From NCBI RefSeq assembly GCF_006715095.1, contig NZ_VFMO01000001.1:1612001-1676000 (forward strand): a stretch of 64,000 nt of DNA, read 5' to 3'. The notes beneath the pieces were generated by a model. It was given only the letters and a program-made list of their open reading frames with translations. It ran no database searches and was not told where the DNA came from. A program made the position numbers and the translations under genes. Shown here in pieces: positions 1 to 64,000 of this stretch (position 1 is its first letter; every line of letters begins with the position of its first letter). This stretch comes from Yimella lutea. GTDB taxonomy: Bacteria > Actinomycetota > Actinomycetes > Actinomycetales > Dermatophilaceae.

Positions 1-575
1 GTCGAGGTGACATACGAGCGGCCGGCGACGGCGTACACGGTGTCGCGGTGCCATTCGCGCCCGAGCACCTTGCCGAGCGGGGAGCGCACACCGTCTGCGA
101 CGACCAGCCGCTCGCACTCGATCTCGAAGGTGCCCTCGGCGCCGCGGAAGGTGACGGCGCGGACTCGTCCGCCGTCCAGTCGAGCGTCGATCGCCCGCGC
201 ACCCTCGACCCCGACCGCGCCTGCCTTCAGGGCGGTGGTGCGCAGGTGGTCGTCCAACTCGGTACGCGGAACGGCCGATCCGCGGTCGGGCAGACCTTCG
301 ACCTGCGGCCAAGGCAGTTCGAGCCGCTGCCCGAACCCGTGTGCCCGCAGACCCTGGTTGACGGTGTGCGCGAAAACCCAGTCGGTGAGTCCGAGACGGT
401 GGAGTTCACCGATCGCGCGAGGGGTGAGTCCGTCGCCGCAGGTCTTGTCGCGGGGGAAGACCGCCGCGTCGGCGAGGACGACGTCCAGGCCGTAACGGGC
501 GGCCCAGGTGGCCGCAGCCGAACCGGCGGGGCCGGCCCCGACGACGAGGACATCAGTGTGTGTCGCAGCGGGCAT
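1..575 (-). CDS. Geranylgeranyl reductase-family FAD-dependent oxidoreductase, 3' end outside window
   Basis: Reading leftward from ATG at 573-575 the protein begins MPAATHTDVLVVGAGPAGSA, a Rossmann FAD-binding motif (GAGPAG at residues 13-18), followed by FPRDKTCGDGLTPRAI at about residues 40-55. The CGDGLTPR element is typical of the geranylgeranyl reductase family, which in actinobacteria includes the menaquinone reductase MenJ. About 191 residues are present; a full member is about 400, so the C-terminal half lies beyond the left edge. It would reduce prenyl double bonds of menaquinone or a related lipid at the membrane; the substrate is inferred from family only. It is divergent from leuS, with about 100 bp to the leuS leader peptide. 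Confidence 0.8.
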   Translation of the reverse strand, partial: MPAATHTDVLVVGAGPAGSAAATWAARYGLDVVLADAAVFPRDKTCGDGLTPRAIGELHRLGLTDWVFAHTVNQGLRAHGFGQRLELPWPQVEGLPDRGSAVPRTELDDHLRTTALKAGAVGVEGARAIDARLDGGRVRAVTFRGAEGTFEIECERLVVADGVRSPLGKVLGREWHRDTVYAVAGRSYVTS

Positions 576-678
576 GGCAGCGATTCTCTCAGGGTCGTCG
601 CGCGGTGCCAATTCGGCGTCGAACCGGCAGTGCCTGCTCCCGGGGCGGCAGGTCTCGCAGCTGCGATATTCTCTGCTC

Positions 679-714
679 ATGCATCGCCTGCTTCTGCTTC
701 GAACGCCGCGCTGA
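679..714 (+). CDS. Putative leuS leader peptide (MHRLLLLRTPR)
   Basis: An 11-codon ORF upstream of leuS reads M-H-R-L-L-L-L-R-T-P-R-stop, with four consecutive Leu codons (CTG CTT CTG CTT). It is followed at once by a 10-bp perfect hairpin and then a terminator-like hairpin, the layout of ribosome-mediated attenuation. Leader peptides before leuS have been predicted in some Streptomyces, so the mechanism has precedent in the phylum. No clear Shine-Dalgarno is seen. A TATTCT hexamer at 667-672 could be a -10 element that would place the transcript start close to this ATG (a leaderless leader). The peptide itself is probably only a sensor of charged Leu-tRNA. Confidence 0.65.
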   Translation: MHRLLLLRTPR

Positions 715-770
715 ACAGACCGGACCTCAGCGCGGCCGCCCCTTGCCTGATGAGCGAGGGGCTTCTTGTT
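705..770 (+). promoter_or_regulatory. Transcription attenuator of leuS
   Basis: Two hairpins lie between the leader peptide and leuS. The first pairs GCCGCGCTGA (705-714, covering the leader stop codon) with TCAGCGCGGC (727-736), a perfect 10-bp stem. The second pairs GCCCCTTGC (738-746) with GCGAGGGGC (754-762), 9 bp with one G-U pair and loop CTGATGA, followed by TTCTTGTT, so it resembles an intrinsic terminator. A ribosome stalled on the Leu codons should block the first stem, free 727-736 and change folding of the terminator. I did not find a fully convincing antiterminator partner by eye. Confidence 0.6.
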
Positions 771-837
771 GGCACGGTTCGGTGCCGCAGAACGCGACAC
801 GGCAGACAACGAGCAGACGAAACGACGTGAGGGCACC

Positions 838-3708
838 ATGAGCGACAGCAATCAGAGCGACACCCCGAAGTTCCGGTACACCGCGCAGACCGCCGGCGAG
901 ATCGAACGCCGCTGGCAGGACCGGTGGGAGGAGCAGGGCACCTTCCAGGCGCCTAACCCGAGCGGCCCGTGGGCCGACCCGTCCGCCGACGGCAAGCAGA
1001 AGTACTTCCTGCAGGACATGTTCCCCTACCCCAGCGGCGCGGGCCTGCACGTCGGCCACCCGCTGGGCTTCATCGCGACCGACGTCTTCGCGCGCTACCA
1101 GCGCATGACCGGCAAGAACGTGCTGTACACGATGGGCTTCGACGCCTTCGGCCTGCCGGCCGAGCAGTACGCGGTGCAGACCGGCCAGCACCCGCGCAAG
1201 ACCACCGAGGACAACATCGTCACCTACCGCCGACAGCTGCGGCAGCTGGGGTTGTCGCACGATCTGCGCCGCTCGTTCGCGACGATCGATCCCGAGTACT
1301 ACAAGTGGACGCAGTGGATCTTCCTGCGCATCTACAACTCCTGGCACGACGAGCGCGCGGGCAAGGCCCGACCGATCGAGGACCTGGTCTCGGCCTACGA
1401 AAGCGGTGAAATCGCCACCCCGACCGGTGCGGCCTGGGCCGACCTGTCGGACACCGAGCGCATCGCAGCCGTCGACGCACGCCGTCTGGCGTACAAGAAG
1501 GAGGTGCCGGTCAACTGGGCGCCCGGTCTGGGCACCGTCGTCGCCAACGAGGAGGTCACCAACGAGGGCCTGACCGAACGCGGCGACATGCCGGTCTTCC
1601 GGCGCAGCCTGTCGCAATGGATGATGCGCATCACGGCGTACGCCGACCGCCTGATCGACGACCTGGACCGGCTGGACTGGCCCGAGTCGATCAAGGCCAT
1701 GCAGCGCAACTGGATCGGGCGCTCGCAGGGTGCGGCCCTGCGCTTCCCGGTCAACGCCATCGACGCGTCCATCGAAGTGTTCACCACGCGTCCGGACACC
1801 ATCTTCGGCGCCACCTTCATGGTGCTGGCCCCCGAACACCCGTTGGTCGACGCGATGACCCCGACGACGTGGCCCGAGGGCACCAAGCAGGCCTGGACCG
1901 GCGGCCACGGCGATCCGCGCACCGCGGTCGCCGACTACCGGCTGGCCGCCTCGCGCAAGAGCGAGGTCGAGCGGCAGGCCGACGAGAAGACCAAGACCGG
2001 AGTGTTCACCGGCACGTTCGCGACCAACCCGGTGACCGGGCGGCCGGTGCCGGTGTTCATCGCCGACTACGTGCTGATGGGTTATGGCACCGGCGCGATC
2101 ATGGCCGTGCCCGGTCAGGACGAGCGCGACTGGGCTTACGCGTCCGCGTTCGACCTGCCGATCGTGCGTACCGTGCAGCCGTCCGACGGTCATCCCGACG
2201 ACCAGCCTTTCACCGGGGACGGCGCGGCGATCAACTCTGCCAACGAGCGAATCTCCTTGGACGGCTTGGGAGTAGCCGACGCCAAAGCGAAGATCATCCA
2301 GTTCGTCGAAGCCGAGGGCATCGGCAACGGCACGATCAACTACAAGCTGCGCGACTGGCTGTTCAGCCGGCAGCGCTACTGGGGCGAGCCCTTCCCGATC
2401 GTGTACGACGAGTCCGGTGCGGCGCACTCGGTGCCGGAGTCGATGCTGCCGGTGCAGTTGCCCGAGGTCGCCGACTACTCGCCCAAGACCTACGAACCGG
2501 ACGACAAGGACTCCATGCCCGAGTCGCCGCTGTCGCGCGCGGCTGAGTGGGTCAACGTCGAGCTGGACCTGGGTGACGGACCGAAGACCTACCGCCGCGA
2601 AACCGACACGATGCCCAACTGGGCCGGATCCTGTTGGTACGAAATGCGATACACCGACCCGGAGAACACCGAGCGCTTCGTCGACCGCGAGTGCGAGGAG
2701 TACTGGATGGGTCCCGGGCGCGGCGCGGGCGAGGGCAGGCCGAACGACACCGGTGGCGTCGACCTGTACGTCGGTGGCGTCGAACACGCGGTGCTGCACC
2801 TGCTGTACGCCCGCTTCTGGCACAAGGTTTTGTTCGACCTGGGCGAGATCACGTCCGAGGAACCGTTCCGCCGTCTGTTCAACCAGGGCTACGTGCAGGC
2901 GTACGCGTTCCGCGACCACCGCGGCCAGCCGGTCCCAGCAGCCGAGGTGCAGGAGACGACCGACGCCGACGGCACGACCTACACCTGGAACGGACAGGTC
3001 GTCACCCGCGAGTACGGGAAGATGGGCAAGTCGCTGAAGAACGTCGTCACGCCCGACGAGATGTGCGACCAGTACGGCGCCGACACCTTCCGCATCTATG
3101 AGATGTCGATGGGTCCGCTGGACCAGTCGCGTCCGTGGGAGACGCGTGCGGTCGTCGGGGCGCAGCGCTTCCTGCAGCGGCTGTGGCGCAATGTCGTCGA
3201 CGAGGAGACCGGGCAGGTGCGGGTCGTCGACGGTGAACCGGACGAGGCGACGAAACGCTTGCTGCACAAGACGATCGACGGCGTCGGCCGCGACTACTCG
3301 CAGCTGAGCTACAACACTGCGGTCGCCAAGCTGATCGAACTGAACAACGCACTGACCAAGCTGGACGACGTGCCGCGTGCGGTGGTCGAGTCGCTGGTGC
3401 AGATGGTTTCACCGATGGCCCCGCACATCGCCGAGGAACTGTGGCAGCGCCTGGGCCATACCTCGACGATCACGTTCGAGCCGTTCCCGCAGGCCGACCC
3501 GGCGTTGCTGGTCGACGACACCGTCACCTGTGTCGTGCAGGTGCTGGGCAAGGTCCGCGACCGGCTGGAGGTCGCGGCCGATGTCAGTGACGCCGACCTC
3601 GAAGCGGCCGCGCTGGCGAGCGACCGTGTACGAGCGGCCATGGGGGACAAGCAGGTTCGCAAGGTCATCGTGCGGGCCCCGAAGCTGGTCAACGTCGTCG
3701 TCGGATGA
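838..3708 (+). CDS. leuS: Leucyl-tRNA synthetase
   Basis: Class I aminoacyl-tRNA synthetase that charges tRNA-Leu in the cytoplasm. The 956-residue protein carries the HIGH signature as HVGH (about 71-74, after PYPSGAG), a large CP1 editing domain with TTRPDT at about 316-321 and GQDERD at about 427-432, and the KMSKS loop as KMGKS at 728-732. A C-terminal anticodon-binding domain follows. The ATG at 838 was chosen over upstream in-frame codons because it is preceded by GTGAGGG and because the upstream region holds the attenuator, whose terminator would otherwise be inside the coding sequence. Expression is probably controlled by leucine supply through the leader peptide. Confidence 0.96.
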
Positions 3709-3742
3709 TGAACGAGCGTCGGCGGGTAGGGGAGGAGATGCG

Positions 3743-4612
3743 ATGACGATCGCGGTCGTGACCGACTCCTCCGCCTACCTGCCCACGCATGTCGCGGTGC
3801 GCGGACGCGTGTTCGTGGTGCCGCTGCACGTCGCGGTCGACGGTGTCTCACACGACGAAGGCGTCGACGTGAGCGCATCCGACGTCGCAGCAGCGCTGCG
3901 CGAGCACCGTCCGGTCTCTACCTCAAGGCCGTCGCCGGGTGCGTTCCTGGAGGTCTACGAGGACCTCATCGCGCGCGGTGTCGACCAGATCGTCTCGATC
4001 CACCTGTCACGACAGATGTCGGCCACCCTCGCGTCGGCCGAGATCGCCGCGGCGTCCTGCGATGCCGACGTCCGTGTGATCGACAGCGAATCCATCGGAA
4101 TGGCAATGGGATTCGCAGTCCTTGCCGCAGCGGGTGCAGTCGACGACGGCGCGACGGTGGACGAGGTAGAACGCATCGCCCGCGACGTCGCGGCGACGTC
4201 GCACACCTACTTCTACGTCGACACGCTGGAATACCTGCGGCGCGGCGGACGCATCGGGCGGGCCCCCTCGCTGGTGGGGTCGGCCCTGTCCATCAAACCG
4301 CTGCTGACCCTCACCGACGGCTACATCGAGCCCCTCGAGCGGGTACGCACCACTTCCAAGGCGTTGGCACGGTTGAAGAGCCTCGCCCGGCAGGCTGCGG
4401 TCGAACTCGATTCCGGAGACGGAGTCGACGTCGCTGTGCACCACCTGGATGCGCTCGAACGAGCCGAGCAGCTTGCCGAAGATCTTGCGGAAGCGGTGCC
4501 GGACGCCCGTCGAGTGTTGCTGGTCGAACTCGGTGCCGCCGTCGGTGCGCACGTGGGCCCGGGCACGATCGCGGTGGCGGTGGCTCCGCGCTGTCGCGCT
4601 CCGGGCGCCTGA
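3743..4612 (+). CDS. DegV family fatty acid-binding protein
   Basis: 289-residue DegV-family protein; members bind a fatty acid in the cleft between two domains and the Firmicute homologues feed fatty acids to the FakA kinase. The N-terminus shows VTDSSAYLP (about 6-14), followed by TSRPSPGAFLEVYE, the family TSxPSP motif, and IHLSRQMSAT. The start ATG follows GGGGAGGAGATGCG. It lies 34 nt after leuS and runs into comEA after a gap of about 90 nt, the same order often seen in actinobacteria. No fatty-acid kinase partner is visible in the window. Confidence 0.9.
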   Translation: MTIAVVTDSSAYLPTHVAVRGRVFVVPLHVAVDGVSHDEGVDVSASDVAAALREHRPVSTSRPSPGAFLEVYEDLIARGVDQIVSIHLSRQMSATLASAEIAAASCDADVRVIDSESIGMAMGFAVLAAAGAVDDGATVDEVERIARDVAATSHTYFYVDTLEYLRRGGRIGRAPSLVGSALSIKPLLTLTDGYIEPLERVRTTSKALARLKSLARQAAVELDSGDGVDVAVHHLDALERAEQLAEDLAEAVPDARRVLLVELGAAVGAHVGPGTIAVAVAPRCRAPGA

Positions 4613-4703
4613 TCCTCCACAGCCCTTCTGCTGCGGCGCAGTTCTCCACAGGCTGAGCATCGGCCGGCGACGTGTTCTGCGAACCCGACCTAACGTGCCT
4701 CGC

Positions 4704-5750
4704 ATGTCACGCAACCAGCCACCCGATCGACTCGCCGCGATCCTCGCCGAACTCGACGAAGGTCGGCGGACGCCGTGGCTGCCGGACGAGGACGATCTGA
4801 TCGACCGTCGTCCGCTGTGGCCGGCGCTGCCCGGCCGTCGTCGACGTGCTGCGGCGACACACATTCCGGACCGCCGGGGCCCGGGAACCGATGGCGATCT
4901 CGACGACTTCGACACTTCGGGGATGGAGGGCGAGACGGTCGAGGACGAGCCGCGTAGCCGGGCCGATCGGCGTCATCAAGGTGTCGGAGGCGGGAACCGG
5001 CGCGACAGCGAACGGGTCAGTCCCCACACCCCCTTGTTCCGAACACCGTTGCCCGACACCGAGGTCGACACACATCCCGGTCGCGCCGCTCTGATCGGAG
5101 CCCTCGTGGTCCTGTTGGTGGCGGGGGTCGTGTTCGGCGTACGGGTGTTCTCGGCCCGGAGCGCGGCCGAGCCCGTGCCACTCGCGCCCGCCGCCTCAAC
5201 AGCTGTGACCTCGACCGGCTCGGCCACTGCTACCGCACCGGGTGGGAGGGGAGGTCAAGCACCGTACGCCACCTCGGCCGCCGCAGCTTCGCCGACGAGC
5301 CTCCTGGTTCACGTGGTCGGTCAGGTGCAGCGTCCAGGCGTGGTACGGCTCACATCAGGGTCCCGGGTCGAGGACGCCATCCGTGCGGCCGGTGGTGCGG
5401 GGCGAAGCGCAGACCTGTCTGCGGTCAACCTTGCCCGCCTGGTCACCGACGGAGAACAGGTGCAGGTGCCCAGGCCGGGGGAGAGCCCGATGCCTGCGCC
5501 GGCGCCGGCCGCGCAGTCAGGCGAGGGCACAGTGTCGACGAAAGCCGGCGTACCCGCCGGACCGATCCCCCTGAACACCGCCACCGTGGCGGACCTGGAC
5601 GCACTTCCGGGGGTCGGCCCGGTGCTGGCAGCGCGGATCATCGAGTGGCGTACCACGAACGGCAGGTTCAGCAGCGTCGACGAACTCGGTGAGGTGAGCG
5701 GTATCGGCGACAAGCTGCTGGAGCGGCTGCGCCCGCTGGTCACCGTGTGA
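4704..5750 (+). CDS. comEA: ComEA-like competence DNA-binding protein
   Basis: 348 residues. A charged cytoplasmic N-terminal stretch of about 125 residues precedes one membrane segment (about 130-152). After a low-complexity linker comes an SLBB-type domain (LLVHVVGQVQRPGVVRL, about 200-260) and a C-terminal pair of helix-hairpin-helix motifs (PLNTATVADLDALPGVGP, about 288-348). Known ComEA proteins bind double-stranded DNA outside the membrane and pass it to the ComEC channel. It ends 4 nt before comEC, so the two are almost certainly co-transcribed. The start follows CGTGCCTCGC with no strong ribosome site, so a slightly different start is possible. Whether the strain is naturally competent cannot be told from sequence. 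Confidence 0.88.
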   Translation: MSRNQPPDRLAAILAELDEGRRTPWLPDEDDLIDRRPLWPALPGRRRRAAATHIPDRRGPGTDGDLDDFDTSGMEGETVEDEPRSRADRRHQGVGGGNRRDSERVSPHTPLFRTPLPDTEVDTHPGRAALIGALVVLLVAGVVFGVRVFSARSAAEPVPLAPAASTAVTSTGSATATAPGGRGGQAPYATSAAAASPTSLLVHVVGQVQRPGVVRLTSGSRVEDAIRAAGGAGRSADLSAVNLARLVTDGEQVQVPRPGESPMPAPAPAAQSGEGTVSTKAGVPAGPIPLNTATVADLDALPGVGPVLAARIIEWRTTNGRFSSVDELGEVSGIGDKLLERLRPLVTV

Positions 5751-5754
5751 CCCG

Positions 5755-8097
5755 ATGGAGCAGACGCACCGTGCCCTCGACCTCCGTCTGCTCCTGCCGG
5801 CACTGATCGCCTGGGGCGTCGCTGCCGCACTCCTCGGTGTCGCCACTTCGCTGGTGATCGCCGTTCTCGTCGGGTGTCTCGTCACCGGAATCGGCTGCTG
5901 CGTATGGGGCAGACCAACCCTACGAATGATCGGGTTCTGCGCTCTGGCAACGACCTTCATCCTCACCGCCGTCCTCGGGCATCGCGCTGTCGCACAAGCC
6001 GGCTTGGTACCGACGCTTGCTGAGCGTGGCGCCTCCGTCCGTCTCGAGGCGAGGGTGGTCTCCGATCCGGCACCGGTCCGGTCCCGCTTCGGCGCAGAGC
6101 AGGTCTGGCGCGTTCGCCTGCAGGCCACGCGGATCTCCGGACGCGGCGAGGTGGCCGTTGCACGAACGCCGATTCTCGCGTTCGGCGGGCAGGACGTGGG
6201 CCGGCTGCGCTGGCACGACACCGTCGTCGCCGCGGGACGCCTCCAACCCGCCGAGACGGGTGCCGACGTACGAGCGATCCTTCGCATTCGTCAGGTGCAG
6301 CGCACCCACCCGGCAGGACGGATCGAAGAGACCGTCGAACACCTACGAACCGGTCTGCGCGACAGCACCGAGGGCTTGCCGACCGACCCCGCCGGGCTGG
6401 TGCCGGCACTGGTCATCGGTGACACCAGCCGCATGCCGCAGGAACTGAAGGACGACATGCAGGCCACCGGAATGACCCACCTCAACGCGGTCTCCGGCAG
6501 CAACGTCACCGTCGTCCTGCTGTGCGTGCAAGGACTGGCCGGCTACCTGCGGATTCCGCGGCGATGGCGCCTGCCGTTCGCGCTCCTCGGCCTCGCCCTG
6601 TTCGTGATGCTCTGTCGACCCGAACCGTCGGTCGTGCGGGCCTCGGCGATGGGAGTGGTCGGGCTGCTGGCGCTGCGCGGCGGGTCGCGGCGCGCAGGAG
6701 CCCCGGCACTGGCCGCAGCGATACTGGTGCTGCTCGCGATCGACCCGCACCTGGCTCGCTCCTTCGGGTTCATCCTGTCCAGTTTCGCCACCCTCGGGCT
6801 GTTGCTGTTCGCCCGGCGGTGGGCGGATGCCATCGCCCGATATCTCCCGAGACGGTGTGCACCACTCGCGGAAGCCATCTGCGTTCCTCTGGCAGCTCAA
6901 GTCTTCTGCGCACCGCTCACCCTGCTGCTCCAGCCCGGCGTCAGCCTGGTCGGAGTGCCCGCGAACGTCCTGGCCGCACCGTTGGTACCGATCGCGACGG
7001 TCGCCGGAGTGCTGGTCGTCTGCAGCGCACCGGTGTTGCCGCCGCTCGCCCAGTTGCTCGCCTGGGTGGCCGGTCTCCCGGCCTGGGGAATCGCCACGAT
7101 CGCGCACCTCGGGGCCGACCTGCCCTATGGAACGCTGCCCTGGCCCGGAGGCTGGGTCGGGCTCGCCCTGCTGGTCCTCGTCATCGCGCTGGTGCTGACC
7201 ACCGGGCACTGGTGGGCGCACCAGGCCGCGGCCCGACCGTGGCACGGCGCCGCTGCCGCGGTCATCGCGCTGGCCCTCGTCGTTCCGGTGCCCGCCGCAC
7301 CTCCGTCGCGAGGGTGGACCGTCGCCATGTGTGACGTGGGGCAAGGAGACGCGACGATCGTCCGATCACCCCAGGGCGGAGTGTTGCTGATCGATACCGG
7401 TCCCGAACCCGACACCGTCGACAGTTGCCTGAGCCGCCTCGGCGTCGAACGGATCGACGCCGTCGTGCTCACCCATTTCCACGCCGACCACGTCGATGGG
7501 CTTGCCGGGGTACTGCGCAGCGGCCGCACGGTGCGAGAGCTTGTCGCGACCTTCGTCGAGGGTGAGGACGACGCCGGCCCGCACGAGGAGGCATCACGCC
7601 GTGAACCGACGCTGGCTCTCGCCGCACGCGCACGCGTACCGGTGCGGTTGGTGCGGCGCGGCGACAGCGTGGACGCACCTGGCATCACGGGGAAGGTGCT
7701 GTGGCCGGCCCGCACACTCGAGACCGGATCGGTGCAGAACAACGCGAGCGTGGTGCTCGCGGTCGTCGCCGGGGGCGTCCGGGCGTTGTTCACCGGCGAC
7801 ATCGAACGGGATGCCGGACGCGCCGTCCGACAGGAACTCCAGGCCGCGGGGGAGGGATCCTTCGACGTGCTCAAGGTGGCCCACCACGGTTCGGCCAACC
7901 AGGACGCAGATCTGATGGCGGTGGTGCGCCCGCGGGTCTGCCTGATCGGGGTCGGCGCAGACAACGACTACGGGCACCCGGCGCCGGCGACGTTACGACT
8001 GCTCGCCGGATGCACCGTGTTGCGCACCGATCAGGACGGCATGCTGTTCGTCCACCCGCATACGGACGGTGGCGTCTCGGTCAGCAGCTCCGGCTGA
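5755..8097 (+). CDS. comEC: ComEC/Rec2 competence channel
   Basis: 780-residue polytopic membrane protein. Hydrophobic helices occupy about residues 10-75, then an OB-like extracellular part, then the ComEC/Rec2 core of many helices (about 210-500, including LNAVSGSNVTVVLL). The C-terminal third is a metallo-beta-lactamase domain with HFHADHVDG at about 574-582 and VAHHGS nearer the end. ComEC forms the inner-membrane channel for single-stranded DNA, and the lactamase-like domain is thought to degrade the non-transforming strand. It pairs with comEA upstream. In many actinobacteria holA follows comEC; here the next gene is a convergent LysR regulator 19 nt away. Confidence 0.92.
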   Translation: MEQTHRALDLRLLLPALIAWGVAAALLGVATSLVIAVLVGCLVTGIGCCVWGRPTLRMIGFCALATTFILTAVLGHRAVAQAGLVPTLAERGASVRLEARVVSDPAPVRSRFGAEQVWRVRLQATRISGRGEVAVARTPILAFGGQDVGRLRWHDTVVAAGRLQPAETGADVRAILRIRQVQRTHPAGRIEETVEHLRTGLRDSTEGLPTDPAGLVPALVIGDTSRMPQELKDDMQATGMTHLNAVSGSNVTVVLLCVQGLAGYLRIPRRWRLPFALLGLALFVMLCRPEPSVVRASAMGVVGLLALRGGSRRAGAPALAAAILVLLAIDPHLARSFGFILSSFATLGLLLFARRWADAIARYLPRRCAPLAEAICVPLAAQVFCAPLTLLLQPGVSLVGVPANVLAAPLVPIATVAGVLVVCSAPVLPPLAQLLAWVAGLPAWGIATIAHLGADLPYGTLPWPGGWVGLALLVLVIALVLTTGHWWAHQAAARPWHGAAAAVIALALVVPVPAAPPSRGWTVAMCDVGQGDATIVRSPQGGVLLIDTGPEPDTVDSCLSRLGVERIDAVVLTHFHADHVDGLAGVLRSGRTVRELVATFVEGEDDAGPHEEASRREPTLALAARARVPVRLVRRGDSVDAPGITGKVLWPARTLETGSVQNNASVVLAVVAGGVRALFTGDIERDAGRAVRQELQAAGEGSFDVLKVAHHGSANQDADLMAVVRPRVCLIGVGADNDYGHPAPATLRLLAGCTVLRTDQDGMLFVHPHTDGGVSVSSSG

Positions 8098-8116
8098 CGG
8101 GCTACCGATTGCGTTG

Positions 8117-9052
8117 TCAGACAGGCTGTTTCGCCAGGTCGCCGACGCAGGAGGAGTCGCCGGCTGCTTCCACGAGGGCGTCGATCATCGCGGCGACCGC
8201 CGGTACGCGGGTCAGGTCGGGGGTCGTCACCGCGTACACGGTGCGGTGGGAGGGCGGGTCGATGGGCAGCACCTTGACCCGTGCGTTCGGTGCCGACCGC
8301 AGGATCAGATCGGGCACCAGGGCGACGCCCAGACCTTCGGCGACCAGACCGAGAACGGCCACGTAGTCCTCGGTCTCGAACGCGACGTCCGGGCGATACC
8401 CGGCGGCTGCTGCGAGCGAGAGCAGGTGTCCACGGCAACGCGGACAACCGGCGATCCACGGCGCTTCGGCGAGAGCCGCGAGGTCGACACTGTCCTGAGA
8501 AGCAAGTGGGTGGTCCAGCGGCAGGGCGATCCGAACGTGGTCGAGCAGAAGTTCCTTGACCTCGAAGTCGTCGAGGTGGTCGCTGCTGATCTCCAGCCCG
8601 TCATAGGTGAAGGCCACAGCGACGTCACACTCGCCGGCTCGCAGGGCCGCCAGCGACTCCGGTGGCTCACCCTCTGCGAAGCTCACCTGCACCTGCGGGA
8701 AACGCTTCTTCACCAGCGACAGTGCCTTCGGCACCAGCGTCGAGGACGAGGAGGGGAAGGCCATGAGTCGCACGCGTCCTGACTGGAGACCGGCGATCGC
8801 CGCGACCTCGGATTCGGCCGCGCTGATCGCGCCGAGGACCGCGCCGGCGTGGCGGGCCAGGACTTCACCGGCTTCGGTGAGTCGCACGTTGCGGCCCAGT
8901 CGTTCGACCAGGGGAGTGCCCAAGCGCTCTTCGAGGCGACGGACCATCTGGGAGATGGCGGGCTGGGAGTAACCGAGCGACGACGCCGCGGCGGTGAAAC
9001 TGCCCTCGTCAGCGATGGCACGAATCACCCGGAGGCCGGCAGCGTCGATCAT
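8117..9052 (-). CDS. LysR family transcriptional regulator
   Basis: 311-residue LysR-type regulator. The N-terminus (MIDAAGLRVIRAIADEGSFT) opens a winged helix-turn-helix at about 4-63 with the usual AAASSLGYSQPAISQMVRRLE recognition region. The rest (about 90-300) is a periplasmic-binding-like effector domain (RVRLMAFPSSSSTLVPKAL onward). A GTG six bases upstream of the chosen ATG is an alternative start. It is convergent with comEC and divergent from the sirtuin gene across about 360 bp with no other gene, so its regulated partner is unclear. No effector can be predicted. Confidence 0.88.
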   Translation of the reverse strand: MIDAAGLRVIRAIADEGSFTAAASSLGYSQPAISQMVRRLEERLGTPLVERLGRNVRLTEAGEVLARHAGAVLGAISAAESEVAAIAGLQSGRVRLMAFPSSSSTLVPKALSLVKKRFPQVQVSFAEGEPPESLAALRAGECDVAVAFTYDGLEISSDHLDDFEVKELLLDHVRIALPLDHPLASQDSVDLAALAEAPWIAGCPRCRGHLLSLAAAAGYRPDVAFETEDYVAVLGLVAEGLGVALVPDLILRSAPNARVKVLPIDPPSHRTVYAVTTPDLTRVPAVAAMIDALVEAAGDSSCVGDLAKQPV

Positions 9053-9414
9053 GCGCACCAGCCTACAAACCGTTCGACCGACCCGCCTGCTCAGCATGAA
9101 ATCGCAGCGCGAGCCGCAGATCCTCACCGGTCCAGTGCCGAGTGCATCATCCAGGCCACCGCCGCACCGCCTCCGGCGCGGCTGATCGGGGCGGTGGCCC
9201 CTGTGCGCCACCACCAGCAACAACGGCAGGATCAGGGGCGAAGGGGCCTCGGTCGTGTTCGCGCGTCCGGCCGTGGAGACAGCTGTCGCCCATCACCGCG
9301 AGCCAACCCAGCGTGACCCACCCCGATAGCGTACGAACCGATGTGCCCGCCGGCTCTCGATGAGCCGCGGCCTCGAACTCGGAACAGACCCGACCCATGG
9401 AGAACGAAGGTCCG
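9053..9414. other. Intergenic region, no supported gene
   Basis: About 360 bp separate the divergent LysR regulator and sirtuin genes. Reading frames here are short and have no recognisable family or good ribosome site. The stretch probably holds both promoters, but I could not pick a convincing -10/-35 pair or a LysR operator (T-N11-A palindrome). Confidence 0.5.
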
Positions 9415-10287
9415 ATGGACGACCGCAGCCACCTGGCACACCTGCTCCGCGAGGGCGACGTGTTGGTCATGACCGGGGCCGGGCTGTCCACCGAATCCGG
9501 GCTGCCCGATTACCGCGGACCGGACGGGGTACGCCGTGTGGAGCCCATGACGGTGAGCGAGTTCCGGGCCGGAGTCGCTGCGCGGCAACGCTATTGGAGC
9601 CGGTCCTATGTCGGATGGGAGAGGTTCCGGACGGCGCGGCCCAACGAAGCGCACCGTCACCTCGCCGCGCTGGAGAAGGCGGGCCTGTTCGAGACGACGA
9701 TCACCCAGAACGTCGACGGCCTGGCCCAGCAGGCAGGGTCCCGCGATGTCATCGAGTTGCACGGCAACCTCGGGCGAGCCGTCTGCCTGAACTGCCGGGC
9801 GCTTGCCGACCGAGAGTGGATCCAGCAGCAGTTCGCCACGCGCAATCCGGTGTTCGCGCAGGACGCCGAGAGGGCGCGCGACCTGCCGCTGCGCCCGGAT
9901 GGCGACGTCGACATCGACCCCTCGCTGATCCATGACATCGAACTGGTGGTGTGCCCGACCTGTGGCAGCGACCTGCTGAAGCCGGACGTCGTGATGTTCG
10001 GCGAATCGGTACCCAAGGATCTGGTCGCCCATTGCTTCAACCGTCTCGAGCGGGCAAAGTCGCTGCTGGTGGTCGGATCCTCGCTCGGTGTGATGTCCGG
10101 CTTCCGTTTCGCGCGGCGTGCTGCCGAGCGCGACATCCCGATCGTTCTGGTCAACACCGGTTGGTCGCGAGCGGAACATCTGGCCACCAGACACGTACAC
10201 CGCCCCCTGAGCGAGGTGCTGCAGGAGGCGGTGTGGGACGTACTGGGTGACGTCGACCGGGACGCGAGCGGCGATCGACGCCGGTGA
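9415..10287 (+). CDS. Sir2 family NAD-dependent protein deacylase
   Basis: 290-residue sirtuin. It has GAGLSTESGLPDYRG (about 21-35), the form typical of class II sirtuins (SIRT4-like), the NAD-site TQNVDGL (about 96-102), catalytic His in ELHGN (H116), and a zinc site CLNC (124-127) with CPTC (180-183). Sirtuins remove acyl groups from lysines using NAD. The ATG at 9415 follows GAAGG; an ATG 18 nt upstream in frame (9397) would add six residues. The stop codon abuts the stop of the convergent lexA gene with no gap. Confidence 0.92.
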   Translation: MDDRSHLAHLLREGDVLVMTGAGLSTESGLPDYRGPDGVRRVEPMTVSEFRAGVAARQRYWSRSYVGWERFRTARPNEAHRHLAALEKAGLFETTITQNVDGLAQQAGSRDVIELHGNLGRAVCLNCRALADREWIQQQFATRNPVFAQDAERARDLPLRPDGDVDIDPSLIHDIELVVCPTCGSDLLKPDVVMFGESVPKDLVAHCFNRLERAKSLLVVGSSLGVMSGFRFARRAAERDIPIVLVNTGWSRAEHLATRHVHRPLSEVLQEAVWDVLGDVDRDASGDRRR

Positions 10288-11031
10288 TCAGACCCGCCGC
10301 AGGACGGCCGTGACCTTGCCGAGGATCACCGCGTGGTCACCGTCGATCGGGTCGTACGCCGGGTTGTGCGGCATCAGCCAGACCTTGCCGTCGCGACGCT
10401 TGAACGTCTTGACGGTGGCTTCGTTGTCGAGCATCGCGGCGACGATGTCGCCGTTGGTCGCGGTCGGCTGCTGGCGCACGACGACCCAGTCGCCGTCGCA
10501 GATTGCGGCGTCGACCATCGAGTCACCGACCACTTTGAGCAGGAACAGGTCGCCCTCACCGACGATCTGCTTGGGCAACGGGAAGACGTCCTCGACGACC
10601 TCTTCGGCCAGGATCGGCCCGCCGGCCGCGATGCGTCCGACGACGGGCACGTAGGAGGCTGCCGGACGCTGGTCGCCGGCGCCGGTCTCGTCGATGGTGG
10701 ACTCGTCGCTCGAGGTGACGCTGGAACCGCCACGCACGCCCCGCTTGTCCTGCTGGTGATCGGGGGAGATGACCTCGATCGCGCGGGGACGGTTGGGGTC
10801 ACGGCGCAGATAACCCTTGCGCTCGAGCATCGACAGTTGGTGGGCCACCGAACTCGGGCTGGTCAGGCCGACGGCCTCACCGATCTCCCGCATGCTCGGC
10901 GGGTAGCCGCGCCGGTCGACGGAGTTGCGGATCACTTCGAGGACCTTGCGCTGGCGGGTGGTCAGCGCTACGCCGCCCTCGTCGTCGGGCAGCTGGTGGA
11001 TCTTGGCCATTTCGTCTGCGTCCTTCGTCAT
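10288..11031 (-). CDS. lexA: LexA SOS repressor
   Basis: 247 residues. The N-terminal winged helix (about 24-88) begins [21 protein letters not shown] long linker precedes the S24 peptidase-like domain. The self-cleavage bond is Ala136-Gly137 in VGRIAAGGP. The catalytic dyad is Ser171 (VVGDSMVD) and Lys208 (ATVKTF). LexA represses the DNA-damage regulon and is cleaved when RecA forms filaments on single-stranded DNA. The neighbourhood lexA / divergent LysM protein / nrdR matches mycobacteria (Rv2720, Rv2719c, Rv2718c). MAKIHQ at residue 8 is an alternative start. It is probably autoregulated through the palindromes upstream. Confidence 0.96.
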
Positions 11032-11189
11032 GCCGTCGGTGAGGTGGTGCGGGCGGGTCGATCGGTACGGCCCTTCATGCCCCGGGTGATGCGTCCTGGA
11101 CGACCGATGAAGCTGCTGTCGGCGAGCCGTGCAGCGCTCTTTCGAAGGAGGTTGTCGGTGGTCGGTGCCAGGCTGCGGAGCATGGAAAG

Positions 11190-11218
11190 AGGCTATGCGG
11201 CTCGGACACAGTTTTCAA
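11190..11218 (-). promoter_or_regulatory. Predicted lexA promoter
   Basis: On the minus strand TTGAAA (-35, at 11213-11218) and TAGCCT (-10, at 11190-11195) are separated by exactly 17 bp. The -35 overlaps the LexA-like palindrome at 11215-11230, the position expected for autorepression. The predicted 5' leader of lexA would be about 150 nt. Confidence 0.5.
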
Positions 11219-11230
11219 ACATTTGTACGA
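11215..11230. promoter_or_regulatory. LexA box-like palindrome 1
   Basis: TCAAACATTTGTACGA differs from the mycobacterial-type SOS box TCGAACAYRTGTTCGA at only a few positions and keeps the central ACA..TGT symmetry. It overlaps the predicted lexA -35 element, so it is the likely autoregulatory site. Confidence 0.6.
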
Positions 11231-11267
11231 GGCGTGTCTCGCATCATTCGAACAGCCGTGCTATACA

Positions 11268-11299
11268 TCGTACAGACGTTCTATCGCACACGTGTGCGA
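11268..11299. promoter_or_regulatory. Two abutting LexA box-like palindromes
   Basis: TCGTACAGACGTTCTA (11268-11283) is an imperfect box. It is followed directly by TCGCACACGTGTGCGA (11284-11299), a perfect 16-bp palindrome that departs from TCGAACACGTGTTCGA only at the symmetric positions 4 and 13. They lie 45-76 nt before the LysM gene start, where a repressor would block its promoter. A further half-site, TCGAACA, is nearby at 11248-11254. Confidence 0.6.
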
Positions 11300-11343
11300 A
11301 GGAGAACTTGATCCGGCGCCTCGCGCCAGGGACGGAGAACATC

Positions 11344-11724
11344 ATGAGTGCAGTTGCTCGCTGGGATCAGCCGCGTGTGGTCCGCACACCGCAGCGCCGG
11401 CGTCACCTGACCCTCGTGCCGTCGAACCAGCCGGTCGCGCGACTCGGCCGGGACGAGGTTCGGCTCACCATGCGCGGCCGTCGCGTGCTCGCCGCGCTCG
11501 TGCTCACCACCCTGATCGCGGCGGGCTGGGGTGCCGGGCGGGCCTTCGCCTCCTCGCCGTCGGCGACGCAGTTGGTGGTGCAGCCGGGGCAGACGCTGTC
11601 CGAGGTTGCGCACCAGGCCTACCCGCAGTTGCCGGTCGCCGAAGCGGTCGTGCGCCTTCAGCTCGCGAACGACCTCAATACTCTGCATGTCCACCCGGGC
11701 CAGTCGTTGACGGCTCCTCGCTGA
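11344..11724 (+). CDS. LysM-domain membrane protein, probable SOS-induced division inhibitor
   Basis: 126 residues: a basic cytoplasmic N-terminus, one membrane segment (about 47-65) and a C-terminal LysM peptidoglycan-binding domain (about 77-124, VVQPGQTLSEVAHQAYPQL). Size, topology and position divergent from lexA match YneA of Bacillus, DivS of Corynebacterium and ChiZ (Rv2719c) of Mycobacterium, which delay cell division during the SOS response. That function is inferred from synteny and architecture. The ATG follows ACGGAGAAC. LexA-like palindromes lie just upstream and a strong hairpin follows the gene. Confidence 0.82.
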   Translation: MSAVARWDQPRVVRTPQRRRHLTLVPSNQPVARLGRDEVRLTMRGRRVLAALVLTTLIAAGWGAGRAFASSPSATQLVVQPGQTLSEVAHQAYPQLPVAEAVVRLQLANDLNTLHVHPGQSLTAPR

Positions 11725-11744
11725 CGACGACTTCGCTCCCATGG

Positions 11745-11780
11745 CGCGCCCCGTCTCCCGATCGTCGGGAACGGGGCGCG
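11745..11780 (+). terminator. Hairpin terminator after the LysM gene
   Basis: CGCGCCCCGT (11745-11754) and ACGGGGCGCG (11771-11780) form a perfect 10-bp stem, with further pairing (TCCCGA/TCGGGA) inside. There is no T-tract, as is common for actinobacterial terminators. Confidence 0.6.
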
Positions 11781-11916
11781 GGTGTGTCACGGGGCCTCGC
11801 GACCAGTTCGCGAACGCCTCGGCGCCGTGACCAGCACGTTTGGTGAACGTGCCGGATCGGCGGAGAGACTTTCCGATCCCCACCTTGCATCTTGGGGTCG
11901 AAGCGGAATAACATCC

Positions 11917-11958
11917 CTACATCTAGTAGTTACACCGATGTAAGTTGTCCACATGTAG
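11917..11958. promoter_or_regulatory. Tandem NrdR boxes
   Basis: CTACATCTAG (11917-11926) matches 8 of 10 positions of the NrdR-box core CWATATATWG. CCACATGTAG (11949-11958) matches 7 of 10. The two are offset by 32 bp, about three helical turns, and paired NrdR boxes are known to be spaced by whole turns. They lie about 150 nt upstream of nrdR, so NrdR probably represses its own gene and nrdJ. The rest of the gap down to nrdR shows no other signal. Confidence 0.6.
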
Positions 11959-12104
11959 GTCCCCAGGATCTCAACAGGAATGACGGGCTTCTTCACCGGT
12001 TATCCACAAGAACATCCCCAATCGGGCCGATCAAGGCCTCGTGGCCCGGGCATTCCTATGCCCTTGCGAGCCGAACCGACCCGGATCATCACCAGGAGGT
12101 GACC

Positions 12105-12653
12105 ATGCACTGCCCGTTCTGCCGACACGACGACTCCCGGGTCGTCGACAGCCGCAGCAGTGATGACGGCACCTCCATCAAACGGCGTCGCCAGTGCCCG
12201 TCGTGCGGCAAGCGGTTCTCCACCATGGAGACCGCCGGCCTCACGGTGGTCAAGCGGTCCGGCGCCAGCGAACCGTTCTCCCGGCAGAAGGTGCTCGTGG
12301 GCGTCCGCAAGGCCTGCCAGGGCCGGCCGGTGTCCGAGGACCAGCTCGCCCTGCTGGCGCAGGAGGTGGAGGAGAGCATCCGCTCCGGCGGCGCGGCCGA
12401 GATCGACGCGCACGACGTGGGACTGGCGATTCTCGGCCCGCTGCGCACGCTCGACGAGGTGGCCTACCTGCGGTTCGCGTCCGTCTACCAGGCGTTCGAC
12501 GATCTCGACGACTTCGAGGCAGCCATCGCCCTGTTGCGCGCCGAACGCGATCTCAGCTCGACCGACGGGGCCGGTCACCAGGCCGCAGCTCGAACAGGCG
12601 ACGAGGCTGTCGGTGGTCGGGTTCAGACTGATCGAACCGTGACCGACCGCTGA
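12105..12653 (+). CDS. nrdR: Transcriptional repressor NrdR
   Basis: 182 residues. The N-terminal zinc ribbon has C3, C6, C31 and C34 (MHCPFC...QCPSCGKRF), followed by an ATP-cone domain at about 46-136 ([20 protein letters not shown]). NrdR senses ATP/dATP and represses ribonucleotide reductase genes. The ATG follows AGGAGGTGACC, a strong ribosome site. The C-terminal tail beyond about 150 is low complexity and longer than the roughly 150-residue norm. It is 86 nt upstream of nrdJ, its expected target, and probably in the same transcript. Confidence 0.95.
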
Positions 12654-12739
12654 CCGCCGGCACGCGCACCACCGATTTCCAAGCAATCACACGCAGATCC
12701 ACAACCGGCATCACACCCAGAAGCCCACGGAGGAGCATC

Positions 12740-15601
12740 ATGACGGAGACGACCAACGCACGCTCGCGCACGCGCAAGAGCGGCAAGGGTGTGAAGGTGG
12801 AACGCATCTTCACCACCCCGGGCGTGCATCCCTATGACGAGGTCACCTGGGAGCGTCGCGACGTCGTTCAGCAGAACTGGAAGACCGGCGAGACGATCTT
12901 CGAGCAGCGTGGCGTGGAGTTCCCCGACTTCTGGTCGCTGAACGCGTCCACGATCGTCACCACGAAGTACTTCCGCGGCGCACTCGGCACCGAGGCCCGT
13001 GAGACGAGCCTCAAGCAGCTCATCGACCGTGTCGTGCTGACCTACGTCAAGGCCGGCAAGGAGTTCGGCTACTTCGCCACCGACGACGACGCGACGCTGT
13101 TCGAGCACGAGCTCACCTGGTCGCTGCTGCACCAGGTCTTCAGCTTCAACTCCCCGGTGTGGTTCAACGTCGGCACCAAGAGCCCCCAGCAGGTCTCGGC
13201 GTGCTTCATCCTCGCCGTCGACGATTCGATGGACTCGATCCTCAACTGGTACAAGGAGGAGGGCTTCATCTTCAAGGGCGGCTCCGGTGCCGGCCTGAAC
13301 CTCTCGCGGATCCGTTCCTCCAAGGAGTTGTTGTCCAGCGGCGGCACCGCCAGCGGCCCGGTCAGCTTCATGCGTGGCGCCGACGCCTCCGCCGGCACCA
13401 TCAAGTCCGGTGGCGCCACCCGCCGCGCGGCGAAGATGGTCGTGCTCGACGTCGACCACCCCGACATCGAGGAGTTCATCGAGACCAAGGCGCGCGAGGA
13501 AGACAAGATCCGTGCGCTGCGCGACGCCGGTTTCGACATGGACCTCGGCGGCAAGGACATCCACTCGGTCCAGTACCAGAACGCCAACAACTCCGTCCGG
13601 GTCAGCGACGAGTTCATGCGTGCGGTCGAGGACGGTAAGCCGTTCGGTCTGCGTGCCCGCGGCACCGGTGAGGTCATCGAGGAAGTCGACGCCCGCGAGC
13701 TGTTCGACAAGATCAACAAGGCCGCGTGGGAGTGCGCCGACCCGGGTGTGCAGTACGACGACACCATCAACGCGTGGCACACCAACCCCGAGTCGGGGCG
13801 CATCACCGCGTCCAACCCGTGCTCGGAGTACATGTCGCTCGACAACTCCTCCTGCAACCTCGCGAGCCTCAACCTGCTGAAGTTCCTGAAGGAAGACGAC
13901 ACCTTCGACGTGCCGACCTTCCAGAAGGTCGTCGAGATGGTCATCACCGCGATGGACATCTCCATCTGCTTCGCCGACTTCCCGACCGAGGCGATCGGCA
14001 AGACCACCGTCGACTACCGCCAGCTCGGCATCGGTTACGCCAACCTCGGTGCGCTGCTGATGGCCACCGGCCACGGCTACGAGTCCGAAGGTGGCCGCAG
14101 CCTCGCCGCTGCCATCACCTCGCTGCTCACCGGCGCGGCCTACAAGCGGTCTGCCGAGATCGCCGGTGTCGTCGGTTCCTACGCCGGCTACGCCCGCAAC
14201 GCCGAGGCGCACAGGAAGGTCATGCGCAAGCACCAGGCCGCCAACGACCAGGTGCGCACGCTCGACACGATGGACGCCAACATCCACCGCGCCGCGACGA
14301 AGGCGTGGGCCGATGTCATCGAGCTCGGGGAGAAGAACGGTTACCGCAACGCGCAGGCCTCGGTGCTCGCGCCGACCGGCACCATCGGCTTCATGATGGA
14401 CTGCGACACCACCGGTATCGAGCCCGACTTCTCGCTGGTGAAGTTCAAGAAGCTCGTCGGTGGCGGCTCGATGCAGATCGTCAACCAGACCATCCCGCGG
14501 GCGCTGAAGAAGCTCGGCTACCAGGGCGAGCAGATCGAGGCGATCGTCGAGCACATCGCCAACAACGGTCACGTCATCGACGCACCGGGTCTGAAGACCG
14601 AGCACTACGAGGTCTTCGACTGCGCGATGGGCGAGCGCGCGATCAGCCCGATGGGCCACGTCCGCATGATGGCGGCCTGCCAGCCGTTCCTGTCGGGTGC
14701 GATCTCCAAGACGGTCAACCTGCCGGAGACGGCGACCGTCGAGGAGATCGCCGAGGTCCACTTGGAGGGCTGGAAGCTCGGCCTGAAGGCGCTCGCGGTC
14801 TACCGCGACAACTGCAAGGTCGGCCAGCCGCTGTCCGACGGCAAGGCCAAGGCCAAGCCGGTGCAGGATGCCGCCGAGCCGGAGAAAGTCGTCGAGTACC
14901 GCCCGATCCGTCGTCGCCTGCCCAAGCGTCGCAGCAGCCAGACCACCTCGTTCGCGGTCGGTGGCGCCGAGGGTTACCTCACCGCCAGCACCTACGACAA
15001 CGGTGAACTGGGTGAACTGTTCCTGAAGTTCGGCAAGCAGGGTTCGACCCTCGCCGGCGTGATGGACGCGTTCTCGATCGCCGTCTCGGTCGCGCTGCAG
15101 TACGGCGTGCCGCTGGAGACCTACGTCGAGAAGTTCACCAACATGCGCTTCGAGCCGGCCGGTATGACCGACGACCCGGACGTGCGGATGGCGCAGTCGA
15201 TCATGGACTACGTGTTCCGTCGCCTGGCGCTGGACCACCTGGACTTCGAGACGCGTTCGTTCATGGGGATCCACAGCGCCGAGGAGCGCGCCCGCCAGCT
15301 CGAGACCGGCTCGTACGCCTCGAACGAGGGCGACGACGTGGAGGGCGAACTGGAGAACTTCTCCCAGTCGGCCGCCACCAAGGAGGCACCGAAGGTGTCC
15401 GCCGCGCAGGCGAGCTCCGGCGCCGGTGCTGCCGACGTGCGTGAGGTCTCCCCGGAGATTCACTCCTCGGCCGAGCTGATGGAGAAGTTCCAGGGCAAGG
15501 CCGCCGACGCTCCGATGTGCATGACCTGTGGCACGAAGATGCGTCCGGCCGGTAGCTGCTACGTCTGCGAGGGTTGCGGAAGCACCTCCGGCTGCAGCTG
15601 A
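12740..15601 (+). CDS. nrdJ: Adenosylcobalamin-dependent ribonucleotide reductase (class II)
   Basis: 953 residues. It reduces ribonucleotides to deoxyribonucleotides with a B12-generated thiyl radical and needs no oxygen. The active-site motif NPCSEY gives the radical Cys361 and Glu363; Cys155 (VSACFIL) is a likely member of the redox disulfide. PTGTIGFMMDCDTTGIEPDF lies near residue 545. The C-terminus ends in a Cys-rich zinc-ribbon-like tail (C927, C930, C940, C943, C946, C952), typical of the long actinobacterial NrdJ. Start follows CACGGAGGAGCATC. It follows nrdR and is closed by a strong hairpin. No class I nrd gene is in the window. Confidence 0.96.
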   Translation: MTETTNARSRTRKSGKGVKVERIFTTPGVHPYDEVTWERRDVVQQNWKTGETIFEQRGVEFPDFWSLNASTIVTTKYFRGALGTEARETSLKQLIDRVVLTYVKAGKEFGYFATDDDATLFEHELTWSLLHQVFSFNSPVWFNVGTKSPQQVSACFILAVDDSMDSILNWYKEEGFIFKGGSGAGLNLSRIRSSKELLSSGGTASGPVSFMRGADASAGTIKSGGATRRAAKMVVLDVDHPDIEEFIETKAREEDKIRALRDAGFDMDLGGKDIHSVQYQNANNSVRVSDEFMRAVEDGKPFGLRARGTGEVIEEVDARELFDKINKAAWECADPGVQYDDTINAWHTNPESGRITASNPCSEYMSLDNSSCNLASLNLLKFLKEDDTFDVPTFQKVVEMVITAMDISICFADFPTEAIGKTTVDYRQLGIGYANLGALLMATGHGYESEGGRSLAAAITSLLTGAAYKRSAEIAGVVGSYAGYARNAEAHRKVMRKHQAANDQVRTLDTMDANIHRAATKAWADVIELGEKNGYRNAQASVLAPTGTIGFMMDCDTTGIEPDFSLVKFKKLVGGGSMQIVNQTIPRALKKLGYQGEQIEAIVEHIANNGHVIDAPGLKTEHYEVFDCAMGERAISPMGHVRMMAACQPFLSGAISKTVNLPETATVEEIAEVHLEGWKLGLKALAVYRDNCKVGQPLSDGKAKAKPVQDAAEPEKVVEYRPIRRRLPKRRSSQTTSFAVGGAEGYLTASTYDNGELGELFLKFGKQGSTLAGVMDAFSIAVSVALQYGVPLETYVEKFTNMRFEPAGMTDDPDVRMAQSIMDYVFRRLALDHLDFETRSFMGIHSAEERARQLETGSYASNEGDDVEGELENFSQSAATKEAPKVSAAQASSGAGAADVREVSPEIHSSAELMEKFQGKAADAPMCMTCGTKMRPAGSCYVCEGCGSTSGCS

Positions 15602-15612
15602 GCCGAGGGCGA

Positions 15613-15638
15613 AGGGCCGCCGGTTTTCCGGCGGCCCT
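15613..15638 (+). terminator. Terminator after nrdJ
   Basis: AGGGCCGCCGG and CCGGCGGCCCT form a perfect 11-bp stem with a TTTT loop, 12 nt after the nrdJ stop codon. Confidence 0.75.
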
Positions 15639-15675
15639 CCGTCATGTCGTGAGTCTGTCGGGAAACGGTTGCGAC

Positions 15676-16470
15676 TCAGCGCTTTCGGGCGTATCGCTCC
15701 AGTTCGTCGGCTGCCTTGGTAGCCAGACTGCGCACCCCCGAGATGGTCGGTCCGCCCGATGCGAGCACGACGATCACTTGGTCGCCCTCTGGGGCCGGGG
15801 AGTACCAGGTGCCGTTCTCGACGCCTCCCAGCGCACCGCTCTTGAACCACACCGTCGTCCAGGCGCGCGGCGCGGTGAACCCGGGTGAGGGCACCGCCAT
15901 GATCTGCGAGGCGAGGGTGGAACGGGACGCTTTCGCGCGGGTGTGGAGCGCCACCCAGGCCCGGGCAACGTCTCGGAGCTTGCGGAATAGCCCAGACCGC
16001 TGCGCCAGGAGCCACCGATCGAGAAGTCGGGGCCACTCGCGTCAGCACGGCGGGAGGGTACGATCAGTTGCCGCCGACTGGTCCCAGCGCAGCCTGCCCG
16101 CCCTGATCGCGTCCAGCAGCGCGATCATCACGTACAGCTTGGTGACCGACGCGATCGGCCGGGTGTCCACGGGTCCGCTGCGGTGCACGATCTGCAACTG
16201 ACCGGACGGCGTGACGAAGCCGGCCAACAGCGCGACGTCCTGGGCGACCCTACGGGCGGCGCCGTCGACCGACCGCCAGGCATTCCGGTCGACGCCGGGC
16301 GCGGAGACAACAGCCGGCGCCGGCGAAGACGCAGGGCGAGAGGTCGATCTCAACGGGACAGTGGACGTCGTGGGTGGGGGAGTCGGGTCACCATCGCCGA
16401 CGGAGCAACCGGCCACCAGGGCGACGACCACGCCCAGCGCGGGGCACGTCAGGCGACGGCTCGTCCTCAT
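15676..16470 (-). pseudogene. Decayed beta-lactamase-like serine hydrolase lipoprotein
   Basis: The 5' part (16470 down to 16042) encodes a lipoprotein signal ending LVAGC, a Pro/Ser/Thr-rich linker and the catalytic SxxK as SVTK (108-111) in IASVTKLYVMIALLDAIRAG, then stops. The family resumes in another frame (FSIGGSWRSGLGYS, near 16030-15985) and returns to the first frame at KLRDVARAWVALHTR, continuing to the KTG-type motif FKSG and VENGTWYSP. SxxK and KSG are only about 102 residues apart instead of about 160 in class A enzymes, and the SDN and Glu166-loop region is absent. The gene therefore has two frame changes and an internal deletion and should not make an active hydrolase. A sequencing error could explain the frame changes but not the missing segment. 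Confidence 0.75.
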
Positions 16471-16536
16471 CGCGTCCTCATCGTGTCGACCCTACAAGGA
16501 CACAAGCGCACGTACTGGCGAGTAGCATCGCGAACG

Positions 16537-17790
16537 ATGACAACCAAGACGAAGTCCGGGACGACCTCGCGCGCCGAGACGGCGGGCGAGGACGCGCGTG
16601 GTTTCGTCGCGGGCCTACGCGATGCCCACGGGTCGACGACCACGAAGATCTTCGGTCGGGCGCGCTCCCTGCTCGGGCCTGTCGTCACACCGCTCGAGCT
16701 CGCCCACGATGTCGTCCTCTCCGGCACCTACAGCTCACTGGAACTGGCACTCGACGTCGCCGGAGTTGTCGCACGTCCGGCCGCGGGATTCGTTGCGGGA
16801 CAAGTTCCCTCTCGGGTGGTGAAACGCCGGGCGACGTCGGTGGCGGCCTTCGTCCAAGGCCTCACCGGAGACCGGCTGGTCGACGTCGACCTGCCGATCT
16901 CGTACCCGATGACCTTGCGACGTTCCGGCTACGACGTGCCGATCACCAAGGCAGGTCTGTCGAACGCCTACCCGGACGCGTCCTCGAACCTCGTCGTGTT
17001 CGTCCACGGTTTCGTGGGTACCGAGCAGATGTGGAAGCGGCGCGCGAGCCGCGACGACGAGGGCCGCCGACTCTCCTACGGCCGCCGCCTCGAATCGCTC
17101 GGTGACTGGTCGGCGGTGTGGGTGCGCTACAACACCGGCCAGCGCGTCTCGACCAACGGCCGCGACCTCGGCCGCATGCTCGCCCGACTCGTCGCACGCT
17201 GGCCAGTCCCGGTCGATCGGGTGGTGCTGGTCGGCCACTCGATGGGCGGACTGGTCGTGCACAGCGCGCTGCTCCAGGCTGCGCCGGACGCGCCGTGGGC
17301 GGGCCTGGTCACCGACACCGTGTCGCTCGGCACCCCCTACCACGGAGCCCTGCTGGAGAAGAGCGTGAATGTCGTGGCGAAGGAGTTCGACAACCACCGG
17401 GCGACCCGTTGGGCCGGCGGGGTGCTCAGATTCCGAAGCCAGGGCATCAAGGATCTGCGCCACGGCAACCTCGTGGAGGCGGACTGGAAGGGCTTCGATC
17501 CCGACGATCCGGAGGATCACCGGGCCCGCGACCGCAGGCACCTGCACCCGATCCGACACCTCGCGGTCGTCGGGATGATCGCGCCGCAGCCGCACGCGTG
17601 GTGGGGCCGTCCGCTGGGTGACGGCATGGTGTCGCGGTCCTCGGCTGCGGGCCTTGAGGGCGAGACCTGGGACACCGCGTACGTCGGCGGTGTCAACCAC
17701 ATGGATCTGCTCAACCACCCGAAGGTCTACAACGTCCTCGCCGAGCGCCTCGGGGTGAAACAGCTCCCTTTGCGTCACCCGGGCGACTAA
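16537..17790 (+). CDS. Alpha/beta hydrolase, lipase/PGAP1-like
   Basis: 417 residues. After about 150 residues of helical N-terminal region comes an alpha/beta-hydrolase fold with oxyanion-hole HGF (about 156) and nucleophile elbow GHSMGG with Ser235. Asp362 (PLGDGMVS) and His388 (GGVNHMDLL) are the likely rest of the triad. The stretch SLGTPYHGALLEK is typical of PGAP1-like and triacylglycerol lipases. No signal peptide is visible, so it is probably cytoplasmic or membrane-associated. It lies 9 nt before plsC, suggesting co-transcription and a lipid-related role; the substrate is unknown. Confidence 0.82.
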   Translation: MTTKTKSGTTSRAETAGEDARGFVAGLRDAHGSTTTKIFGRARSLLGPVVTPLELAHDVVLSGTYSSLELALDVAGVVARPAAGFVAGQVPSRVVKRRATSVAAFVQGLTGDRLVDVDLPISYPMTLRRSGYDVPITKAGLSNAYPDASSNLVVFVHGFVGTEQMWKRRASRDDEGRRLSYGRRLESLGDWSAVWVRYNTGQRVSTNGRDLGRMLARLVARWPVPVDRVVLVGHSMGGLVVHSALLQAAPDAPWAGLVTDTVSLGTPYHGALLEKSVNVVAKEFDNHRATRWAGGVLRFRSQGIKDLRHGNLVEADWKGFDPDDPEDHRARDRRHLHPIRHLAVVGMIAPQPHAWWGRPLGDGMVSRSSAAGLEGETWDTAYVGGVNHMDLLNHPKVYNVLAERLGVKQLPLRHPGD

Positions 17791-17799
17791 CCTCACAGC

Positions 17800-19272
17800 A
17801 TGTCCGGCGCAGCCTTCTTCGACCTCGATCGCACCCTCGTCCGCAAGGCCTCGGGTCCGGCCCTTTCCCGCGCGATGCGCGAGAGCGGGGTGGTGGGGTC
17901 GAAGCTGCCCGGTGAGTCATTGCTGTTCTGGTGGATGAACGCCTTCGGTGAGACGCTCGGCTCCATCGCGCTCGCGCGACAAGCCGTGCTCATAGCGGCC
18001 GGCAAACCCGACGGCGCATTCGACGACGCGGCCCACAAGGCCGCCGAGGTGCTCGTCGACCAAGTAGGCCCGTTCGCCCGAATTCTGGTCGAACAGCACC
18101 ACGACGCAGGCCGAAAGGTGGTCATGGCGACAACCACGCCGTACCACCTCATCAAGCCGCTGGCCGATGCGCTCGGGTTCGACGACGTGATCGCCACCCG
18201 GTACGCCGTCGGTGAGAACGGTACGTACAACGGGCGCCACGAGGGCCGGTTCGTGTGGTCCTGGGGGAAGTTGGCCGCCGTCCGCGACTGGGCGGCCGCC
18301 AACGACGTCGACCTCGAGGAATCCTTCGCCTATTCCGACTCGGTGTTCGACATTCCGCTGCTCACCGCGGTCGGCAACCCCGGTGCGGTCAACCCTGACC
18401 CGCGACTGCTGGTGGTCGCCATGGCCAAGCGCTGGCCGATCCTGTCCTTCGATGCGCCGCCCGGCACTCTCACCTTGCCGGTGGTCGACCTGGAAGCCCG
18501 CCGGCTCGCGCTGATGCTGGCCCGGCCGGAGACCTTCCCGTACGTGAGGTTCGAGATCAACGGGCTGGAGAACATCCCCGCAGACGGTCCCGCGATCTTC
18601 GCCGGCAACCACCGCAGCTACTTCGACATGGCGACCATGGCGGTCGTCGTCGGACGCACGGGGCGCGGCGCGAGCTTTCTGGCCAAGCGCGAGATGTTCG
18701 ACGTGCCGCTGCTCGGACCGGTGTTGCGGATGCTCGGTGGCCTGAGCGTCGACCGTGACCATCGCGATCCGGACGCGGCCGACCCGCTGGAGGAGGCGGC
18801 GGTCGCGCTCGCCGGCGGTGACCTGGTCGGCGTGATGCCGCAGGGGACGATCCCGCGCGGACTCGACTTCTTCTGCGATGAGTTGCGCGGCTACCCCGGC
18901 ACGGCGCGCCTCGCGGCCATGACGAAGGCGCCGGTCATTCCGTTTGCGCTCAGCGGGACCGAACTGGTCTGGCCGCGTGCTGCCGCTGCGCCCAATGTGC
19001 TGAGTTTTCTGAACCCGCCGAAGATCGTGGTCAACATCGGCGAACCGGTGGAGTTGAAGTACCGCTCGGAGCAGGCCGACACAAAACGCATCATGGCGGC
19101 GATCTCGGCGATCCTGCCCGATGCGGCGAAGGGCCTGAAGCCGACCAGCATCGAGCAGGTGGCCTCGACCTACCCCGGTGGTCGCATCCCGCAGAGCGAT
19201 CTGCCCGACATCGAGCGGACCATCGCAGCCAACACCGCAAAGGGGCGCAAGGCAGCACTGAAGCGGCGGTGA
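17800..19272 (+). CDS. plsC: HAD phosphatase / 1-acylglycerol-3-phosphate acyltransferase fusion
   Basis: 490 residues with two domains. The first (about 1-225) is a HAD-IB phosphatase with the DxD nucleophile motif FFDLDRTL (D8, D10). The second (about 235-470) is a PlsC acyltransferase with catalytic HX4D in NHRSYFD (H271-D276), GGLSVDRD and PQGTIPRG. The same fusion is known from actinobacteria (Rv2483c type) and makes phosphatidic acid from lysophosphatidic acid at the membrane; the role of the HAD part is less clear. The stop codon TGA overlaps the first unit of the PHO-box-like repeat upstream of pit. Confidence 0.88.
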   Translation: MSGAAFFDLDRTLVRKASGPALSRAMRESGVVGSKLPGESLLFWWMNAFGETLGSIALARQAVLIAAGKPDGAFDDAAHKAAEVLVDQVGPFARILVEQHHDAGRKVVMATTTPYHLIKPLADALGFDDVIATRYAVGENGTYNGRHEGRFVWSWGKLAAVRDWAAANDVDLEESFAYSDSVFDIPLLTAVGNPGAVNPDPRLLVVAMAKRWPILSFDAPPGTLTLPVVDLEARRLALMLARPETFPYVRFEINGLENIPADGPAIFAGNHRSYFDMATMAVVVGRTGRGASFLAKREMFDVPLLGPVLRMLGGLSVDRDHRDPDAADPLEEAAVALAGGDLVGVMPQGTIPRGLDFFCDELRGYPGTARLAAMTKAPVIPFALSGTELVWPRAAAAPNVLSFLNPPKIVVNIGEPVELKYRSEQADTKRIMAAISAILPDAAKGLKPTSIEQVASTYPGGRIPQSDLPDIERTIAANTAKGRKAALKRR

Positions 19273-19302
19273 ACAGGAACTGAACGCGTTCTGAACGCTG
19301 CT
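19270..19302. promoter_or_regulatory. PHO box-like direct repeats upstream of pit
   Basis: TGAAC occurs at 19270, 19281 and 19292, spaced by exactly 11 nt; on the other strand these read GTTCA. PhoP-binding PHO boxes of actinobacteria are 11-nt direct repeats of GTTCACC type. A fourth GTGAAC is at 19323-19328. The site lies about 70-100 nt before the phosphate transporter gene, where PhoP control would make sense. Confidence 0.6.
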
Positions 19303-19371
19303 GGCCCCGCCTGTTCGCCGCGGTGAACTGCGGGTTTGCGTCAGGTGGCCGCACGTCGTCAGACTGCGGGC

Positions 19372-20583
19372 ATGACCACCGAGATTCTCGTGTTGACGCT
19401 GGTCGTCATCACGGCGCTGGGGTTCGACTTCACCAACGGCTTCCACGACACGGGAAACGCCATGGCAACATCCATCGCCACCGGTGCGCTGAAGCCGAAG
19501 ACGGCGGTCACGCTGTCGGCGCTGTTGAATCTCGTGGGTGGCTTCCTGTCGGTGGAGGTCGCGGTCACCGTCACCAAGGACATCCTGCGGTTGCAGGCCT
19601 CGGACGGTTCGTTGCTCAGCGGGATCAGTCCGTCATTGGCGATGACGATCGTGTTCGCCGGGTTGATCGGTGGCATCCTGTGGAACCTGTTCACCTGGTT
19701 GCTCGGGCTGCCGTCCAGTTCCTCCCACGCCCTGTTCGGCGGGCTCGTGGGCGCGGGCATCGCGGGCATGGGACTCGAGGGCGTCAAGTGGGACGGTGTC
19801 ACGGCCAAGATCCTGCTGCCGGCGGTGTTGTCGCCGTTGATCGCCGGGTGTATCGCCGCCCTCGGCACGGCACTGATCTACCTGTTGTCGCGATCGGTGC
19901 GCGGTGAGCGCAAGAAGAACAGTGCGTTCCGCTGGGGTCAGGTCGGCACGGCCAGCCTGGTGTCGCTCGCCCACGGCACCGGTGACGCGCAGAAGACGAT
20001 GGGTGTCATCGCGCTCGCACTCATGGTGCAGGGCGGCCTGACGGTCGACGGCATCGAGCAGAACGGTCTGCCGGTCTGGATCATCGTCAGTTGTGCCATC
20101 GCCATCGCGCTCGGCACCTACCTCGGCGGCTGGCGCATCATCCGCACGCTCGGTAAGGGCCTGGTCGACATCGAACCGGCGCAGGGAATGGCCGCGCAGG
20201 CGTCCTCGGCGGCGATCATTCTGACCTCCAGCCATTTCGGCATGGCGCTGTCGACCACCCACGTCGCGACCGGTTCGATCATCGGTTCCGGCGTCGGCAA
20301 GCCGCAGGCGCAGGTGCGCTGGGGTGTCGCGGCCCGGATGGTCACCGCGTGGCTGATCACCCTGCCCAGTGCAGGTTTGATCGGCGCACTCTGCCTGTTC
20401 GTCTCCCGGTTGATCGGGGGACTGGCCGGTGACCTGGTGATCTTCGGTGTCCTGGTCGCGCTGTCGGTGTACATGTACCAGCGCAGTCGCCGCCAGGCGG
20501 TCACCGCCCACAACGTCAACCGGGACTGGGACGACAACGAGGCCGAGCCGCCCGTCCCGGCGTCGACGGGAGCGGCGCACTGA
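19372..20583 (+). CDS. pit: Inorganic phosphate transporter, PiT family
   Basis: 403-residue polytopic protein of the PiT family, which imports metal-phosphate with protons. The signature occurs twice: GFDFTNGFHDTGNAMATSI (about 17-35) and VSLAHGTGDAQKTMGVIALA (about 199-218). About ten hydrophobic segments can be counted. ATG at 19372 was chosen because upstream in-frame residues are basic, non-hydrophobic and lack a ribosome site. The stop overlaps the next ATG (TGATG arrangement), so pit, the small membrane gene and the DUF3349 gene form one unit, as in Rv0545c-Rv0543c. PHO-box-like repeats precede it. Confidence 0.93.
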   Translation: MTTEILVLTLVVITALGFDFTNGFHDTGNAMATSIATGALKPKTAVTLSALLNLVGGFLSVEVAVTVTKDILRLQASDGSLLSGISPSLAMTIVFAGLIGGILWNLFTWLLGLPSSSSHALFGGLVGAGIAGMGLEGVKWDGVTAKILLPAVLSPLIAGCIAALGTALIYLLSRSVRGERKKNSAFRWGQVGTASLVSLAHGTGDAQKTMGVIALALMVQGGLTVDGIEQNGLPVWIIVSCAIAIALGTYLGGWRIIRTLGKGLVDIEPAQGMAAQASSAAIILTSSHFGMALSTTHVATGSIIGSGVGKPQAQVRWGVAARMVTAWLITLPSAGLIGALCLFVSRLIGGLAGDLVIFGVLVALSVYMYQRSRRQAVTAHNVNRDWDDNEAEPPVPASTGAAH

Positions 20584-20834
20584 TGAAGATTCTCGACTCG
20601 CTGCTCAACGTCGTGCTCGCCGGACTCGTGTTCGGTGTCGGCCTGCCGGTCATCTACGTGCTCGCCCTGCGCATGTGGGATCGCGCGGACCACGTCGACA
20701 GTGTGATCGCTCGTCGCGGTACGCTCGCGATGGCGTGGACGGGGTTCGCGTTGGTCGGCATCATGGTGCTGGTCGCGATCCTGTGGATCACGCGTAAGTC
20801 CTTGTCGCACTACCTCGGGATCACGGTTTTCTGA
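20583..20834 (+). CDS. Small membrane protein linked to PiT
   Basis: 83 residues with two membrane segments (about 7-28, LLNVVLAGLVFGVGLPVIYV; and about 50-69, WTGFALVGIMVLVAILWI). Its start overlaps the pit stop codon, so translation is probably coupled. An equivalent small gene (Rv0544c type) sits at this place in mycobacteria. It may assist or regulate the transporter; no enzymatic motif is present. Confidence 0.82.
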   Translation: MKILDSLLNVVLAGLVFGVGLPVIYVLALRMWDRADHVDSVIARRGTLAMAWTGFALVGIMVLVAILWITRKSLSHYLGITVF

Positions 20835-20835
20835 C

Positions 20836-21177
20836 ATGCACAACCCGCTCACCCAATTTGTCAACTGGTTGCGCGAGGGCTACCCCGAGGGTGTCCCGCC
20901 GTCGGACTACAGCCCACTGCTGTCGGTGCTGCAGCGTTCGCTGACCGACAACGAGATCGAGCAGGTCGTCACCGAGTTGCGGCGCAGCCGTGGCCGGGAG
21001 GTCGACGAGGACGAGATCCGTGAGTCCGTCAAGAGTGTCGCCCACGCTCTGCCCACCGACAAGGACATCGCCCGGGTCAGCAAACGCCTGTACAACGCCG
21101 GTTGGCGCGATCCGGGAGTAGCCCGCGCCGGCGTGATCTCGCCCGAGACGGACGACCGAGAGGCCGGCGATGTCTGA
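20836..21177 (+). CDS. DUF3349 domain-containing protein
   Basis: 113 residues, soluble, helical. It resembles the DUF3349 family (Rv0543c type): PLTQFVNWLREGYPEGVPPSD, then LLSVLQRSLTDNEIEQVVTELR. Function of the family is unknown. It follows the small membrane gene by one nucleotide and overlaps the start of the P450 gene by 8 nt. The conserved company of pit suggests a link to phosphate uptake, but that is inference. Confidence 0.85.
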   Translation: MHNPLTQFVNWLREGYPEGVPPSDYSPLLSVLQRSLTDNEIEQVVTELRRSRGREVDEDEIRESVKSVAHALPTDKDIARVSKRLYNAGWRDPGVARAGVISPETDDREAGDV

Positions 21178-22432
21178 CGCGACAGAACTCGGGTTCGCAC
21201 CGTCGGACCCGTCGTTCATCGCCGATCCTTACCCGGTGCTCACCGGACTGCGTGCCGCCGGTCGAACTGTCCCGTACGCCGAACGCGACGTCTGGCTCAT
21301 TCCGCACTTCGCCGATGTGCATGCCGCGCTGCGCAATCGCTCGCTCGGGCGCAGTTTCGAGCACCGTCACACACCGGCCCAATTCGGACGTCCGGGCCTT
21401 TGCGACATGGAGTCGAGCTTTCCGCGTTTCGTCGAATCCGAACGCTGGTCGCTGCTGAATCTCGAACCCCCGGATCACACCAGAATTCGCCGGCTGGTGA
21501 CGAAGGTGTTCACCGCCAAGGCGGTCCGCGAGTTCGAACCGCAGATCGCGCAGTTGGCGGATGTGGCGTTCCGCGGCGCACGCGACACCGGCGACGCGCA
21601 GGGCGGAGTCGACGTCATCTCCCGGCTCGCGCAGCCCTTCTCCATCTCGGTCATCTGTGAATTGCTCGGGGTGCCGCAGGAACACGGCCCGAACTTGCTC
21701 GACTGGTCCCACGCGATCGTGAAGATGTACGAGATATCTACGACCGAACAGCAGCGCACGGACGCCGAACGGGCAGCGGGGCAGTTCGTCGACTTCGTCC
21801 AGGAACTCATCGAGGAACGACGGCGGACGCCGGGTACCGACCTCGTCTCCGAACTCGTCCTCGTCGCCGACGAGGGCGACCGGCTGACCGTCGACGAGAT
21901 CGTCTGCACGGTCATCGTCCTGCTCAACGCCGGGCACGAAGCCACGGTGAACACCCTCGGCAACGGTCTCAACGCGCTGCTGCAGCGTCCCGACCAATGG
22001 GCGAGAATCACCGGCGGCGAGGTCGAGCCGATCGTGGCGGTCGAGGAGATGCTGCGCTTCGACCCGCCCCTGCAGATGTTCGAACGATGGGTGCTCGAAC
22101 CCGTCGAGCTGGCCGGCCGCAGGTTCGAGACGGGGGAGCGGATCGCGATGCTGTTCGGTTCGGCCAACCGCGACCCGCAGCGCTTTCCCGACGCCGACGT
22201 CTTCGATGCGGCCCGCGGCGAGACGACCCACATCGGCTTCGGTGCCGGCGTCCACTTCTGCATCGGGGCCCCGCTGGCCCGCGCCGAACTCACCGCGATG
22301 TTGCACCGCGTCGCGACCGCTGCGCCGAACCTCGAACTCATGCGGGAGCCGGAGTACCATCCGACGTTCGTGATCCGCGGATTGCAGGAGTTGCGGGTGC
22401 GCTTTCTCACACAGCCCGTATCGCGGACCTGA
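21170..22432 (+). CDS. Cytochrome P450
   Basis: 420 residues, soluble bacterial type. The oxygen-activating I-helix motif is AGHEAT (254-259), the ExxR pair is Glu293/Arg296 (EEMLRFDPP), and the haem-binding loop is FGAGVHFCIG with ligand Cys364. P450s insert one oxygen atom using a ferredoxin/ferredoxin reductase pair, none of which is encoded nearby. It overlaps the DUF3349 gene by 8 nt, so it is probably translated with the phosphate-uptake cassette, an unexpected partner. The substrate is not predictable; the sequence resembles the large CYP105/107-like group only in general features. Confidence 0.93.
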   Translation: MSDATELGFAPSDPSFIADPYPVLTGLRAAGRTVPYAERDVWLIPHFADVHAALRNRSLGRSFEHRHTPAQFGRPGLCDMESSFPRFVESERWSLLNLEPPDHTRIRRLVTKVFTAKAVREFEPQIAQLADVAFRGARDTGDAQGGVDVISRLAQPFSISVICELLGVPQEHGPNLLDWSHAIVKMYEISTTEQQRTDAERAAGQFVDFVQELIEERRRTPGTDLVSELVLVADEGDRLTVDEIVCTVIVLLNAGHEATVNTLGNGLNALLQRPDQWARITGGEVEPIVAVEEMLRFDPPLQMFERWVLEPVELAGRRFETGERIAMLFGSANRDPQRFPDADVFDAARGETTHIGFGAGVHFCIGAPLARAELTAMLHRVATAAPNLELMREPEYHPTFVIRGLQELRVRFLTQPVSRT

Positions 22433-22460
22433 GCCGGCAGCGCGCGACCGCGCTGTCAGA

Positions 22461-23660
22461 ATGGCCCGCGTGAAGGCACTGTTGTTGGAGAGCATCCACC
22501 CCCTGGCCGAAGCGTTGCTGCGCGACAGCGGGATCGAGGTCGTCAGCCACGCGGGAGCGATGGACGAGGACGAACTGATCGCCGCACTCGTGGGGGTCGA
22601 CCTGCTCGGCCTCCGGTCCAAGACCGACGTCACCGCCCGGGTGATCGAATCCGCCGATCAATTGCAGGCCATCGGCGCCTTCTGCATCGGCACCAACCAG
22701 ATCGACAAGGCGAGTGCCGCCGAGCGCGGGATCGTCGTGTTCAACGCCCCGTTCAGCAACACCCGAAGCGTCGTCGAACTCGCGATCGCCGAGATCATCG
22801 TGATGGCCCGCCGCCTCACCGAGAAGGACTCGGCGCTGCACAGCGGTGTGTGGGACAAGAACGCCAAGGGCAGCCACGAGATCCGTGGCCGCCGGATCGG
22901 CATCGTCGGCTACGGCAACATCGGCAGCCAATTGTCGGTCGTCGCCGAGATGCTCGGCCTGCAGGTGTACTTCTACGACAGCGAGGACAAACTCGCGCTC
23001 GGCAACGCCCGCCGGTGCGACTCGCTGGACGAACTGCTGGAGATCGCCGAGGTCGTCACACTGCACGTCGACGGACGCGAGGGCAACGCCGGGTTCTTCG
23101 GGGCCGAGCAGTTCGCCAAGATGCGTCCGCGTTCGCTGTTCCTGAACCTGTCGCGCGGTTTCGTCGTCGACTACGACGCGCTGCGTGAGCAACTGCTCGC
23201 CGGCCACATCGCCGGTGCTTCGGTCGATGTGTTCCCGGTCGAACCCAAGGCGCGCGGCGACCGGTTCGAGTCGCCGTTGCAGGGCATCCCGAATGTCGTG
23301 CTCACGCCGCACATCGGCGGATCGACCGAGGAGGCGCAGGAGGACATCGGCCGGTTCGTCGCCGGCAAGCTGCGCGACTTCATGCAGCGGGGAACGACGA
23401 CGCTCAGCGTCAACCTGCCTGCCCTCACCCTCGAAGGACACCCGGGCGACCGCCGGATCCTGCACTTCCACTCCAACACCCCGGGTGTGCTCGCGACGGT
23501 CAACAACGTGCTCGCCCATCACGGCGTGAACATCGAAGGCCAGTTGCTCGGCACCCTGGGCAGCATCGGCTACGTGGTCACCGACGTCCGGGACCTGCCG
23601 CAGGCCGCGATCACCGAACTGCAGGAGCTGTCGGAGACCATCCGCCTGCGGGTGATCTGA
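22461..23660 (+). CDS. serA: D-3-phosphoglycerate dehydrogenase
   Basis: 399 residues, first enzyme of serine synthesis (3-phosphoglycerate to 3-phosphohydroxypyruvate, NAD). The Rossmann motif GYGNIG is at 150-155, catalytic Arg232 in NLSRGF and His284 in LTPHIGGS. A C-terminal ACT domain (about 325-399, GVNIEGQLLGTLGSIGYVV) suggests feedback by serine. The length and lack of an intervening domain match the E. coli-type enzyme rather than the longer mycobacterial type. The start ATG lies 28 nt after the P450 stop with no strong ribosome site. The 188 bp to the next gene show no other element. Confidence 0.92.
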   Translation: MARVKALLLESIHPLAEALLRDSGIEVVSHAGAMDEDELIAALVGVDLLGLRSKTDVTARVIESADQLQAIGAFCIGTNQIDKASAAERGIVVFNAPFSNTRSVVELAIAEIIVMARRLTEKDSALHSGVWDKNAKGSHEIRGRRIGIVGYGNIGSQLSVVAEMLGLQVYFYDSEDKLALGNARRCDSLDELLEIAEVVTLHVDGREGNAGFFGAEQFAKMRPRSLFLNLSRGFVVDYDALREQLLAGHIAGASVDVFPVEPKARGDRFESPLQGIPNVVLTPHIGGSTEEAQEDIGRFVAGKLRDFMQRGTTTLSVNLPALTLEGHPGDRRILHFHSNTPGVLATVNNVLAHHGVNIEGQLLGTLGSIGYVVTDVRDLPQAAITELQELSETIRLRVI

Positions 23661-23848
23661 AGAAAGTCGGGCGTACGGGGAACCGACCGGGCCGCGGGGC
23701 AGTCGGAACCACCGGAACCGCAAGGCTTCTGCTCATCGAACAAGGGGACGGCTGGCAGCCCGCTGCGCCGTACACCTCGTTAAACTTCGCACTCAGGACC
23801 GTCGCGCGGCGCGCCACGGGGGGAACTGAACCACAGGAGGAGAACCAC

Positions 23849-24595
23849 ATGAACACCAAGCGTCAGCGTTCGCTCGCCGTTGCGGTCGTGGCCGCGTGCA
23901 CACTCGGACTCACCGCGTGCCAGGACAGCGCACCGCCGGTGGCCCAGCCGACGAGCAGCACCACCCAGAGTCCGTCGTCCACCGAGAGCTCCAGCTCGTC
24001 CTCGCAGAGCCCGTCGTCGACCGAGAGCAGTTCCTCGTCGTCCTCGACCGAGTCGAGCAGCACGAGTTCCTCGAGCAGCGCCGGCGGCGGCGTCAGCCAG
24101 AGCTCGGCCGCCGGGCAGTGCAACAACACCAGCAGCTACTACATCGTCAAGGGCTCCGGCACCAAGGTGAAGAAGTACGGGGAGACCCAGTCGGTGACCG
24201 GTGACGTGGGTGACGCGACCCTCGACCTGACGATCTCCAAGGGCGAGGCGAAGGACGGCGGCACGGACTACCCGTACGACGACGACACCCAGGCGCTCAT
24301 CTTCGACGTGAAGTTCAAGCGGACCAGCGCGGACGGCTTCTACGTCGCAACGCCGCTGGCCTTCTCCCTGATCGACGAGAACGGCCGCAACTGCACCCGT
24401 GCTTCCAGTTCGTCGAACAACGTCGTGCTGGGCAAGGACATGCTCGACGTCGAGTCGATCAATGACAAGACCACGGAGTACAGCGGCAAGATGGTCTTCG
24501 TCGTGCCCAAGAACAAGGACTACAGCAAGTACACGCTGCTGTGGAACAGCGACTACAAGGGTGGCACCGAGGCCGGCTACGGCTGGCAGGGCTGA
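23849..24595 (+). CDS. Secreted lipoprotein with Ser/Thr-rich linker
   Basis: 248 residues. A signal peptide with lipobox LTAC (about Cys24) is followed by about 65 residues rich in Ser, Thr and Glu, and then a globular domain (about 93-248, YYIVKGSGTKVKKYGETQSV onward) of beta-strand character with a Cys pair. The domain looks like the DUF4352 type of immunoglobulin-like extracellular domain, but I am not certain. The start follows CAGGAGGAGAACCAC, a strong ribosome site. It is a single-gene unit closed by a terminator. Role unknown. Confidence 0.85.
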   Translation: MNTKRQRSLAVAVVAACTLGLTACQDSAPPVAQPTSSTTQSPSSTESSSSSSQSPSSTESSSSSSSTESSSTSSSSSAGGGVSQSSAAGQCNNTSSYYIVKGSGTKVKKYGETQSVTGDVGDATLDLTISKGEAKDGGTDYPYDDDTQALIFDVKFKRTSADGFYVATPLAFSLIDENGRNCTRASSSSNNVVLGKDMLDVESINDKTTEYSGKMVFVVPKNKDYSKYTLLWNSDYKGGTEAGYGWQG

Positions 24596-24617
24596 CCAAG
24601 CCGTCGATTCACGGAAT

Positions 24618-24658
24618 GATCGGCCCACTCCCGTCGTTCGGGAGTGTGGCCGATCTTT
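24618..24658 (+). terminator. Intrinsic terminator after the lipoprotein gene
   Basis: GATCGGCC-CACTCCCG pairs with CGGGAGTG-T-GGCCGATC around loop TCGTT; the T is a one-base bulge and TTT follows. The stem is 16 bp in total. Confidence 0.75.
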
Positions 24659-24729
24659 CGTTGTCGATGGGCTCTCGGAGAAGGTGACCGGTTCCACCGG
24701 CCGCCGTGGCACAGGAGGCGGCGACCAGC

Positions 24730-26022
24730 TTGACTGACACCGTGAACAGCACCCCCGATCGGTCGACCGCTGCGTCCAGCGGCCCGATCCTGTCGGCCGG
24801 CGACGAGGAACGCCGCGCCGGCCTGCGCCGTATGCGAGCCGTCGCCCTCGGCCTGCTCGTCCTTGCCGCGATCGTCTTCGTGCTGACCCATGGACGTGGC
24901 GGCGCGTGGGGTTATGTGAATGCAGCGTCCGAGGCAGCAATGGTCGGCGCGGTCGCCGACTGGTTCGCGGTGACGGCGTTGTTCCGGCATCCGCTGCGAC
25001 TGCCGATCCCGCACACTGCGATCATCCCCAAACGCAAGGACCAGATCGCGCACAGCCTCGAGGACTTCGTCACCGACAACTTCCTCACCGAGGACAACGT
25101 CAACACCCGACTGGCCAGTGCGCAGATTCCCCTGCGGCTGGGCCATTGGCTGCAGGAGCCGGGCAACGCAGGGCGCGTCGTCACCGAAGCGGCCCCCGCG
25201 CTCAGCAAGGCCGTGACGTCGATCAAGGACGACGAGGTGCGTCACCTGCTCGACCGGATCCTCCTGCCCCGCCTGGGTCGGGAGCCGGTCGGCCCGCTCA
25301 CCGGACACCTGCTGCAGGGTGTGGTCGAGGACGGTTCGCACCACGGTCTCGTCGACATCGGCATTCGTGAACTGCACAACTGGGCCGAGCACAACGAGGC
25401 GACGATCACCGAGATCCTCGGCCAACGCGCCCCGTGGTGGTCGCCGAAGTGGCTGGACGACACCGTCACCGCGCGCGTGCACCTGGAGATCGTCAAATGG
25501 CTCGCCGACGTCCGGGACGACCCGAAGCACTCGGCGCGGCAGGCGCTGGACAACCTGCTCGCCACCCTGGCTGATGACCTGCAGAACGACGAAGACACGA
25601 TCGCGAAGGCCGAGGCCATCAAGGAGCGCTTTCTCGAGCACCCGTCGGTCGGCAATTCACTTGTCTCGCTGTGGGGTTCGGTACGCCGAGCAGTCGTCGA
25701 AGCCCTGGGCGACCCCGACGGCGAACTGCGCGCCCGTCTCGCGGTCGCGTTGCACGACCTCGGCGCGCGAGTCGTCCGGGACGACGAACTGCGTGCTTCG
25801 CTCGATCGTCGCCTCGCCGAGACCGTCGGGTACGTCGTGCGCACCTACGGGCGTGAACTGTCGACGGTCATCTCCCAGACCATCGACAAGTGGGACGGAA
25901 ACGAGGCCGCCGAGCGCATCGAGTTGCACGTCGGCCGAGACCTGCAGTTCATCCGGATCAACGGCACCATCGTCGGTGGTCTCGTGGGTCTGCTGATCCA
26001 CACCCTCAGCCAGCTGCTCTGA
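24730..26022 (+). CDS. DUF445 family membrane-anchored protein
   Basis: 430 residues of the DUF445 (YjiN/YheB-like) family. A membrane segment at about 41-60 precedes the conserved stretch GAVADWFAVTALFRHPL (about 79-95) and IPHTAIIPKRKDQIA. The middle is long and helical and a second hydrophobic segment ends the protein (VGGLVGLLIHTLSQLL). The TTG at 24730 follows AGGAGG at a good distance; a GTG at 24706 would add eight residues but lacks a ribosome site. The last 17 nt overlap the convergent metY gene. Function unknown. Confidence 0.82.
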   Translation: MTDTVNSTPDRSTAASSGPILSAGDEERRAGLRRMRAVALGLLVLAAIVFVLTHGRGGAWGYVNAASEAAMVGAVADWFAVTALFRHPLRLPIPHTAIIPKRKDQIAHSLEDFVTDNFLTEDNVNTRLASAQIPLRLGHWLQEPGNAGRVVTEAAPALSKAVTSIKDDEVRHLLDRILLPRLGREPVGPLTGHLLQGVVEDGSHHGLVDIGIRELHNWAEHNEATITEILGQRAPWWSPKWLDDTVTARVHLEIVKWLADVRDDPKHSARQALDNLLATLADDLQNDEDTIAKAEAIKERFLEHPSVGNSLVSLWGSVRRAVVEALGDPDGELRARLAVALHDLGARVVRDDELRASLDRRLAETVGYVVRTYGRELSTVISQTIDKWDGNEAAERIELHVGRDLQFIRINGTIVGGLVGLLIHTLSQLL

Positions 26023-27346
26023 AGCCGGTCTTCAGGTCGGCGACGATGTCGTCGATGTGCTCGATGCCCACGGCCAGGCGCACGAGACCGGGGGTCACGC
26101 CTGCGGCGAGGCGGTCCTCGTCCGAGCCCTGGCTGTGCGTGGTCGATGCCGGGTGGATCACCAGCGAACGCACGTCACCGATATTGGCCACGTGCGAATG
26201 CAGTTGCAGTGCCTCGACGAACTTCTTGCCGGCTTCGAGTCCGCCGGTGATCTCGAAGGAGATGACTGCACCCGAGCCCTGCGGCGTGTACTTCTGCGCG
26301 AGGGCGTGGAAGTCGTTGTCCGGCAACGAGGCCCAGACGACCTTCTCCACCTGGTCGTGACCCTGCAGGAACTGTGCCACCTTGTGCGCGTTCTCCAGGT
26401 GGCGCTCGATGCGCAGGCTCAGGGTCTCGATGCCCTGGGCGATGAGAAAGGCGTTGAACGGGGAAACTGCCGCGCCGAGGTCACGCAGCAACTGCACGCG
26501 CGCCTTGAGGATGAACGCGAGGTTGGCCCCGAGCGGGCTGCCCACGCCGAGATCACGGGCGTAGACCAATCCGTGGTAGCTCTCCTCGGGCGTGTTGTAG
26601 TTCGGGAACCTCTCCGGGTCCTTACCGAAGTCGAAGTTGCCCGAGTCGACGATCGCCCCCGCGATCGAGGTGCCGTGGCCGCCGAGGTACTTGGTCGCGG
26701 AGTGGACGACGATGTCGGCGCCGTACTCGATGGGACGCAGCACGTAGGGCGTCGCGACGGTGTTGTCGACGATCAACGGCACGCCGGCCTCGTGCGCGAC
26801 GCCGGCAACGCCCTCGATGTCGAGGATCTCCGCCTTCGGGTTCGACACGGTCTCTGCGAAGAAGAGCTTGGTGTTCGGACGCACCGCAGTGCGCCACTGG
26901 TCGAGATCGCGGGAGTCCTCGACGAACGTGACCTCGATCCCGAACTTCGGCAGCGTGTACTTCAACAGGTTGGCCGTGCCGCCGTACAGCGCCGGGCTGG
27001 CGACGATGTGCGAACCCGCCTCGGCGATGTTGAGGATCGCCAACGTCTCGGCGGCCTGTCCGGAGGCCACGAGCAGAGCGCCGACGCCGCCTTCCAGGCT
27101 GGCGATCCGCTGCTCGACGGCGTCCGTCGTCGGGTTCATCAAACGGGTGTAGATGTTGCCGAACTCGCTGAGCGCGAACAGGTTCTTCGCGTGCTCGGTG
27201 TCCTTGAACACGTACGACGTGGTCTGGTAGATCGGCAACGCCCGCGCGCCGGTCGTCTCGTCGACGACCTGTCCGGCGTGGATCTGACGGGTCTCGAAGG
27301 ACCACTCGGCAGCGCTGTCCTGGCCGGGGTTCTGGGTGTCGCTCAT
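26006..27346 (-). CDS. metY: O-acetylhomoserine aminocarboxypropyltransferase/cysteine synthase
   Basis: 446-residue PLP enzyme of the Cys/Met metabolism family that makes homocysteine from O-acetylhomoserine and sulfide. The cofactor Lys219 lies in HSATKYLGGHG; SGQAAETLAIL (about 95-105) and YGGTANLLKYTLPKFG (about 121-136) mark the MetY branch. Length fits MetY (about 430-440) rather than the shorter cystathionine synthases. GGAGGAGACGCCG precedes the ATG. A SAM-IV riboswitch lies upstream, and its partner metX, 13 kb away, has a sister riboswitch. The 3' end overlaps the DUF445 gene by 17 nt. Confidence 0.95.
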   Translation of the reverse strand: MSDTQNPGQDSAAEWSFETRQIHAGQVVDETTGARALPIYQTTSYVFKDTEHAKNLFALSEFGNIYTRLMNPTTDAVEQRIASLEGGVGALLVASGQAAETLAILNIAEAGSHIVASPALYGGTANLLKYTLPKFGIEVTFVEDSRDLDQWRTAVRPNTKLFFAETVSNPKAEILDIEGVAGVAHEAGVPLIVDNTVATPYVLRPIEYGADIVVHSATKYLGGHGTSIAGAIVDSGNFDFGKDPERFPNYNTPEESYHGLVYARDLGVGSPLGANLAFILKARVQLLRDLGAAVSPFNAFLIAQGIETLSLRIERHLENAHKVAQFLQGHDQVEKVVWASLPDNDFHALAQKYTPQGSGAVISFEITGGLEAGKKFVEALQLHSHVANIGDVRSLVIHPASTTHSQGSDEDRLAAGVTPGLVRLAVGIEHIDDIVADLKTGFRAAG

Positions 27347-27404
27347 CGGCGTCTCCTCCTGCTCGGTGCAGGCGCTCGATCCGCCTGCGGCGGACCGACG
27401 TTCG

Positions 27405-27524
27405 CGTCCGCGCTTGCCGGGCGGCGATCTGCACCGTCCGGCCAGGTCTTCACCCGGGGCACCCCACCGCGGTGGAGGGTTGCCGGCCAGCGAGCCGGGG
27501 CTTGTCGCTGACGCTCATGACCTG
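27405..27524 (-). promoter_or_regulatory. SAM-IV riboswitch upstream of metY
   Basis: On the minus strand the RNA holds CAAGCCCCGGCTCGCTGG, GGCAACCCTCC and GGGGTGCCCCGGGTGA in order, the conserved core of the actinobacterial SAM-IV aptamer. The closing stem P1 pairs CAGGTC (plus-strand 27519-27524) with GACCTG (27443-27448). Sequence downstream of P1 (to about 27405) would supply the extra SAM-IV elements. It should lower metY expression when S-adenosylmethionine is plentiful. End points are approximate. Confidence 0.88.
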
Positions 27525-27761
27525 ACGCCAGATTACGTGAGCGGTGTCCGCCGGCTGAAGACAGGTCTCTGTATCCGGACGGTCGCCGATGGCCCGGAAA
27601 TTCGGTTGCCGCGGACGTCCGATGTTCGACAGCCTGGGAGCAGTCGCGTACCCCGTCCGTGGGAGCGCCCGTTCGAAGGAGGAGCCGATGAGGAACCAGC
27701 AGCGGCACGACTGCCGCGTCCAGCATCAGAGCAGACCCTTCCGAGAAACGGAATACCACTC

Positions 27762-28619
27762 GTGCAGAACGAAACTCGCGCGCCGCAGGGCGCGTTCGCT
27801 CCCGACACCCCACTGATCGATCCCTTCGTCCCGGACGAGCTGCCCGAGGGGCAGCGATGGTCGACCTGGAGCAGCATCGAACGGCTGCAGCGCGGCCCCG
27901 AACCCCGCCCGTCCTGGGTCGTGACCCACGACGAGTCCATCGACACCGAGCTCGGTGTGCTCAAGACCGGCAAGGAAGCCGACGTCTTCGTCATCGAGCG
28001 CACCGCCGTCTGCGCGCCCCAATGCAGCACGCTGATGGCGGCCAAGCGCTATCGCGACGCCAAGCATCGATCCTTCCGCCGGCACGCCGGTTACACCGAA
28101 GGTCGACGGATCAAGGACACCCGAGAAGCTCGAGCCGTCGCCACCGGGACCGCGTTCGGCAAGCAGGTCGCTGCCGGTGTCTGGGCGCAGGCCGAATGGT
28201 CGGCGCTGGTCGACCTGTGGACCAGCGGCGTGCCGGTGCCGTACCCGGTGCAGATCGACGGTCGAGAGATCCTGATGGAGTTGGTCGTCGGCGCCGACGG
28301 CCGCCCGGCACCCCGCCTGGCTGCCACGCGGCCGACCGCAGAACAACTGGAGGTCTGGTTCGATCAACTGCGTGCTGCACTGATCGTGTTGTGCGGCAAG
28401 GGAATCGTGCACGGAGATCTGTCGGCGTACAACATCCTTGTGGCCGAGTCCGGCCTCGTGCTGATCGATCTGCCCCAGATCGTCGACGTGATCGCCAACC
28501 CCAACGGGGTCGAGTTCCTGCACCGCGATTGCGTGAACGTCTGCACCTGGTTCTCCTCGAAGGGCCACGCGTGCGACGGCGACGAACTCTTCGCCGAACT
28601 GCTCGGGTACGCATTCTGA
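27762..28619 (+). CDS. RIO-type atypical protein kinase
   Basis: About 285 residues. The N-terminal region contains GVLKTGKEADVFVIERT, the RIO nucleotide-binding loop, with a likely ATP-contacting Lys in LMAAKRYR. The catalytic loop is GIVHGDLSAYNILV (about 214-227) and the metal-binding Asp is in LVLIDLPQ. RIO kinases in eukaryotes and archaea mature ribosomes; the bacterial role is not settled. The start is uncertain: the GTG at 27762 has a weak ribosome site, while an ATG at 27688 with a very good GGAGGAG site opens a different frame that stops at 27816. A frameshift near 27760 is possible. Confidence 0.82.
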   Translation: MQNETRAPQGAFAPDTPLIDPFVPDELPEGQRWSTWSSIERLQRGPEPRPSWVVTHDESIDTELGVLKTGKEADVFVIERTAVCAPQCSTLMAAKRYRDAKHRSFRRHAGYTEGRRIKDTREARAVATGTAFGKQVAAGVWAQAEWSALVDLWTSGVPVPYPVQIDGREILMELVVGADGRPAPRLAATRPTAEQLEVWFDQLRAALIVLCGKGIVHGDLSAYNILVAESGLVLIDLPQIVDVIANPNGVEFLHRDCVNVCTWFSSKGHACDGDELFAELLGYAF

Positions 28620-28653
28620 GGACTGCGCTGCGCGCGCTGCATAGGCTTGCCGC

Positions 28654-29823
28654 GTGCTTCGCAGACTCGGCGCCGTGGTCGTGGCCGTGACTTTCACGGT
28701 CACGGCGTGCAGTCGTCCGCCGCAGCCGCCGACCTATCCCCAGGAGTCCTGGTCGTCGGTCAGCCCCGCCACCGTGGGAAGCGCCCTGGAGGTGCAGGAG
28801 CCGGTCGGCGGGCAGGCGTGCGTCGACCCGCGTCCGTGGACGGGGGCGCAGCACGCGAACACCTGGATGGAAGGGCTGGACAACCTGCCGCAGTGGCGCG
28901 CGGCGGACGTCGGAGTCACCGTCCGACTCGGTGACGGACGCACGCTGTGGGTCTTCGGAGACACCGCGCGCGCGGGGGAGTTCCGCCCACGGTTCGTGTC
29001 CAGCTCGGCGTTGGTGACCAAGGGGCGGTGCACCTCCCAGTGGGTCGACCCGGCGGGTCCGTTCCTTGCGAACAGCGCGGGCTCGGTGTGCTGGCCATCG
29101 TCGATGACGGCCGTTTCTCACAGCACGTACGACGACGTGCTCGTCGGATGCAGTCGGGTGCGGCGCACCTCGGCCGACATCTTCGGGTTCGACTACCTCG
29201 GCATGTCGATCGCATCGCTGCGCGTGCCGCACAGCGGCGTCGCGACCCGTCCGGTCGTCACGCCGGTGACGCCGGATCGAGTGGACCCGACCCAGATCAA
29301 CTGGGGGAGTGCGCTGCTGGCGGACGACGAGTGGATCTACATCTACGGTTCCCGCCAACGCTCCGGCGGTCCCGGGCCGCGCGAACTGGTGCTGGCGCGT
29401 GCCGCCGCGGACACCGTCACGCTCAGGTCGACCTGGCAGTACTGGGACGGTGCCGGCTGGGACGCGCAGGAATCCGCCGTCCGGCCGGTCATCGACTCGG
29501 GCAGTGGTGTCTCCCAGGCGTTGAGTGTGCACAAGCGGGGCAACGATTACCTGGCTGTCTCCAAGCTCGGCGGGGACCTGACCGACACCGTCGCGGTCTG
29601 GACTGCGAACAGCCCGCAGGGTCCCTGGACGGTCCGGTCGACGACGCACTTCCCGTACGAGCGTGGGCAGGTCGTCAGTTACCAACCACTCGCTCATCCG
29701 GAGTTCGACCTGGCGAGCGGCAAGCTGCTGGTGTCGGTCTCGCGCGTCGCAAAATCGGTCGTCGACCTCCTGCAGCGACCCAAGGCCTCGCGTCCGGTGT
29801 TTATCGAGGTGCCGATGCCGTGA
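28654..29823 (+). CDS. Lipoprotein with beta-propeller-like DUF4185/DUF5005-type domain
   Basis: 389 residues from a GTG start. A signal sequence ends in lipobox VTAC (about Cys19). The rest is beta-rich with repeated elements such as LWVFGDTARAGEF, IYIYGSRQRSGGPGP and DYLAVSKLGGDLTDTVAVWT, resembling the five-bladed propellers of glycosidase-like secreted proteins (DUF4185/DUF5005); the family call is tentative. It is probably a surface-anchored protein. It lies 34 nt after the RIO kinase and 28 nt before hrpA. Confidence 0.75.
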   Translation: MLRRLGAVVVAVTFTVTACSRPPQPPTYPQESWSSVSPATVGSALEVQEPVGGQACVDPRPWTGAQHANTWMEGLDNLPQWRAADVGVTVRLGDGRTLWVFGDTARAGEFRPRFVSSSALVTKGRCTSQWVDPAGPFLANSAGSVCWPSSMTAVSHSTYDDVLVGCSRVRRTSADIFGFDYLGMSIASLRVPHSGVATRPVVTPVTPDRVDPTQINWGSALLADDEWIYIYGSRQRSGGPGPRELVLARAAADTVTLRSTWQYWDGAGWDAQESAVRPVIDSGSGVSQALSVHKRGNDYLAVSKLGGDLTDTVAVWTANSPQGPWTVRSTTHFPYERGQVVSYQPLAHPEFDLASGKLLVSVSRVAKSVVDLLQRPKASRPVFIEVPMP

Positions 29824-29851
29824 GTGATCTGGGACAATCGACCGATCCCTC

Positions 29852-32800
29852 ATGACTGAACCCACACCCACCCGCGCGCCGAACAGTTCGCCTGAGCGCC
29901 CTCGCTCCGGCCGTCGTCGTCCGCAGCGCAAGGCCGGCGCGGACCGTCGTCCGCGGGGTCTGTCCCCCCAACAGATCGAGCACCGCCGCGCGTCCGTGCC
30001 GGCGATCACGTATCCGGACCTGCCGGTCGTCGCCGCCAAGGACGAGATCGCCGAGGCCATCCGTGACCACCAGGTCGTGGTCATCGCGGGTGAGACGGGT
30101 TCGGGAAAGACGACCCAGATCCCGAAGATCTGCCTCGAACTCGGCCGCGGGGTCAGCGGCACGATCGGTCACACCCAACCCCGCCGGCTCGCGGCCCGCT
30201 CGGTCGCCGAGCGGATCGCCGAGGAACTGGGCACCGAGCTGGGGCAGGCCGTCGGCTACCAGGTGCGATTCACCGACACCTCGAGCCGCGACACCCTCGT
30301 CAAGGTGATGACCGACGGCATCCTGTTGTCGCAGTTGCAGCGGGACCGGATGCTCAGTCAGTACGACACGATCATCATCGACGAGGCACACGAGCGCTCG
30401 CTCAACATCGACTTCATCCTCGGCTATCTCAAGCAACTGTTGCCCAAACGTCCCGACCTCAAGGTGATCATCACCTCGGCGACCATCGACCCACAGCGTT
30501 TCGCCGATCACTTTGCGACACAAGGTAACCCGGTGCCGATCATCGAGGTGTCCGGACGGACCTACCCGGTCGAGGTGCGCTACCGACCGCTCGTGCGTGA
30601 GATGCCCGGCAAGGGCGCGGACGCCGCCCCGAACCTCGTCGACATCGACCAGGTCACCGGCATCATCGACGCCATCGAGGAATTGTGGTCACCCCACGAG
30701 GTTCTCTCTCCTGCGTCGCTCGATACTTCGCGGGGACCCCGACCCGGCAACAGCAGTCGCGTCGACGATGGTGGCCCGCAGGACGTGCTGGTGTTCTGCT
30801 CCGGCGAACGCGAGATTCGCGACGCCACCGACGCGCTCAAGGGTCTCGGCCTGCCGAACACCGAGATCGTCCCGCTGTACGGTCGGTTGTCGGCAGCCGA
30901 ACAGCACCGGGTGTTCGCCAAGCACGACGGACGCCGGATCGTGGTGTCCACCAACGTGGCCGAGACCTCGTTGACCGTGCCGGGCATCCGGTACGTGATC
31001 GACACAGGCACCGCGCGCATCTCCCGGTACAGCCAGCGCACCAAGGTGCAGCGGTTGCCGATCGAGCCCATCTCCCAGGCCAGCGCCAACCAGCGGTCCG
31101 GACGCTGCGGCCGCCTGGCCGACGGCATCGCGATCCGGTTGTACTCGCAGGAGGATTTCGAGGCGCGCCCCGAGTTCACCGACCCGGAGATCCTGCGCAC
31201 GAACCTCGCGTCCGTCATCCTGCAGATGATCTCGCTGGGCCTGGGCGATGTCGCGCGTTTCCCGTTCGTGCAGCCGCCCGACAGCCGGCAGATTACCGAC
31301 GGACTGCGTCTGTTGCACGAGCTGAACGCGATCGACGACGAGACCGGACGTGAGAGCGGCGACGGACGCCGGGGCCGGCGGCGGCTCACCGCCGACGGTC
31401 GCGCGATCGCGACGCTGCCGGTCGACCCGCGGCTGGCTCGAATGATCGTCGAGGCCTCCCGCAACGGATCGTTGCGTGAGGTGTTGCCGATCGTCGCCCT
31501 GATGTCGATCCAGGACCCGCGTGAACGACCCGCCGATCAGCAGACCCAGGCCGACCAGAGCCATGCCCGGTTCAAGCACGAGTCGAGCGATTTCCTCACC
31601 GTCCTGAACCTGTGGAACTACCTGCGCGAACAGCAGAAAGCGTTGTCCGGCAGTGCTTTCCGTCGCATGTGCAAGCAGGAGTACCTGCATTACCTGCGCG
31701 TGCGCGAGTGGCAGGACCTGCACGCTCAACTGCGCGATATCTGCAAACAGCTCAAGCTGCAGCCCAGTGACAACAAGGCCGCGGACGACACCGTGCACCA
31801 GGCGTTGCTCACCGGGTTGCTCTCGCACGTCGGCCTGCGCGACCGGGACGCTCGTGACTACCTCGGCGCCCGGCAGGCCCGCTTCGCCATCCAGCCCGGC
31901 TCGGTGCTGTTCCGCGCTCAACCCGACTGGTTGATGGCCGGTGAACTGGTCGAGACCACGCGCCTGTGGGCACGTACCAATGCCCGCGTCGATCCGGCGT
32001 GGGTCGAGGCGGCCGGACAGCATCTGCTCAGACGCAGTTACTCCGACCCGCGATGGGAGAAGAAGCAGGCGCAGGCGATCTGCAGCGAACGGGTGACCCT
32101 GTACGGCGTCCCGCTGGCCGCCGGGAGGCCGGTGTCGTTCGGGCGGATCGATCAGGCGTACGCGCGGGAGTTGTTCATCCGGCACGCACTGGTCGAGGGG
32201 GAGTGGCAGACCCATCACCGCTTCTTCCACGACAACCGTGCCCTGCTGCGCGAGGTCGGTGAACTGGAGGAGCGCACCCGCCGGCGCGATCTGGTGGTCG
32301 ACGACGACGTGCTGTTCGAGTTCTACGACGAACGGCTGCCGGACGACATCGTCTCCGGGGCGCACTTCGACCGGTGGTGGAAGGGGCAGAGCAAGAAGCA
32401 AGGCAAGCTGCTGACGTTCACCCGCGACCTGCTGCTCACCGACGAAGCAGCCGACCTCGACACGACGGACTTCCCCAAGGCCTGGCACCAGGGCGAGCTG
32501 AACCTGCGGCTGAGTTACCAGTTCGACCCGGGTTCCGATGCCGATGGAGTCACGGCGCACATCCCCGTGGAACAGTTGAACCAGGTGCAGGACGTGGGCT
32601 TCGACTGGTCGGTGCCCGGGGTGCGCGAGGAATTGGTGACCGCCCTGTTGAAGTCGTTGCCCAAGAACACCCGCAAGCACTTCGTGCCGACTCCCGACCA
32701 CGCCAGAGCCGCCGTCGCACAGCTGGATTCGGCTTCCGGCCAGGATCTGGTGGATGCACTTGCCGATGTCCTGTTCGACCGCAGCCGCGTTCGGATCCCG

Positions 32801-33844
32801 CGCGGGGAATGGGACTGGTCGCGCGTGCCGGACCACCTGCGGATGACCTTCCGGATCGAGGGCAAGGGCGGCAAGAAGCTCGCGGAGGGCAAGGACCTTC
32901 CGCTCCTGCAGCAACAGCTTCAGGGTTCGGTTCGGCAAGCAATGTCCAGTGTTGGAGAAGCACTGGAGCGCAAGGGAATTCGCTCCTGGGACGACCTGAC
33001 GCTGCAGGACAAGGTCGAGAGCAGGAGCGGCGGACGCATCGTCGTCGGCTACCCGGCGCTCGTCGATCAAGGCGATTCCGTTGCGCTGCAGGTGCTCCCG
33101 AGCCCGTCCGAGCGCGAGTACGCGACCCACTTCGGCGTCCGTCGCCTGGTGCTGCTCAACACCGATGTGCCGTGGAACCGGATTCTCGGGCTGCTCAGCA
33201 ACACCCAGAAACTCGCCCTCGGCAACCACCCGCACCCCACCCGGGACGCGTTGTACGACGACATCCTCGCGTGTGCGGTCGACGCGATCATCGCTCGCGA
33301 ACTGCCCGGCGGACGCGTCCGTGACCCGCAGCAGTACGAGACGGCGCTGCTCGTCGTTCGGCAGCAGATCGTGCCGGAGGTGATCGAAATCGTCGATCGG
33401 GTCGGTCCGTGTCTCGACGTGGCTCGCCAGGTGCGTCTGGCACTCGACCGGATGACCGCGCCGTCCACCGCCGATCTGAGGAAACAGTTGGAGCGGCAGT
33501 ACGCGTCGCTGATCCACCCGGGGTTCGTGGCCGAGACCGGCGCCGCCCGGCTTCCGCGGCTGCGCGTCCACCTGCGGGCGATGCTCGAACGCATCGAGAA
33601 GGCGCCCACCGACATTGCCCGGGACGCCGAACGGCAGGGCGACGTCGACCACGTCCGCGCAGAACTCGACAAGCTGCTCGCCGCGCTGCCGGCTGCCCGC
33701 CACACCGACCCGGACGTCGTCGCGCTGCGTTGGATGATCGAGGAGCTGCGGGTCAGCCTGTTCGCCCAGAAACTCGGCACGGCCGGGCCCATCTCGATCA
33801 AGCGCATCTTCAAGGCGATGGACGAGGTCGAGGACGCCACCTGA
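29852..33844 (+). CDS. hrpA: ATP-dependent RNA helicase HrpA
   Basis: 1330 residues, close to the E. coli length (1300). It is a DEAH-box helicase with Walker A GETGSGKTT (about 80-88), DEAH at 177-180 (IIDEAHERSL), TSATID (about 207-212) and QRSGRCGR in the second RecA domain. Winged-helix and OB-like domains and a long DUF3418 C-terminus follow. HrpA acts on structured mRNA and rescues stalled ribosomes. Residues 280-309 form a Ser/Pro/Arg-rich insert, with low GC at third codon positions, between IEELW and DVLVFCSGEREI. The last 28 nt before the HIT gene contain no terminator. Confidence 0.95.
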   Translation: MTEPTPTRAPNSSPERPRSGRRRPQRKAGADRRPRGLSPQQIEHRRASVPAITYPDLPVVAAKDEIAEAIRDHQVVVIAGETGSGKTTQIPKICLELGRGVSGTIGHTQPRRLAARSVAERIAEELGTELGQAVGYQVRFTDTSSRDTLVKVMTDGILLSQLQRDRMLSQYDTIIIDEAHERSLNIDFILGYLKQLLPKRPDLKVIITSATIDPQRFADHFATQGNPVPIIEVSGRTYPVEVRYRPLVREMPGKGADAAPNLVDIDQVTGIIDAIEELWSPHEVLSPASLDTSRGPRPGNSSRVDDGGPQDVLVFCSGEREIRDATDALKGLGLPNTEIVPLYGRLSAAEQHRVFAKHDGRRIVVSTNVAETSLTVPGIRYVIDTGTARISRYSQRTKVQRLPIEPISQASANQRSGRCGRLADGIAIRLYSQEDFEARPEFTDPEILRTNLASVILQMISLGLGDVARFPFVQPPDSRQITDGLRLLHELNAIDDETGRESGDGRRGRRRLTADGRAIATLPVDPRLARMIVEASRNGSLREVLPIVALMSIQDPRERPADQQTQADQSHARFKHESSDFLTVLNLWNYLREQQKALSGSAFRRMCKQEYLHYLRVREWQDLHAQLRDICKQLKLQPSDNKAADDTVHQALLTGLLSHVGLRDRDARDYLGARQARFAIQPGSVLFRAQPDWLMAGELVETTRLWARTNARVDPAWVEAAGQHLLRRSYSDPRWEKKQAQAICSERVTLYGVPLAAGRPVSFGRIDQAYARELFIRHALVEGEWQTHHRFFHDNRALLREVGELEERTRRRDLVVDDDVLFEFYDERLPDDIVSGAHFDRWWKGQSKKQGKLLTFTRDLLLTDEAADLDTTDFPKAWHQGELNLRLSYQFDPGSDADGVTAHIPVEQLNQVQDVGFDWSVPGVREELVTALLKSLPKNTRKHFVPTPDHARAAVAQLDSASGQDLVDALADVLFDRSRVRIPRGEWDWSRVPDHLRMTFRIEGKGGKKLAEGKDLPLLQQQLQGSVRQAMSSVGEALERKGIRSWDDLTLQDKVESRSGGRIVVGYPALVDQGDSVALQVLPSPSEREYATHFGVRRLVLLNTDVPWNRILGLLSNTQKLALGNHPHPTRDALYDDILACAVDAIIARELPGGRVRDPQQYETALLVVRQQIVPEVIEIVDRVGPCLDVARQVRLALDRMTAPSTADLRKQLERQYASLIHPGFVAETGAARLPRLRVHLRAMLERIEKAPTDIARDAERQGDVDHVRAELDKLLAALPAARHTDPDVVALRWMIEELRVSLFAQKLGTAGPISIKRIFKAMDEVEDAT

Positions 33845-33871
33845 TCTCTGGTGCGTCGTTAGGCTCGACCC

Positions 33872-34297
33872 ATGGCGACTTTGTTCACGAAGATCATCGA
33901 CGGCGAGATCCCCGGTCACTTCGTCTGGAAGGACGACTCCTGCGTCGCGTTCCTGGTGATCGACCCGCTGACCGACGGCCACACCGTCGTGGTGCCGCGC
34001 GAGGAGATCGACCACTGGCTCGATGCCCCACCGCAGCTGCTGAGCCACCTCACGCAGGTCGCGCAGACCATCGGCAGGGCCCAGCATGCTGCCTGGGACA
34101 GCGCCCGGGTGGGGGTTCTCGTCGAGGGTTTCGAGGTGCCGCACCTGCACGTGCATGTCTGGCCGGCCAACGGTGTCGAGGACTTCGATGTCCACAACGT
34201 GACCAAGGGCCAGGACCAGAAGGTGCTCGCCGCGAATGCGCAGCGGCTGCGCGACGCACTGCGTGAGCAAGGGAACAGCGAGCACGTGCCGGACTGA
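33872..34297 (+). CDS. HIT family nucleotide hydrolase
   Basis: 141 residues. The histidine triad is HLHVHVWP with His91, His93 and His95. The N-terminus MATLFTKIIDGEIPGHFVW is typical of the HINT-like branch that hydrolyses AMP-lysine or adenosine phosphoramidates. The exact substrate is not predictable. Found just after hrpA and about 80 nt before the PAC2 gene. Confidence 0.92.
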   Translation: MATLFTKIIDGEIPGHFVWKDDSCVAFLVIDPLTDGHTVVVPREEIDHWLDAPPQLLSHLTQVAQTIGRAQHAAWDSARVGVLVEGFEVPHLHVHVWPANGVEDFDVHNVTKGQDQKVLAANAQRLRDALREQGNSEHVPD

Positions 34298-34378
34298 TCC
34301 CACCCGGGGGAATGACCGCGCTGTGCAGCACGTTGAACCGCGGCAGAGACCTTCTTTCCTTCGACCAGGAGACTTCCC

Positions 34379-35299
34379 ATGCGGGACCCGATGGAGCTCG
34401 TCCGTTTCGAGCAGGACGCCCACGCCAGCGAACTCGGCGCGCGGACGCTGATCGTCGCGCTCGGCGGGTTGATCGACGCCGGCAACACCCAACGGCTACT
34501 CGTCCAGCACCTGCTGGCCAACGGTGACCCGGTCGTCGTCGCGTCCTTCGACATCGATCAACTGCTCGACTACCGCGGACGGCGTCCGTTGATGACCTTC
34601 GAGCGCGACCGGTTCACCTCGTATGAGGACCCTTCCCTCAACCTCTACCGCCTGACCGACGACGAGGGCACGCCCTACCTGTTGCTCGCGGGCCCGGAGC
34701 CGGACTACCAGTGGGAGCGTGTCAGTGAAGCCGTTCGCGTGTTGACCCGACGCCTCGGCGTCCAGCTCGTCATCAGTGCGCACGGCATCCCGATGGCGGT
34801 GCCGCACACCCGCCCGGTGGGTATGACCAAGTACGCGACCGACCGGCGTCTCATCCCCGACAACGACGCCGTCTTCGGCGAGGTGCAGGTGCCCGGCAAC
34901 CTGGAGCAACTGGTCCACCTTCGCCTCGGTGAGTCGGGCGTTGACGCGATCGGCCTGGCGCTGCACGTGCCCCACTACCTCGCAGCGATGGACTTCGGCG
35001 ACGCCACGGTGGCCGCGATCGACACGATCGTGGGGTTCACCGGGTTGTCGCTGCCGGTGACCGACCTGGCGATGCAGGCCGAACTGCACCGCGCCGAGAT
35101 CAGCCGGCAGATCGAGGCCAACCCCGAGATCCGCGACGTGGTGCAGGGCATTGAGCAGCAGTACGACGCGTTCGCGCAGGGGCGTCAGCGGCAGAACCTG
35201 CTGGCCACCGAACTGGCCGAACTTCCGAGCGCCGAGGAGATCGGTGCCGAGTTCGAGGAGTTCCTGCGCACCGAGGTCGGCGACGACGACGAGGACTGA
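34379..35299 (+). CDS. PAC2 family protein
   Basis: 306 residues of the PAC2 (proteasome assembly chaperone 2-like) family: LIVALGGLIDAGNTQRLLVQH near the start, LLLAGPEPDYQWERVSEAV, then ISAHGIPMAVPHTRP. Actinobacteria often carry such proteins, and in proteasome-bearing species they are thought to relate to proteasome function; here no proteasome gene is in view. The C-terminal 60 residues are acidic and probably helical. The start follows CCAGGAGACTTCCC. A strong bidirectional hairpin closes the gene. Confidence 0.88.
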   Translation: MRDPMELVRFEQDAHASELGARTLIVALGGLIDAGNTQRLLVQHLLANGDPVVVASFDIDQLLDYRGRRPLMTFERDRFTSYEDPSLNLYRLTDDEGTPYLLLAGPEPDYQWERVSEAVRVLTRRLGVQLVISAHGIPMAVPHTRPVGMTKYATDRRLIPDNDAVFGEVQVPGNLEQLVHLRLGESGVDAIGLALHVPHYLAAMDFGDATVAAIDTIVGFTGLSLPVTDLAMQAELHRAEISRQIEANPEIRDVVQGIEQQYDAFAQGRQRQNLLATELAELPSAEEIGAEFEEFLRTEVGDDDED

Positions 35300-35312
35300 G
35301 CCGCCCGGAGAC

Positions 35313-35362
35313 TGAAAGTCCGCAGAACTGCGCAGGTCACCCGCGCGTTCTGCGGACTTTCA
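35313..35362. terminator. Bidirectional terminator between convergent genes
   Basis: TGAAAGTCCGCAGAAC (35313-35328) and GTTCTGCGGACTTTCA (35347-35362) form a perfect 16-bp stem with T-rich flanks on both sides. It can end transcription from the PAC2 gene (+) and from the polymerase gene (-). Confidence 0.85.
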
Positions 35363-36991
35363 TTCTTTGGCCTCGCTCCAGCGCTGGAAGATCCCGGTGT
35401 CGGCCACGAACCGCACCGGCGCGCCCTCCGACCAGCGTCTGGCCGCGTCCTGCAGCGCGGTCTCAACCGCCTGCATCGTCGAATCCGCCTGTGCGGCAGG
35501 GGTATGCACCAGCAGTTCGTCGTGCAGGCAGAGGACGATCTCGCCGCCGAGCGGTGCAATCGCAGCCCGGACGGTGAGCGCCCACGCCTTGAAGAACTCC
35601 GCCGCCGCACCCTGGACGACGGCATTGCGGGTGAACCGTCCGCGGCCACGTGCGCGAGCAGAGGTGTCGTCCGGGCCCACGGAGACAGGGACCAGGCGTC
35701 CGCCGTACGTCATCACCGACTCACCGCGTTCACCTCGTAGGGCTGCATCCCGCAGGTACGCCATCGCCACCGGGTAGGTGTGCTCCAGCCGGCCCAGCAC
35801 CTGACCGGCGGTGCCGCTCGTCTGCCCGTACATCGCGGCCAGCATCGCGATCTTCGCCGTCGGGCGGTCGACACTCAGATCCGTCGCGATCTCTGCGTAC
35901 AGATCATCGGCGCGGGTGGCCTCGGCCAGGGCCGGGTCGCGCGACACGACCGCAAGGACGCGCGGCTCGATCTGACCGAGATCGGCGCGCACCAGGACGT
36001 GACCGGCTGCGGCTGCCACACCGGGACGCAGAGGAGCGGGCAGGCTGTGCAGCCCGGACCCGGCGGTCATCCGACCGGCCCCTCCGTCGGAGGCGTCCCA
36101 CTCTCCGCGTAGCCGATCGTCGGGACCCACGAAACGATCGAGCCAATGCCACCCGTACGTCGTCGCGATCCGTTCGGCCTTGCGCCAGTCCAGCAAGGCG
36201 TCGACCAGGGGCGACCCGGCCCGATACGGCTCCAGATGCCAGGCGCGAGTGTCCTCGACATTGATTCCGCTGCGCCGCAACATGTCCCGCACGGCCAGCG
36301 GGTTGCGAAGGTCGATGCTCCCACCACCGGGAAGGTGCTGCCACACGACGGCATCTCGGCCGCGGCGAATCTCCGCAGCATGCCGGTCGTCGGTCGGACG
36401 CGGTCCCGCCGCCTGGGCGATCAACCCTTCGAGCGTGGGCCGGTCGATCGGCAGTCCGTGCTCCTCCAACTCGACGCAGAGCATCGCGGCCCCGGATTCG
36501 CTTGTTGCACAGGACAAACCGCCACATCGATCATCGAGCACATCGGCCTGCCACAACGCTGTGTCGAGAGCGGCACGACCCCACAGTTCGCGGTTTCCGC
36601 CGTCACGCAACCACTCCGGCGATCCTGTCCGTGCCGGCAACGGCTGCCCCGGACTCAACGTGGTGTCCTCGTCGGCGAGACCTGCGAACAGGTCGGGCCC
36701 ACCCGGCCGTGCCTGACGTTCCTCGATGGGGGCGGGGATCGGCAGCCCGAACCGCGTCGACCAGACCGCGACAGGGTCGTCCCGGTGGCCCCCCGCGATC
36801 AAACGGTGAACGGCGGCGACGTCCCAGACGCGTGACAACCGGCCGTCGCCGATGAGGGCGCGGGCCGAGGAAGCGCTCCACCAGACCACGCGCCGTCCCT
36901 CGAGGACGCCGGCTTCGTGTACCGCGCGTGCATCACGGTGGTGACTCACCTGCTCGTCGACAACGCACACCTGCCCGCCGGGAGAGACCAC
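35360..36991 (-). CDS. Family A DNA polymerase (stand-alone PolA-like, exonuclease/polymerase)
   Basis: About 543 residues. The C-terminal half is a family-A polymerase: motif A RADLGQIEPR (catalytic Asp337; the usual Ser is Gly), motif B RPTAKIAMLAAMYGQTSG (Lys380, Tyr388), motif C LCLHDELLV (Asp491). The N-terminal half is short and diverged where a 3'-5' exonuclease would be, as in the actinobacterial proteins annotated as bifunctional exonuclease/polymerase. It lacks the 5' nuclease of true Pol I. The GTG at 36991 was chosen because a 26-bp palindromic terminator lies just upstream; a GTG at 37090 would overlap the previous gene. Role unknown, perhaps repair. Confidence 0.82.
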   Translation of the reverse strand: MVSPGGQVCVVDEQVSHHRDARAVHEAGVLEGRRVVWWSASSARALIGDGRLSRVWDVAAVHRLIAGGHRDDPVAVWSTRFGLPIPAPIEERQARPGGPDLFAGLADEDTTLSPGQPLPARTGSPEWLRDGGNRELWGRAALDTALWQADVLDDRCGGLSCATSESGAAMLCVELEEHGLPIDRPTLEGLIAQAAGPRPTDDRHAAEIRRGRDAVVWQHLPGGGSIDLRNPLAVRDMLRRSGINVEDTRAWHLEPYRAGSPLVDALLDWRKAERIATTYGWHWLDRFVGPDDRLRGEWDASDGGAGRMTAGSGLHSLPAPLRPGVAAAAGHVLVRADLGQIEPRVLAVVSRDPALAEATRADDLYAEIATDLSVDRPTAKIAMLAAMYGQTSGTAGQVLGRLEHTYPVAMAYLRDAALRGERGESVMTYGGRLVPVSVGPDDTSARARGRGRFTRNAVVQGAAAEFFKAWALTVRAAIAPLGGEIVLCLHDELLVHTPAAQADSTMQAVETALQDAARRWSEGAPVRFVADTGIFQRWSEAKE

Positions 36992-37014
36992 GACCGCGGC
37001 CGCAACAGACAGCG

Positions 37015-37040
37015 AACCCCGCAGCGATCGCTGCGGGGTT
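37015..37040 (-). terminator. Palindromic terminator
   Basis: AACCCCGCAGCGA followed by TCGCTGCGGGGTT is a perfect 26-bp palindrome, 20 nt past the stop of the YGQQ-repeat gene. It should form a 13-bp hairpin; T-rich runs are absent. Confidence 0.65.
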
Positions 37041-37059
37041 GCCGTGTGTTCTGGTGCGC

Positions 37060-38094
37060 TCAGCGCTGACCGTCCTGCGGGGGCTCCCACCCGGACTGAC
37101 CGTGCTGGCCCTGCTGGCCGTAGCCCTGCTGGCCCGGCTGCGCCTGGGTCGGGGCGTCTGCGCCACCGGCCGCGCGCACGTCGTCACGGTTCACCGCCTG
37201 GGTCGCGGCGTCCGAGACATCGCCACCCTGCTGCTGTCCGTAACCACCCTGCTGGCCGTGCTGCTGGCCGTAGCCGCCCTGTTGCGGCTGCTGGCCATAC
37301 GCCTGCTGTCCGTATCCCTGCTGACCGGGCTGCTGGCCGTAGCCACCCTGCTGGGGCTGCTGGCCGTAGCCCTGCTGACCGGGCTGCTGGCCGTAGCCAC
37401 CCTGCTGGGGCTGCTGGCCATACGCCTGCTGTCCGTAACCACCCTGCTGGTTGTGCTGCTGGCCGTAGCCCTGGGTGCCCTGAGCCGGGGTCTGGGAGCC
37501 CGCGGAGACACCGTAGGAGCCCGGCGTGCCGTAACCGTCGCTGTAGCCCTGGCCGTACTGGTAGCCACCCTGGTTGTAGGTGTTGTCGTAACCCGAACCG
37601 GTCGACCGCGACTTCTTGCGACGCATCATCATCAGGACGGTGCCCAGGATGCCGCCGAGCAGCAACAGCAGACCAAGGATCAGCACCGGAGTGCGCCACC
37701 CGCCGCCGATGTTGTCGGCGCGGTTACCGGCAAACAACTGACCTTTGGCGTTCTCGCACTTGGTCTCGTAGGAGGCCTTGGCCATGCCGTCGGGGCTGCG
37801 ACCGATCTCCCAGTACTTCTTTCCGTCGGCCTCCACCGAGAAGTCCTCGGACGGCTGACCGAACGAGGTGGTGTTGCCGTTCGCGACCACGCTGCACTGT
37901 GCGTTGCCACGGTCGCTCTGCTCGGTGCTGTAGACGGAGAAGGCGGACGATTCCACGCTCTGACCGTTGGAGAACCCGTTCAGGCTCACCTTCGGGCTGG
38001 CCAGCGCGCTGACCAGCCCGAGGATCAGACCGAGGAGGGCAGCCGCGGCCGGAATCGCCAACATCGCGTTCTTGTTGCCGGAAGAATTGGACAT
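37060..38094 (-). CDS. Two-TM membrane protein with GYGQQ-repeat tail
   Basis: 344 residues, no family recognised. One membrane segment (about 11-32), an extracellular domain of about 100 residues (33-131) with a likely disulfide (Cys67, Cys113), a second membrane segment (134-157), a basic stop-transfer [10 protein letters not shown], and a cytoplasmic tail of about 185 residues made of Gly, Gln, Tyr and Pro (repeats such as GYGQQPGQQ and AYGQQPQQG). The tail is disordered and prion-like in composition. It ends with a more normal segment ([16 protein letters not shown]). It lies between the polymerase and SufE-like genes, all on the minus strand. Confidence 0.85.
37318..37420. repeat. 54-bp tandem repeat in the YGQQ tail
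   Basis: The stretch beginning CTGCTGACCGGGCTGCTGG at 37318 recurs at 37372, offset 54 bp, and is identical for about 48 bases. It encodes 18 residues of the Gly/Gln/Tyr-rich tail. Shorter copies of the CTGCTGGCCGTA unit surround it. Confidence 0.8.
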
Positions 38095-38189
38095 GCCGAC
38101 AAAAGTAGCCCATCGTGGCCCAGCGATCGGCTACCGCCTCGCTGCTGTCTGCGGGGAATCCCGCGCCGGTGGCGCTCGATTCAGGACGA

Positions 38190-38612
38190 TCAGGCGAGCC
38201 CGGCAGGGTCCTCGACCGGTTCGGCAGCAGCCCGGACGTGATTCCACAGTGCGTGCAACCCGCGCAGGCGCAACGGCGAGACCGCATCGCCGAGACCGAG
38301 TTGCCCGACCAGATCCGCCGGAGCGGTACGCACCTGCTGCGCCGCTCGCCCGTCCAGCGTCGGCACGATCAGTCCGGCGAATCCGCGTACGACGACCGCG
38401 CTCGACGGCACCGTGATGGCCAGATGGAAGACATCGGACGCGTCCGGTCGGGCCGCCCAACTCACCGGCGACTGGCACTCGGGCAGCCGGCGCAACTCAC
38501 CTGCGGCAGCCGACGGCGCGGGCAGGTCCTCACCCAGTTCGACCAGCCACTCCAGTCGTTCGGCCAACGGCACCATGGCCGCTTCGTCCAGAAGCTCCGA
38601 CAGCGTTTCCAT
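38190..38612 (-). CDS. SufE-like cysteine desulfurase sulfur acceptor
   Basis: 140 residues. METLSELLDEAAMVPLAERL opens a SufE-type fold, and Cys46 in LPECQSPV is at the position of the sulfur-accepting cysteine of SufE (GCQS). SufE proteins take persulfide sulfur from a SufS-like desulfurase and support Fe-S assembly. No suf genes are nearby; many actinobacteria carry such an isolated SufE next to a sulfurtransferase gene, which is absent here. It is divergent from the EcsC gene across about 60 bp. Confidence 0.82.
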   Translation of the reverse strand: METLSELLDEAAMVPLAERLEWLVELGEDLPAPSAAAGELRRLPECQSPVSWAARPDASDVFHLAITVPSSAVVVRGFAGLIVPTLDGRAAQQVRTAPADLVGQLGLGDAVSPLRLRGLHALWNHVRAAAEPVEDPAGLA

Positions 38613-38674
38613 CACGCCATCATCGCCGACGGATTCACCCTCGCGGCAGCCGCTGTCGGACGCGTCCGGCTGCC

Positions 38675-39367
38675 ATGATGAGCCACATGTTCGGTTTCGG
38701 AGACAAGAAGGACGACCAGAAGAACGTCCCGGTGAAGCTCGATAGTGGACCGATGGGTAGTTCCGCCCTCGGGTTCGCCGAGAAGCTTCTTCAGGTCGGT
38801 ATCGACGGCAAGGGCAGTTTCGACTCCGCCCAGAAGATTGCTGCGAAGGCACTGCAGGACAGCGGTGGCGACCAGGAGAAGGCGATCAAGGAGATCGTCT
38901 CCGACACTCGCCGCCTTGCTGCCGCCAACGGGTTCGTCACCGGCCTGGGTGGCTTCGTCACGATGGCCGTCGCGCTGCCGGCGAACGTCGCGGGCTTCTA
39001 CCTGCTGTCCACCCGTATGGTGGCGGCTGTGGCCCACATTCGTGGCTACGACCTGCGTGACCCCAGCCTGCGGTCGGCGATCCTGCTGACCCTGGTCGGC
39101 GCGGACGCCAACGACATCATCAACAAGGCCGGCGTCGTCGCCACCGGTCGCCTGGCCGGCATGGCCGCCCAGCAGTTGCCGCCCCCGGTGCTGATGGTCG
39201 TCAACAAGGCCGTCGGGTTCCGGCTGATCGGCCAGGTGGGGGAGAAGGTCGCCACCCGTCTGGGTAAGGCCATCCCCTTCGCCGGCGGTTTCATCGGCGC
39301 CGGCATGGACTCCTGGATGCTGCACAAGGTCGCCAAGAACGCCGCGGAGCAGTTCCCTCGACGCTGA
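38675..39367 (+). CDS. EcsC family protein
   Basis: 230 residues resembling the EcsC family: LGFAEKLLQVGIDGKGSFDS near the start, a hydrophobic stretch NGFVTGLGGFVTMAVALPAN (about 88-107), and a second one, PFAGGFIGAGMDSWML. Function is unknown; some members sit by ABC transporters. Adjacent ATG codons (38675, 38678, 38687) make the exact start uncertain. Confidence 0.78.
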   Translation: MMSHMFGFGDKKDDQKNVPVKLDSGPMGSSALGFAEKLLQVGIDGKGSFDSAQKIAAKALQDSGGDQEKAIKEIVSDTRRLAAANGFVTGLGGFVTMAVALPANVAGFYLLSTRMVAAVAHIRGYDLRDPSLRSAILLTLVGADANDIINKAGVVATGRLAGMAAQQLPPPVLMVVNKAVGFRLIGQVGEKVATRLGKAIPFAGGFIGAGMDSWMLHKVAKNAAEQFPRR

Positions 39368-39388
39368 TCGCATGATCGACGAAGCGGG

Positions 39389-39437
39389 ACCGGTTGTGCA
39401 CAGCCCGATCCCGCTCGGCGTGTCCTCCACAACCGGT
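39389..39437. repeat. 10-bp inverted repeat
   Basis: ACCGGTTGTG (39389-39398) is repeated in inverse as CACAACCGGT (39428-39437) with 29 bp between. It lies between the EcsC and DUF4192 genes and could be an operator or a long-loop terminator. Confidence 0.5.
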
Positions 39438-39483
39438 GCAAGGGAGCACGACAGAAGTCTCCCGCCGGCACTGAAGTCAGCGG

Positions 39484-40512
39484 ATGGAACCGATCCCTTC
39501 CCTGACCGGAGCCGGCGAACTGCTGGCCTACGTGCCCTACCAACTCGGGTTCAACCCGTCCGACAGCGTCGTCCTCGTCGGCTTCGACGAGGACGACCAC
39601 CTGGTCGTCACCGCCCGCTTCGATCCGGTGGTGCCGGAGGCGGTGAACGACATCGCCCATCTGATCGGCCAGGGACGTCTGCGCACCTTGGCAAGCGCCG
39701 CACTGGTGAACTACGGCGACGGCGACGCTGTCCTCCTCACCTCGTCGGTACTACGAACCGCCCTGCGCTGCAACGGAATCGAGCTGGTTCACGTTTGGGA
39801 GGTCGATAACGGCACGTCCACCTGGGCGGCTCTGTGGTGCTGCTGTGGACAGTGCCCGGAGCAGCGGACCCCGCTGACCGAGGCACACCTGATCCCGGCG
39901 GCCGTCGAAGCCGTCTACCGCGGCTGCAGTCCCGCACCCAGTCGTGACGACCTGGAGAACCGGTGCACCCCGACTCAGGACGAAGCGCAGATCGCTGCCG
40001 AGGTCGAGGAATTGTGGAGCGTCATGGAGGCGGACCTCGAAACCGGCCGCGACCTCGAACTGGTTGCCGTCCATCGGATCCTTCGCGGTGACCCTGCTGC
40101 GCTCGACGATCCGGTGACGGTGAGTCGGGCCCTCGCGGCCGTCCAGGTGGTCGGCGTGCGCGACGGACTGCTGTGCTGGCTGCGTCCGGATGTGTTCCCA
40201 CCGACCCGGCTGAGCAGAAGTGACCGGGACCGGTGGCAGCAGTCCGGCGAGCTCCCGTCGCCGAATCGCGCCGAGCGCGCCGGGACGGTGCACATCCTCA
40301 TTCGCTGGGCATGCCGCGTCCCGGCACAGCTGTCGGCTCCGCTCTGGGCCTGCGTCGCGGCGTCCGAGTGGGCCGACGGCGGAAGCGCGGTGGCCACCAT
40401 CGCGCTGGACCGTGCCTTCGAGGCCGATCCCGGATGTCGGCTCGCGAGTCTCGTCCGCAACTGCCTCCTGACAGGCACGCTGCCCGGCGGACGCATCGAC
40501 CCGGCAGCCTGA
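39484..40512 (+). CDS. DUF4192 domain-containing protein
   Basis: 342 residues of the actinobacterial DUF4192 family, recognised from LTGAGELLAYVPYQLGFNPS and DSVVLVGFDEDDHLV at the N-terminus. It has several Cys in LWCCCGQCPEQ (about 118-128). Function unknown; the family is soluble and usually encoded alone. The ATG at 39484 fits the usual N-terminus. Confidence 0.85.
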   Translation: MEPIPSLTGAGELLAYVPYQLGFNPSDSVVLVGFDEDDHLVVTARFDPVVPEAVNDIAHLIGQGRLRTLASAALVNYGDGDAVLLTSSVLRTALRCNGIELVHVWEVDNGTSTWAALWCCCGQCPEQRTPLTEAHLIPAAVEAVYRGCSPAPSRDDLENRCTPTQDEAQIAAEVEELWSVMEADLETGRDLELVAVHRILRGDPAALDDPVTVSRALAAVQVVGVRDGLLCWLRPDVFPPTRLSRSDRDRWQQSGELPSPNRAERAGTVHILIRWACRVPAQLSAPLWACVAASEWADGGSAVATIALDRAFEADPGCRLASLVRNCLLTGTLPGGRIDPAA

Positions 40513-40573
40513 CCCTGCAGCGTGTCCGGTGCAAGAACAGGGGGCTGTCCGAACGCGCGCTCTGAGGTATCGT

Positions 40574-40706
40574 CGCTCCCGTCAAGAGTCCCAGCGTCAA
40601 GCCCCGGCTTGCTGGGCGGCAACCCTCCACCGCGTGGGGTGCCCCGGGTGAGGACAAGGTCCCGACCGTTCGGTCGGCGACAAGCGCGGGGCTGCATGAG
40701 CCCCCG
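40574..40706 (+). promoter_or_regulatory. SAM-IV riboswitch upstream of metX
   Basis: CAAGCCCCGGCTTGCTGG, GGCAACCCTCCACCGCG and GGGGTGCCCCGGGTGA appear in the same order and nearly the same spacing as in the metY copy. GTC near 40581 and GAC near 40653 can close P1. A further hairpin GGGGCTGCATGAGCCCC (about 40689-40705) lies just before the metX ribosome site GGGAGAGG, so SAM binding may act on translation or termination. End points are approximate. Confidence 0.88.
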
Positions 40707-40724
40707 GTTCCGCTGGGAGAGGCG

Positions 40725-41969
40725 ATGAGCAGCAGTCACCACACGGGCACGCCGTCGACGTCGGTTTCGGCCCGGCACAACCACGCCCGTTCGACGCTCA
40801 TGACCCCGGCTGCCCCAGGGTTGCGACCGAAGACTCCTGCGCAGAGTGCAGCGATCGAGAACGACCCGTACGACAATCCTGCGCTGCGTCGCTTCGATGC
40901 CGGGGCCTTCACGCTCGAATCCGGACGCACGATCGACGATGTCTTGGTCGGCTACCAGACCTGGGGCACCCTCTCGGAGATGGCCGACAACGCGATCCTG
41001 GTCGAGCATGCCCTCACCGGTGACGCGCACGTCGTCGGTGCGACGGGTCCGGGTCAACCCAGCGGCGGATGGTGGCCCGGCCTCATCGGGCCGGGTGCTC
41101 CGCTGGACACCGACCGCTTCTTCATCGTGGCCTCGAACGTGCTCGGGGGATGCCGTGGCACCACCGGCCCGAGCAGCCCGGCCCCGGACGGGCGCCCATG
41201 GGGATCACGCTTCCCGCAGATCACCATCCGCGACCAAGTGCTGGTCGAGGCCGCCCTCGCCGATCACCTCGGCATCGAACGCTGGCAACTGGTGCTCGGC
41301 GGCTCAATGGGCGGCATGCGTGCGCTGGAATGGCTGGGCAGCTTCCCGCAGCGTTGCGACAGCGTGCTCGCGATCGCGACGACCGGTTGTGCGACGGCCG
41401 ACCAGATCGCCTGGGGACAAGCACAGGAACTCGCGATCAGCTCCGACCCCGACTACTGCGCCGGTGACTACTACCCCGGCCCCGGGCCACGTGCGGGCCT
41501 CGGTCTGGCTCGTCGCATCGCGCACACGACCTATCGCAGCGCCGACGAACTCGAGCAGCGGTTCGGTGTAAAGCCGCAGAGCACTGAGGACCCGCTCGGT
41601 GACGGACGCTTCGCCGTCGAGAGCTACCTGGACCACCAGGCCGGCAAACTCGTCCGTCGGTTCGACGCCGGAAGCTACCTACATCTGACCCGTGCGATGG
41701 CGACTCACGACATCGGACGCGGTCGTGGGGGTGTCGCAGCCGTCGTCGCGGCCTACCCCGGACGCCTTCACGTGGCCGCCGTCGACTCCGACCGTCTCTT
41801 CCCTCCACATCTGTCGCACGAATTGGCAGCGGCCGCCGGCGTACGCACCTCGCTGATCCGGTCCGTGTGCGGTCATGACGGCTTCCTGGTCGAGACCGAC
41901 CAGATCGAAGCGATCGTCACCGACGCTCTGCCTGCGGGGTCGGCCGGCTCCACCCCCCGGGTGGGGTAG
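40725..41969 (+). CDS. metX: Homoserine O-acetyltransferase
   Basis: 414-residue alpha/beta-hydrolase-fold enzyme that activates homoserine with acetyl-CoA for methionine synthesis. Catalytic Ser194 is in GGSMGGM, the Asp is in VDSDRLFPP (about 354-356) and His384 in CGHDGFLVE. VGYQTWGTLSE and SNVLGGCRGTTGPSSP are family hallmarks. The first about 45 residues are a loose extension; ATG at 40800 is an alternative start, but the one chosen follows GGGAGAGGCG. It is preceded by a SAM-IV riboswitch and supplies substrate for MetY. Confidence 0.94.
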   Translation: MSSSHHTGTPSTSVSARHNHARSTLMTPAAPGLRPKTPAQSAAIENDPYDNPALRRFDAGAFTLESGRTIDDVLVGYQTWGTLSEMADNAILVEHALTGDAHVVGATGPGQPSGGWWPGLIGPGAPLDTDRFFIVASNVLGGCRGTTGPSSPAPDGRPWGSRFPQITIRDQVLVEAALADHLGIERWQLVLGGSMGGMRALEWLGSFPQRCDSVLAIATTGCATADQIAWGQAQELAISSDPDYCAGDYYPGPGPRAGLGLARRIAHTTYRSADELEQRFGVKPQSTEDPLGDGRFAVESYLDHQAGKLVRRFDAGSYLHLTRAMATHDIGRGRGGVAAVVAAYPGRLHVAAVDSDRLFPPHLSHELAAAAGVRTSLIRSVCGHDGFLVETDQIEAIVTDALPAGSAGSTPRVG

Positions 41970-42002
41970 CGTCGCCGACGACGAAGGAGAAGGGGAGAGT
42001 TG

Positions 42003-42368
42003 ATGAGGATCGTGGTGGCATTCCTGGCCACGCCCGAGGGAGAGGCGGCGTTCGCCGCAGCCGCCGCTCAGGGGCGAGCCCAAGGGCTCGAGGTGAGCGT
42101 CGTGCCGCTCGACCGAACCGCCGAGCCGCGGGCGCAGGCGCTCGCGGACGCGTCCGGCGCGGCGTCGGTCACCGTCACGCCCGCGCTCGGGGGCCAAGAC
42201 CTCGTCGAGTCCTTCCTGGCGACTGCACGCGATCTGGACGCGAGTCTGATCGTGATCGGGCTGCGGCGCCGCACGACCGTCGGCAAGCTGATCCTCGGCA
42301 CGAACGCGCAACGCATCATGCTGGACGCACCGGTTCCGGTGCTCACGGTCAAGCCCGACACCGCCTGA
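42003..42368 (+). CDS. Universal stress protein (UspA family)
   Basis: 121 residues, single Usp domain. MRIVVAFLATPEGEAAF opens the fold and LIVIGLRRRTTVGKLILGT contains the ATP-binding GLR..GKLILG loop, ending in VPVLTVKPDTA. Likely binds ATP; role general stress. The ATG follows AAGGAGAAGGGGAGAGTTG; an in-frame TTG just before it is less likely. Confidence 0.88.
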   Translation: MRIVVAFLATPEGEAAFAAAAAQGRAQGLEVSVVPLDRTAEPRAQALADASGAASVTVTPALGGQDLVESFLATARDLDASLIVIGLRRRTTVGKLILGTNAQRIMLDAPVPVLTVKPDTA

Positions 42369-42404
42369 AGACTCGGTCCTACTGCGTTCGGGAACGCCCC
42401 GGGA

Positions 42405-42435
42405 TTGGGCCGCGGGCAGCGCGTCGTTTTATAAT
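42405..42435 (+). promoter_or_regulatory. Sigma-70-type promoter of the principal sigma factor gene
   Basis: A perfect -10 hexamer TATAAT (42430-42435) is preceded by TTGGGC (42405-42410) with a 19-bp spacer. The transcript would start near 42443, giving a leader of about 140 nt before the GTG of the sigma gene. Confidence 0.6.
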
Positions 42436-42486
42436 GTCTACAAGTACGCGCCCCGCTTCGGGCCCGACCCGAAGAGTGAACCGCGA

Positions 42487-42579
42487 ATGCTTGAAATCCC
42501 CATCGGTGAACCGCCACTCGGCGGTGTGTCGTTATGCCCTCGTGCCATCGGCACAGCCCCGCAACGGAATGGAAGGTAG
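42487..42579 (+). other. Possible upstream ORF in the sigma factor leader
   Basis: ATG at 42487 opens 30 codons (MLEIPIGEPPLGGVSLCPRA...) that stop with TAG three bases before the GTG start of the sigma gene. The ribosome site GGAAGG of the sigma gene lies inside its last codons, so translation of the two could be coupled. No ribosome site is obvious for the upstream ORF, so it may be chance. Confidence 0.35.
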
Positions 42580-42582
42580 TCA

Positions 42583-44280
42583 GTGACTTCCGCGTCGAAA
42601 ACCGCTGAGACCAAACAGCTTCCGGCTGAATTCTCCCACCCGGCCCTGCAGCAACTGCTCGAGAAGGGTGCCGCGACCGGATCGGTCGACGGCGACGACG
42701 TGAAGGCGGCGCTGGAAGAAGCATCGCTGGAGCCGAAGCGGATGAAGGCGGTGCTGAAGGAGCTCGACCGTCAGGGCATCACCGTCGAGGTCCCCGAGAT
42801 CGTCCCCGTCAAGAAGACAGCCGCGCGCAAGACTGCTGCGAAGAAGGCTCCGGCGAAGAAGACCGCGGCCAAGACCACCACCGCCAAGACCGCTGCGGCG
42901 CAGGACGATTCGGCCGACGACACAGCGGTTGCGAAGGCTCCGGCGAAGAAGACCGCTGCCAAGAGCGCGGTGAAGAAGACCACCGCGAAGGCGCCGGCCA
43001 AGAAGACCGCCGCCAAGAGCGCGGCGCCGGACGAGGTCGCAGAGGCTGTCCCGGCGAAGAAGGCTGCCGCCAAGGGCGCTGCGAAGAAGTCCACGGCCAA
43101 GAAGACCGCGGTGAAGAAGGGCGACGTCGACGAGGTCGAGCTCGAAGAGGTCGAGATCGAGGATGTCGACCTGGAGCTCGGCGACGAAGCGAAGATCGAC
43201 CCGAAGACCGTCGTCAACTCCGAAAAGGACGAGGCCAAGGACGACGACGCCGAGGAGTCCACCGCGGAGTCCACCGAGGAGACGAAGGCCGAGGAGACAG
43301 AGACCGGCGGATTCGTCATCCGCCAGGACGACGAGGACGACGCCCCCGCGCAGCAGGTCGTCACCGCCGGTGCCACCGCCGACCCGGTGAAGGACTACCT
43401 GAAGCAGATCGGAAAGGTCGCCCTGCTCAACGCCGAGCAGGAGGTCGAGCTCGCCAAGCGCATCGAGGCCGGTCTGTTCGCGGAGGAGAAGCTCAACTCC
43501 GGCGAGAAGATGGACATGACCATCAAGCGTGAGCTGTGGTGGATCGCCCAGGACGGTAAGAAGGCCAAGAACCACCTGCTCGAGGCCAACCTGCGACTGG
43601 TCGTCTCGCTCGCCAAGAGGTACACCGGCCGCGGCATGCTCTTCCTCGACCTGATCCAGGAGGGCAACCTCGGTCTGATCCGTGCGGTCGAGAAGTTCGA
43701 CTACACCAAGGGTTACAAGTTCTCGACCTACGCCACGTGGTGGATCCGTCAGGCGATCACCCGAGCGATGGCCGACCAGGCGCGCACCATCCGTATCCCC
43801 GTGCACATGGTCGAGGTCATCAACAAGCTGGCTCGCGTGCAGCGTCAGATGCTGCAGGACCTCGGACGCGAACCCACTCCGGAGGAGCTTGCCAAGGAGC
43901 TCGACATGACCCCGGAGAAGGTCGTGGAGGTGCAGAAGTACGGTCGCGAGCCGATCTCGCTGCACACTCCGCTCGGCGAGGACGGCGACAGCGAGTTCGG
44001 TGACCTCATCGAGGACTCCGAGGCGGTCGTCCCGGCTGATGCAGTGAGCTTCACGCTGCTGCAGGAACAACTGCACTCGGTGCTGGACACCTTGTCCGAG
44101 CGTGAGGCCGGCGTGGTGGCGATGCGCTTCGGTCTGACCGACGGTCAGCCGAAAACCCTGGACGAGATCGGCAAGGTCTACGGCGTGACGCGTGAGCGGA
44201 TCCGCCAGATCGAGTCCAAGACGATGAGCAAGCTGCGCCACCCCTCGCGTTCCCAGGTGCTGCGCGACTACCTGGACTGA
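42583..44280 (+). CDS. rpoD: Principal RNA polymerase sigma factor (SigA/RpoD/HrdB)
   Basis: 565 residues. A region 1.1-like start (1-60) is followed by about 115 residues of Lys/Ala-rich repeats ([15 protein letters not shown]; about 67-185) that resemble histone H1 tails, then an acidic stretch (about 190-255). Conserved regions follow: 1.2 ([20 protein letters not shown]), 2 ([20 protein letters not shown], then [11 protein letters not shown]), 3 (about 455-510) and 4.2 ([20 protein letters not shown]). All features mark the housekeeping sigma factor. GTG start after GGAAGGTAGTCA. Closed by a strong terminator. Confidence 0.95.
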
Positions 44281-44297
44281 TCCGGTTCGAACAACAG

Positions 44298-44327
44298 GAA
44301 AGGGCCCCCGGCGACGGGGGCCCTTTC
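44298..44327 (+). terminator. Terminator after the sigma factor gene
   Basis: GAAAGGGCCCCCG and CGGGGGCCCTTTC form a perfect 13-bp stem with loop GCGA. The A/T ends make it usable for the convergent operon on the other strand too. Confidence 0.85.
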
Positions 44328-44355
44328 TGCGTGCGTGGGTGGGGCGCCGCTGACG

Positions 44356-46617
44356 TCAGTCCTTGCGCCAGGGCATCACCTTGCGCAGGAACCACCGGCG
44401 TCCGGTGCGCGGAGCGAAGCGGTGGACCAACTTGTGGCGGAAGCCTGCGTTGCGGCGGACGGCCTCGATGACGGCGGCGGTGTCGGTGCGGACGTCCAGA
44501 TCGTCGTCCGCACGTCCGTATCGGGCCTTCTCCAAGGTGCGCGTCGCACGGTCGAGGGCCTGCGAGGACTCGCTGCCCAGGGCACCTGCTCGCCGGTAGT
44601 GCTGAAGTTGGGCACGGGGTGAGACATCGGGTGGGTGGGGGACGCCGAGGTCGTCCAGGTCGTCGCGGAAGGTGAGCCAGTCGGCCTCCACCTGTTCACG
44701 CAGGTCGTTGGTGCGTCGCCGCCTTTCGGCTTCGCGTCGAGCGGCCATCGGCAGGAACGAACCCAGCAGACCGAGGAACAGTGCTACGAGCACCAGCCAA
44801 CCGAGGTACTTGAAAGCGGTGCCGAACCAGGACGGAGTGTCCGAGTCGGTGCCGCCGCCGCTGTCGGTGGCGGACGACGTCTGGGCGGGAGCGGTGGACA
44901 CGTCGGCCGAGGTGGTCGGTGTCGTCTGCTCCGGCCGCTCGGTACGGCTCGGCCCGCTGGTCTGCGGCACGGCGTAGTCGGGAACGCTTGCGGCGCGGCT
45001 GCCCGGAGTCGGCTCGAACCGCGTCCAGCCCAGACCGGGGAAGTACAACTCGGGCCAGGCGTGGGCGTCGGACTGGATGACGGTGTACTGGTCGGCGCTC
45101 AGCGAGGGGCTGCCGCCGAGGAATCCGATGGCCATCCGTGCAGGAATCTGCTCCAGTCGAGCGAGCATGATCATCGCGGTGGCGAACTGGACGCAGTAGC
45201 CCTGCTTGGTGAGCAGGAAGTTGGTGATCGGGTCGGCGGTCTGGTCGTTCACCGTGCGCCGAGTCGGGGCCAGCGTGAGGGAGTAGGTGAAACCGCCGCC
45301 GGAGCGCAGGTAGTCCTGGATAGCGACCGCTCGCTCGAACGGGTTGTCACCGCCCCCGATGCGTGACAGCGTGCGCCGCAGCTCCGGCAGCGCTCGGGGA
45401 TCGATGGCCAGGTCGCGCTCGAACCCCTCCGGGGTGGACCTGGAGGTCGGACGAGCCGACGGTCCGAGCAGTGCATATTTCACCGAGTACTGCGACACGC
45501 TGCGTTGCGGGCTGATGACCGATGTCGTGGGGTCGTACTGCCAGGAGGCACCCCCGAGGTCGACGCTGAGCGTCGGGGTCGGGGTCGCGAGAAGGCCTGC
45601 GGTGAGAGTGCTGGACTCGACCCGGATCGACTGCTCGACGTAGCCCGCATCGGGTCGCAGTCCGGCCGGTTGGATCCGCGCGTTGTCCGAGCCGCCTTGC
45701 TGATCTGCCGGGTCCGTCTGGCTCCACTGCCCGTCGTTGTAGGCCGATGAGGTGAACACCCGCAGGGGTCCGGGCGTCGGGTCCTGAGTGCTGTAGGTGA
45801 TCACCGGTGTGCGGTCGTTGCTCACCAGACTCCGACTGACGTCGAGGGTGTTCGACAGTCCGACCGAGCCGGTGCCGCCGGTGCGCCGGCCGAGTCCTTC
45901 GCCGAGGTAACGCTGGTCGGTCGACGGCAGCACGTGCGGCACCACCAGTGCGCCGATCAACGCCAGCAAACCCACCGTCCGCGCGACCGACGCGAAACCG
46001 CCCAGTCCCAGCCGATCGCCGAGCAGAGTGGGAGCAGTGGCGCGGGCCGTCGTGTTGGACCAGCGCTGGACGTTTCCTCGGGCAGTAAGGCCGACCATCA
46101 ACAGCCAGCCCGTCGCCGCAGCGAGGAAGTATTGCGGCGCGAGGCCGTCCGTCGTGTTCGCCGCACTGATCAGGTAGATGCTCATGATCGGCAGGCCTGC
46201 AACAGCCGGGGCAGCCAGACCGACGGCAAGGACATCGGTGAGCACGGCCAGCATCGCGATCAGACCGACGATCGCGAACCGCAGCCCCTCGGTTTCCGGC
46301 GCGGGAGCCGCATACTTGCGGATGGTGCCGTCTGCCTCGGTGATCAGGGCCTGGACCGTCTCGACGGTGGGCTCGCCGGAACCGCGGACATACAGGAACC
46401 ACAACGCTGCCGCGACCACCACGAACTGCACCCAGACCACCGCGAACTCCGGGATGGACACTGCGCGAGCAAGGACCGCGCACCCGAGCGCCAGTGCGAC
46501 GACGAGCACGGCATCCCATACCCAGTCGCTGCCGCGGACGAGGGTCGTGATCGGCCACGCCGCGATCAGTGCGGTTACGCCGGCCAGCAGCGTCAGTGGG
46601 GCTTGACGGAACCTCAC
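44356..46617 (-). CDS. TgpA-type membrane transglutaminase-like protein (DUF3488)
   Basis: 753 residues. About six hydrophobic segments fill the N-terminal 220 residues (LTLLAGVTALIAAWPITTLV onward), followed by an extracellular region with a transglutaminase/protease-like domain: Cys475 in QGYCVQFA, His519 in DAHAWPEL and a probable third residue in WTRFEPTPG. One more membrane segment near 610-630 and a cytoplasmic tail end the protein. The GTG start (46615-46617) overlaps the stop of the DUF58 gene. Moves with DUF58 and MoxR in many bacteria; the substrate is unknown. Confidence 0.88.
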   Translation of the reverse strand: MRFRQAPLTLLAGVTALIAAWPITTLVRGSDWVWDAVLVVALALGCAVLARAVSIPEFAVVWVQFVVVAAALWFLYVRGSGEPTVETVQALITEADGTIRKYAAPAPETEGLRFAIVGLIAMLAVLTDVLAVGLAAPAVAGLPIMSIYLISAANTTDGLAPQYFLAAATGWLLMVGLTARGNVQRWSNTTARATAPTLLGDRLGLGGFASVARTVGLLALIGALVVPHVLPSTDQRYLGEGLGRRTGGTGSVGLSNTLDVSRSLVSNDRTPVITYSTQDPTPGPLRVFTSSAYNDGQWSQTDPADQQGGSDNARIQPAGLRPDAGYVEQSIRVESSTLTAGLLATPTPTLSVDLGGASWQYDPTTSVISPQRSVSQYSVKYALLGPSARPTSRSTPEGFERDLAIDPRALPELRRTLSRIGGGDNPFERAVAIQDYLRSGGGFTYSLTLAPTRRTVNDQTADPITNFLLTKQGYCVQFATAMIMLARLEQIPARMAIGFLGGSPSLSADQYTVIQSDAHAWPELYFPGLGWTRFEPTPGSRAASVPDYAVPQTSGPSRTERPEQTTPTTSADVSTAPAQTSSATDSGGGTDSDTPSWFGTAFKYLGWLVLVALFLGLLGSFLPMAARREAERRRRTNDLREQVEADWLTFRDDLDDLGVPHPPDVSPRAQLQHYRRAGALGSESSQALDRATRTLEKARYGRADDDLDVRTDTAAVIEAVRRNAGFRHKLVHRFAPRTGRRWFLRKVMPWRKD

Positions 46618-47849
46618 AACGCACCCACCCGAACCAGCGAACGCCTGGTGATGGTGGTCCACGCCTGCTCGATCGTCATGTCGGCGGGTACATCGACGAC
46701 GCGCCAGCCGTAGTCGGCGAGGCCGACCGTCCGCTGCGGCGAAGGACCGCCGAAGGACGCGGTGTCGAGGCGAAGGGCGAGGGCGGACGCGCCCGGCTGA
46801 CGCAGCGATCCCAGATCGTTCAGCAGTCCGGCGAGGTCGTCGGCGACGGCAGCGACCACGACAGCTCCGGTGCCTGCCACATCGTGAGCGCCCTTGAGGA
46901 CGAAGGCGAAGTTCGTGTCGTCGCCGCCGAGGGCGGCACGCGCCAGCCAGAGTTGGACCACTGTCGGTGGCAGATCGCTCAGGTGTACTCCCGCAGCAAC
47001 TGTCTCCTTGCTCACCAGGTGCACCAGATAACCGAGTTCGTGCATTCGGGCCGCGATGGAGGCCAGCGCGCTGACCGCCCACTCGAAGGATGAATGCTCG
47101 CCGTGTCCGGCGTGCGCGCTGGAACGCGAGTCGAGCAACAGGACGCAGGACCGCCTCGCCGGGCGGTCGAGCTGCCGGACCATCAGCTCTCCGCGGTGCG
47201 CCGTGGCGGGCCAGTGCACCTTACGCAGATCGTCGCCGTCCTGGTAGTTGCGCAGACTGACGTCCTCCTCGCCGTGCAGCGCGATCATCGCGGGGGTGGT
47301 TCCTTCCTGCCCCGAACCGGCGCCGGGCGGATGGCTGGCACCCAGCGCCACGATGCGGGGGAGCACCAGCAACCGGTCGACCGCCTGGACGGTGACGTGT
47401 CGTTCGGTCATCCCGAACGGGTCGCGGATGCTGACGTGCACCGGACCCACGTCGTGCTCACCGCGGACCCGGGGTTGAACGGTGTACTCCACCACCCGGG
47501 ATTCGCCGGCTGCCATGCCGGGCAGGACGAATCGGGGTGAATCACCGAGGGTGTAGTCGAGGGTCTCCTGAGCCAGGCCGTAGCGGGACCGGCGTCGGTC
47601 GGTGTTGGTGAAGGTGAGGGTGATCGCACACCGGGATCCGGCGGTGACGACATCAGGCTGCAGTCGCCGGGCCACCTCGACGCGGCGGTCCCGCCGCCGC
47701 GACAGCCACCAGGTCGCAACGACCAGGGCGAGCAGAAGGCCACCCAGACGCACGACGTCCAGGAAACCGAGCACGACGCCTCCGACCAGGAGGGTGAGCC
47801 CCGCGGACAGGAACGACCGCCCGCGGGTGGTCAGTCGTGCCTTCTTCAT
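46614..47849 (-). CDS. DUF58 domain-containing protein
   Basis: 411 residues. Two closely spaced membrane segments (about 14-31 and 33-48) precede a soluble region with the DUF58 signature VHWPATAHRGELMVRQ (about 211-226), part of a von Willebrand A-like fold (SCVLLLDSRSSAH). DUF58 proteins are usually paired with MoxR ATPases, which may chaperone them. The gene follows moxR by 39 nt and overlaps the transglutaminase gene by 4 nt, so the three form one operon. Confidence 0.9.
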   Translation of the reverse strand: MKKARLTTRGRSFLSAGLTLLVGGVVLGFLDVVRLGGLLLALVVATWWLSRRRDRRVEVARRLQPDVVTAGSRCAITLTFTNTDRRRSRYGLAQETLDYTLGDSPRFVLPGMAAGESRVVEYTVQPRVRGEHDVGPVHVSIRDPFGMTERHVTVQAVDRLLVLPRIVALGASHPPGAGSGQEGTTPAMIALHGEEDVSLRNYQDGDDLRKVHWPATAHRGELMVRQLDRPARRSCVLLLDSRSSAHAGHGEHSSFEWAVSALASIAARMHELGYLVHLVSKETVAAGVHLSDLPPTVVQLWLARAALGGDDTNFAFVLKGAHDVAGTGAVVVAAVADDLAGLLNDLGSLRQPGASALALRLDTASFGGPSPQRTVGLADYGWRVVDVPADMTIEQAWTTITRRSLVRVGAL

Positions 47850-47888
47850 CTGGTGCTCACCTTGTACTCAGGATGCCGAACGTGCGAT

Positions 47889-48983
47889 TCAGCGGGCGGA
47901 AGCCGCGGGCACCGGCACCCGCTGCAGGAGTTGCTCCAGCACCTCGCCTGCACCATGCCGCAGGTGCTGCTGGTCGGCGCTCAGGATCACCCGGTGTGCC
48001 AGAACCGGGAGGGCGACCCGTTGGACATCCTCGGGGATGACGTGGTCGCGGCGATCGAGTGCAGCGTTGGCCCGCGCCGCACGCAGCAGACCGAGAGCGG
48101 CACGCGGCGAGGCGCCGAGGCGAAGCGCGGAGGTCGAGCGGGTGGCTGTCACGATGTCGACGACGTACTGGCGCAGGGCGGGGCTCGCGTAGACCTGGGC
48201 GACGCGGGCGATCGCTGCCGCGACGGACGTCGCATCGGTGACCGGGCGCAGCCGCGCCAGCGGACTGCCCGCACCGTGCGAGTCGAGCATGGCCAGTTCG
48301 GCGGCGGCGGTCGGGTAACCCATCGAGATACGGGCCATGAACCGGTCGCGCTGCGCTTCGGGCAACGGGTAGGTCCCCTCCATCTCGATCGGGTTCTGGG
48401 TGGCCATCACCATGAACGGGCGCGACAACTCGTAGGTCGTGCCGTCGACGGTGACCTGTGCCTCTTCCATGCACTCCAGGAGCGCGGACTGGGTCTTGGG
48501 CGAGGCCCGGTTGATCTCGTCGCCGACCACGAGGTTGGCGAACACCGCTCCCGGACGAAATTCGAACGTGCGGGCATCCTGGTTGAAGACACTGACACCG
48601 GTGATGTCACTGGGCAACAGGTCCGGCGTGAACTGGATCCGTCGCATCGTGCCGTCGATCGACCGGGCGAGCGTCTTGGCGAGCATCGTCTTGCCGACGC
48701 CCGGGACATCCTCGATCAACAGGTGACCTTCGGCGAGCAGCACGATGATCGCGGTGCGCACGGCGTCCGACTTGCCCTCGATGACCGAGGACACCGCCTC
48801 GTGAATGCGTGCGGCGAGGTCGTGCACCTCGTCCAGTGACAGCTGCGGATCAGGGTCGCTCTCGCCTCGCATCCGGTGACTGTCCTCGGTCTTGGCCAGT
48901 TGCGACGCATCCTGCATGGGTAGATCCTGCCCGACCACGGCCCCGGATCCCATCACCGGTTGGCCACGACTTGCTCGGCTCAC
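47889..48983 (-). CDS. MoxR family AAA+ ATPase
   Basis: 364 residues. Walker A is in EDVPGVGKTMLAKT (about 91-104), Walker B in VVGDEINRASP (about 150-160), with the sensor motif ATQNPIEMEGTYPLPEAQ. MoxR ATPases act as chaperones for the von Willebrand-type protein encoded next to them. The GTG at 48983 follows GTGGAGGATGA; an ATG at 48917 would remove 22 residues with no conserved content. That choice decides whether the direct repeats upstream overlap the ribosome site or sit 70 bp away as an operator. Confidence 0.92.
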   Translation of the reverse strand: MSRASRGQPVMGSGAVVGQDLPMQDASQLAKTEDSHRMRGESDPDPQLSLDEVHDLAARIHEAVSSVIEGKSDAVRTAIIVLLAEGHLLIEDVPGVGKTMLAKTLARSIDGTMRRIQFTPDLLPSDITGVSVFNQDARTFEFRPGAVFANLVVGDEINRASPKTQSALLECMEEAQVTVDGTTYELSRPFMVMATQNPIEMEGTYPLPEAQRDRFMARISMGYPTAAAELAMLDSHGAGSPLARLRPVTDATSVAAAIARVAQVYASPALRQYVVDIVTATRSTSALRLGASPRAALGLLRAARANAALDRRDHVIPEDVQRVALPVLAHRVILSADQQHLRHGAGEVLEQLLQRVPVPAASAR

Positions 48984-48988
48984 TCATC

Positions 48989-49003
48989 CTCCACTTTGCT
49001 CCA
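48989..49003 (-). promoter_or_regulatory. MraZ box-like direct repeat before moxR
   Basis: The minus strand reads GTGGAGCAAAGTGGAG, two TGGAG units 10 bp apart. It is identical at 15 of 16 positions to GTGGAGTAAAGTGGAG in the mraZ promoter repeats, and in the same orientation relative to its gene. The downstream unit also can serve as the moxR ribosome site. Confidence 0.5.
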
Positions 49004-49224
49004 CAGTCCGTCGGGTCCGGCGCTGAAGGACGAAATCAGGCGTCACCCGACCCGACGATCGCCCGGGTTTGCGGTGGTTCAACGTGCAGCTGTCCCATTT
49101 TTCGCCCGTTGTCGCGTGGATGGATCGACGAGGTGGCCGAAAATCCCTCCACCACGGACCAGTGGCTCTGACCTGGGAAAACACTCGAAAAGAGTCCGAA
49201 TTCGATCCCTTTGAGGGCGACAGG

Positions 49225-49269
49225 TGGGGTCTGGTGGAGTAAAGTGGAGCAAACAGGAGCACTGCGGAG
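49225..49269 (+). promoter_or_regulatory. MraZ box: five direct repeats upstream of mraZ
   Basis: TGGGG (49225), TGGAG (49235), TGGAG (49245), AGGAG (49255) and CGGAG (49265) are spaced by exactly 10 bp. MraZ of E. coli binds TGGGN repeats with 5-bp spacers in front of its own gene, so this is the probable autoregulatory operator of the division cluster. The rest of the 313-bp gap to moxR shows no gene. Confidence 0.7.
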
Positions 49270-49296
49270 TCGATCGGGCGGGAAGGGGCGGTGACG

Positions 49297-49737
49297 ATGA
49301 CTTTGTTTCTCGGTACCCATCAGCCCCGACTGGATGACAAGGGCCGCATGTTCCTGCCCGCCAAGTTCCGCGAGAAGCTCGCTTCCGGGCTGGTCATCAC
49401 CCGTGGTCAGGAGCGCTGCCTGTACGTCTTCGCGATGGCCGATTTCGAAAAGCTCGCCGCAGAAATGAGCCGCACCCCGGTCACCAACAAGGCGGCCCGC
49501 AATTTCCAGCGTGTGCTGCTGTCGGCCGCCTCGGACGAGATCCCCGACAAGCAGGGGCGCATCACGATCCCCGCGATCCTTCGGGAATACGCCGGTCTCA
49601 CCAAGGAGTGCACGGTGATCGGCGCCGGCAACCGGGTCGAGTTGTGGGCCACCGAGGCGTGGAACGAACTGCTGGCCAGCACCGAGGACGAGTTCGCCGA
49701 CCAGGCACAGGAGGTGATTCCTGGCGGTCTGTTCTGA
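49297..49737 (+). CDS. mraZ: Transcriptional regulator MraZ
   Basis: 146 residues with two SpoVT/AbrB-like swapped-hairpin halves: [20 protein letters not shown] (about 4-23) and [20 protein letters not shown] (about 80-100). MraZ controls the division and cell-wall cluster it heads and binds repeated TGGGN-type boxes upstream. The ATG was preferred to a GTG six bases earlier because of its distance from AAGGGG. The following 180 bp before rsmH contain no obvious terminator. Confidence 0.94.
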
Positions 49738-49917
49738 CCTCTTCTGACCTGTGGCCTCCATCCGCTGACGCGTGCGCGTCGACATCACTTCCCCGGTGCC
49801 GACGACATGCAGCGGCTGGGGACCGGAGATCAGAAAGCGGCAACCCGCAGGAATCACCACCACAACATTTATCGCCCACCACCGACAACACACCGCAGAC
49901 GAGCGAAAGGCGAAGCG

Positions 49918-50910
49918 ATGATCGACAACCGGACAGTGGCCGACCGCCACGTTCCGGTCATGCGCGACCGCATCATCGAGCTGCTGCGTCCGGCACTGGT
50001 CACGGGGGAGTCAGGTCGCCGTCCGGTGTACCTCGACGGAACGCTCGGCATGGGTGGTCACACCGAGGCGATCCTCAAGGCCTGTCCGGACGCAGTCGCG
50101 TACGGCGTCGACCGCGACACGGACGCGCTGCGTCTGGCGGGGGAGCGGTTGGCACAGTTCGGGGACCGGTTCATTCCGGTGCATGCTCGCTACGACGACG
50201 CGATCGAGGAACTGGCCGAACTCGACGTCCATCGCGTTGACGCGGCCTTGTTCGACCTGGGTGTCAGTTCCCTGCAGCTCGATGAGACCGAGCGCGGTTT
50301 CTCCTACAGCCGGGACGCCGCCTTGGACATGCGGATGGATCAGACCCAGGGGATGACCGCCGCCGATGTCATCGCCGAGTACGACGAGGGCGACCTTCGG
50401 CGCATCCTGCGGGAGTACGGCGAGGAACGGTTCGCCGGCAAGGTCGCCAAGGCGATCGTGCGCCGCCGTGAGCAGTCGCCGATCCGCACCTCCGACGAAC
50501 TCATGCAGGTGCTGCGGGACGCCATCCCGGCGGCCTCGCAACGCACCGGCGGGCACCCCGGGAAGCGGACCTTCCAGGCCCTGCGCATCGAGGTGAACGC
50601 CGAACTGCTCAGCTGGCAGGCCGCCTTGCCCGCGGCGATCGATGCGCTCGCGATCGGGGGACGCATCGCGGTGCTGTCCTACCACTCGCTCGAGGACCGC
50701 ATCACCAAGCACGAACTGCAGGCCGGCGCGCGTTCGACCGCCCCCGCCGGTCTGCCGGTCGAACTGCCCGAACACAAGCCCTACCTGAAACTCCTCACCC
50801 GTGGCGCCGAGCAACCCGGCGACGCCGAGGTGAACACGAACCCGCGCGCGGCGTCCGCCCGTCTGCGCGTAGCTGAACGAATCCGTGCCACGAAGGGAAC
50901 CAAGCGATGA
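49918..50910 (+). CDS. rsmH: 16S rRNA (cytosine-1402-N4)-methyltransferase
   Basis: 330 residues (MraW). The SAM-binding motif YLDGTLGMGGHTEAIL is at about 41-56, and FDLGVSSLQLDETERGFSYS and GGRIAVLSYHSLEDRITK are family hallmarks. It methylates C1402 of 16S rRNA at the ribosomal P site. ATG follows GCGAAAGGCGAAGCG. Its stop overlaps the ftsL start (ATGA). Confidence 0.95.
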   Translation: MIDNRTVADRHVPVMRDRIIELLRPALVTGESGRRPVYLDGTLGMGGHTEAILKACPDAVAYGVDRDTDALRLAGERLAQFGDRFIPVHARYDDAIEELAELDVHRVDAALFDLGVSSLQLDETERGFSYSRDAALDMRMDQTQGMTAADVIAEYDEGDLRRILREYGEERFAGKVAKAIVRRREQSPIRTSDELMQVLRDAIPAASQRTGGHPGKRTFQALRIEVNAELLSWQAALPAAIDALAIGGRIAVLSYHSLEDRITKHELQAGARSTAPAGLPVELPEHKPYLKLLTRGAEQPGDAEVNTNPRAASARLRVAERIRATKGTKR

Positions 50911-51632
50911 GCCAGGCCACCGCCCGCCCGTTGACGGTCCGCCGCGCCCCGCGGGGAGCCAACCCGACCGCCACCCGTGCGCGGCTCAAGCTCGTCCAGC
51001 CGGCGACGCACACGAGCGAGGGGGGCGTCGGTTTCGTCATCCTCTGCGCGACGCTGCTGGTCGGCGGCCTGCTCACCGTGCTCCTGCTCAACACTGCACG
51101 AGCCCAGCAGCAGTACACGATCGGTGACCTGCAGAATGCCTCGTCCCGGTTGTTGGCCAAGGACCAGGAACTGGGCACACAACTCACCTACGCCCGCGCT
51201 CCGCAGCAGGTCGCGCTCAAGGCGCAGGAGTTCGGGATGGTGCCGGCCGGGAAGATTCGGTACGTGCGCGCCTCCGATCACCGACTCGTCGGCGTGGCGG
51301 AAGGCAGCGCTGCGACCGCCCCGTTTACCGTGAGCACGTTGCCCAGGACACCGGCCACCCCGATCGCCGAACTCGCCGTGAACTCGGCGGGCAAGGCAGG
51401 ACTGGTGGAGAAGCCGAAGCCCAAGGCAGCGCCGGAGGCAAAGAAGCCGGCGCCGCCCGCAGCTTCGACCAAACCGTCGGACAAGGCGAACGCGACACCT
51501 AGCACCAAGCCCAGCACCAAGCCCAGCACCAAGCCGCAGAACAGCCCGAAGTCCACGGGTGGCACGGCCACCAAGCCCGCCCCCCAGAAGAACGAGAAGA
51601 CGACGTCGCCCACGCCGACGTCCGCGAGGTGA
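50907..51632 (+). CDS. ftsL: FtsL-like division protein
   Basis: 241 residues. A basic cytoplasmic N-terminus of about 40 residues, one membrane segment (about 44-64, FVILCATLLVGGLLTVLLLN), then a periplasmic coiled-coil part (QQQYTIGDLQNASSRLLAKD) typical of FtsL, which links to FtsB/FtsQ and activates FtsWI. After about residue 165 comes a Lys/Pro/Ser/Thr tail with three 12-bp DNA repeats. The placement between rsmH and ftsI supports the call. No FtsQ is encoded nearby. Confidence 0.82.
   Translation: MSQATARPLTVRRAPRGANPTATRARLKLVQPATHTSEGGVGFVILCATLLVGGLLTVLLLNTARAQQQYTIGDLQNASSRLLAKDQELGTQLTYARAPQQVALKAQEFGMVPAGKIRYVRASDHRLVGVAEGSAATAPFTVSTLPRTPATPIAELAVNSAGKAGLVEKPKPKAAPEAKKPAPPAASTKPSDKANATPSTKPSTKPSTKPQNSPKSTGGTATKPAPQKNEKTTSPTPTSAR
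51501..51536 (+). repeat. 12-bp tandem repeat in the ftsL tail
   Basis: AGCACCAAGCCC is repeated three times head to tail (last base of the third copy differs), coding for STKP units. Confidence 0.85.
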
Positions 51633-51636
51633 GCCA

Positions 51637-53742
51637 GTGACGCAGTCCCGTCGACCGGGTTCGCGATCCAGCACGTCATCCAGCACGTCATCCAGCACGT
51701 CATCGTCCACGCGCAGGTCCTCGAACCCGCGCACGGCAGGTCGCCCGACCCGGCCGCCGCGACCGGCGGGCAGGACTTCCGGGAACTCCTCACGTCCCTC
51801 GCCCACGATCGACCTGGCGGCCGCACGCGCCGGTCGTCGCAGCAGTGGTTCCACCGCTCGTCCGCGCACCGGATCGAGCGCCGCTCCCCGTCCGCAGACC
51901 GGTGGCTCCGGCCGCTCCAGGCCGCGTCTTCCGGTCCAGCTCGGTCTGGGACACCCGCGTCGTCGCGCTCGCGCGTTGCTGGTCGCGTTCGCGATGATCT
52001 TCACCGTGTTCGCCGCTCAGTTGCTGCGGGTTCAGGGTCTCGACGCAGCCTCGGTGTCGCAGCAGGCTTTCTCCGAACGCGCCAATCGGGTGACGATTCC
52101 CGCCATGCGCGGCGAGGTGGTGGATGCCGACGGCATCACGCTGGCCAGGTCTGTCGAACGACGCAACATCACCGCCGACCCGTTGGCCGCTTCGACCTGG
52201 GTCAAGCGTGACCGGCAGCCTGACGGCAGCGTGAAGAAGACGAAGATGGGACTCAAGGGCGCCGCGGAGGCGATCGCGGCGATCGTCGGTGCCGATCCCG
52301 CAGCCCTCAGCTCCTCCTTGCAGCGTGCCGAGACGCAGAATCGGCGTTTCCTGTACCTGGTCAAGGACGTCTCGCCGCAGCAGTGGACGCAGGTCAGCGA
52401 TCTGCGCATCCCCGGCATCTTCAGCGAACGAACGGTCAAGCGCGAGTACCCGCAGGGCACATCGGTCGCGCCGCTCATCGGGTGGGTGGGAGCCGACGGC
52501 AGCCCCGGCGGTGGCATCGAGGCGATGCAGAACCGCCGACTCAACGGCAAGCCGGGCACGCATGTGTACGAACGCGCGGCCGACGGCACCGTGATCGCGA
52601 CCGCCGACAATTCCGACACGCCTGCCGTCGACGGCAAGCCGGTGCAACTCACGATCAACAACGACCTGCAGTGGACGGCGCAGAACCTCATCGCCGCACA
52701 GGTGAAGAGCACCAAGTCGCTGTCGGGTGAGGCTGTCGTGACCGACGTCAAGGGCAACATCGTCGCGGCCGCCAGTTATCCCAGCTTCGACAACAACCAG
52801 ATCGCCTCGGCCAAGGGTTCACTGCTGTCGCGCCCCTTCGCCGACGCCTACGAGCCGGGTTCGACCAGCAAGGTGATCACGATGGCTGCTGCGCTCGAAG
52901 AAGGCAAGGTGACCCCGCAGTCGGTGTTCACCGTGCCCTACCAGTTGGAGCGTGCCGACCAGAAGTTCAAGGACTCCCATCCGCACCCCACCGAGAAGTA
53001 CACGACGGCGGGGATCCTTGCCGACTCCTCCAACACCGGCACGATCCAGGTCGGGGAGAAGTTGTCGCCGCAGGTGCTGCGGGGCTACATGAACAAGTTC
53101 GGTCTCGGCGTTCCGACCGGAGTCCGATTCCCCGGAGAGAGTTCCGGGTATGTTCCGCCGGTCGACAAGTGGAAGGGTCCCACGCGGTACACCGTGATGT
53201 TCGGTCAGGGCGTCAGCGGTAACTCCATGCAGCAGGTCTCGGTGTTCCAGACGATCGCGAACGGCGGCGTCCGCGAGCCGCTCAAGCTGGTGAAGGGTGT
53301 CGGCGATGGATCCGGTGGCTACACCGCTGCGCAGGACGACCGGGTCGCTGTTCAGGTCGTGTCGCCGAAGGTCGCCGGTGAAGTCAGCCGGATGCTGCAG
53401 TCCGTCGTCGGCGAGGGGGGCACCGCGCCGAAGGCGGCAGTTCCGGGGTACAACGTCGCGGGCAAGACCGGTACCGCGGAGCGGTACGACGAGAAGACCC
53501 GCCGCTACGCCGGTTACACGGCCTCGTTCATCGGGTTCGCGCCGGCGGAGAAGCCGCAGTACATCGTGTCGGTGACCCTGCAGCGTCCGCAGGCGGTGAG
53601 CATCTACGGCGGTGAGATCGCCGCCCCGGTGTTCTCCCAGTTGATGCAGGCCGCGCTGCGTCACGGTCACGTTCCACCCAGCAGTAGCAAGCCGACCCTG
53701 TACGACCTGAAGTACGTCCCACCGAAGAGCGAGAAGCAATGA
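51637..53742 (+). CDS. ftsI: Peptidoglycan transpeptidase FtsI (PBP2B/PBP3 type)
   Basis: 701 residues. A Ser/Arg/Pro-rich N-terminal extension (about 1-105), then one membrane segment (about 110-130), a dimerisation domain and the transpeptidase: SxxK as STSK with Ser409, the SxN motif in DSSNTG (about 465) and KTG at about 610 (AGKTGTAERYD). It cross-links septal peptidoglycan with FtsW. GTG start 5 nt after ftsL. Its stop overlaps the murF start, so there is no room for murE, which normally sits here. Confidence 0.94.
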   Translation: MTQSRRPGSRSSTSSSTSSSTSSSTRRSSNPRTAGRPTRPPRPAGRTSGNSSRPSPTIDLAAARAGRRSSGSTARPRTGSSAAPRPQTGGSGRSRPRLPVQLGLGHPRRRARALLVAFAMIFTVFAAQLLRVQGLDAASVSQQAFSERANRVTIPAMRGEVVDADGITLARSVERRNITADPLAASTWVKRDRQPDGSVKKTKMGLKGAAEAIAAIVGADPAALSSSLQRAETQNRRFLYLVKDVSPQQWTQVSDLRIPGIFSERTVKREYPQGTSVAPLIGWVGADGSPGGGIEAMQNRRLNGKPGTHVYERAADGTVIATADNSDTPAVDGKPVQLTINNDLQWTAQNLIAAQVKSTKSLSGEAVVTDVKGNIVAAASYPSFDNNQIASAKGSLLSRPFADAYEPGSTSKVITMAAALEEGKVTPQSVFTVPYQLERADQKFKDSHPHPTEKYTTAGILADSSNTGTIQVGEKLSPQVLRGYMNKFGLGVPTGVRFPGESSGYVPPVDKWKGPTRYTVMFGQGVSGNSMQQVSVFQTIANGGVREPLKLVKGVGDGSGGYTAAQDDRVAVQVVSPKVAGEVSRMLQSVVGEGGTAPKAAVPGYNVAGKTGTAERYDEKTRRYAGYTASFIGFAPAEKPQYIVSVTLQRPQAVSIYGGEIAAPVFSQLMQAALRHGHVPPSSSKPTLYDLKYVPPKSEKQ
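51667..51702 (+). repeat. 12-bp tandem repeat in the ftsI extension
   Basis: TCCAGCACGTCA is repeated three times without change, coding for the Ser/Thr-rich start of FtsI. Such repeats can vary in copy number between strains. Confidence 0.85.
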
Positions 53743-55133
53743 TCACAATGACCCTGCGCCAGATCGCCGACGCGGTCGGCGGACGGTTGGAGCCGGCAGA
53801 CGCAGGCGATGTCCGGGTTGATGGCGCGGTGATCTCCGACTCACGTCTGGCCGAACCGGGAAGCCTGTACGTCGCACGCGTCGGTGAGTTCGCCGATGGC
53901 CACGACTTCGCTTCTGCGGCAGCCGAATCGGGCGCGGTCGCGACACTGGGCAGTCGGGCGATCGAGGGCATGCCGACGGTCGTCGTCGACGACGTGCAGA
54001 CCGCGTTCGGCGTCCTCGCACGAGCTGTCGTCGACCGTGCCGATGACCTGCGGATCGTCGGCATCACCGGCAGCTCGGGCAAGACGTCCACCAAGGACCT
54101 TCTCGGTCAGGTGCTGTCACCGCTGGCGGATTCGGTCGTCCCCGAGGGTTCGTTCAACTCCGAGATGGGGGTGCCGCTCACCGTGTGCCGCGTCAGCACC
54201 GGTACCCGCTACCTCGTCGCGGAGATGGGCGCCGACGGTGTGGGGCACATCGCCTACCTCACCCGGATCGCGCCGCCGCACGTCGGCATCGTGCTCAATG
54301 TCGGACGCGCCCACGTGGGGGAGTTCGGATCGGTGGAGGCGATCGCGCAGACCAAGGGTGAGCTCGTCGAGGCGCTCCCTGCAGACGGTCTGGCCGTCCT
54401 GAACGCCGACGACCCGCGCGTCGCCGCGATGAAGAGCCGCAGCATGGCCCCGGTCCTGCTGGTCGGTACCGGTGAGCACGCCGACCTGCGTGCCGTCGAC
54501 ATCGAACTCGACGACAAGTCGCGTGCCTCGTACACACTCGTCGGCGACGGTGAGCCGCGTCGAATCTGGTTGGGACTGTTCGGGGTTCACCACGTCGGCA
54601 ACTCACTCGCGGTCTACGCGGCCGCCCGCCATCTGGGTGTGGACGCCGACCACATCGTGTCCGTGTTCGAGAACGCCGCCGCGGTCAGCCGCTGGCGGAT
54701 GGAAGTGCACGAGCTCGGCAACGGCGTCACGATCGTCAACGACGCCTACAACGCCAATCCCGACTCGATGGCTGCGGCCCTGCGCGCGCTGTCCACGATG
54801 ACGGCCTGCGGTCGCAAGGTCGCGGTGCTGGGTCAGATGCTCGAACTCGGCGAATCATCGGCCGAAGAACACGCCGGCGTGGGACGCAAGGCGGCCGAGT
54901 TCGGCGTCGACCTGCTGATCACCGTCGGTGCCGGCGCGGACGCGATCGGCAGCGCCGCGCAGGCCGCAGGGGTGGAGTGCAAACACGTCGACGACGTCGA
55001 CGCCGCGTTCCGGTTGCTCACCGGTACGTTGAAGCCGGGCGACATCGCCCTGCTGAAATCAAGCCGTGACTGCGGACTGCGCTACCTTGGCGACCGGCTC
55101 GTGGACACGGACGGAAAGGGTGCCAGGGCGTGA
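53739..55133 (+). CDS. murF: UDP-MurNAc-tripeptide--D-Ala-D-Ala ligase
   Basis: 464 residues. It adds D-Ala-D-Ala to the UDP-MurNAc-tripeptide. Mur ligase P-loop [10 protein letters not shown] is at about 111-120, [13 protein letters not shown] marks the central domain and [11 protein letters not shown] the C-terminal domain, the NANP form being typical of MurF rather than MurE. Overlaps ftsI and mraY by 4 nt each. Confidence 0.95.
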
Positions 55134-56206
55134 AGGCCATCTTGATCGGTGCGTTGATCGCACTCGCCACCGGCCTGGTCGGCACCCCGGCGTTCATCAA
55201 GTTCCTCGTCCGTAAGGGCTACGGACAGTTCATCCGTGACGACGGTCCCACGACGCACCACACCAAGCGCGGCACGCCCACGATGGGTGGCGCCGTCATC
55301 ATCGTCGGTTGTGTGCTCGGGTACTTCCTGGCGCACCTGGTGTTGTGGACGGCGCCGACCGTCTCCGGACTGCTGGTGATGTACCTGATCGTCGGCCTCG
55401 GCGCGGTCGGGTTCGCCGATGACTGGATCAAGATCAGCAACCAGCGTTCACTCGGGTTGCGGGCCTGGCAGAAGCTGGTCGCGCAGACCTTCGTCGGCGT
55501 CTCTTTCGCGCTGTTGGCCCTCAACTTCCCCGACACCGGCGGACGTACTCCGGCCAGTTACAAGGTGTCCTTCGTGCGCGACACCTGGTTCGACCTGGCG
55601 TTCGCCGGCACCGGCGTCGGCATGGTGCTGTTCGTGCTCTGGGCGAACCTCATCATCGCGGGCACCTCCAACGGCACCAACCTGACCGACGGTCTCGACG
55701 GACTGCTCACCGGCGCGAGCGTGATGGTGTTCGCCGCCTACGTGCTCATCTCGATCTGGCAGTTCAACCAGAACTGCGAAACGATCGGCAGCAACAAGTG
55801 TTACGACGTCCGCGACCCGCACGACCTCGCCCTGGTGGCGGCCTGCGTGATGGGTGCCTGCTTCGGATTCCTGTGGTGGAACGCCACCCCCGCGAAGATC
55901 TTCATGGGCGACACCGGCTCGCTCGCGCTCGGCGGGGCGCTGGCCGGTCTGGCGATCATGACCCGCACCGAACTGCTCGTCGTGATTCTCGCCGGGCTGT
56001 TCGTGCTGGAGACCCTTTCGGTGATCATCCAGGTCGGGTCGTTCAAGTCCCGCGGCAAACGCGTGTTCCGGATGGCGCCGTTGCATCACCACTTCGAAAT
56101 GGTCGGGTGGAACGAGGTCACGGTCGTGATCCGGTTCTGGATCATCGCCGGGCTCTGCGTGGCACTCGGACTCGGACTGTTCTATGCCGAATGGGTTGCC
56201 GGATGA
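55130..56206 (+). CDS. mraY: Phospho-MurNAc-pentapeptide transferase
   Basis: 358 residues with about ten membrane segments. It forms Lipid I on undecaprenyl phosphate. Hallmarks: [14 protein letters not shown] (about 42-55), the Asp-rich cytoplasmic loop FADDWIK (about 97-103), NLTDGLDGL and MAPLHHHFE near the C-terminus. GTG start inside the murF stop overlap; 4-nt overlap with murD. Confidence 0.96.
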
Positions 56207-57708
56207 CCGGCGACCAGCTCTGGCCGGTCGACCCTTCGTACGAACCCCGCGGGGGCGAGCGTGACCTCACGCATCGCGACGCCGATTGGTCCGGCCTTGA
56301 CATCGTCGTGATGGGCCTCGGCCTGTCGGGTTACGCCGCTGCCGATGCGCTGCTGGAACGCGGTGCGAAGGTCACGGTCCTGTCGACCGACGAGTCCGGG
56401 ACCGTGCAGGAGCGGGCCAAGATCCTGGAGATCCTCGGTGCCGAGATCCGCTGGGGAAACGAGCACCAACAACAGGTACCGGCAGGCACTGACCTGGTCG
56501 TCACCTCGCCCGGCGTCCGACCGGATCACCCGTTCATGCGGTCCGCCGCAGCGGGCGGCGTCCCCGTCTGGGGCGAGATCGAACTCGCCTGGCGGATGCG
56601 ACCGCGACAGGGTGCGGCGCCATGGCTGACGATCACCGGTACCAACGGCAAGACCACCGCGGTGACCATGCTCGAACAGATCCTGCGCTCCGCCGGTCTA
56701 CGGGCCACCGCGGCCGGCAATGTCGGGCTGCCGATCCTCGAAGCAGTTCTGCACCCGCAGCCCTACGAGGTGCTCGCCGTCGAACTGTCGACCTTCCAGT
56801 TGCATTGGTCGCGCAGCATCTCCCCGTATGCATCCTGTCTGCTCAACGTCGCTCCCGACCACATCGACTGGCACGGGTCCTTCGAGGAGTACCGCAGGCA
56901 GAAAGGCCGCATCTTCGACCGCACCCAGGTCGCGTGCGTCTACAACGTCGACGACCCCACCACCGAGAAGCTCGTGGAGGACGCCGATGTCGTGGAGGGT
57001 TGCCGCGCCGTCGGATTCACCCTCAAGACGCCGCACCCCTCGATGCTGGGGGTCGTGGACGATGTGCTCGCTGACCGCGCCTTCGTAGAGGACCGAGCCC
57101 ACCAGGCCGCCGAACTGTGTCAGCGCAAGGACCTCGGACGCGACGGCAACCCGCCGGCGCCGCACTACGTCTCGGACGCTCTCGCCGCGGCCGCCCTGGC
57201 GCGTGCGTATGGCGTTCGACCGCTGGCGGTGCGTGACGGACTACGCGCCTATCAGCCGCAGCCGCACCGGATGGCGAACGTCCTGACCCGTGGTGGCGTG
57301 CGCTTCGTCGACGACTCCAAGGCCACCAACCCGCCTGCCGCCGAGGCCGCGATGCGTGCCTTCGATTCGATCGTGTGGGTCGCCGGTGGTCAGCTCAAGG
57401 GAGCCGATGTCGATGCCCTTGTGGCCGACAACGCCTCTCGGCTGCGCGCTGCCGTGCTCATCGGCGCCGACCGGGAACAGATCGCGCAGGCAATCAGGCG
57501 ACACGCACCGGATGTTCCGGTGGTCGTGCTCGATCGCACCGACACTGAGGTCATGGACGAAGCTGTGCGCCGTGCTGCCGACCTGGCACACCCGGGCGAC
57601 GTCGTCCTGCTCTCGCCGGCTGCGGCGTCGCTCGACATGTTCGCTTCGTACGGTGCCCGCGGCGAAGCCTTCGCCGCCGCTGCACGCACGCTGGCGAACA
57701 CCGACTGA
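56203..57708 (+). CDS. murD: UDP-MurNAc-L-alanine--D-glutamate ligase
   Basis: 501 residues. It adds D-Glu to UDP-MurNAc-Ala. The N-terminal Rossmann part has [20 protein letters not shown]; the ATP-site GTNGKTT is at 146-152; [16 protein letters not shown] is the MurD-type motif, and the end [20 protein letters not shown] is typical. Longer N-terminus than the E. coli enzyme (438) is common in actinobacteria. Overlaps mraY by 4 nt. Confidence 0.95.
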
Positions 57709-57711
57709 GCG

Positions 57712-58953
57712 ATGACCGCCCACTCACCGGCTGGCACCGGGCGCGGCGACCTGCGTGCCACGCTGCAGCGGATGGAGTCGCCGACGGCCCCGTACTACCT
57801 GCTGCTCGGCGCGACCAGCGGACTGACCGTGCTCGGTCTGATCATGGTGCTGTCCGCCTCGAGCGTCACCTCCTACCAACAGTCCGGCTCCTCGTTCACC
57901 GTCTTCAAGAGCCAGGCGATGTTCGCGGTGATCGGTGTGATCGGCGCCGTGGTGGCCGCGCGGATGCCGATGAAGGTCTGGCGGCACCTGGGCTGGCCGA
58001 CCTTCCTGCTCGCCATGGCGCTGCAACTCCTGGTGTTCAGCCCGTTGGGTGTCAGCGTCATGGGCAATACCAACTGGATCGAGGTCGCCGGTTTCCGGAT
58101 GCAGCCGTCGGAGTTCGGCAAGATCGCTCTGGTGCTGTTGGCCGCAGGCGTGCTGACGATGAAGCGCAAGCGGCTGGCGGAGTTCAAGCACGTGGTGATC
58201 CCGTTGATCTTCCCGTGCGGCCTGGGCTTCATGGCACTGGTGATGGGTGGTCACGACCTCGGCACGACCTTGGTGCTGGCGGCGATCCTCGGTTCGGTGC
58301 TCTTCGTCGCCGGAATCAAACTGCGGATCTTCGGCGTCAGCCTCGCCGTCGCCGCTGCGACGGCCACCGTGTTGGTGTGGACCTCCGGCAACCGTATGGG
58401 CCGGATCAGCACCTGGCTCGGCGGCTGCTCCGAGGGTGCCCTCCAGGACGGCTGCTGGCAGCCGGTGCACGGCAAGTACGCCCTGGCCGACGGTGGCTGG
58501 TGGGGCGTCGGCCTGGGCGCCAGCCGAGAGAAGTGGGGTTGGATGGCCGAGGCCCACAACGACTTCATCTTCGCCATCCTCGGCGAGGAACTCGGCCTGC
58601 CCGGCACGTTGACCGTGCTGTGCCTCTACCTGGCCATCGGTTACGCCTGCTACCGCCTGATCTCAACCAGCAAAGACTTCTTCGTCCGCTTGGCGACCAC
58701 CGGCGTGATGGCGTGGATCCTGGTGCAGGCAACGATCAACATGGCCTCCGTGCTGGGACTGCTGCCGGTCATCGGTGTGCCGTTGCCGCTGGTTTCATCC
58801 GGGGGCTCCCAGTTGGTCACCAGCCTGTTCGCGCTCGGCATGGTCATGTCGTTCGCCCGCAACGAACCCGAATGCAAGGCGGCACTCGCCCAACGTCCGA
58901 AGCTGGTAGGCCGCACCCGGGCGATCCTGCCCACCGGCCGACGCGGAAGATGA
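57712..58953 (+). CDS. ftsW: Septal peptidoglycan glycosyltransferase FtsW
   Basis: 413 residues of the SEDS family with about ten membrane segments. GWWGVGLGASREKWGWMAEA and NDFIFAILGEELGL bracket the catalytic loop, and GVPLPLVSSGGSQL is the conserved C-terminal motif. It polymerises Lipid II together with FtsI. It lies 3 nt after murD and 4 nt before murG. Confidence 0.95.
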   Translation: MTAHSPAGTGRGDLRATLQRMESPTAPYYLLLGATSGLTVLGLIMVLSASSVTSYQQSGSSFTVFKSQAMFAVIGVIGAVVAARMPMKVWRHLGWPTFLLAMALQLLVFSPLGVSVMGNTNWIEVAGFRMQPSEFGKIALVLLAAGVLTMKRKRLAEFKHVVIPLIFPCGLGFMALVMGGHDLGTTLVLAAILGSVLFVAGIKLRIFGVSLAVAAATATVLVWTSGNRMGRISTWLGGCSEGALQDGCWQPVHGKYALADGGWWGVGLGASREKWGWMAEAHNDFIFAILGEELGLPGTLTVLCLYLAIGYACYRLISTSKDFFVRLATTGVMAWILVQATINMASVLGLLPVIGVPLPLVSSGGSQLVTSLFALGMVMSFARNEPECKAALAQRPKLVGRTRAILPTGRRGR

Positions 58954-58957
58954 TCCC

Positions 58958-60058
58958 ATGACGATCGAACGAGTAGTCCTGGCCGGCGGTGGAACCGCCG
59001 GCCATGTGTCGCCCCTGCTGGCCACCGCGGACGCGCTGCGGGCCCGCCACCCACAGGTCGAGATTTCAGTGCTCGGCAGCGAAGGGGGGCTGGAAGAAGA
59101 CCTCGTGCCCGCGCGCGGCTACGACCTGACCCTCATCCCGAAGGTAGCCTTCCCTCGTCGTCCGAACGGTGCTGCTGTCCGTTTCCCGGGTAGCTTCCGC
59201 AAGGCCGTCAAGCGCACCCGCAGTCTGCTCGACGAACGCGACGCCCAGGTGGTCCTCGGTTTCGGCGGACACGTCAGCACGCCGGCCTATCTTGCTGCCC
59301 GCGGACGCAGGACGCCCTTCGTCATCCATGAGCAGAACGCCCGTCCGGGCTTGGCCAACAAGCTCGGTGCCCGGATGACGCCGTACGTCGCCACGACCTT
59401 CTCCAGCACTCCGTTACCCGGCGCCGAGGTCATCGGACTGCCGCTGCGCCGGGAGATCACCGAACTCGATCGCTCGGCACTGCGAGGTCGGGCTCGTGAG
59501 ACGTTCGGGCTGGACGCCGAACGGCCGACGCTGTTGGTCACCGGCGGATCGCTGGGTGCCCTCTCGTTGAACGAAGCCGTGTGGGGTGCGCGCGACGCGC
59601 TCGCCGAAGCCGGCGTCCAGGTTCTTCACCTCACAGGGCGTGGCAAGGGCTTCGACGCCGCGGAGGCGAAGGCGCCGTACACCGTGCTCGAATATGCCGA
59701 CCGGATGGACCTGTGTTACGCAGCCGCCGACCTGGTCGTCACCAGGTCCGGTGCGGGAATGGTCTGCGAGACGAGCGCGGTGGGACTGCCGTCGGTGTAC
59801 GTGCCGTTGCCGATCGGCAACGGTGAGCAGAAGCTGAATGCCGCCGACACCGTCGCCGCCGGGGGAGCGCTGCTCATCGACAACGACGATTTCACCCGCT
59901 CGTGGGTCGAAAGCGAACTGGTCGGACTCGTCACGGACGCCGATCGGCTCTCGATCATGAGTGCGGCCATGCGGGCACAGCAGCACGCCGGCGCCGCGGA
60001 CGCGTTGGTCGACCTCGCCGAGCGTGCGATCGCCGAGTCGGTGGAGGAGAACAGGTGA
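58958..60058 (+). CDS. murG: UDP-GlcNAc:Lipid I N-acetylglucosaminyltransferase
   Basis: 366 residues. It converts Lipid I to Lipid II at the cytoplasmic face. The first Rossmann domain starts VVLAGGGTAGHVSPLLATAD (glycine loop), FGGHVSTPAYLAA follows, and the second carries VTGGSLGALSLNEAVW and ADLVVTRSGAGMVCE, the UDP-binding signature. ATG after GGAAGATGATCCC. Overlaps murC by 4 nt. Confidence 0.95.
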   Translation: MTIERVVLAGGGTAGHVSPLLATADALRARHPQVEISVLGSEGGLEEDLVPARGYDLTLIPKVAFPRRPNGAAVRFPGSFRKAVKRTRSLLDERDAQVVLGFGGHVSTPAYLAARGRRTPFVIHEQNARPGLANKLGARMTPYVATTFSSTPLPGAEVIGLPLRREITELDRSALRGRARETFGLDAERPTLLVTGGSLGALSLNEAVWGARDALAEAGVQVLHLTGRGKGFDAAEAKAPYTVLEYADRMDLCYAAADLVVTRSGAGMVCETSAVGLPSVYVPLPIGNGEQKLNAADTVAAGGALLIDNDDFTRSWVESELVGLVTDADRLSIMSAAMRAQQHAGAADALVDLAERAIAESVEENR

Positions 60059-61503
60059 GCAACGGCGTCAACGAGCGATTCGACTTCAACGCGCCGCTCC
60101 CGGCACTCGACGAGGTTCACCGCGTGCATTTCATCGCCGTCGGCGGCTCGGGCATGTCCGGAGTCGCGCGGCTGATGCGTGCTCGCGGGTTGGAGGTCAG
60201 CGGCTCGGACAATGCCGAGGTGCCGGTGCTGGACAATCTCGCGGCCGAAGGAATCGGGATCACGATCGGCTACGAGGCCGCCACGGCTGCTGCGTTGCCC
60301 GACGGAACGCTGGTCGTGGTGTCGTCCGCGATCAAGGAGGACAACCCCGAACTGTCCGAGGTCCGTCGACGCGGCCTGCCGGTGTTGCACCGTTCGCAGG
60401 GTCTGGCATTGGTGCTCGAGACTCGATCCGCGTTGGCCGTCGCAGGGGCGAACGGCAAGACCAGCACGTCCGGTATCGCCACGGCAGCGCTGCGCGACCT
60501 CGGGCGTGACCCGTCGTTCGCGATCGGTGCCGAGGTTCTCGGTGTCGGAGCGAATTCAGGAGTCGGAGCAGGGCAAGAGTTCGTCGTCGAGGCCGATGAG
60601 AGCGACGGATCGTTCGTCGTCTACCACCCGCGCGTCGCGATCATCACCAGCGTCAAGGACGACCACCTCGACTTCTACGGCACTACCGAGCGGCTGGTCG
60701 AGGCGTACCGCGCCTTCGCCCTTACCACGGATCCGGACGGCCTCATCGTGTGCTGTGCAGACGATCCGGGCAGCGCGGATCTTGCTCGCTGGGCCCGGGA
60801 CCACGGACGCACGGTGCTCACCTACGGCACGCAGGAGGGCGCGGACGTCCGGATCGAGAAGCTCGCGGAGCAGGGCTGGTCGGCCGGCTGCCTTCTGTGG
60901 GATATCGCGGGAAACGCGCATAACCTTCAACTCAACGTTCCGGGTTTTCACAACCTTGAGAACGCCGCCGGCGTGGTCGCTGCGTTGGTGTACGGGTTCG
61001 GTGTCGACTCGGTTGATGCGGTCGCTTCGGTGGCGGCCTTCCGGGGCACGTCGCGCCGGTGCGAACTCAAGGGTGAGATCGGCGGCATCCGGGTCGTCGA
61101 CGACTACGCCCACAACCAGGGAAAGCTCGCGGCGGCCGTGCGCACCGGTCGGCATCTGCGTGGCGACGGCCGACTGATCGTCGTCTTCCAGCCGCACCTG
61201 TACAGCCGTACTCGCGACCAGGCGATCGGTATGGCCGAGGCGCTCGACGGTGCTGACGTCGTGCTGCTGATGAACATCTACGGGGCTCGCGAGCAGCCGG
61301 TCGAGGGTGTGACGAGTGATCTCATCGCCCAGGCCATGCGTCGTCCCTGCACCCGGACGCACTCGGCTCAGGAGACGGTCGACCTCGTCGTCACCACGGC
61401 GCGTCCGGGCGACCTCGTCCTCACGGTGGGTGCCGGGGACGTCACCGCACTCGGACCGCAGATCCTGGAGCGTTTGGCCGAGTCAACGTCAAGTCGAACT
61501 TGA
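60055..61503 (+). CDS. murC: UDP-MurNAc--L-alanine ligase
   Basis: 482 residues. It adds L-Ala to UDP-MurNAc, the first step of the stem peptide. The fold is clear: FIAVGGSGMSGVARLM (about 25-40), EADESDGSF and the C-terminal LTVGAGDVTALGPQIL. Two signature sites deviate: the P-loop is GANGKTS (131-137) instead of GTHGKTT, and the usual YAHHPTE is YAHNQGK (351-357). Position and length support MurC. GTG start in the murG overlap. The following 116 bp before ftsZ do not encode ftsQ. Confidence 0.92.
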   Translation: MSNGVNERFDFNAPLPALDEVHRVHFIAVGGSGMSGVARLMRARGLEVSGSDNAEVPVLDNLAAEGIGITIGYEAATAAALPDGTLVVVSSAIKEDNPELSEVRRRGLPVLHRSQGLALVLETRSALAVAGANGKTSTSGIATAALRDLGRDPSFAIGAEVLGVGANSGVGAGQEFVVEADESDGSFVVYHPRVAIITSVKDDHLDFYGTTERLVEAYRAFALTTDPDGLIVCCADDPGSADLARWARDHGRTVLTYGTQEGADVRIEKLAEQGWSAGCLLWDIAGNAHNLQLNVPGFHNLENAAGVVAALVYGFGVDSVDAVASVAAFRGTSRRCELKGEIGGIRVVDDYAHNQGKLAAAVRTGRHLRGDGRLIVVFQPHLYSRTRDQAIGMAEALDGADVVLLMNIYGAREQPVEGVTSDLIAQAMRRPCTRTHSAQETVDLVVTTARPGDLVLTVGAGDVTALGPQILERLAESTSSRT

Positions 61504-61619
61504 CAGTCGCGGCGGGCCAGGAGAACGCGTAACATGCGGCGCAAGTACCTTGGGTTGCCCGTGGCATGACGTCGCCCAACGACTGAAGACCATAGATCTC
61601 GACAGGAAGGCCAACGTTC

Positions 61620-63026
61620 GTGGCATCTCCGCAGAATTACCTCGCAGTCATCAAGGTCGTCGGCATCGGCGGCGGCGGGGTGAACGCCGTGAACCGGATG
61701 ATCGAACAGGGGCTCAAGGGCGTCGAGTTCATCGCGATCAACACCGACGCGCAGGCATTGCTCATGTGCGACGCCGACGTGAAACTCGAGGTCGGTCGTG
61801 AGCTGACCCGCGGGCTCGGCGCGGGCGCCGACCCCGAGGTCGGTCGCAAGGCCGCCGAGGACCACCAGGAAGAGATCGAAGAGGTCCTCAAGGGTGCCGA
61901 CATGGTCTTCGTGACCGCAGGCGAAGGTGGTGGCACCGGTACCGGTGGTGCACCGGTCGTCGCGAAGATCGCCAAGAACCTCGGCGCGCTCACCATCGGT
62001 GTGGTCACCCGCCCGTTCACCTTCGAAGGACGCCGCCGAGCGGGTCAGGCCGATCTCGGCATCAACGCGCTGCGTGACGAGGTCGACACCCTCATCGTCA
62101 TCCCGAACGACCGACTGCTGTCGATCAGCGACCGCAACGTATCGATGCTCGACGCCTTCCGCAGCGCCGACCAGGTGTTGCTGTCCGGTGTCCAGGGCAT
62201 CACCGACCTGATCACGACCCCGGGTCTGATCAACCTCGACTTCGCCGACGTGAAGTCGGTCATGCAGGGCGCGGGCTCCGCGCTGATGGGAATCGGTTCG
62301 GCCCGCGGCGAGGACCGTGCGGTCCAGGCCGCCGAGTTCGCGATCTCCAGCCCGCTGCTCGAAGCCAGCATCGACGGCGCGCAGGGCGTGCTGCTGTCGG
62401 TCCAGGGTGGTAGCGACCTGGGTCTGTTCGAGATCAACGAGGCGGCACGCCTGGTGCAGGAAGCCGCTCACCCGGAGGCCAACATCATCTTCGGTGCGGT
62501 CATCGACGACGCCCTCGGCGACGAGGTGCGCGTCACCGTCATCGCGGCCGGCTTCGACGGGGGTGCTCCTCAGAAGCGCACCGACGACCGTGCGCTCGGT
62601 CAGATCCAGGGTTCGCCGCAGCGGCAGGCTCCGGGACAGGTGAGCCAGCAGGGCGGGCAGCAGAACGCGCAGCAGTCGGGCCAGCAGTCGGGCCAGCAGT
62701 CGGGCCAGCAGGGCGGTCAGCGGGTGCAGTCGCCGGCCGAGGCGGCCGGCGCGATCCCGGCGGGCCAGCAGTCCGGCGGCGCGCAGCAGGGCGGGCAGCG
62801 TCCCCAGTTCGGCCAGGGTGGCCAGCAGGGTCAGCAGGGCGGAGCCAACTCGGGCCAGCAGCGTGACGGTCAGCAGTCGGGTCAGCAGGGTGGAGGGCAG
62901 GGCCCGGATGGTCAGGGTCGCCAGCAGCCCGGTCACGTCCAGCAGTCCTCGACCTCGCGTCCGCCGCGTGAGGTGACGTTCGACGACGGTGACGACGACC
63001 TGGACGTTCCCGACTTCCTGAAGTGA
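61620..63026 (+). CDS. ftsZ: Cell division protein FtsZ
   Basis: 468 residues. Tubulin-like GTPase that forms the division ring. The GTP-binding signature [12 protein letters not shown] is at about 101-112, and the T7-loop region is near [12 protein letters not shown]. From about 330 to 445 the linker is almost only Gln, Gly and Ser (SGQQ and GGQQ repeats), unusually long and Gln-rich, before the conserved C-terminal peptide [10 protein letters not shown] that binds partners. GTG start after AGGAAGG. It has its own 116-bp upstream gap. Confidence 0.96.
62670..62705 (+). repeat. 12-bp tandem repeat in the ftsZ linker
   Basis: CAGCAGTCGGGC occurs three times without change, coding for QQSG units in the disordered linker. 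Looser copies occur to about 62900. Confidence 0.85.
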
Positions 63027-63035
63027 TCACCGCCA

Positions 63036-63767
63036 TTGTTCTGGTGGCGTGAACGACGCGAGGTCGGCGACTGGTTCGTCGACCTCGCGTTCACTGATGT
63101 CGCCGGCGGCGTGAGCACCGGCGGACGGAGTTCGCTGAACCTCGCAGGACACGTCGGTGACGACGCGGACGCCGTGGCGACCAATCGCGCTCGAGTGGCC
63201 GACGCCCTCGAGCTACCGGCATCCGCCCTGAACTTCATGGCGCAGGTTCACGGCGCGGATGTTGCGGTGCTGCCGTGCGACCCCGCGCCGAGCGCAGACG
63301 CCCAGATCGGCGCCGACTTCGACCAAGCGCTCGTCGTGCTCGTGGCCGACTGCACCCCGGTATTGCTGTACGCCACCGATCGCCCCCTTGTCGCGGCGGT
63401 GCACGCCGGGCGTCCAGGCATGGTTGCGGGAGTCGTTCCGAACACCGTGCAAAAGATGCGTTCGCTCGGGGCCGCCGACCTGCGCGCCGTCGTCGGACCG
63501 TCGGTGTGCGGGCGTTGCTACGAAGTGCCGGACGAGATGAGAAGCGTTGCAGCGCAGCAATTCCCGGCGAGCCATGCGGTGAGTTGGTCGGGCACCGCCG
63601 CGATCGATGTCGCCGGTGGCGTGGTTTCGCAGTTGCACGATCTGGGGGTGCCCCTCGACTGGGTGCCAGGGTGTACCCGTGAGGAGCAGAAACTGTTCTC
63701 CCACCGCCGTGACCACGGAGCCGGCCGCTTTGCCGGCGTGGTCGCGCTGCGCAGGAACGCCGCATGA
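63036..63767 (+). CDS. pgeF: PgeF/YfiH family purine nucleoside / peptidoglycan-editing factor
   Basis: 243 residues. It begins FWWRERREVGDWFVDLAFTD, the usual start of actinobacterial members, so the TTG at 63036 is preferred. The metal site is His72 (VHGADV), Cys106 (VADCTPVLL) and His123 (AVHAGRPG). Homologues were first called laccase-like polyphenol oxidases; later work gives them purine-nucleoside phosphorylase activity and, in E. coli, a role in removing miscoupled wall precursors. It sits 9 nt after ftsZ and overlaps yggS by 4 nt. Confidence 0.9.
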   Translation: MFWWRERREVGDWFVDLAFTDVAGGVSTGGRSSLNLAGHVGDDADAVATNRARVADALELPASALNFMAQVHGADVAVLPCDPAPSADAQIGADFDQALVVLVADCTPVLLYATDRPLVAAVHAGRPGMVAGVVPNTVQKMRSLGAADLRAVVGPSVCGRCYEVPDEMRSVAAQQFPASHAVSWSGTAAIDVAGGVVSQLHDLGVPLDWVPGCTREEQKLFSHRRDHGAGRFAGVVALRRNAA

Positions 63768-64000
63768 GCCGCTCGGCGGAACTCCGCGACAACCTGACGA
63801 CGGTGCAGCGGCGCATCGCCGGTGCCGCACGGTCGGTCGGTCGCGACCCGGGCGAGGTGGACCTCGTCGTCATCACCAAGTACTTCCCGGTCGACGACGT
63901 CCGACGATTGATCGATCTGGGCGTTCAGCACGTCGGTGAGAACAAGGATCAGGAGGCCTCGCAGAAGCTGGCCGACCTGTCGGCTGCGGAACGTGAAGGC
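63764..64000 (+). CDS. YggS/PLPBP family PLP-binding protein, 3' end outside window
   Basis: The first 79 residues (MSRSAELRDNLTTVQRRIAG) match the PLP homeostasis protein family, with the cofactor Lys39 in VVITKYFP and HVGENKDQEA after it. Members maintain pyridoxal phosphate balance and often lie between ftsZ/pgeF and sepF. The rest lies beyond the right edge. ATGA overlap with pgeF. Confidence 0.9.
   Translation, partial: MSRSAELRDNLTTVQRRIAGAARSVGRDPGEVDLVVITKYFPVDDVRRLIDLGVQHVGENKDQEASQKLADLSAAEREG

Follow-up and report, generated by a model that had tools for sequence, protein, structure and literature searches.

A leucine leader peptide and two abutting hairpins before leuS in Yimella lutea: a probable attenuator whose design recurs at branched-chain amino acid genes

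The window, a stretch of 64,000 nucleotides from the Yimella lutea genome, carries near its beginning the gene for leucyl-tRNA synthetase, leuS (838-3708, forward strand; TIGR00396 leuS_bact, 908 bits against a cut-off of 548). Upstream of it, on the same strand, a tiny open reading frame for the peptide MHRLLLLRTPR can be read directly from the sequence (679-714, with ATG at 679-681 and a TGA stop at 712-714), and within it four Leu codons, CTG CTT CTG CTT, follow one another (688-699). The stop codon lies in the 5' arm of a hairpin, here called A (705-736, forward strand; 705-714 pairs with 727-736), after which comes a terminator-like hairpin, here called T, with its T-rich tail at 763-770 (738-770, forward strand; 738-746 pairs with 754-762). 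The last codon of the Leu run, CUU at 697-699, is the presumed control codon. It is placed 8 nt before the first base of A, with a 5-nt spacer. A -10 hexamer, TATTCT, is found at 667-672 on the forward strand, and because it ends 6 nt before the ATG, we expect a leaderless transcript that begins at A679. In the sigma-70 consensus scan, no forward-strand promoter was listed near the leader. The divergent neighbour at 575-3 (reverse strand), truncated at the edge of the window, encodes a MenJ-like menaquinone reductase of the geranylgeranyl reductase family. A role of T as terminator for this upstream gene was ruled out by the opposite orientation of the latter.

Both hairpins are stable in folding. 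A has ten Watson-Crick pairs around a 12-nt loop (-18.7 kcal/mol, z -3.9), and T has nine pairs, one of them G-T, followed by TTCTTGTT (-18.7 kcal/mol, z -4.5). They are spaced by 1 nt, and when 702-775 is folded jointly both are present (-38.7 kcal/mol, z -4.0). T is the sole terminator-like site in 560-860, where shuffled sequences would be expected to yield 0.2. The first-pass annotation had described a four-Leu reading frame, a 10-bp hairpin over its stop and a 9-bp hairpin with a T-rich tail, and it had their coordinates right. Rfam gave no family at gathering score near leuS and no T-box at that score anywhere in the window; between 600 and 860 it returned just two weak matches, to unrelated sRNA families (E 2.9 and 4). 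Farther along, the window holds two SAM-IV riboswitches, at 27405-27522 (reverse strand, 106.4 bits) and 40580-40692 (forward strand, 97.2 bits). As a separate observation, made by eye, GGTGCC after T (781-786) and GGCACC immediately ahead of the leuS start (832-837) could form a helix; it is one base shorter in two relatives of the same genus and was not seen by eye in L086 and L088.

The layout recurs widely before leuS. We searched the leuS upstream regions from 143 of the 161 whole genomes with leuS (some of the other 18 had a truncated leuS or one at a contig end), together with 78 of 80 named loci. The two excluded, L052 and L082, start inside leuS, and 26 of the 78 belong to other phyla by title. 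The finder asked for a start codon 5-9 nt after TAnnnT, a reading frame 6-25 codons long that includes one Leu or more, a hairpin spanning or adjoining the stop, and then a terminator-like hairpin about -4 to +40 nt away. Leader, A and T were present at 102 of the 143 whole-genome loci and at 21 of the 78 named loci, 123 loci that are many of them related and include at least two genomes counted twice (L053/L148 and L005/L211), so that percentages drawn from them are not independent trials. None of the 143 regions gave a match in any of three dinucleotide-block shuffles, nor did any on the reverse strand, and among 318 window tiles of 440 bp the only match was the leuS site itself. TAnnnT ends 6-7 nt ahead of the leader start in 120 of the 123 loci, within the 5-9 nt that the finder allowed. 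The leaders of two same-genus relatives, MHCLLLLRLPR (L083) and MHRLLLLRTPR (L084), resemble or equal that of the window, and others include MAGLLLLPQPR from the same family, MRAVRLLLTEPR from Streptomyces goshikiensis and MARSFLLLSRPC from Jidongwangia.

By the finder, 41 of the 143 loci lack the element. Six of them (L112, L162, L169, L179, L186 and L197) match the covariance model R1, and the remaining ones may truly be without it. Among 20 of these 41 loci no T-box was found at gathering score. A riboswitch or T-box in place of the absent leader was considered and rejected, as the same 20 loci gave just two SAM-IV riboswitches, neither of them before leuS. R1 ranks the window site first in the whole genome (E 2.3e-18), a rank to be read with the fact that the window site is in its seed; its independent matches are those in genomes outside the seed.

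Conservation is sharpest in the codon next to A. For this count, codons were anchored on the first GCCG of A with the Leu codons disregarded, which gave 118 in-frame loci. The codon at -8 is a Leu codon in all 118, and it is CTT in 116 of them (CTG and CTC once each). Leu is found at -11 in 112 loci (CTC 58, CTT 40, CTG 14) and at -14 in 96 (CTG 67, CTC 17, CTT 9). CTT makes up 57 of the 1607 Leu codons, or 3.5%, in 35 long reading frames of the window. Two leuS leaders outside this count, L298 and L303, have CTC at -8 instead of CTT. A few leaders are reduced to a single Leu codon, namely MHHEQQLP (L092), MASQQQRLIGPR (L195) and MAVTVHLPGPR (L218), and all three keep just the CTT beside A, which suggests that this codon is the sensor. 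It would be read by tRNA-Leu(GAG), represented by two of the 14 long matches that were typed, out of 75 tRNA matches; one of the two lies inside a dense tRNA cluster. This cluster (G000:C1:2139680-2142780 of the Yimella lutea genome) comprises 23 tRNA matches in 3.1 kb, several of them low-scoring, with extra tRNA-Leu genes of the CAA, CAG and GAG types. It is a tRNA array, perhaps on a mobile element.

The position of the leader stop is similarly restricted, with TGA at +7 in 85 of 120 loci and TAG at -2 in 29 of them. At either position a terminating ribosome would cover the 5' arm of A. The PR or PC ending of the peptide is accordingly a by-product of the hairpin sequence (CCG CGC or CCG TGC), because it is absent where the stop is the TAG at -2.

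Both helices show compensatory changes. They were scored in a sequence-only alignment of 62 rows, in which the 5' arm of T is shifted by one base, partly spoiling the T figures. Standard pairs fill 92.9% of the cells for A, with changes on both sides at five of its ten pairs. For T, 81.1% of the cells are paired, with both-side changes at four of seven counted pairs. Over both helices there are 55 double-changed cells against a mean of 25.1 in shuffles, and none of 500 shuffles was as high, a test weakened by the relatedness of the alignment rows. Sliding the partners by one to three columns lowers every measure, the best slid version having 27 double-changed cells. The first-pass annotation had assigned leader and attenuator to leuS, and had made its case depend on conserved Leu codons and on compensatory changes in both stems of related genomes. 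The recurrence of the layout with empty controls, the Leu codons at -8, -11 and -14, and the covariation of A and T all speak for it. Missing conservation in close relatives, which it had named as a refutation, was thus not observed.

A screen of all column pairs was made on 100 rows from loci that had nearly all been chosen for having the element; a short second match in L197 was dropped, and one row is the ilvB leader of the window genome. Among the 45 highest pairs listed are the A pairs 711-730, 712-729, 714-727 and 709-732 and the T pair 744-756. The very highest pairs arise from the varying position of the -10 box, one high pair lies within the 5' arm of T and reflects its shift, and many lower ones have no pairing sense, including 717-746 and 724-754, which join the A loop to a T arm. 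An antiterminator joining an arm of A to an arm of T, or one in which the Leu codons pair with the 3' arm of T, was sought as a candidate and rejected, as no such pair is among the 45 highest listed and T changed little in masked folds.

Textbook attenuators have one arm common to antiterminator and terminator. In the leuS leaders, A and T abut. The gap between them is -1 to +3 nt in 112 of the 123 loci, though -4 to +40 nt was allowed, and 0-2 nt in 24 folded leuS, leuA and ilvB loci. They share no base in 108 of the 123 loci, the other 15 having an overlap of 1-4 nt, and they fold together at 117 of 119 loci. Masking the first 0-20 nt of A, in imitation of a ribosome, has little effect on T: the mean probability of T stays at 0.93-0.97, at most three of the 119 loci fall below 0.5, and the window site remains at 0.99. 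At the stage when only the 5' arm of T has been made, this arm is paired upstream for 0.09-0.31 of the time on average; this pairing exceeds 0.5 in one of 119 loci when A is free and in 22 of 119 when 12 nt of A are masked. The co-folding, the lack of overlap and the persistence of T under masking therefore argue that A is not a classical antiterminator that takes an arm of T. The exclusive pairing of classical trp-type attenuators was not found, either in the folds of 119 loci or in the overlaps of 123, and by this test the leuS leader is not a classical attenuator. The earlier description of the site as the full layout of attenuation, in the textbook sense, is thus not supported. The contact between A and T is conserved without shared bases, which suggests that the contact itself matters.

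A possible extra helix may form in close relatives. The 3' part of the A loop, ACCGGACC (719-726, forward strand), can pair with GGTTCGGT (776-783, forward strand), with p 0.005 for the window and p of 0.05 or less in four of 21 close relatives and five of 99 other loci; swapping the partners between loci scores as high as the loci's own partners. GTCCG follows T in 22 of 43 loci with CGGAC in the A loop against 7 of 76 without it, the loci being related. In 15 close relatives picked for alignment, all rows show, by eye, a 5-bp core of this helix, which is double-changed once (L092) and contains G-U in two rows (L001 and L083), in an alignment whose rows the aligner had shifted. The core is missing in L085, L132, L134 and L135 of the 21 close relatives.

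The design is not confined to leuS. In a phylum-wide sample of 296 genomes R1 has matches in 24, and in a class-wide sample of 295 it has them in 153. The phylum-wide matches fall at 25 places, 20 of them before leuS, two before leuA and three before ilvB. When 20 of the weaker class-wide matches were taken for gene identification, the genes behind them were cimA (12), ilvB (4), leuS (3) and an ilvA-like gene (1). Ten of these proteins were checked with NCBIfam, where the best names for the truncated pieces were citramalate synthase, acetolactate synthase and threonine or serine dehydratase. These members before ilvB, leuA, cimA and the ilvA-like gene, like the near-invariant CUU register, had escaped the first-pass annotation.

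Across these genes, the control codon varies with the pathway, and its third base is nearly always U, as indicated by the codon counts in a sequence-only alignment, A4. Its 32 rows consist of 13 leuS loci and 19 of the 25 loci L226, L247-L250 and L295-L314 (L248, L298, L301, L303, L304 and L308 were left out). In it, the control codon is CTT in all 13 leuS leaders, ATT in nine of ten cimA leaders (ATC in the other), GTT (3), CTT (2) or ATT (2) before ilvB, ATT before the ilvA-like gene and CTT before leuA. By eye, the cimA leader with ATC (L305), as well as L308, has an ATT 2 nt further upstream.

A second model, R2, matches 147 of 196 genomes of the class, often two or three times each. With it, the genome of the window carries the design at leuS, ilvB and cimA, of which just the cimA match is independent, the leuS and ilvB leaders being in the R2 seed. 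The ilvB leader is MARILVLPKRVS, with CTT at -8 (G000:C1:1446261-1446372, L226). The cimA leader is MGHAVTSALIIC, with ATT at -8 (G000:C1:1452715-1452818, L315), and its gene scores above the TIGR00977 cut-off. A leuA leader, MSLLLGCRGEAS (G000:C1:2726925-2727015, L316), is a weak R2 match of 28.5 bits; it has hairpins, lacks an abutting T-tailed terminator and resembles the leuA leader of Streptomyces lividans. At a few loci, a leuS of another lineage stands behind the same leader and hairpins (L246, from genome G040 of the same order, and L229, L230 and L244 from another class). The LeuS proteins of L246 and L229 have 41% identity to that of the window over the N-terminal half. It is as if the leader stayed in place, or moved along, when leuS was replaced.

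T-box leaders, too, control tRNA-synthetase genes by tRNA charging. They bind the tRNA directly and have no leader peptide. The closest relatives of the window site are instead the leuS attenuators predicted in Streptomyces avermitilis and Streptomyces coelicolor, which the passages of Seliverstov et al. 2005 that treat them call classical (PMC1262725). A 2021 reannotation of S. lividans describes, in its part on leader peptides, a leaderless leuL2, MRAVRLLLSEPR, before leuS, with a hairpin and a U stretch (PMC8079986). The Streptomyces family, as these passages present it, shares with our site the gene, the Leu-run leader, the PR* ending and a hairpin with a U stretch. At the window site we find the same position, a Leu leader, a hairpin over the stop and an adjacent terminator, and by its anatomy the leader very probably belongs to this family. 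Moreover, the leuS leaders matched by R1 include some with MRAVRLLLSEPR or a nearly identical peptide, and these too fold as A abutting T. The two descriptions differ in one respect, as the Streptomyces attenuator was called classical in the 2005 text (PMC1262725), whereas A and T share no bases in most of our loci. Leader, hairpins and leaderless start are thus not new in kind, because passages of PMC1262725 and PMC8079986 already have them. In particular, the leaderless leader that the first-pass annotation had counted as a new point was preceded by the S. lividans report.

The nearest precedent for the hairpin arrangement is ilvBNC of Corynebacterium glutamicum, whose hairpins compete for a shared GCC according to the relevant passages of PMC11857589. 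There and at ilvB-II, as far as the passages describe, the common ground is a branched-chain leader with CUU among the control codons, adjacent antiterminator and terminator hairpins, and a transcript start one nucleotide from the leader start codon (PMC11857589 and PMC10272879). The C. glutamicum ilvBNC hairpins are described as sharing the GCC, and a third hairpin is reported there, whereas A and T usually share nothing; no hairpin in the role of that third one was found here. The LEU element before actinobacterial leuA also has a Leu leader, for which the passages of PMC1262725 propose a pseudoknot and a helix between the Leu codons and the Shine-Dalgarno box. In the S. coelicolor ilvB leader, the same passages state, substitution of candidate regulatory codons left regulation unchanged. 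In the passages, titles and abstract openings of the open papers, we found no mention of the codon register, the link between codon and pathway, the cimA and ilvA-like members or the absence of shared bases, and no title or abstract start among the matches listed from the open literature concerned attenuation of cimA.

The site thus has a short leader with the codons of the pathway and a predicted intrinsic terminator between leader and gene, and it is very probably a real leucine attenuator. Specifically, we think it likely that leuS transcription is controlled here by ribosome-mediated attenuation in response to charged tRNA-Leu, with tRNA-Leu(GAG) as the main species sensed. As we picture it, the leuS transcript would start at or beside the AUG, and a ribosome would directly translate the 11-codon leader. 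With ample Leu-tRNA, this ribosome would reach the stop codon, cover and open the 5' arm of A, and T could then form in the RNA exit channel and end transcription. When Leu-tRNA is short, the ribosome would wait at the Leu codons, chiefly at the CUU ending 5 nt before A, and A would stay closed. Only one base separates closed A from the foot of T, and the polymerase would be unable to take in the basal pairs of T beside a rigid helix; T would fail, and leuS would be transcribed. The stop position argues for this direction of the response, as a finishing ribosome would open A and a waiting one would leave it closed. CUU with its 5-nt spacer may be about the last codon at which A can still close.

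Several observations tell against this abutment model. A and T fold together at nearly all loci and T persists when A is masked, so that the decisive step would have to be steric. Apart from the six that match R1, the leuS loci missed by the finder may lack the element; some leuS leaders have CTC at -8 or a single Leu codon; and the codon substitutions in the S. coelicolor ilvB leader were reported to be without effect (PMC1262725). Other readings also have to be weighed. In a classical trp-type arrangement, a 2:3 antiterminator and a 3:4 terminator would share an arm, the ribosome position would decide between them, and A would be the 1:2 or the 2:3 hairpin. The name given to the two Streptomyces leuS attenuators in the 2005 text (PMC1262725) and the adjoining hairpins of C. 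glutamicum ilvBNC, whose shared GCC trinucleotide has mutational support in the passages of PMC11857589, favor such a scheme. So do the 15 loci with a 1-4 nt overlap and the 22 of 119 in which the 5' arm of T pairs upstream early with 12 nt of A masked, against one when unmasked. However, this early pairing appears with A open, a state that does not suit an antiterminator acting under starvation. Moreover, 108 of 123 loci show no overlap, A and T coexist at nearly all folded loci, T persists under every mask (0.99 in the window), and the 45 highest covarying pairs listed link no A arm to a T arm. We therefore regard the classical scheme as unlikely.

With the usual toeprint footprint, a ribosome waiting at CUU would cover about 5 nt of A, a point against the abutment model. 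This geometry, at the -8 register, could fit the idea that A stacked on T strengthens termination, and that the ribosome at CUU opens the foot of A and thereby weakens T. Zero-spaced hairpins could indeed stack, and masking A lowers the probability of T by more than 0.2 in four of 119 loci and raises it in one. However, T is stable without A in the window, and the stop places a finishing ribosome over the 5' arm of A in 114 of 120 loci; such a ribosome would make T weaker when Leu-tRNA is ample, contrary to the direction needed, and we find this helper role for A rather improbable. A could also pace the RNA polymerase, with read-through depending on Rho or on the timing of a following ribosome rather than on T alone. 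In general, a hairpin that forms directly behind the polymerase can make it pause. T here resembles a complete intrinsic terminator, conserved with its T tail, which speaks against such pacing. The first hairpin of C. glutamicum ilvBNC has been given a pausing role in the passages of PMC11857589, and we hold pacing at our site to be similarly improbable. That the leader is a chance or decayed one without function in Yimella lutea is very improbable. A few relatives did lose most Leu codons (L092 and L195), and the finder missed the element at 41 of 143 loci, six of which match R1; yet the window copy has the conserved parts, both same-genus relatives carry the element, and the finder controls were empty.

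Beyond leuS, the abutment model leads us to a broader and more tentative proposal, which we put forward as a possibility on somewhat less than even terms. Actinobacteria may use one shared attenuator design for branched-chain supply and leucine charging, in which the last sensing codon ends in U (CUU, AUU or GUU by pathway) and lies at a fixed 8 nt before a hairpin that abuts a non-overlapping intrinsic terminator, and in which the terminator would be blocked sterically in the exit channel, without base-pair exchange. The design poses a physical question, namely whether an intrinsic terminator can be disabled by a hairpin with which it has no base in common. If the proposal is right, ribosome-mediated attenuation would extend to cimA, and there would be a reason for these leaders to end with a codon seldom used in the surrounding genes. 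Furthermore, a U-ending codon, a 5-nt spacer, a hairpin and a gapless terminator would together predict the controlling amino acid in many members of a phylum that is industrially and medically important.
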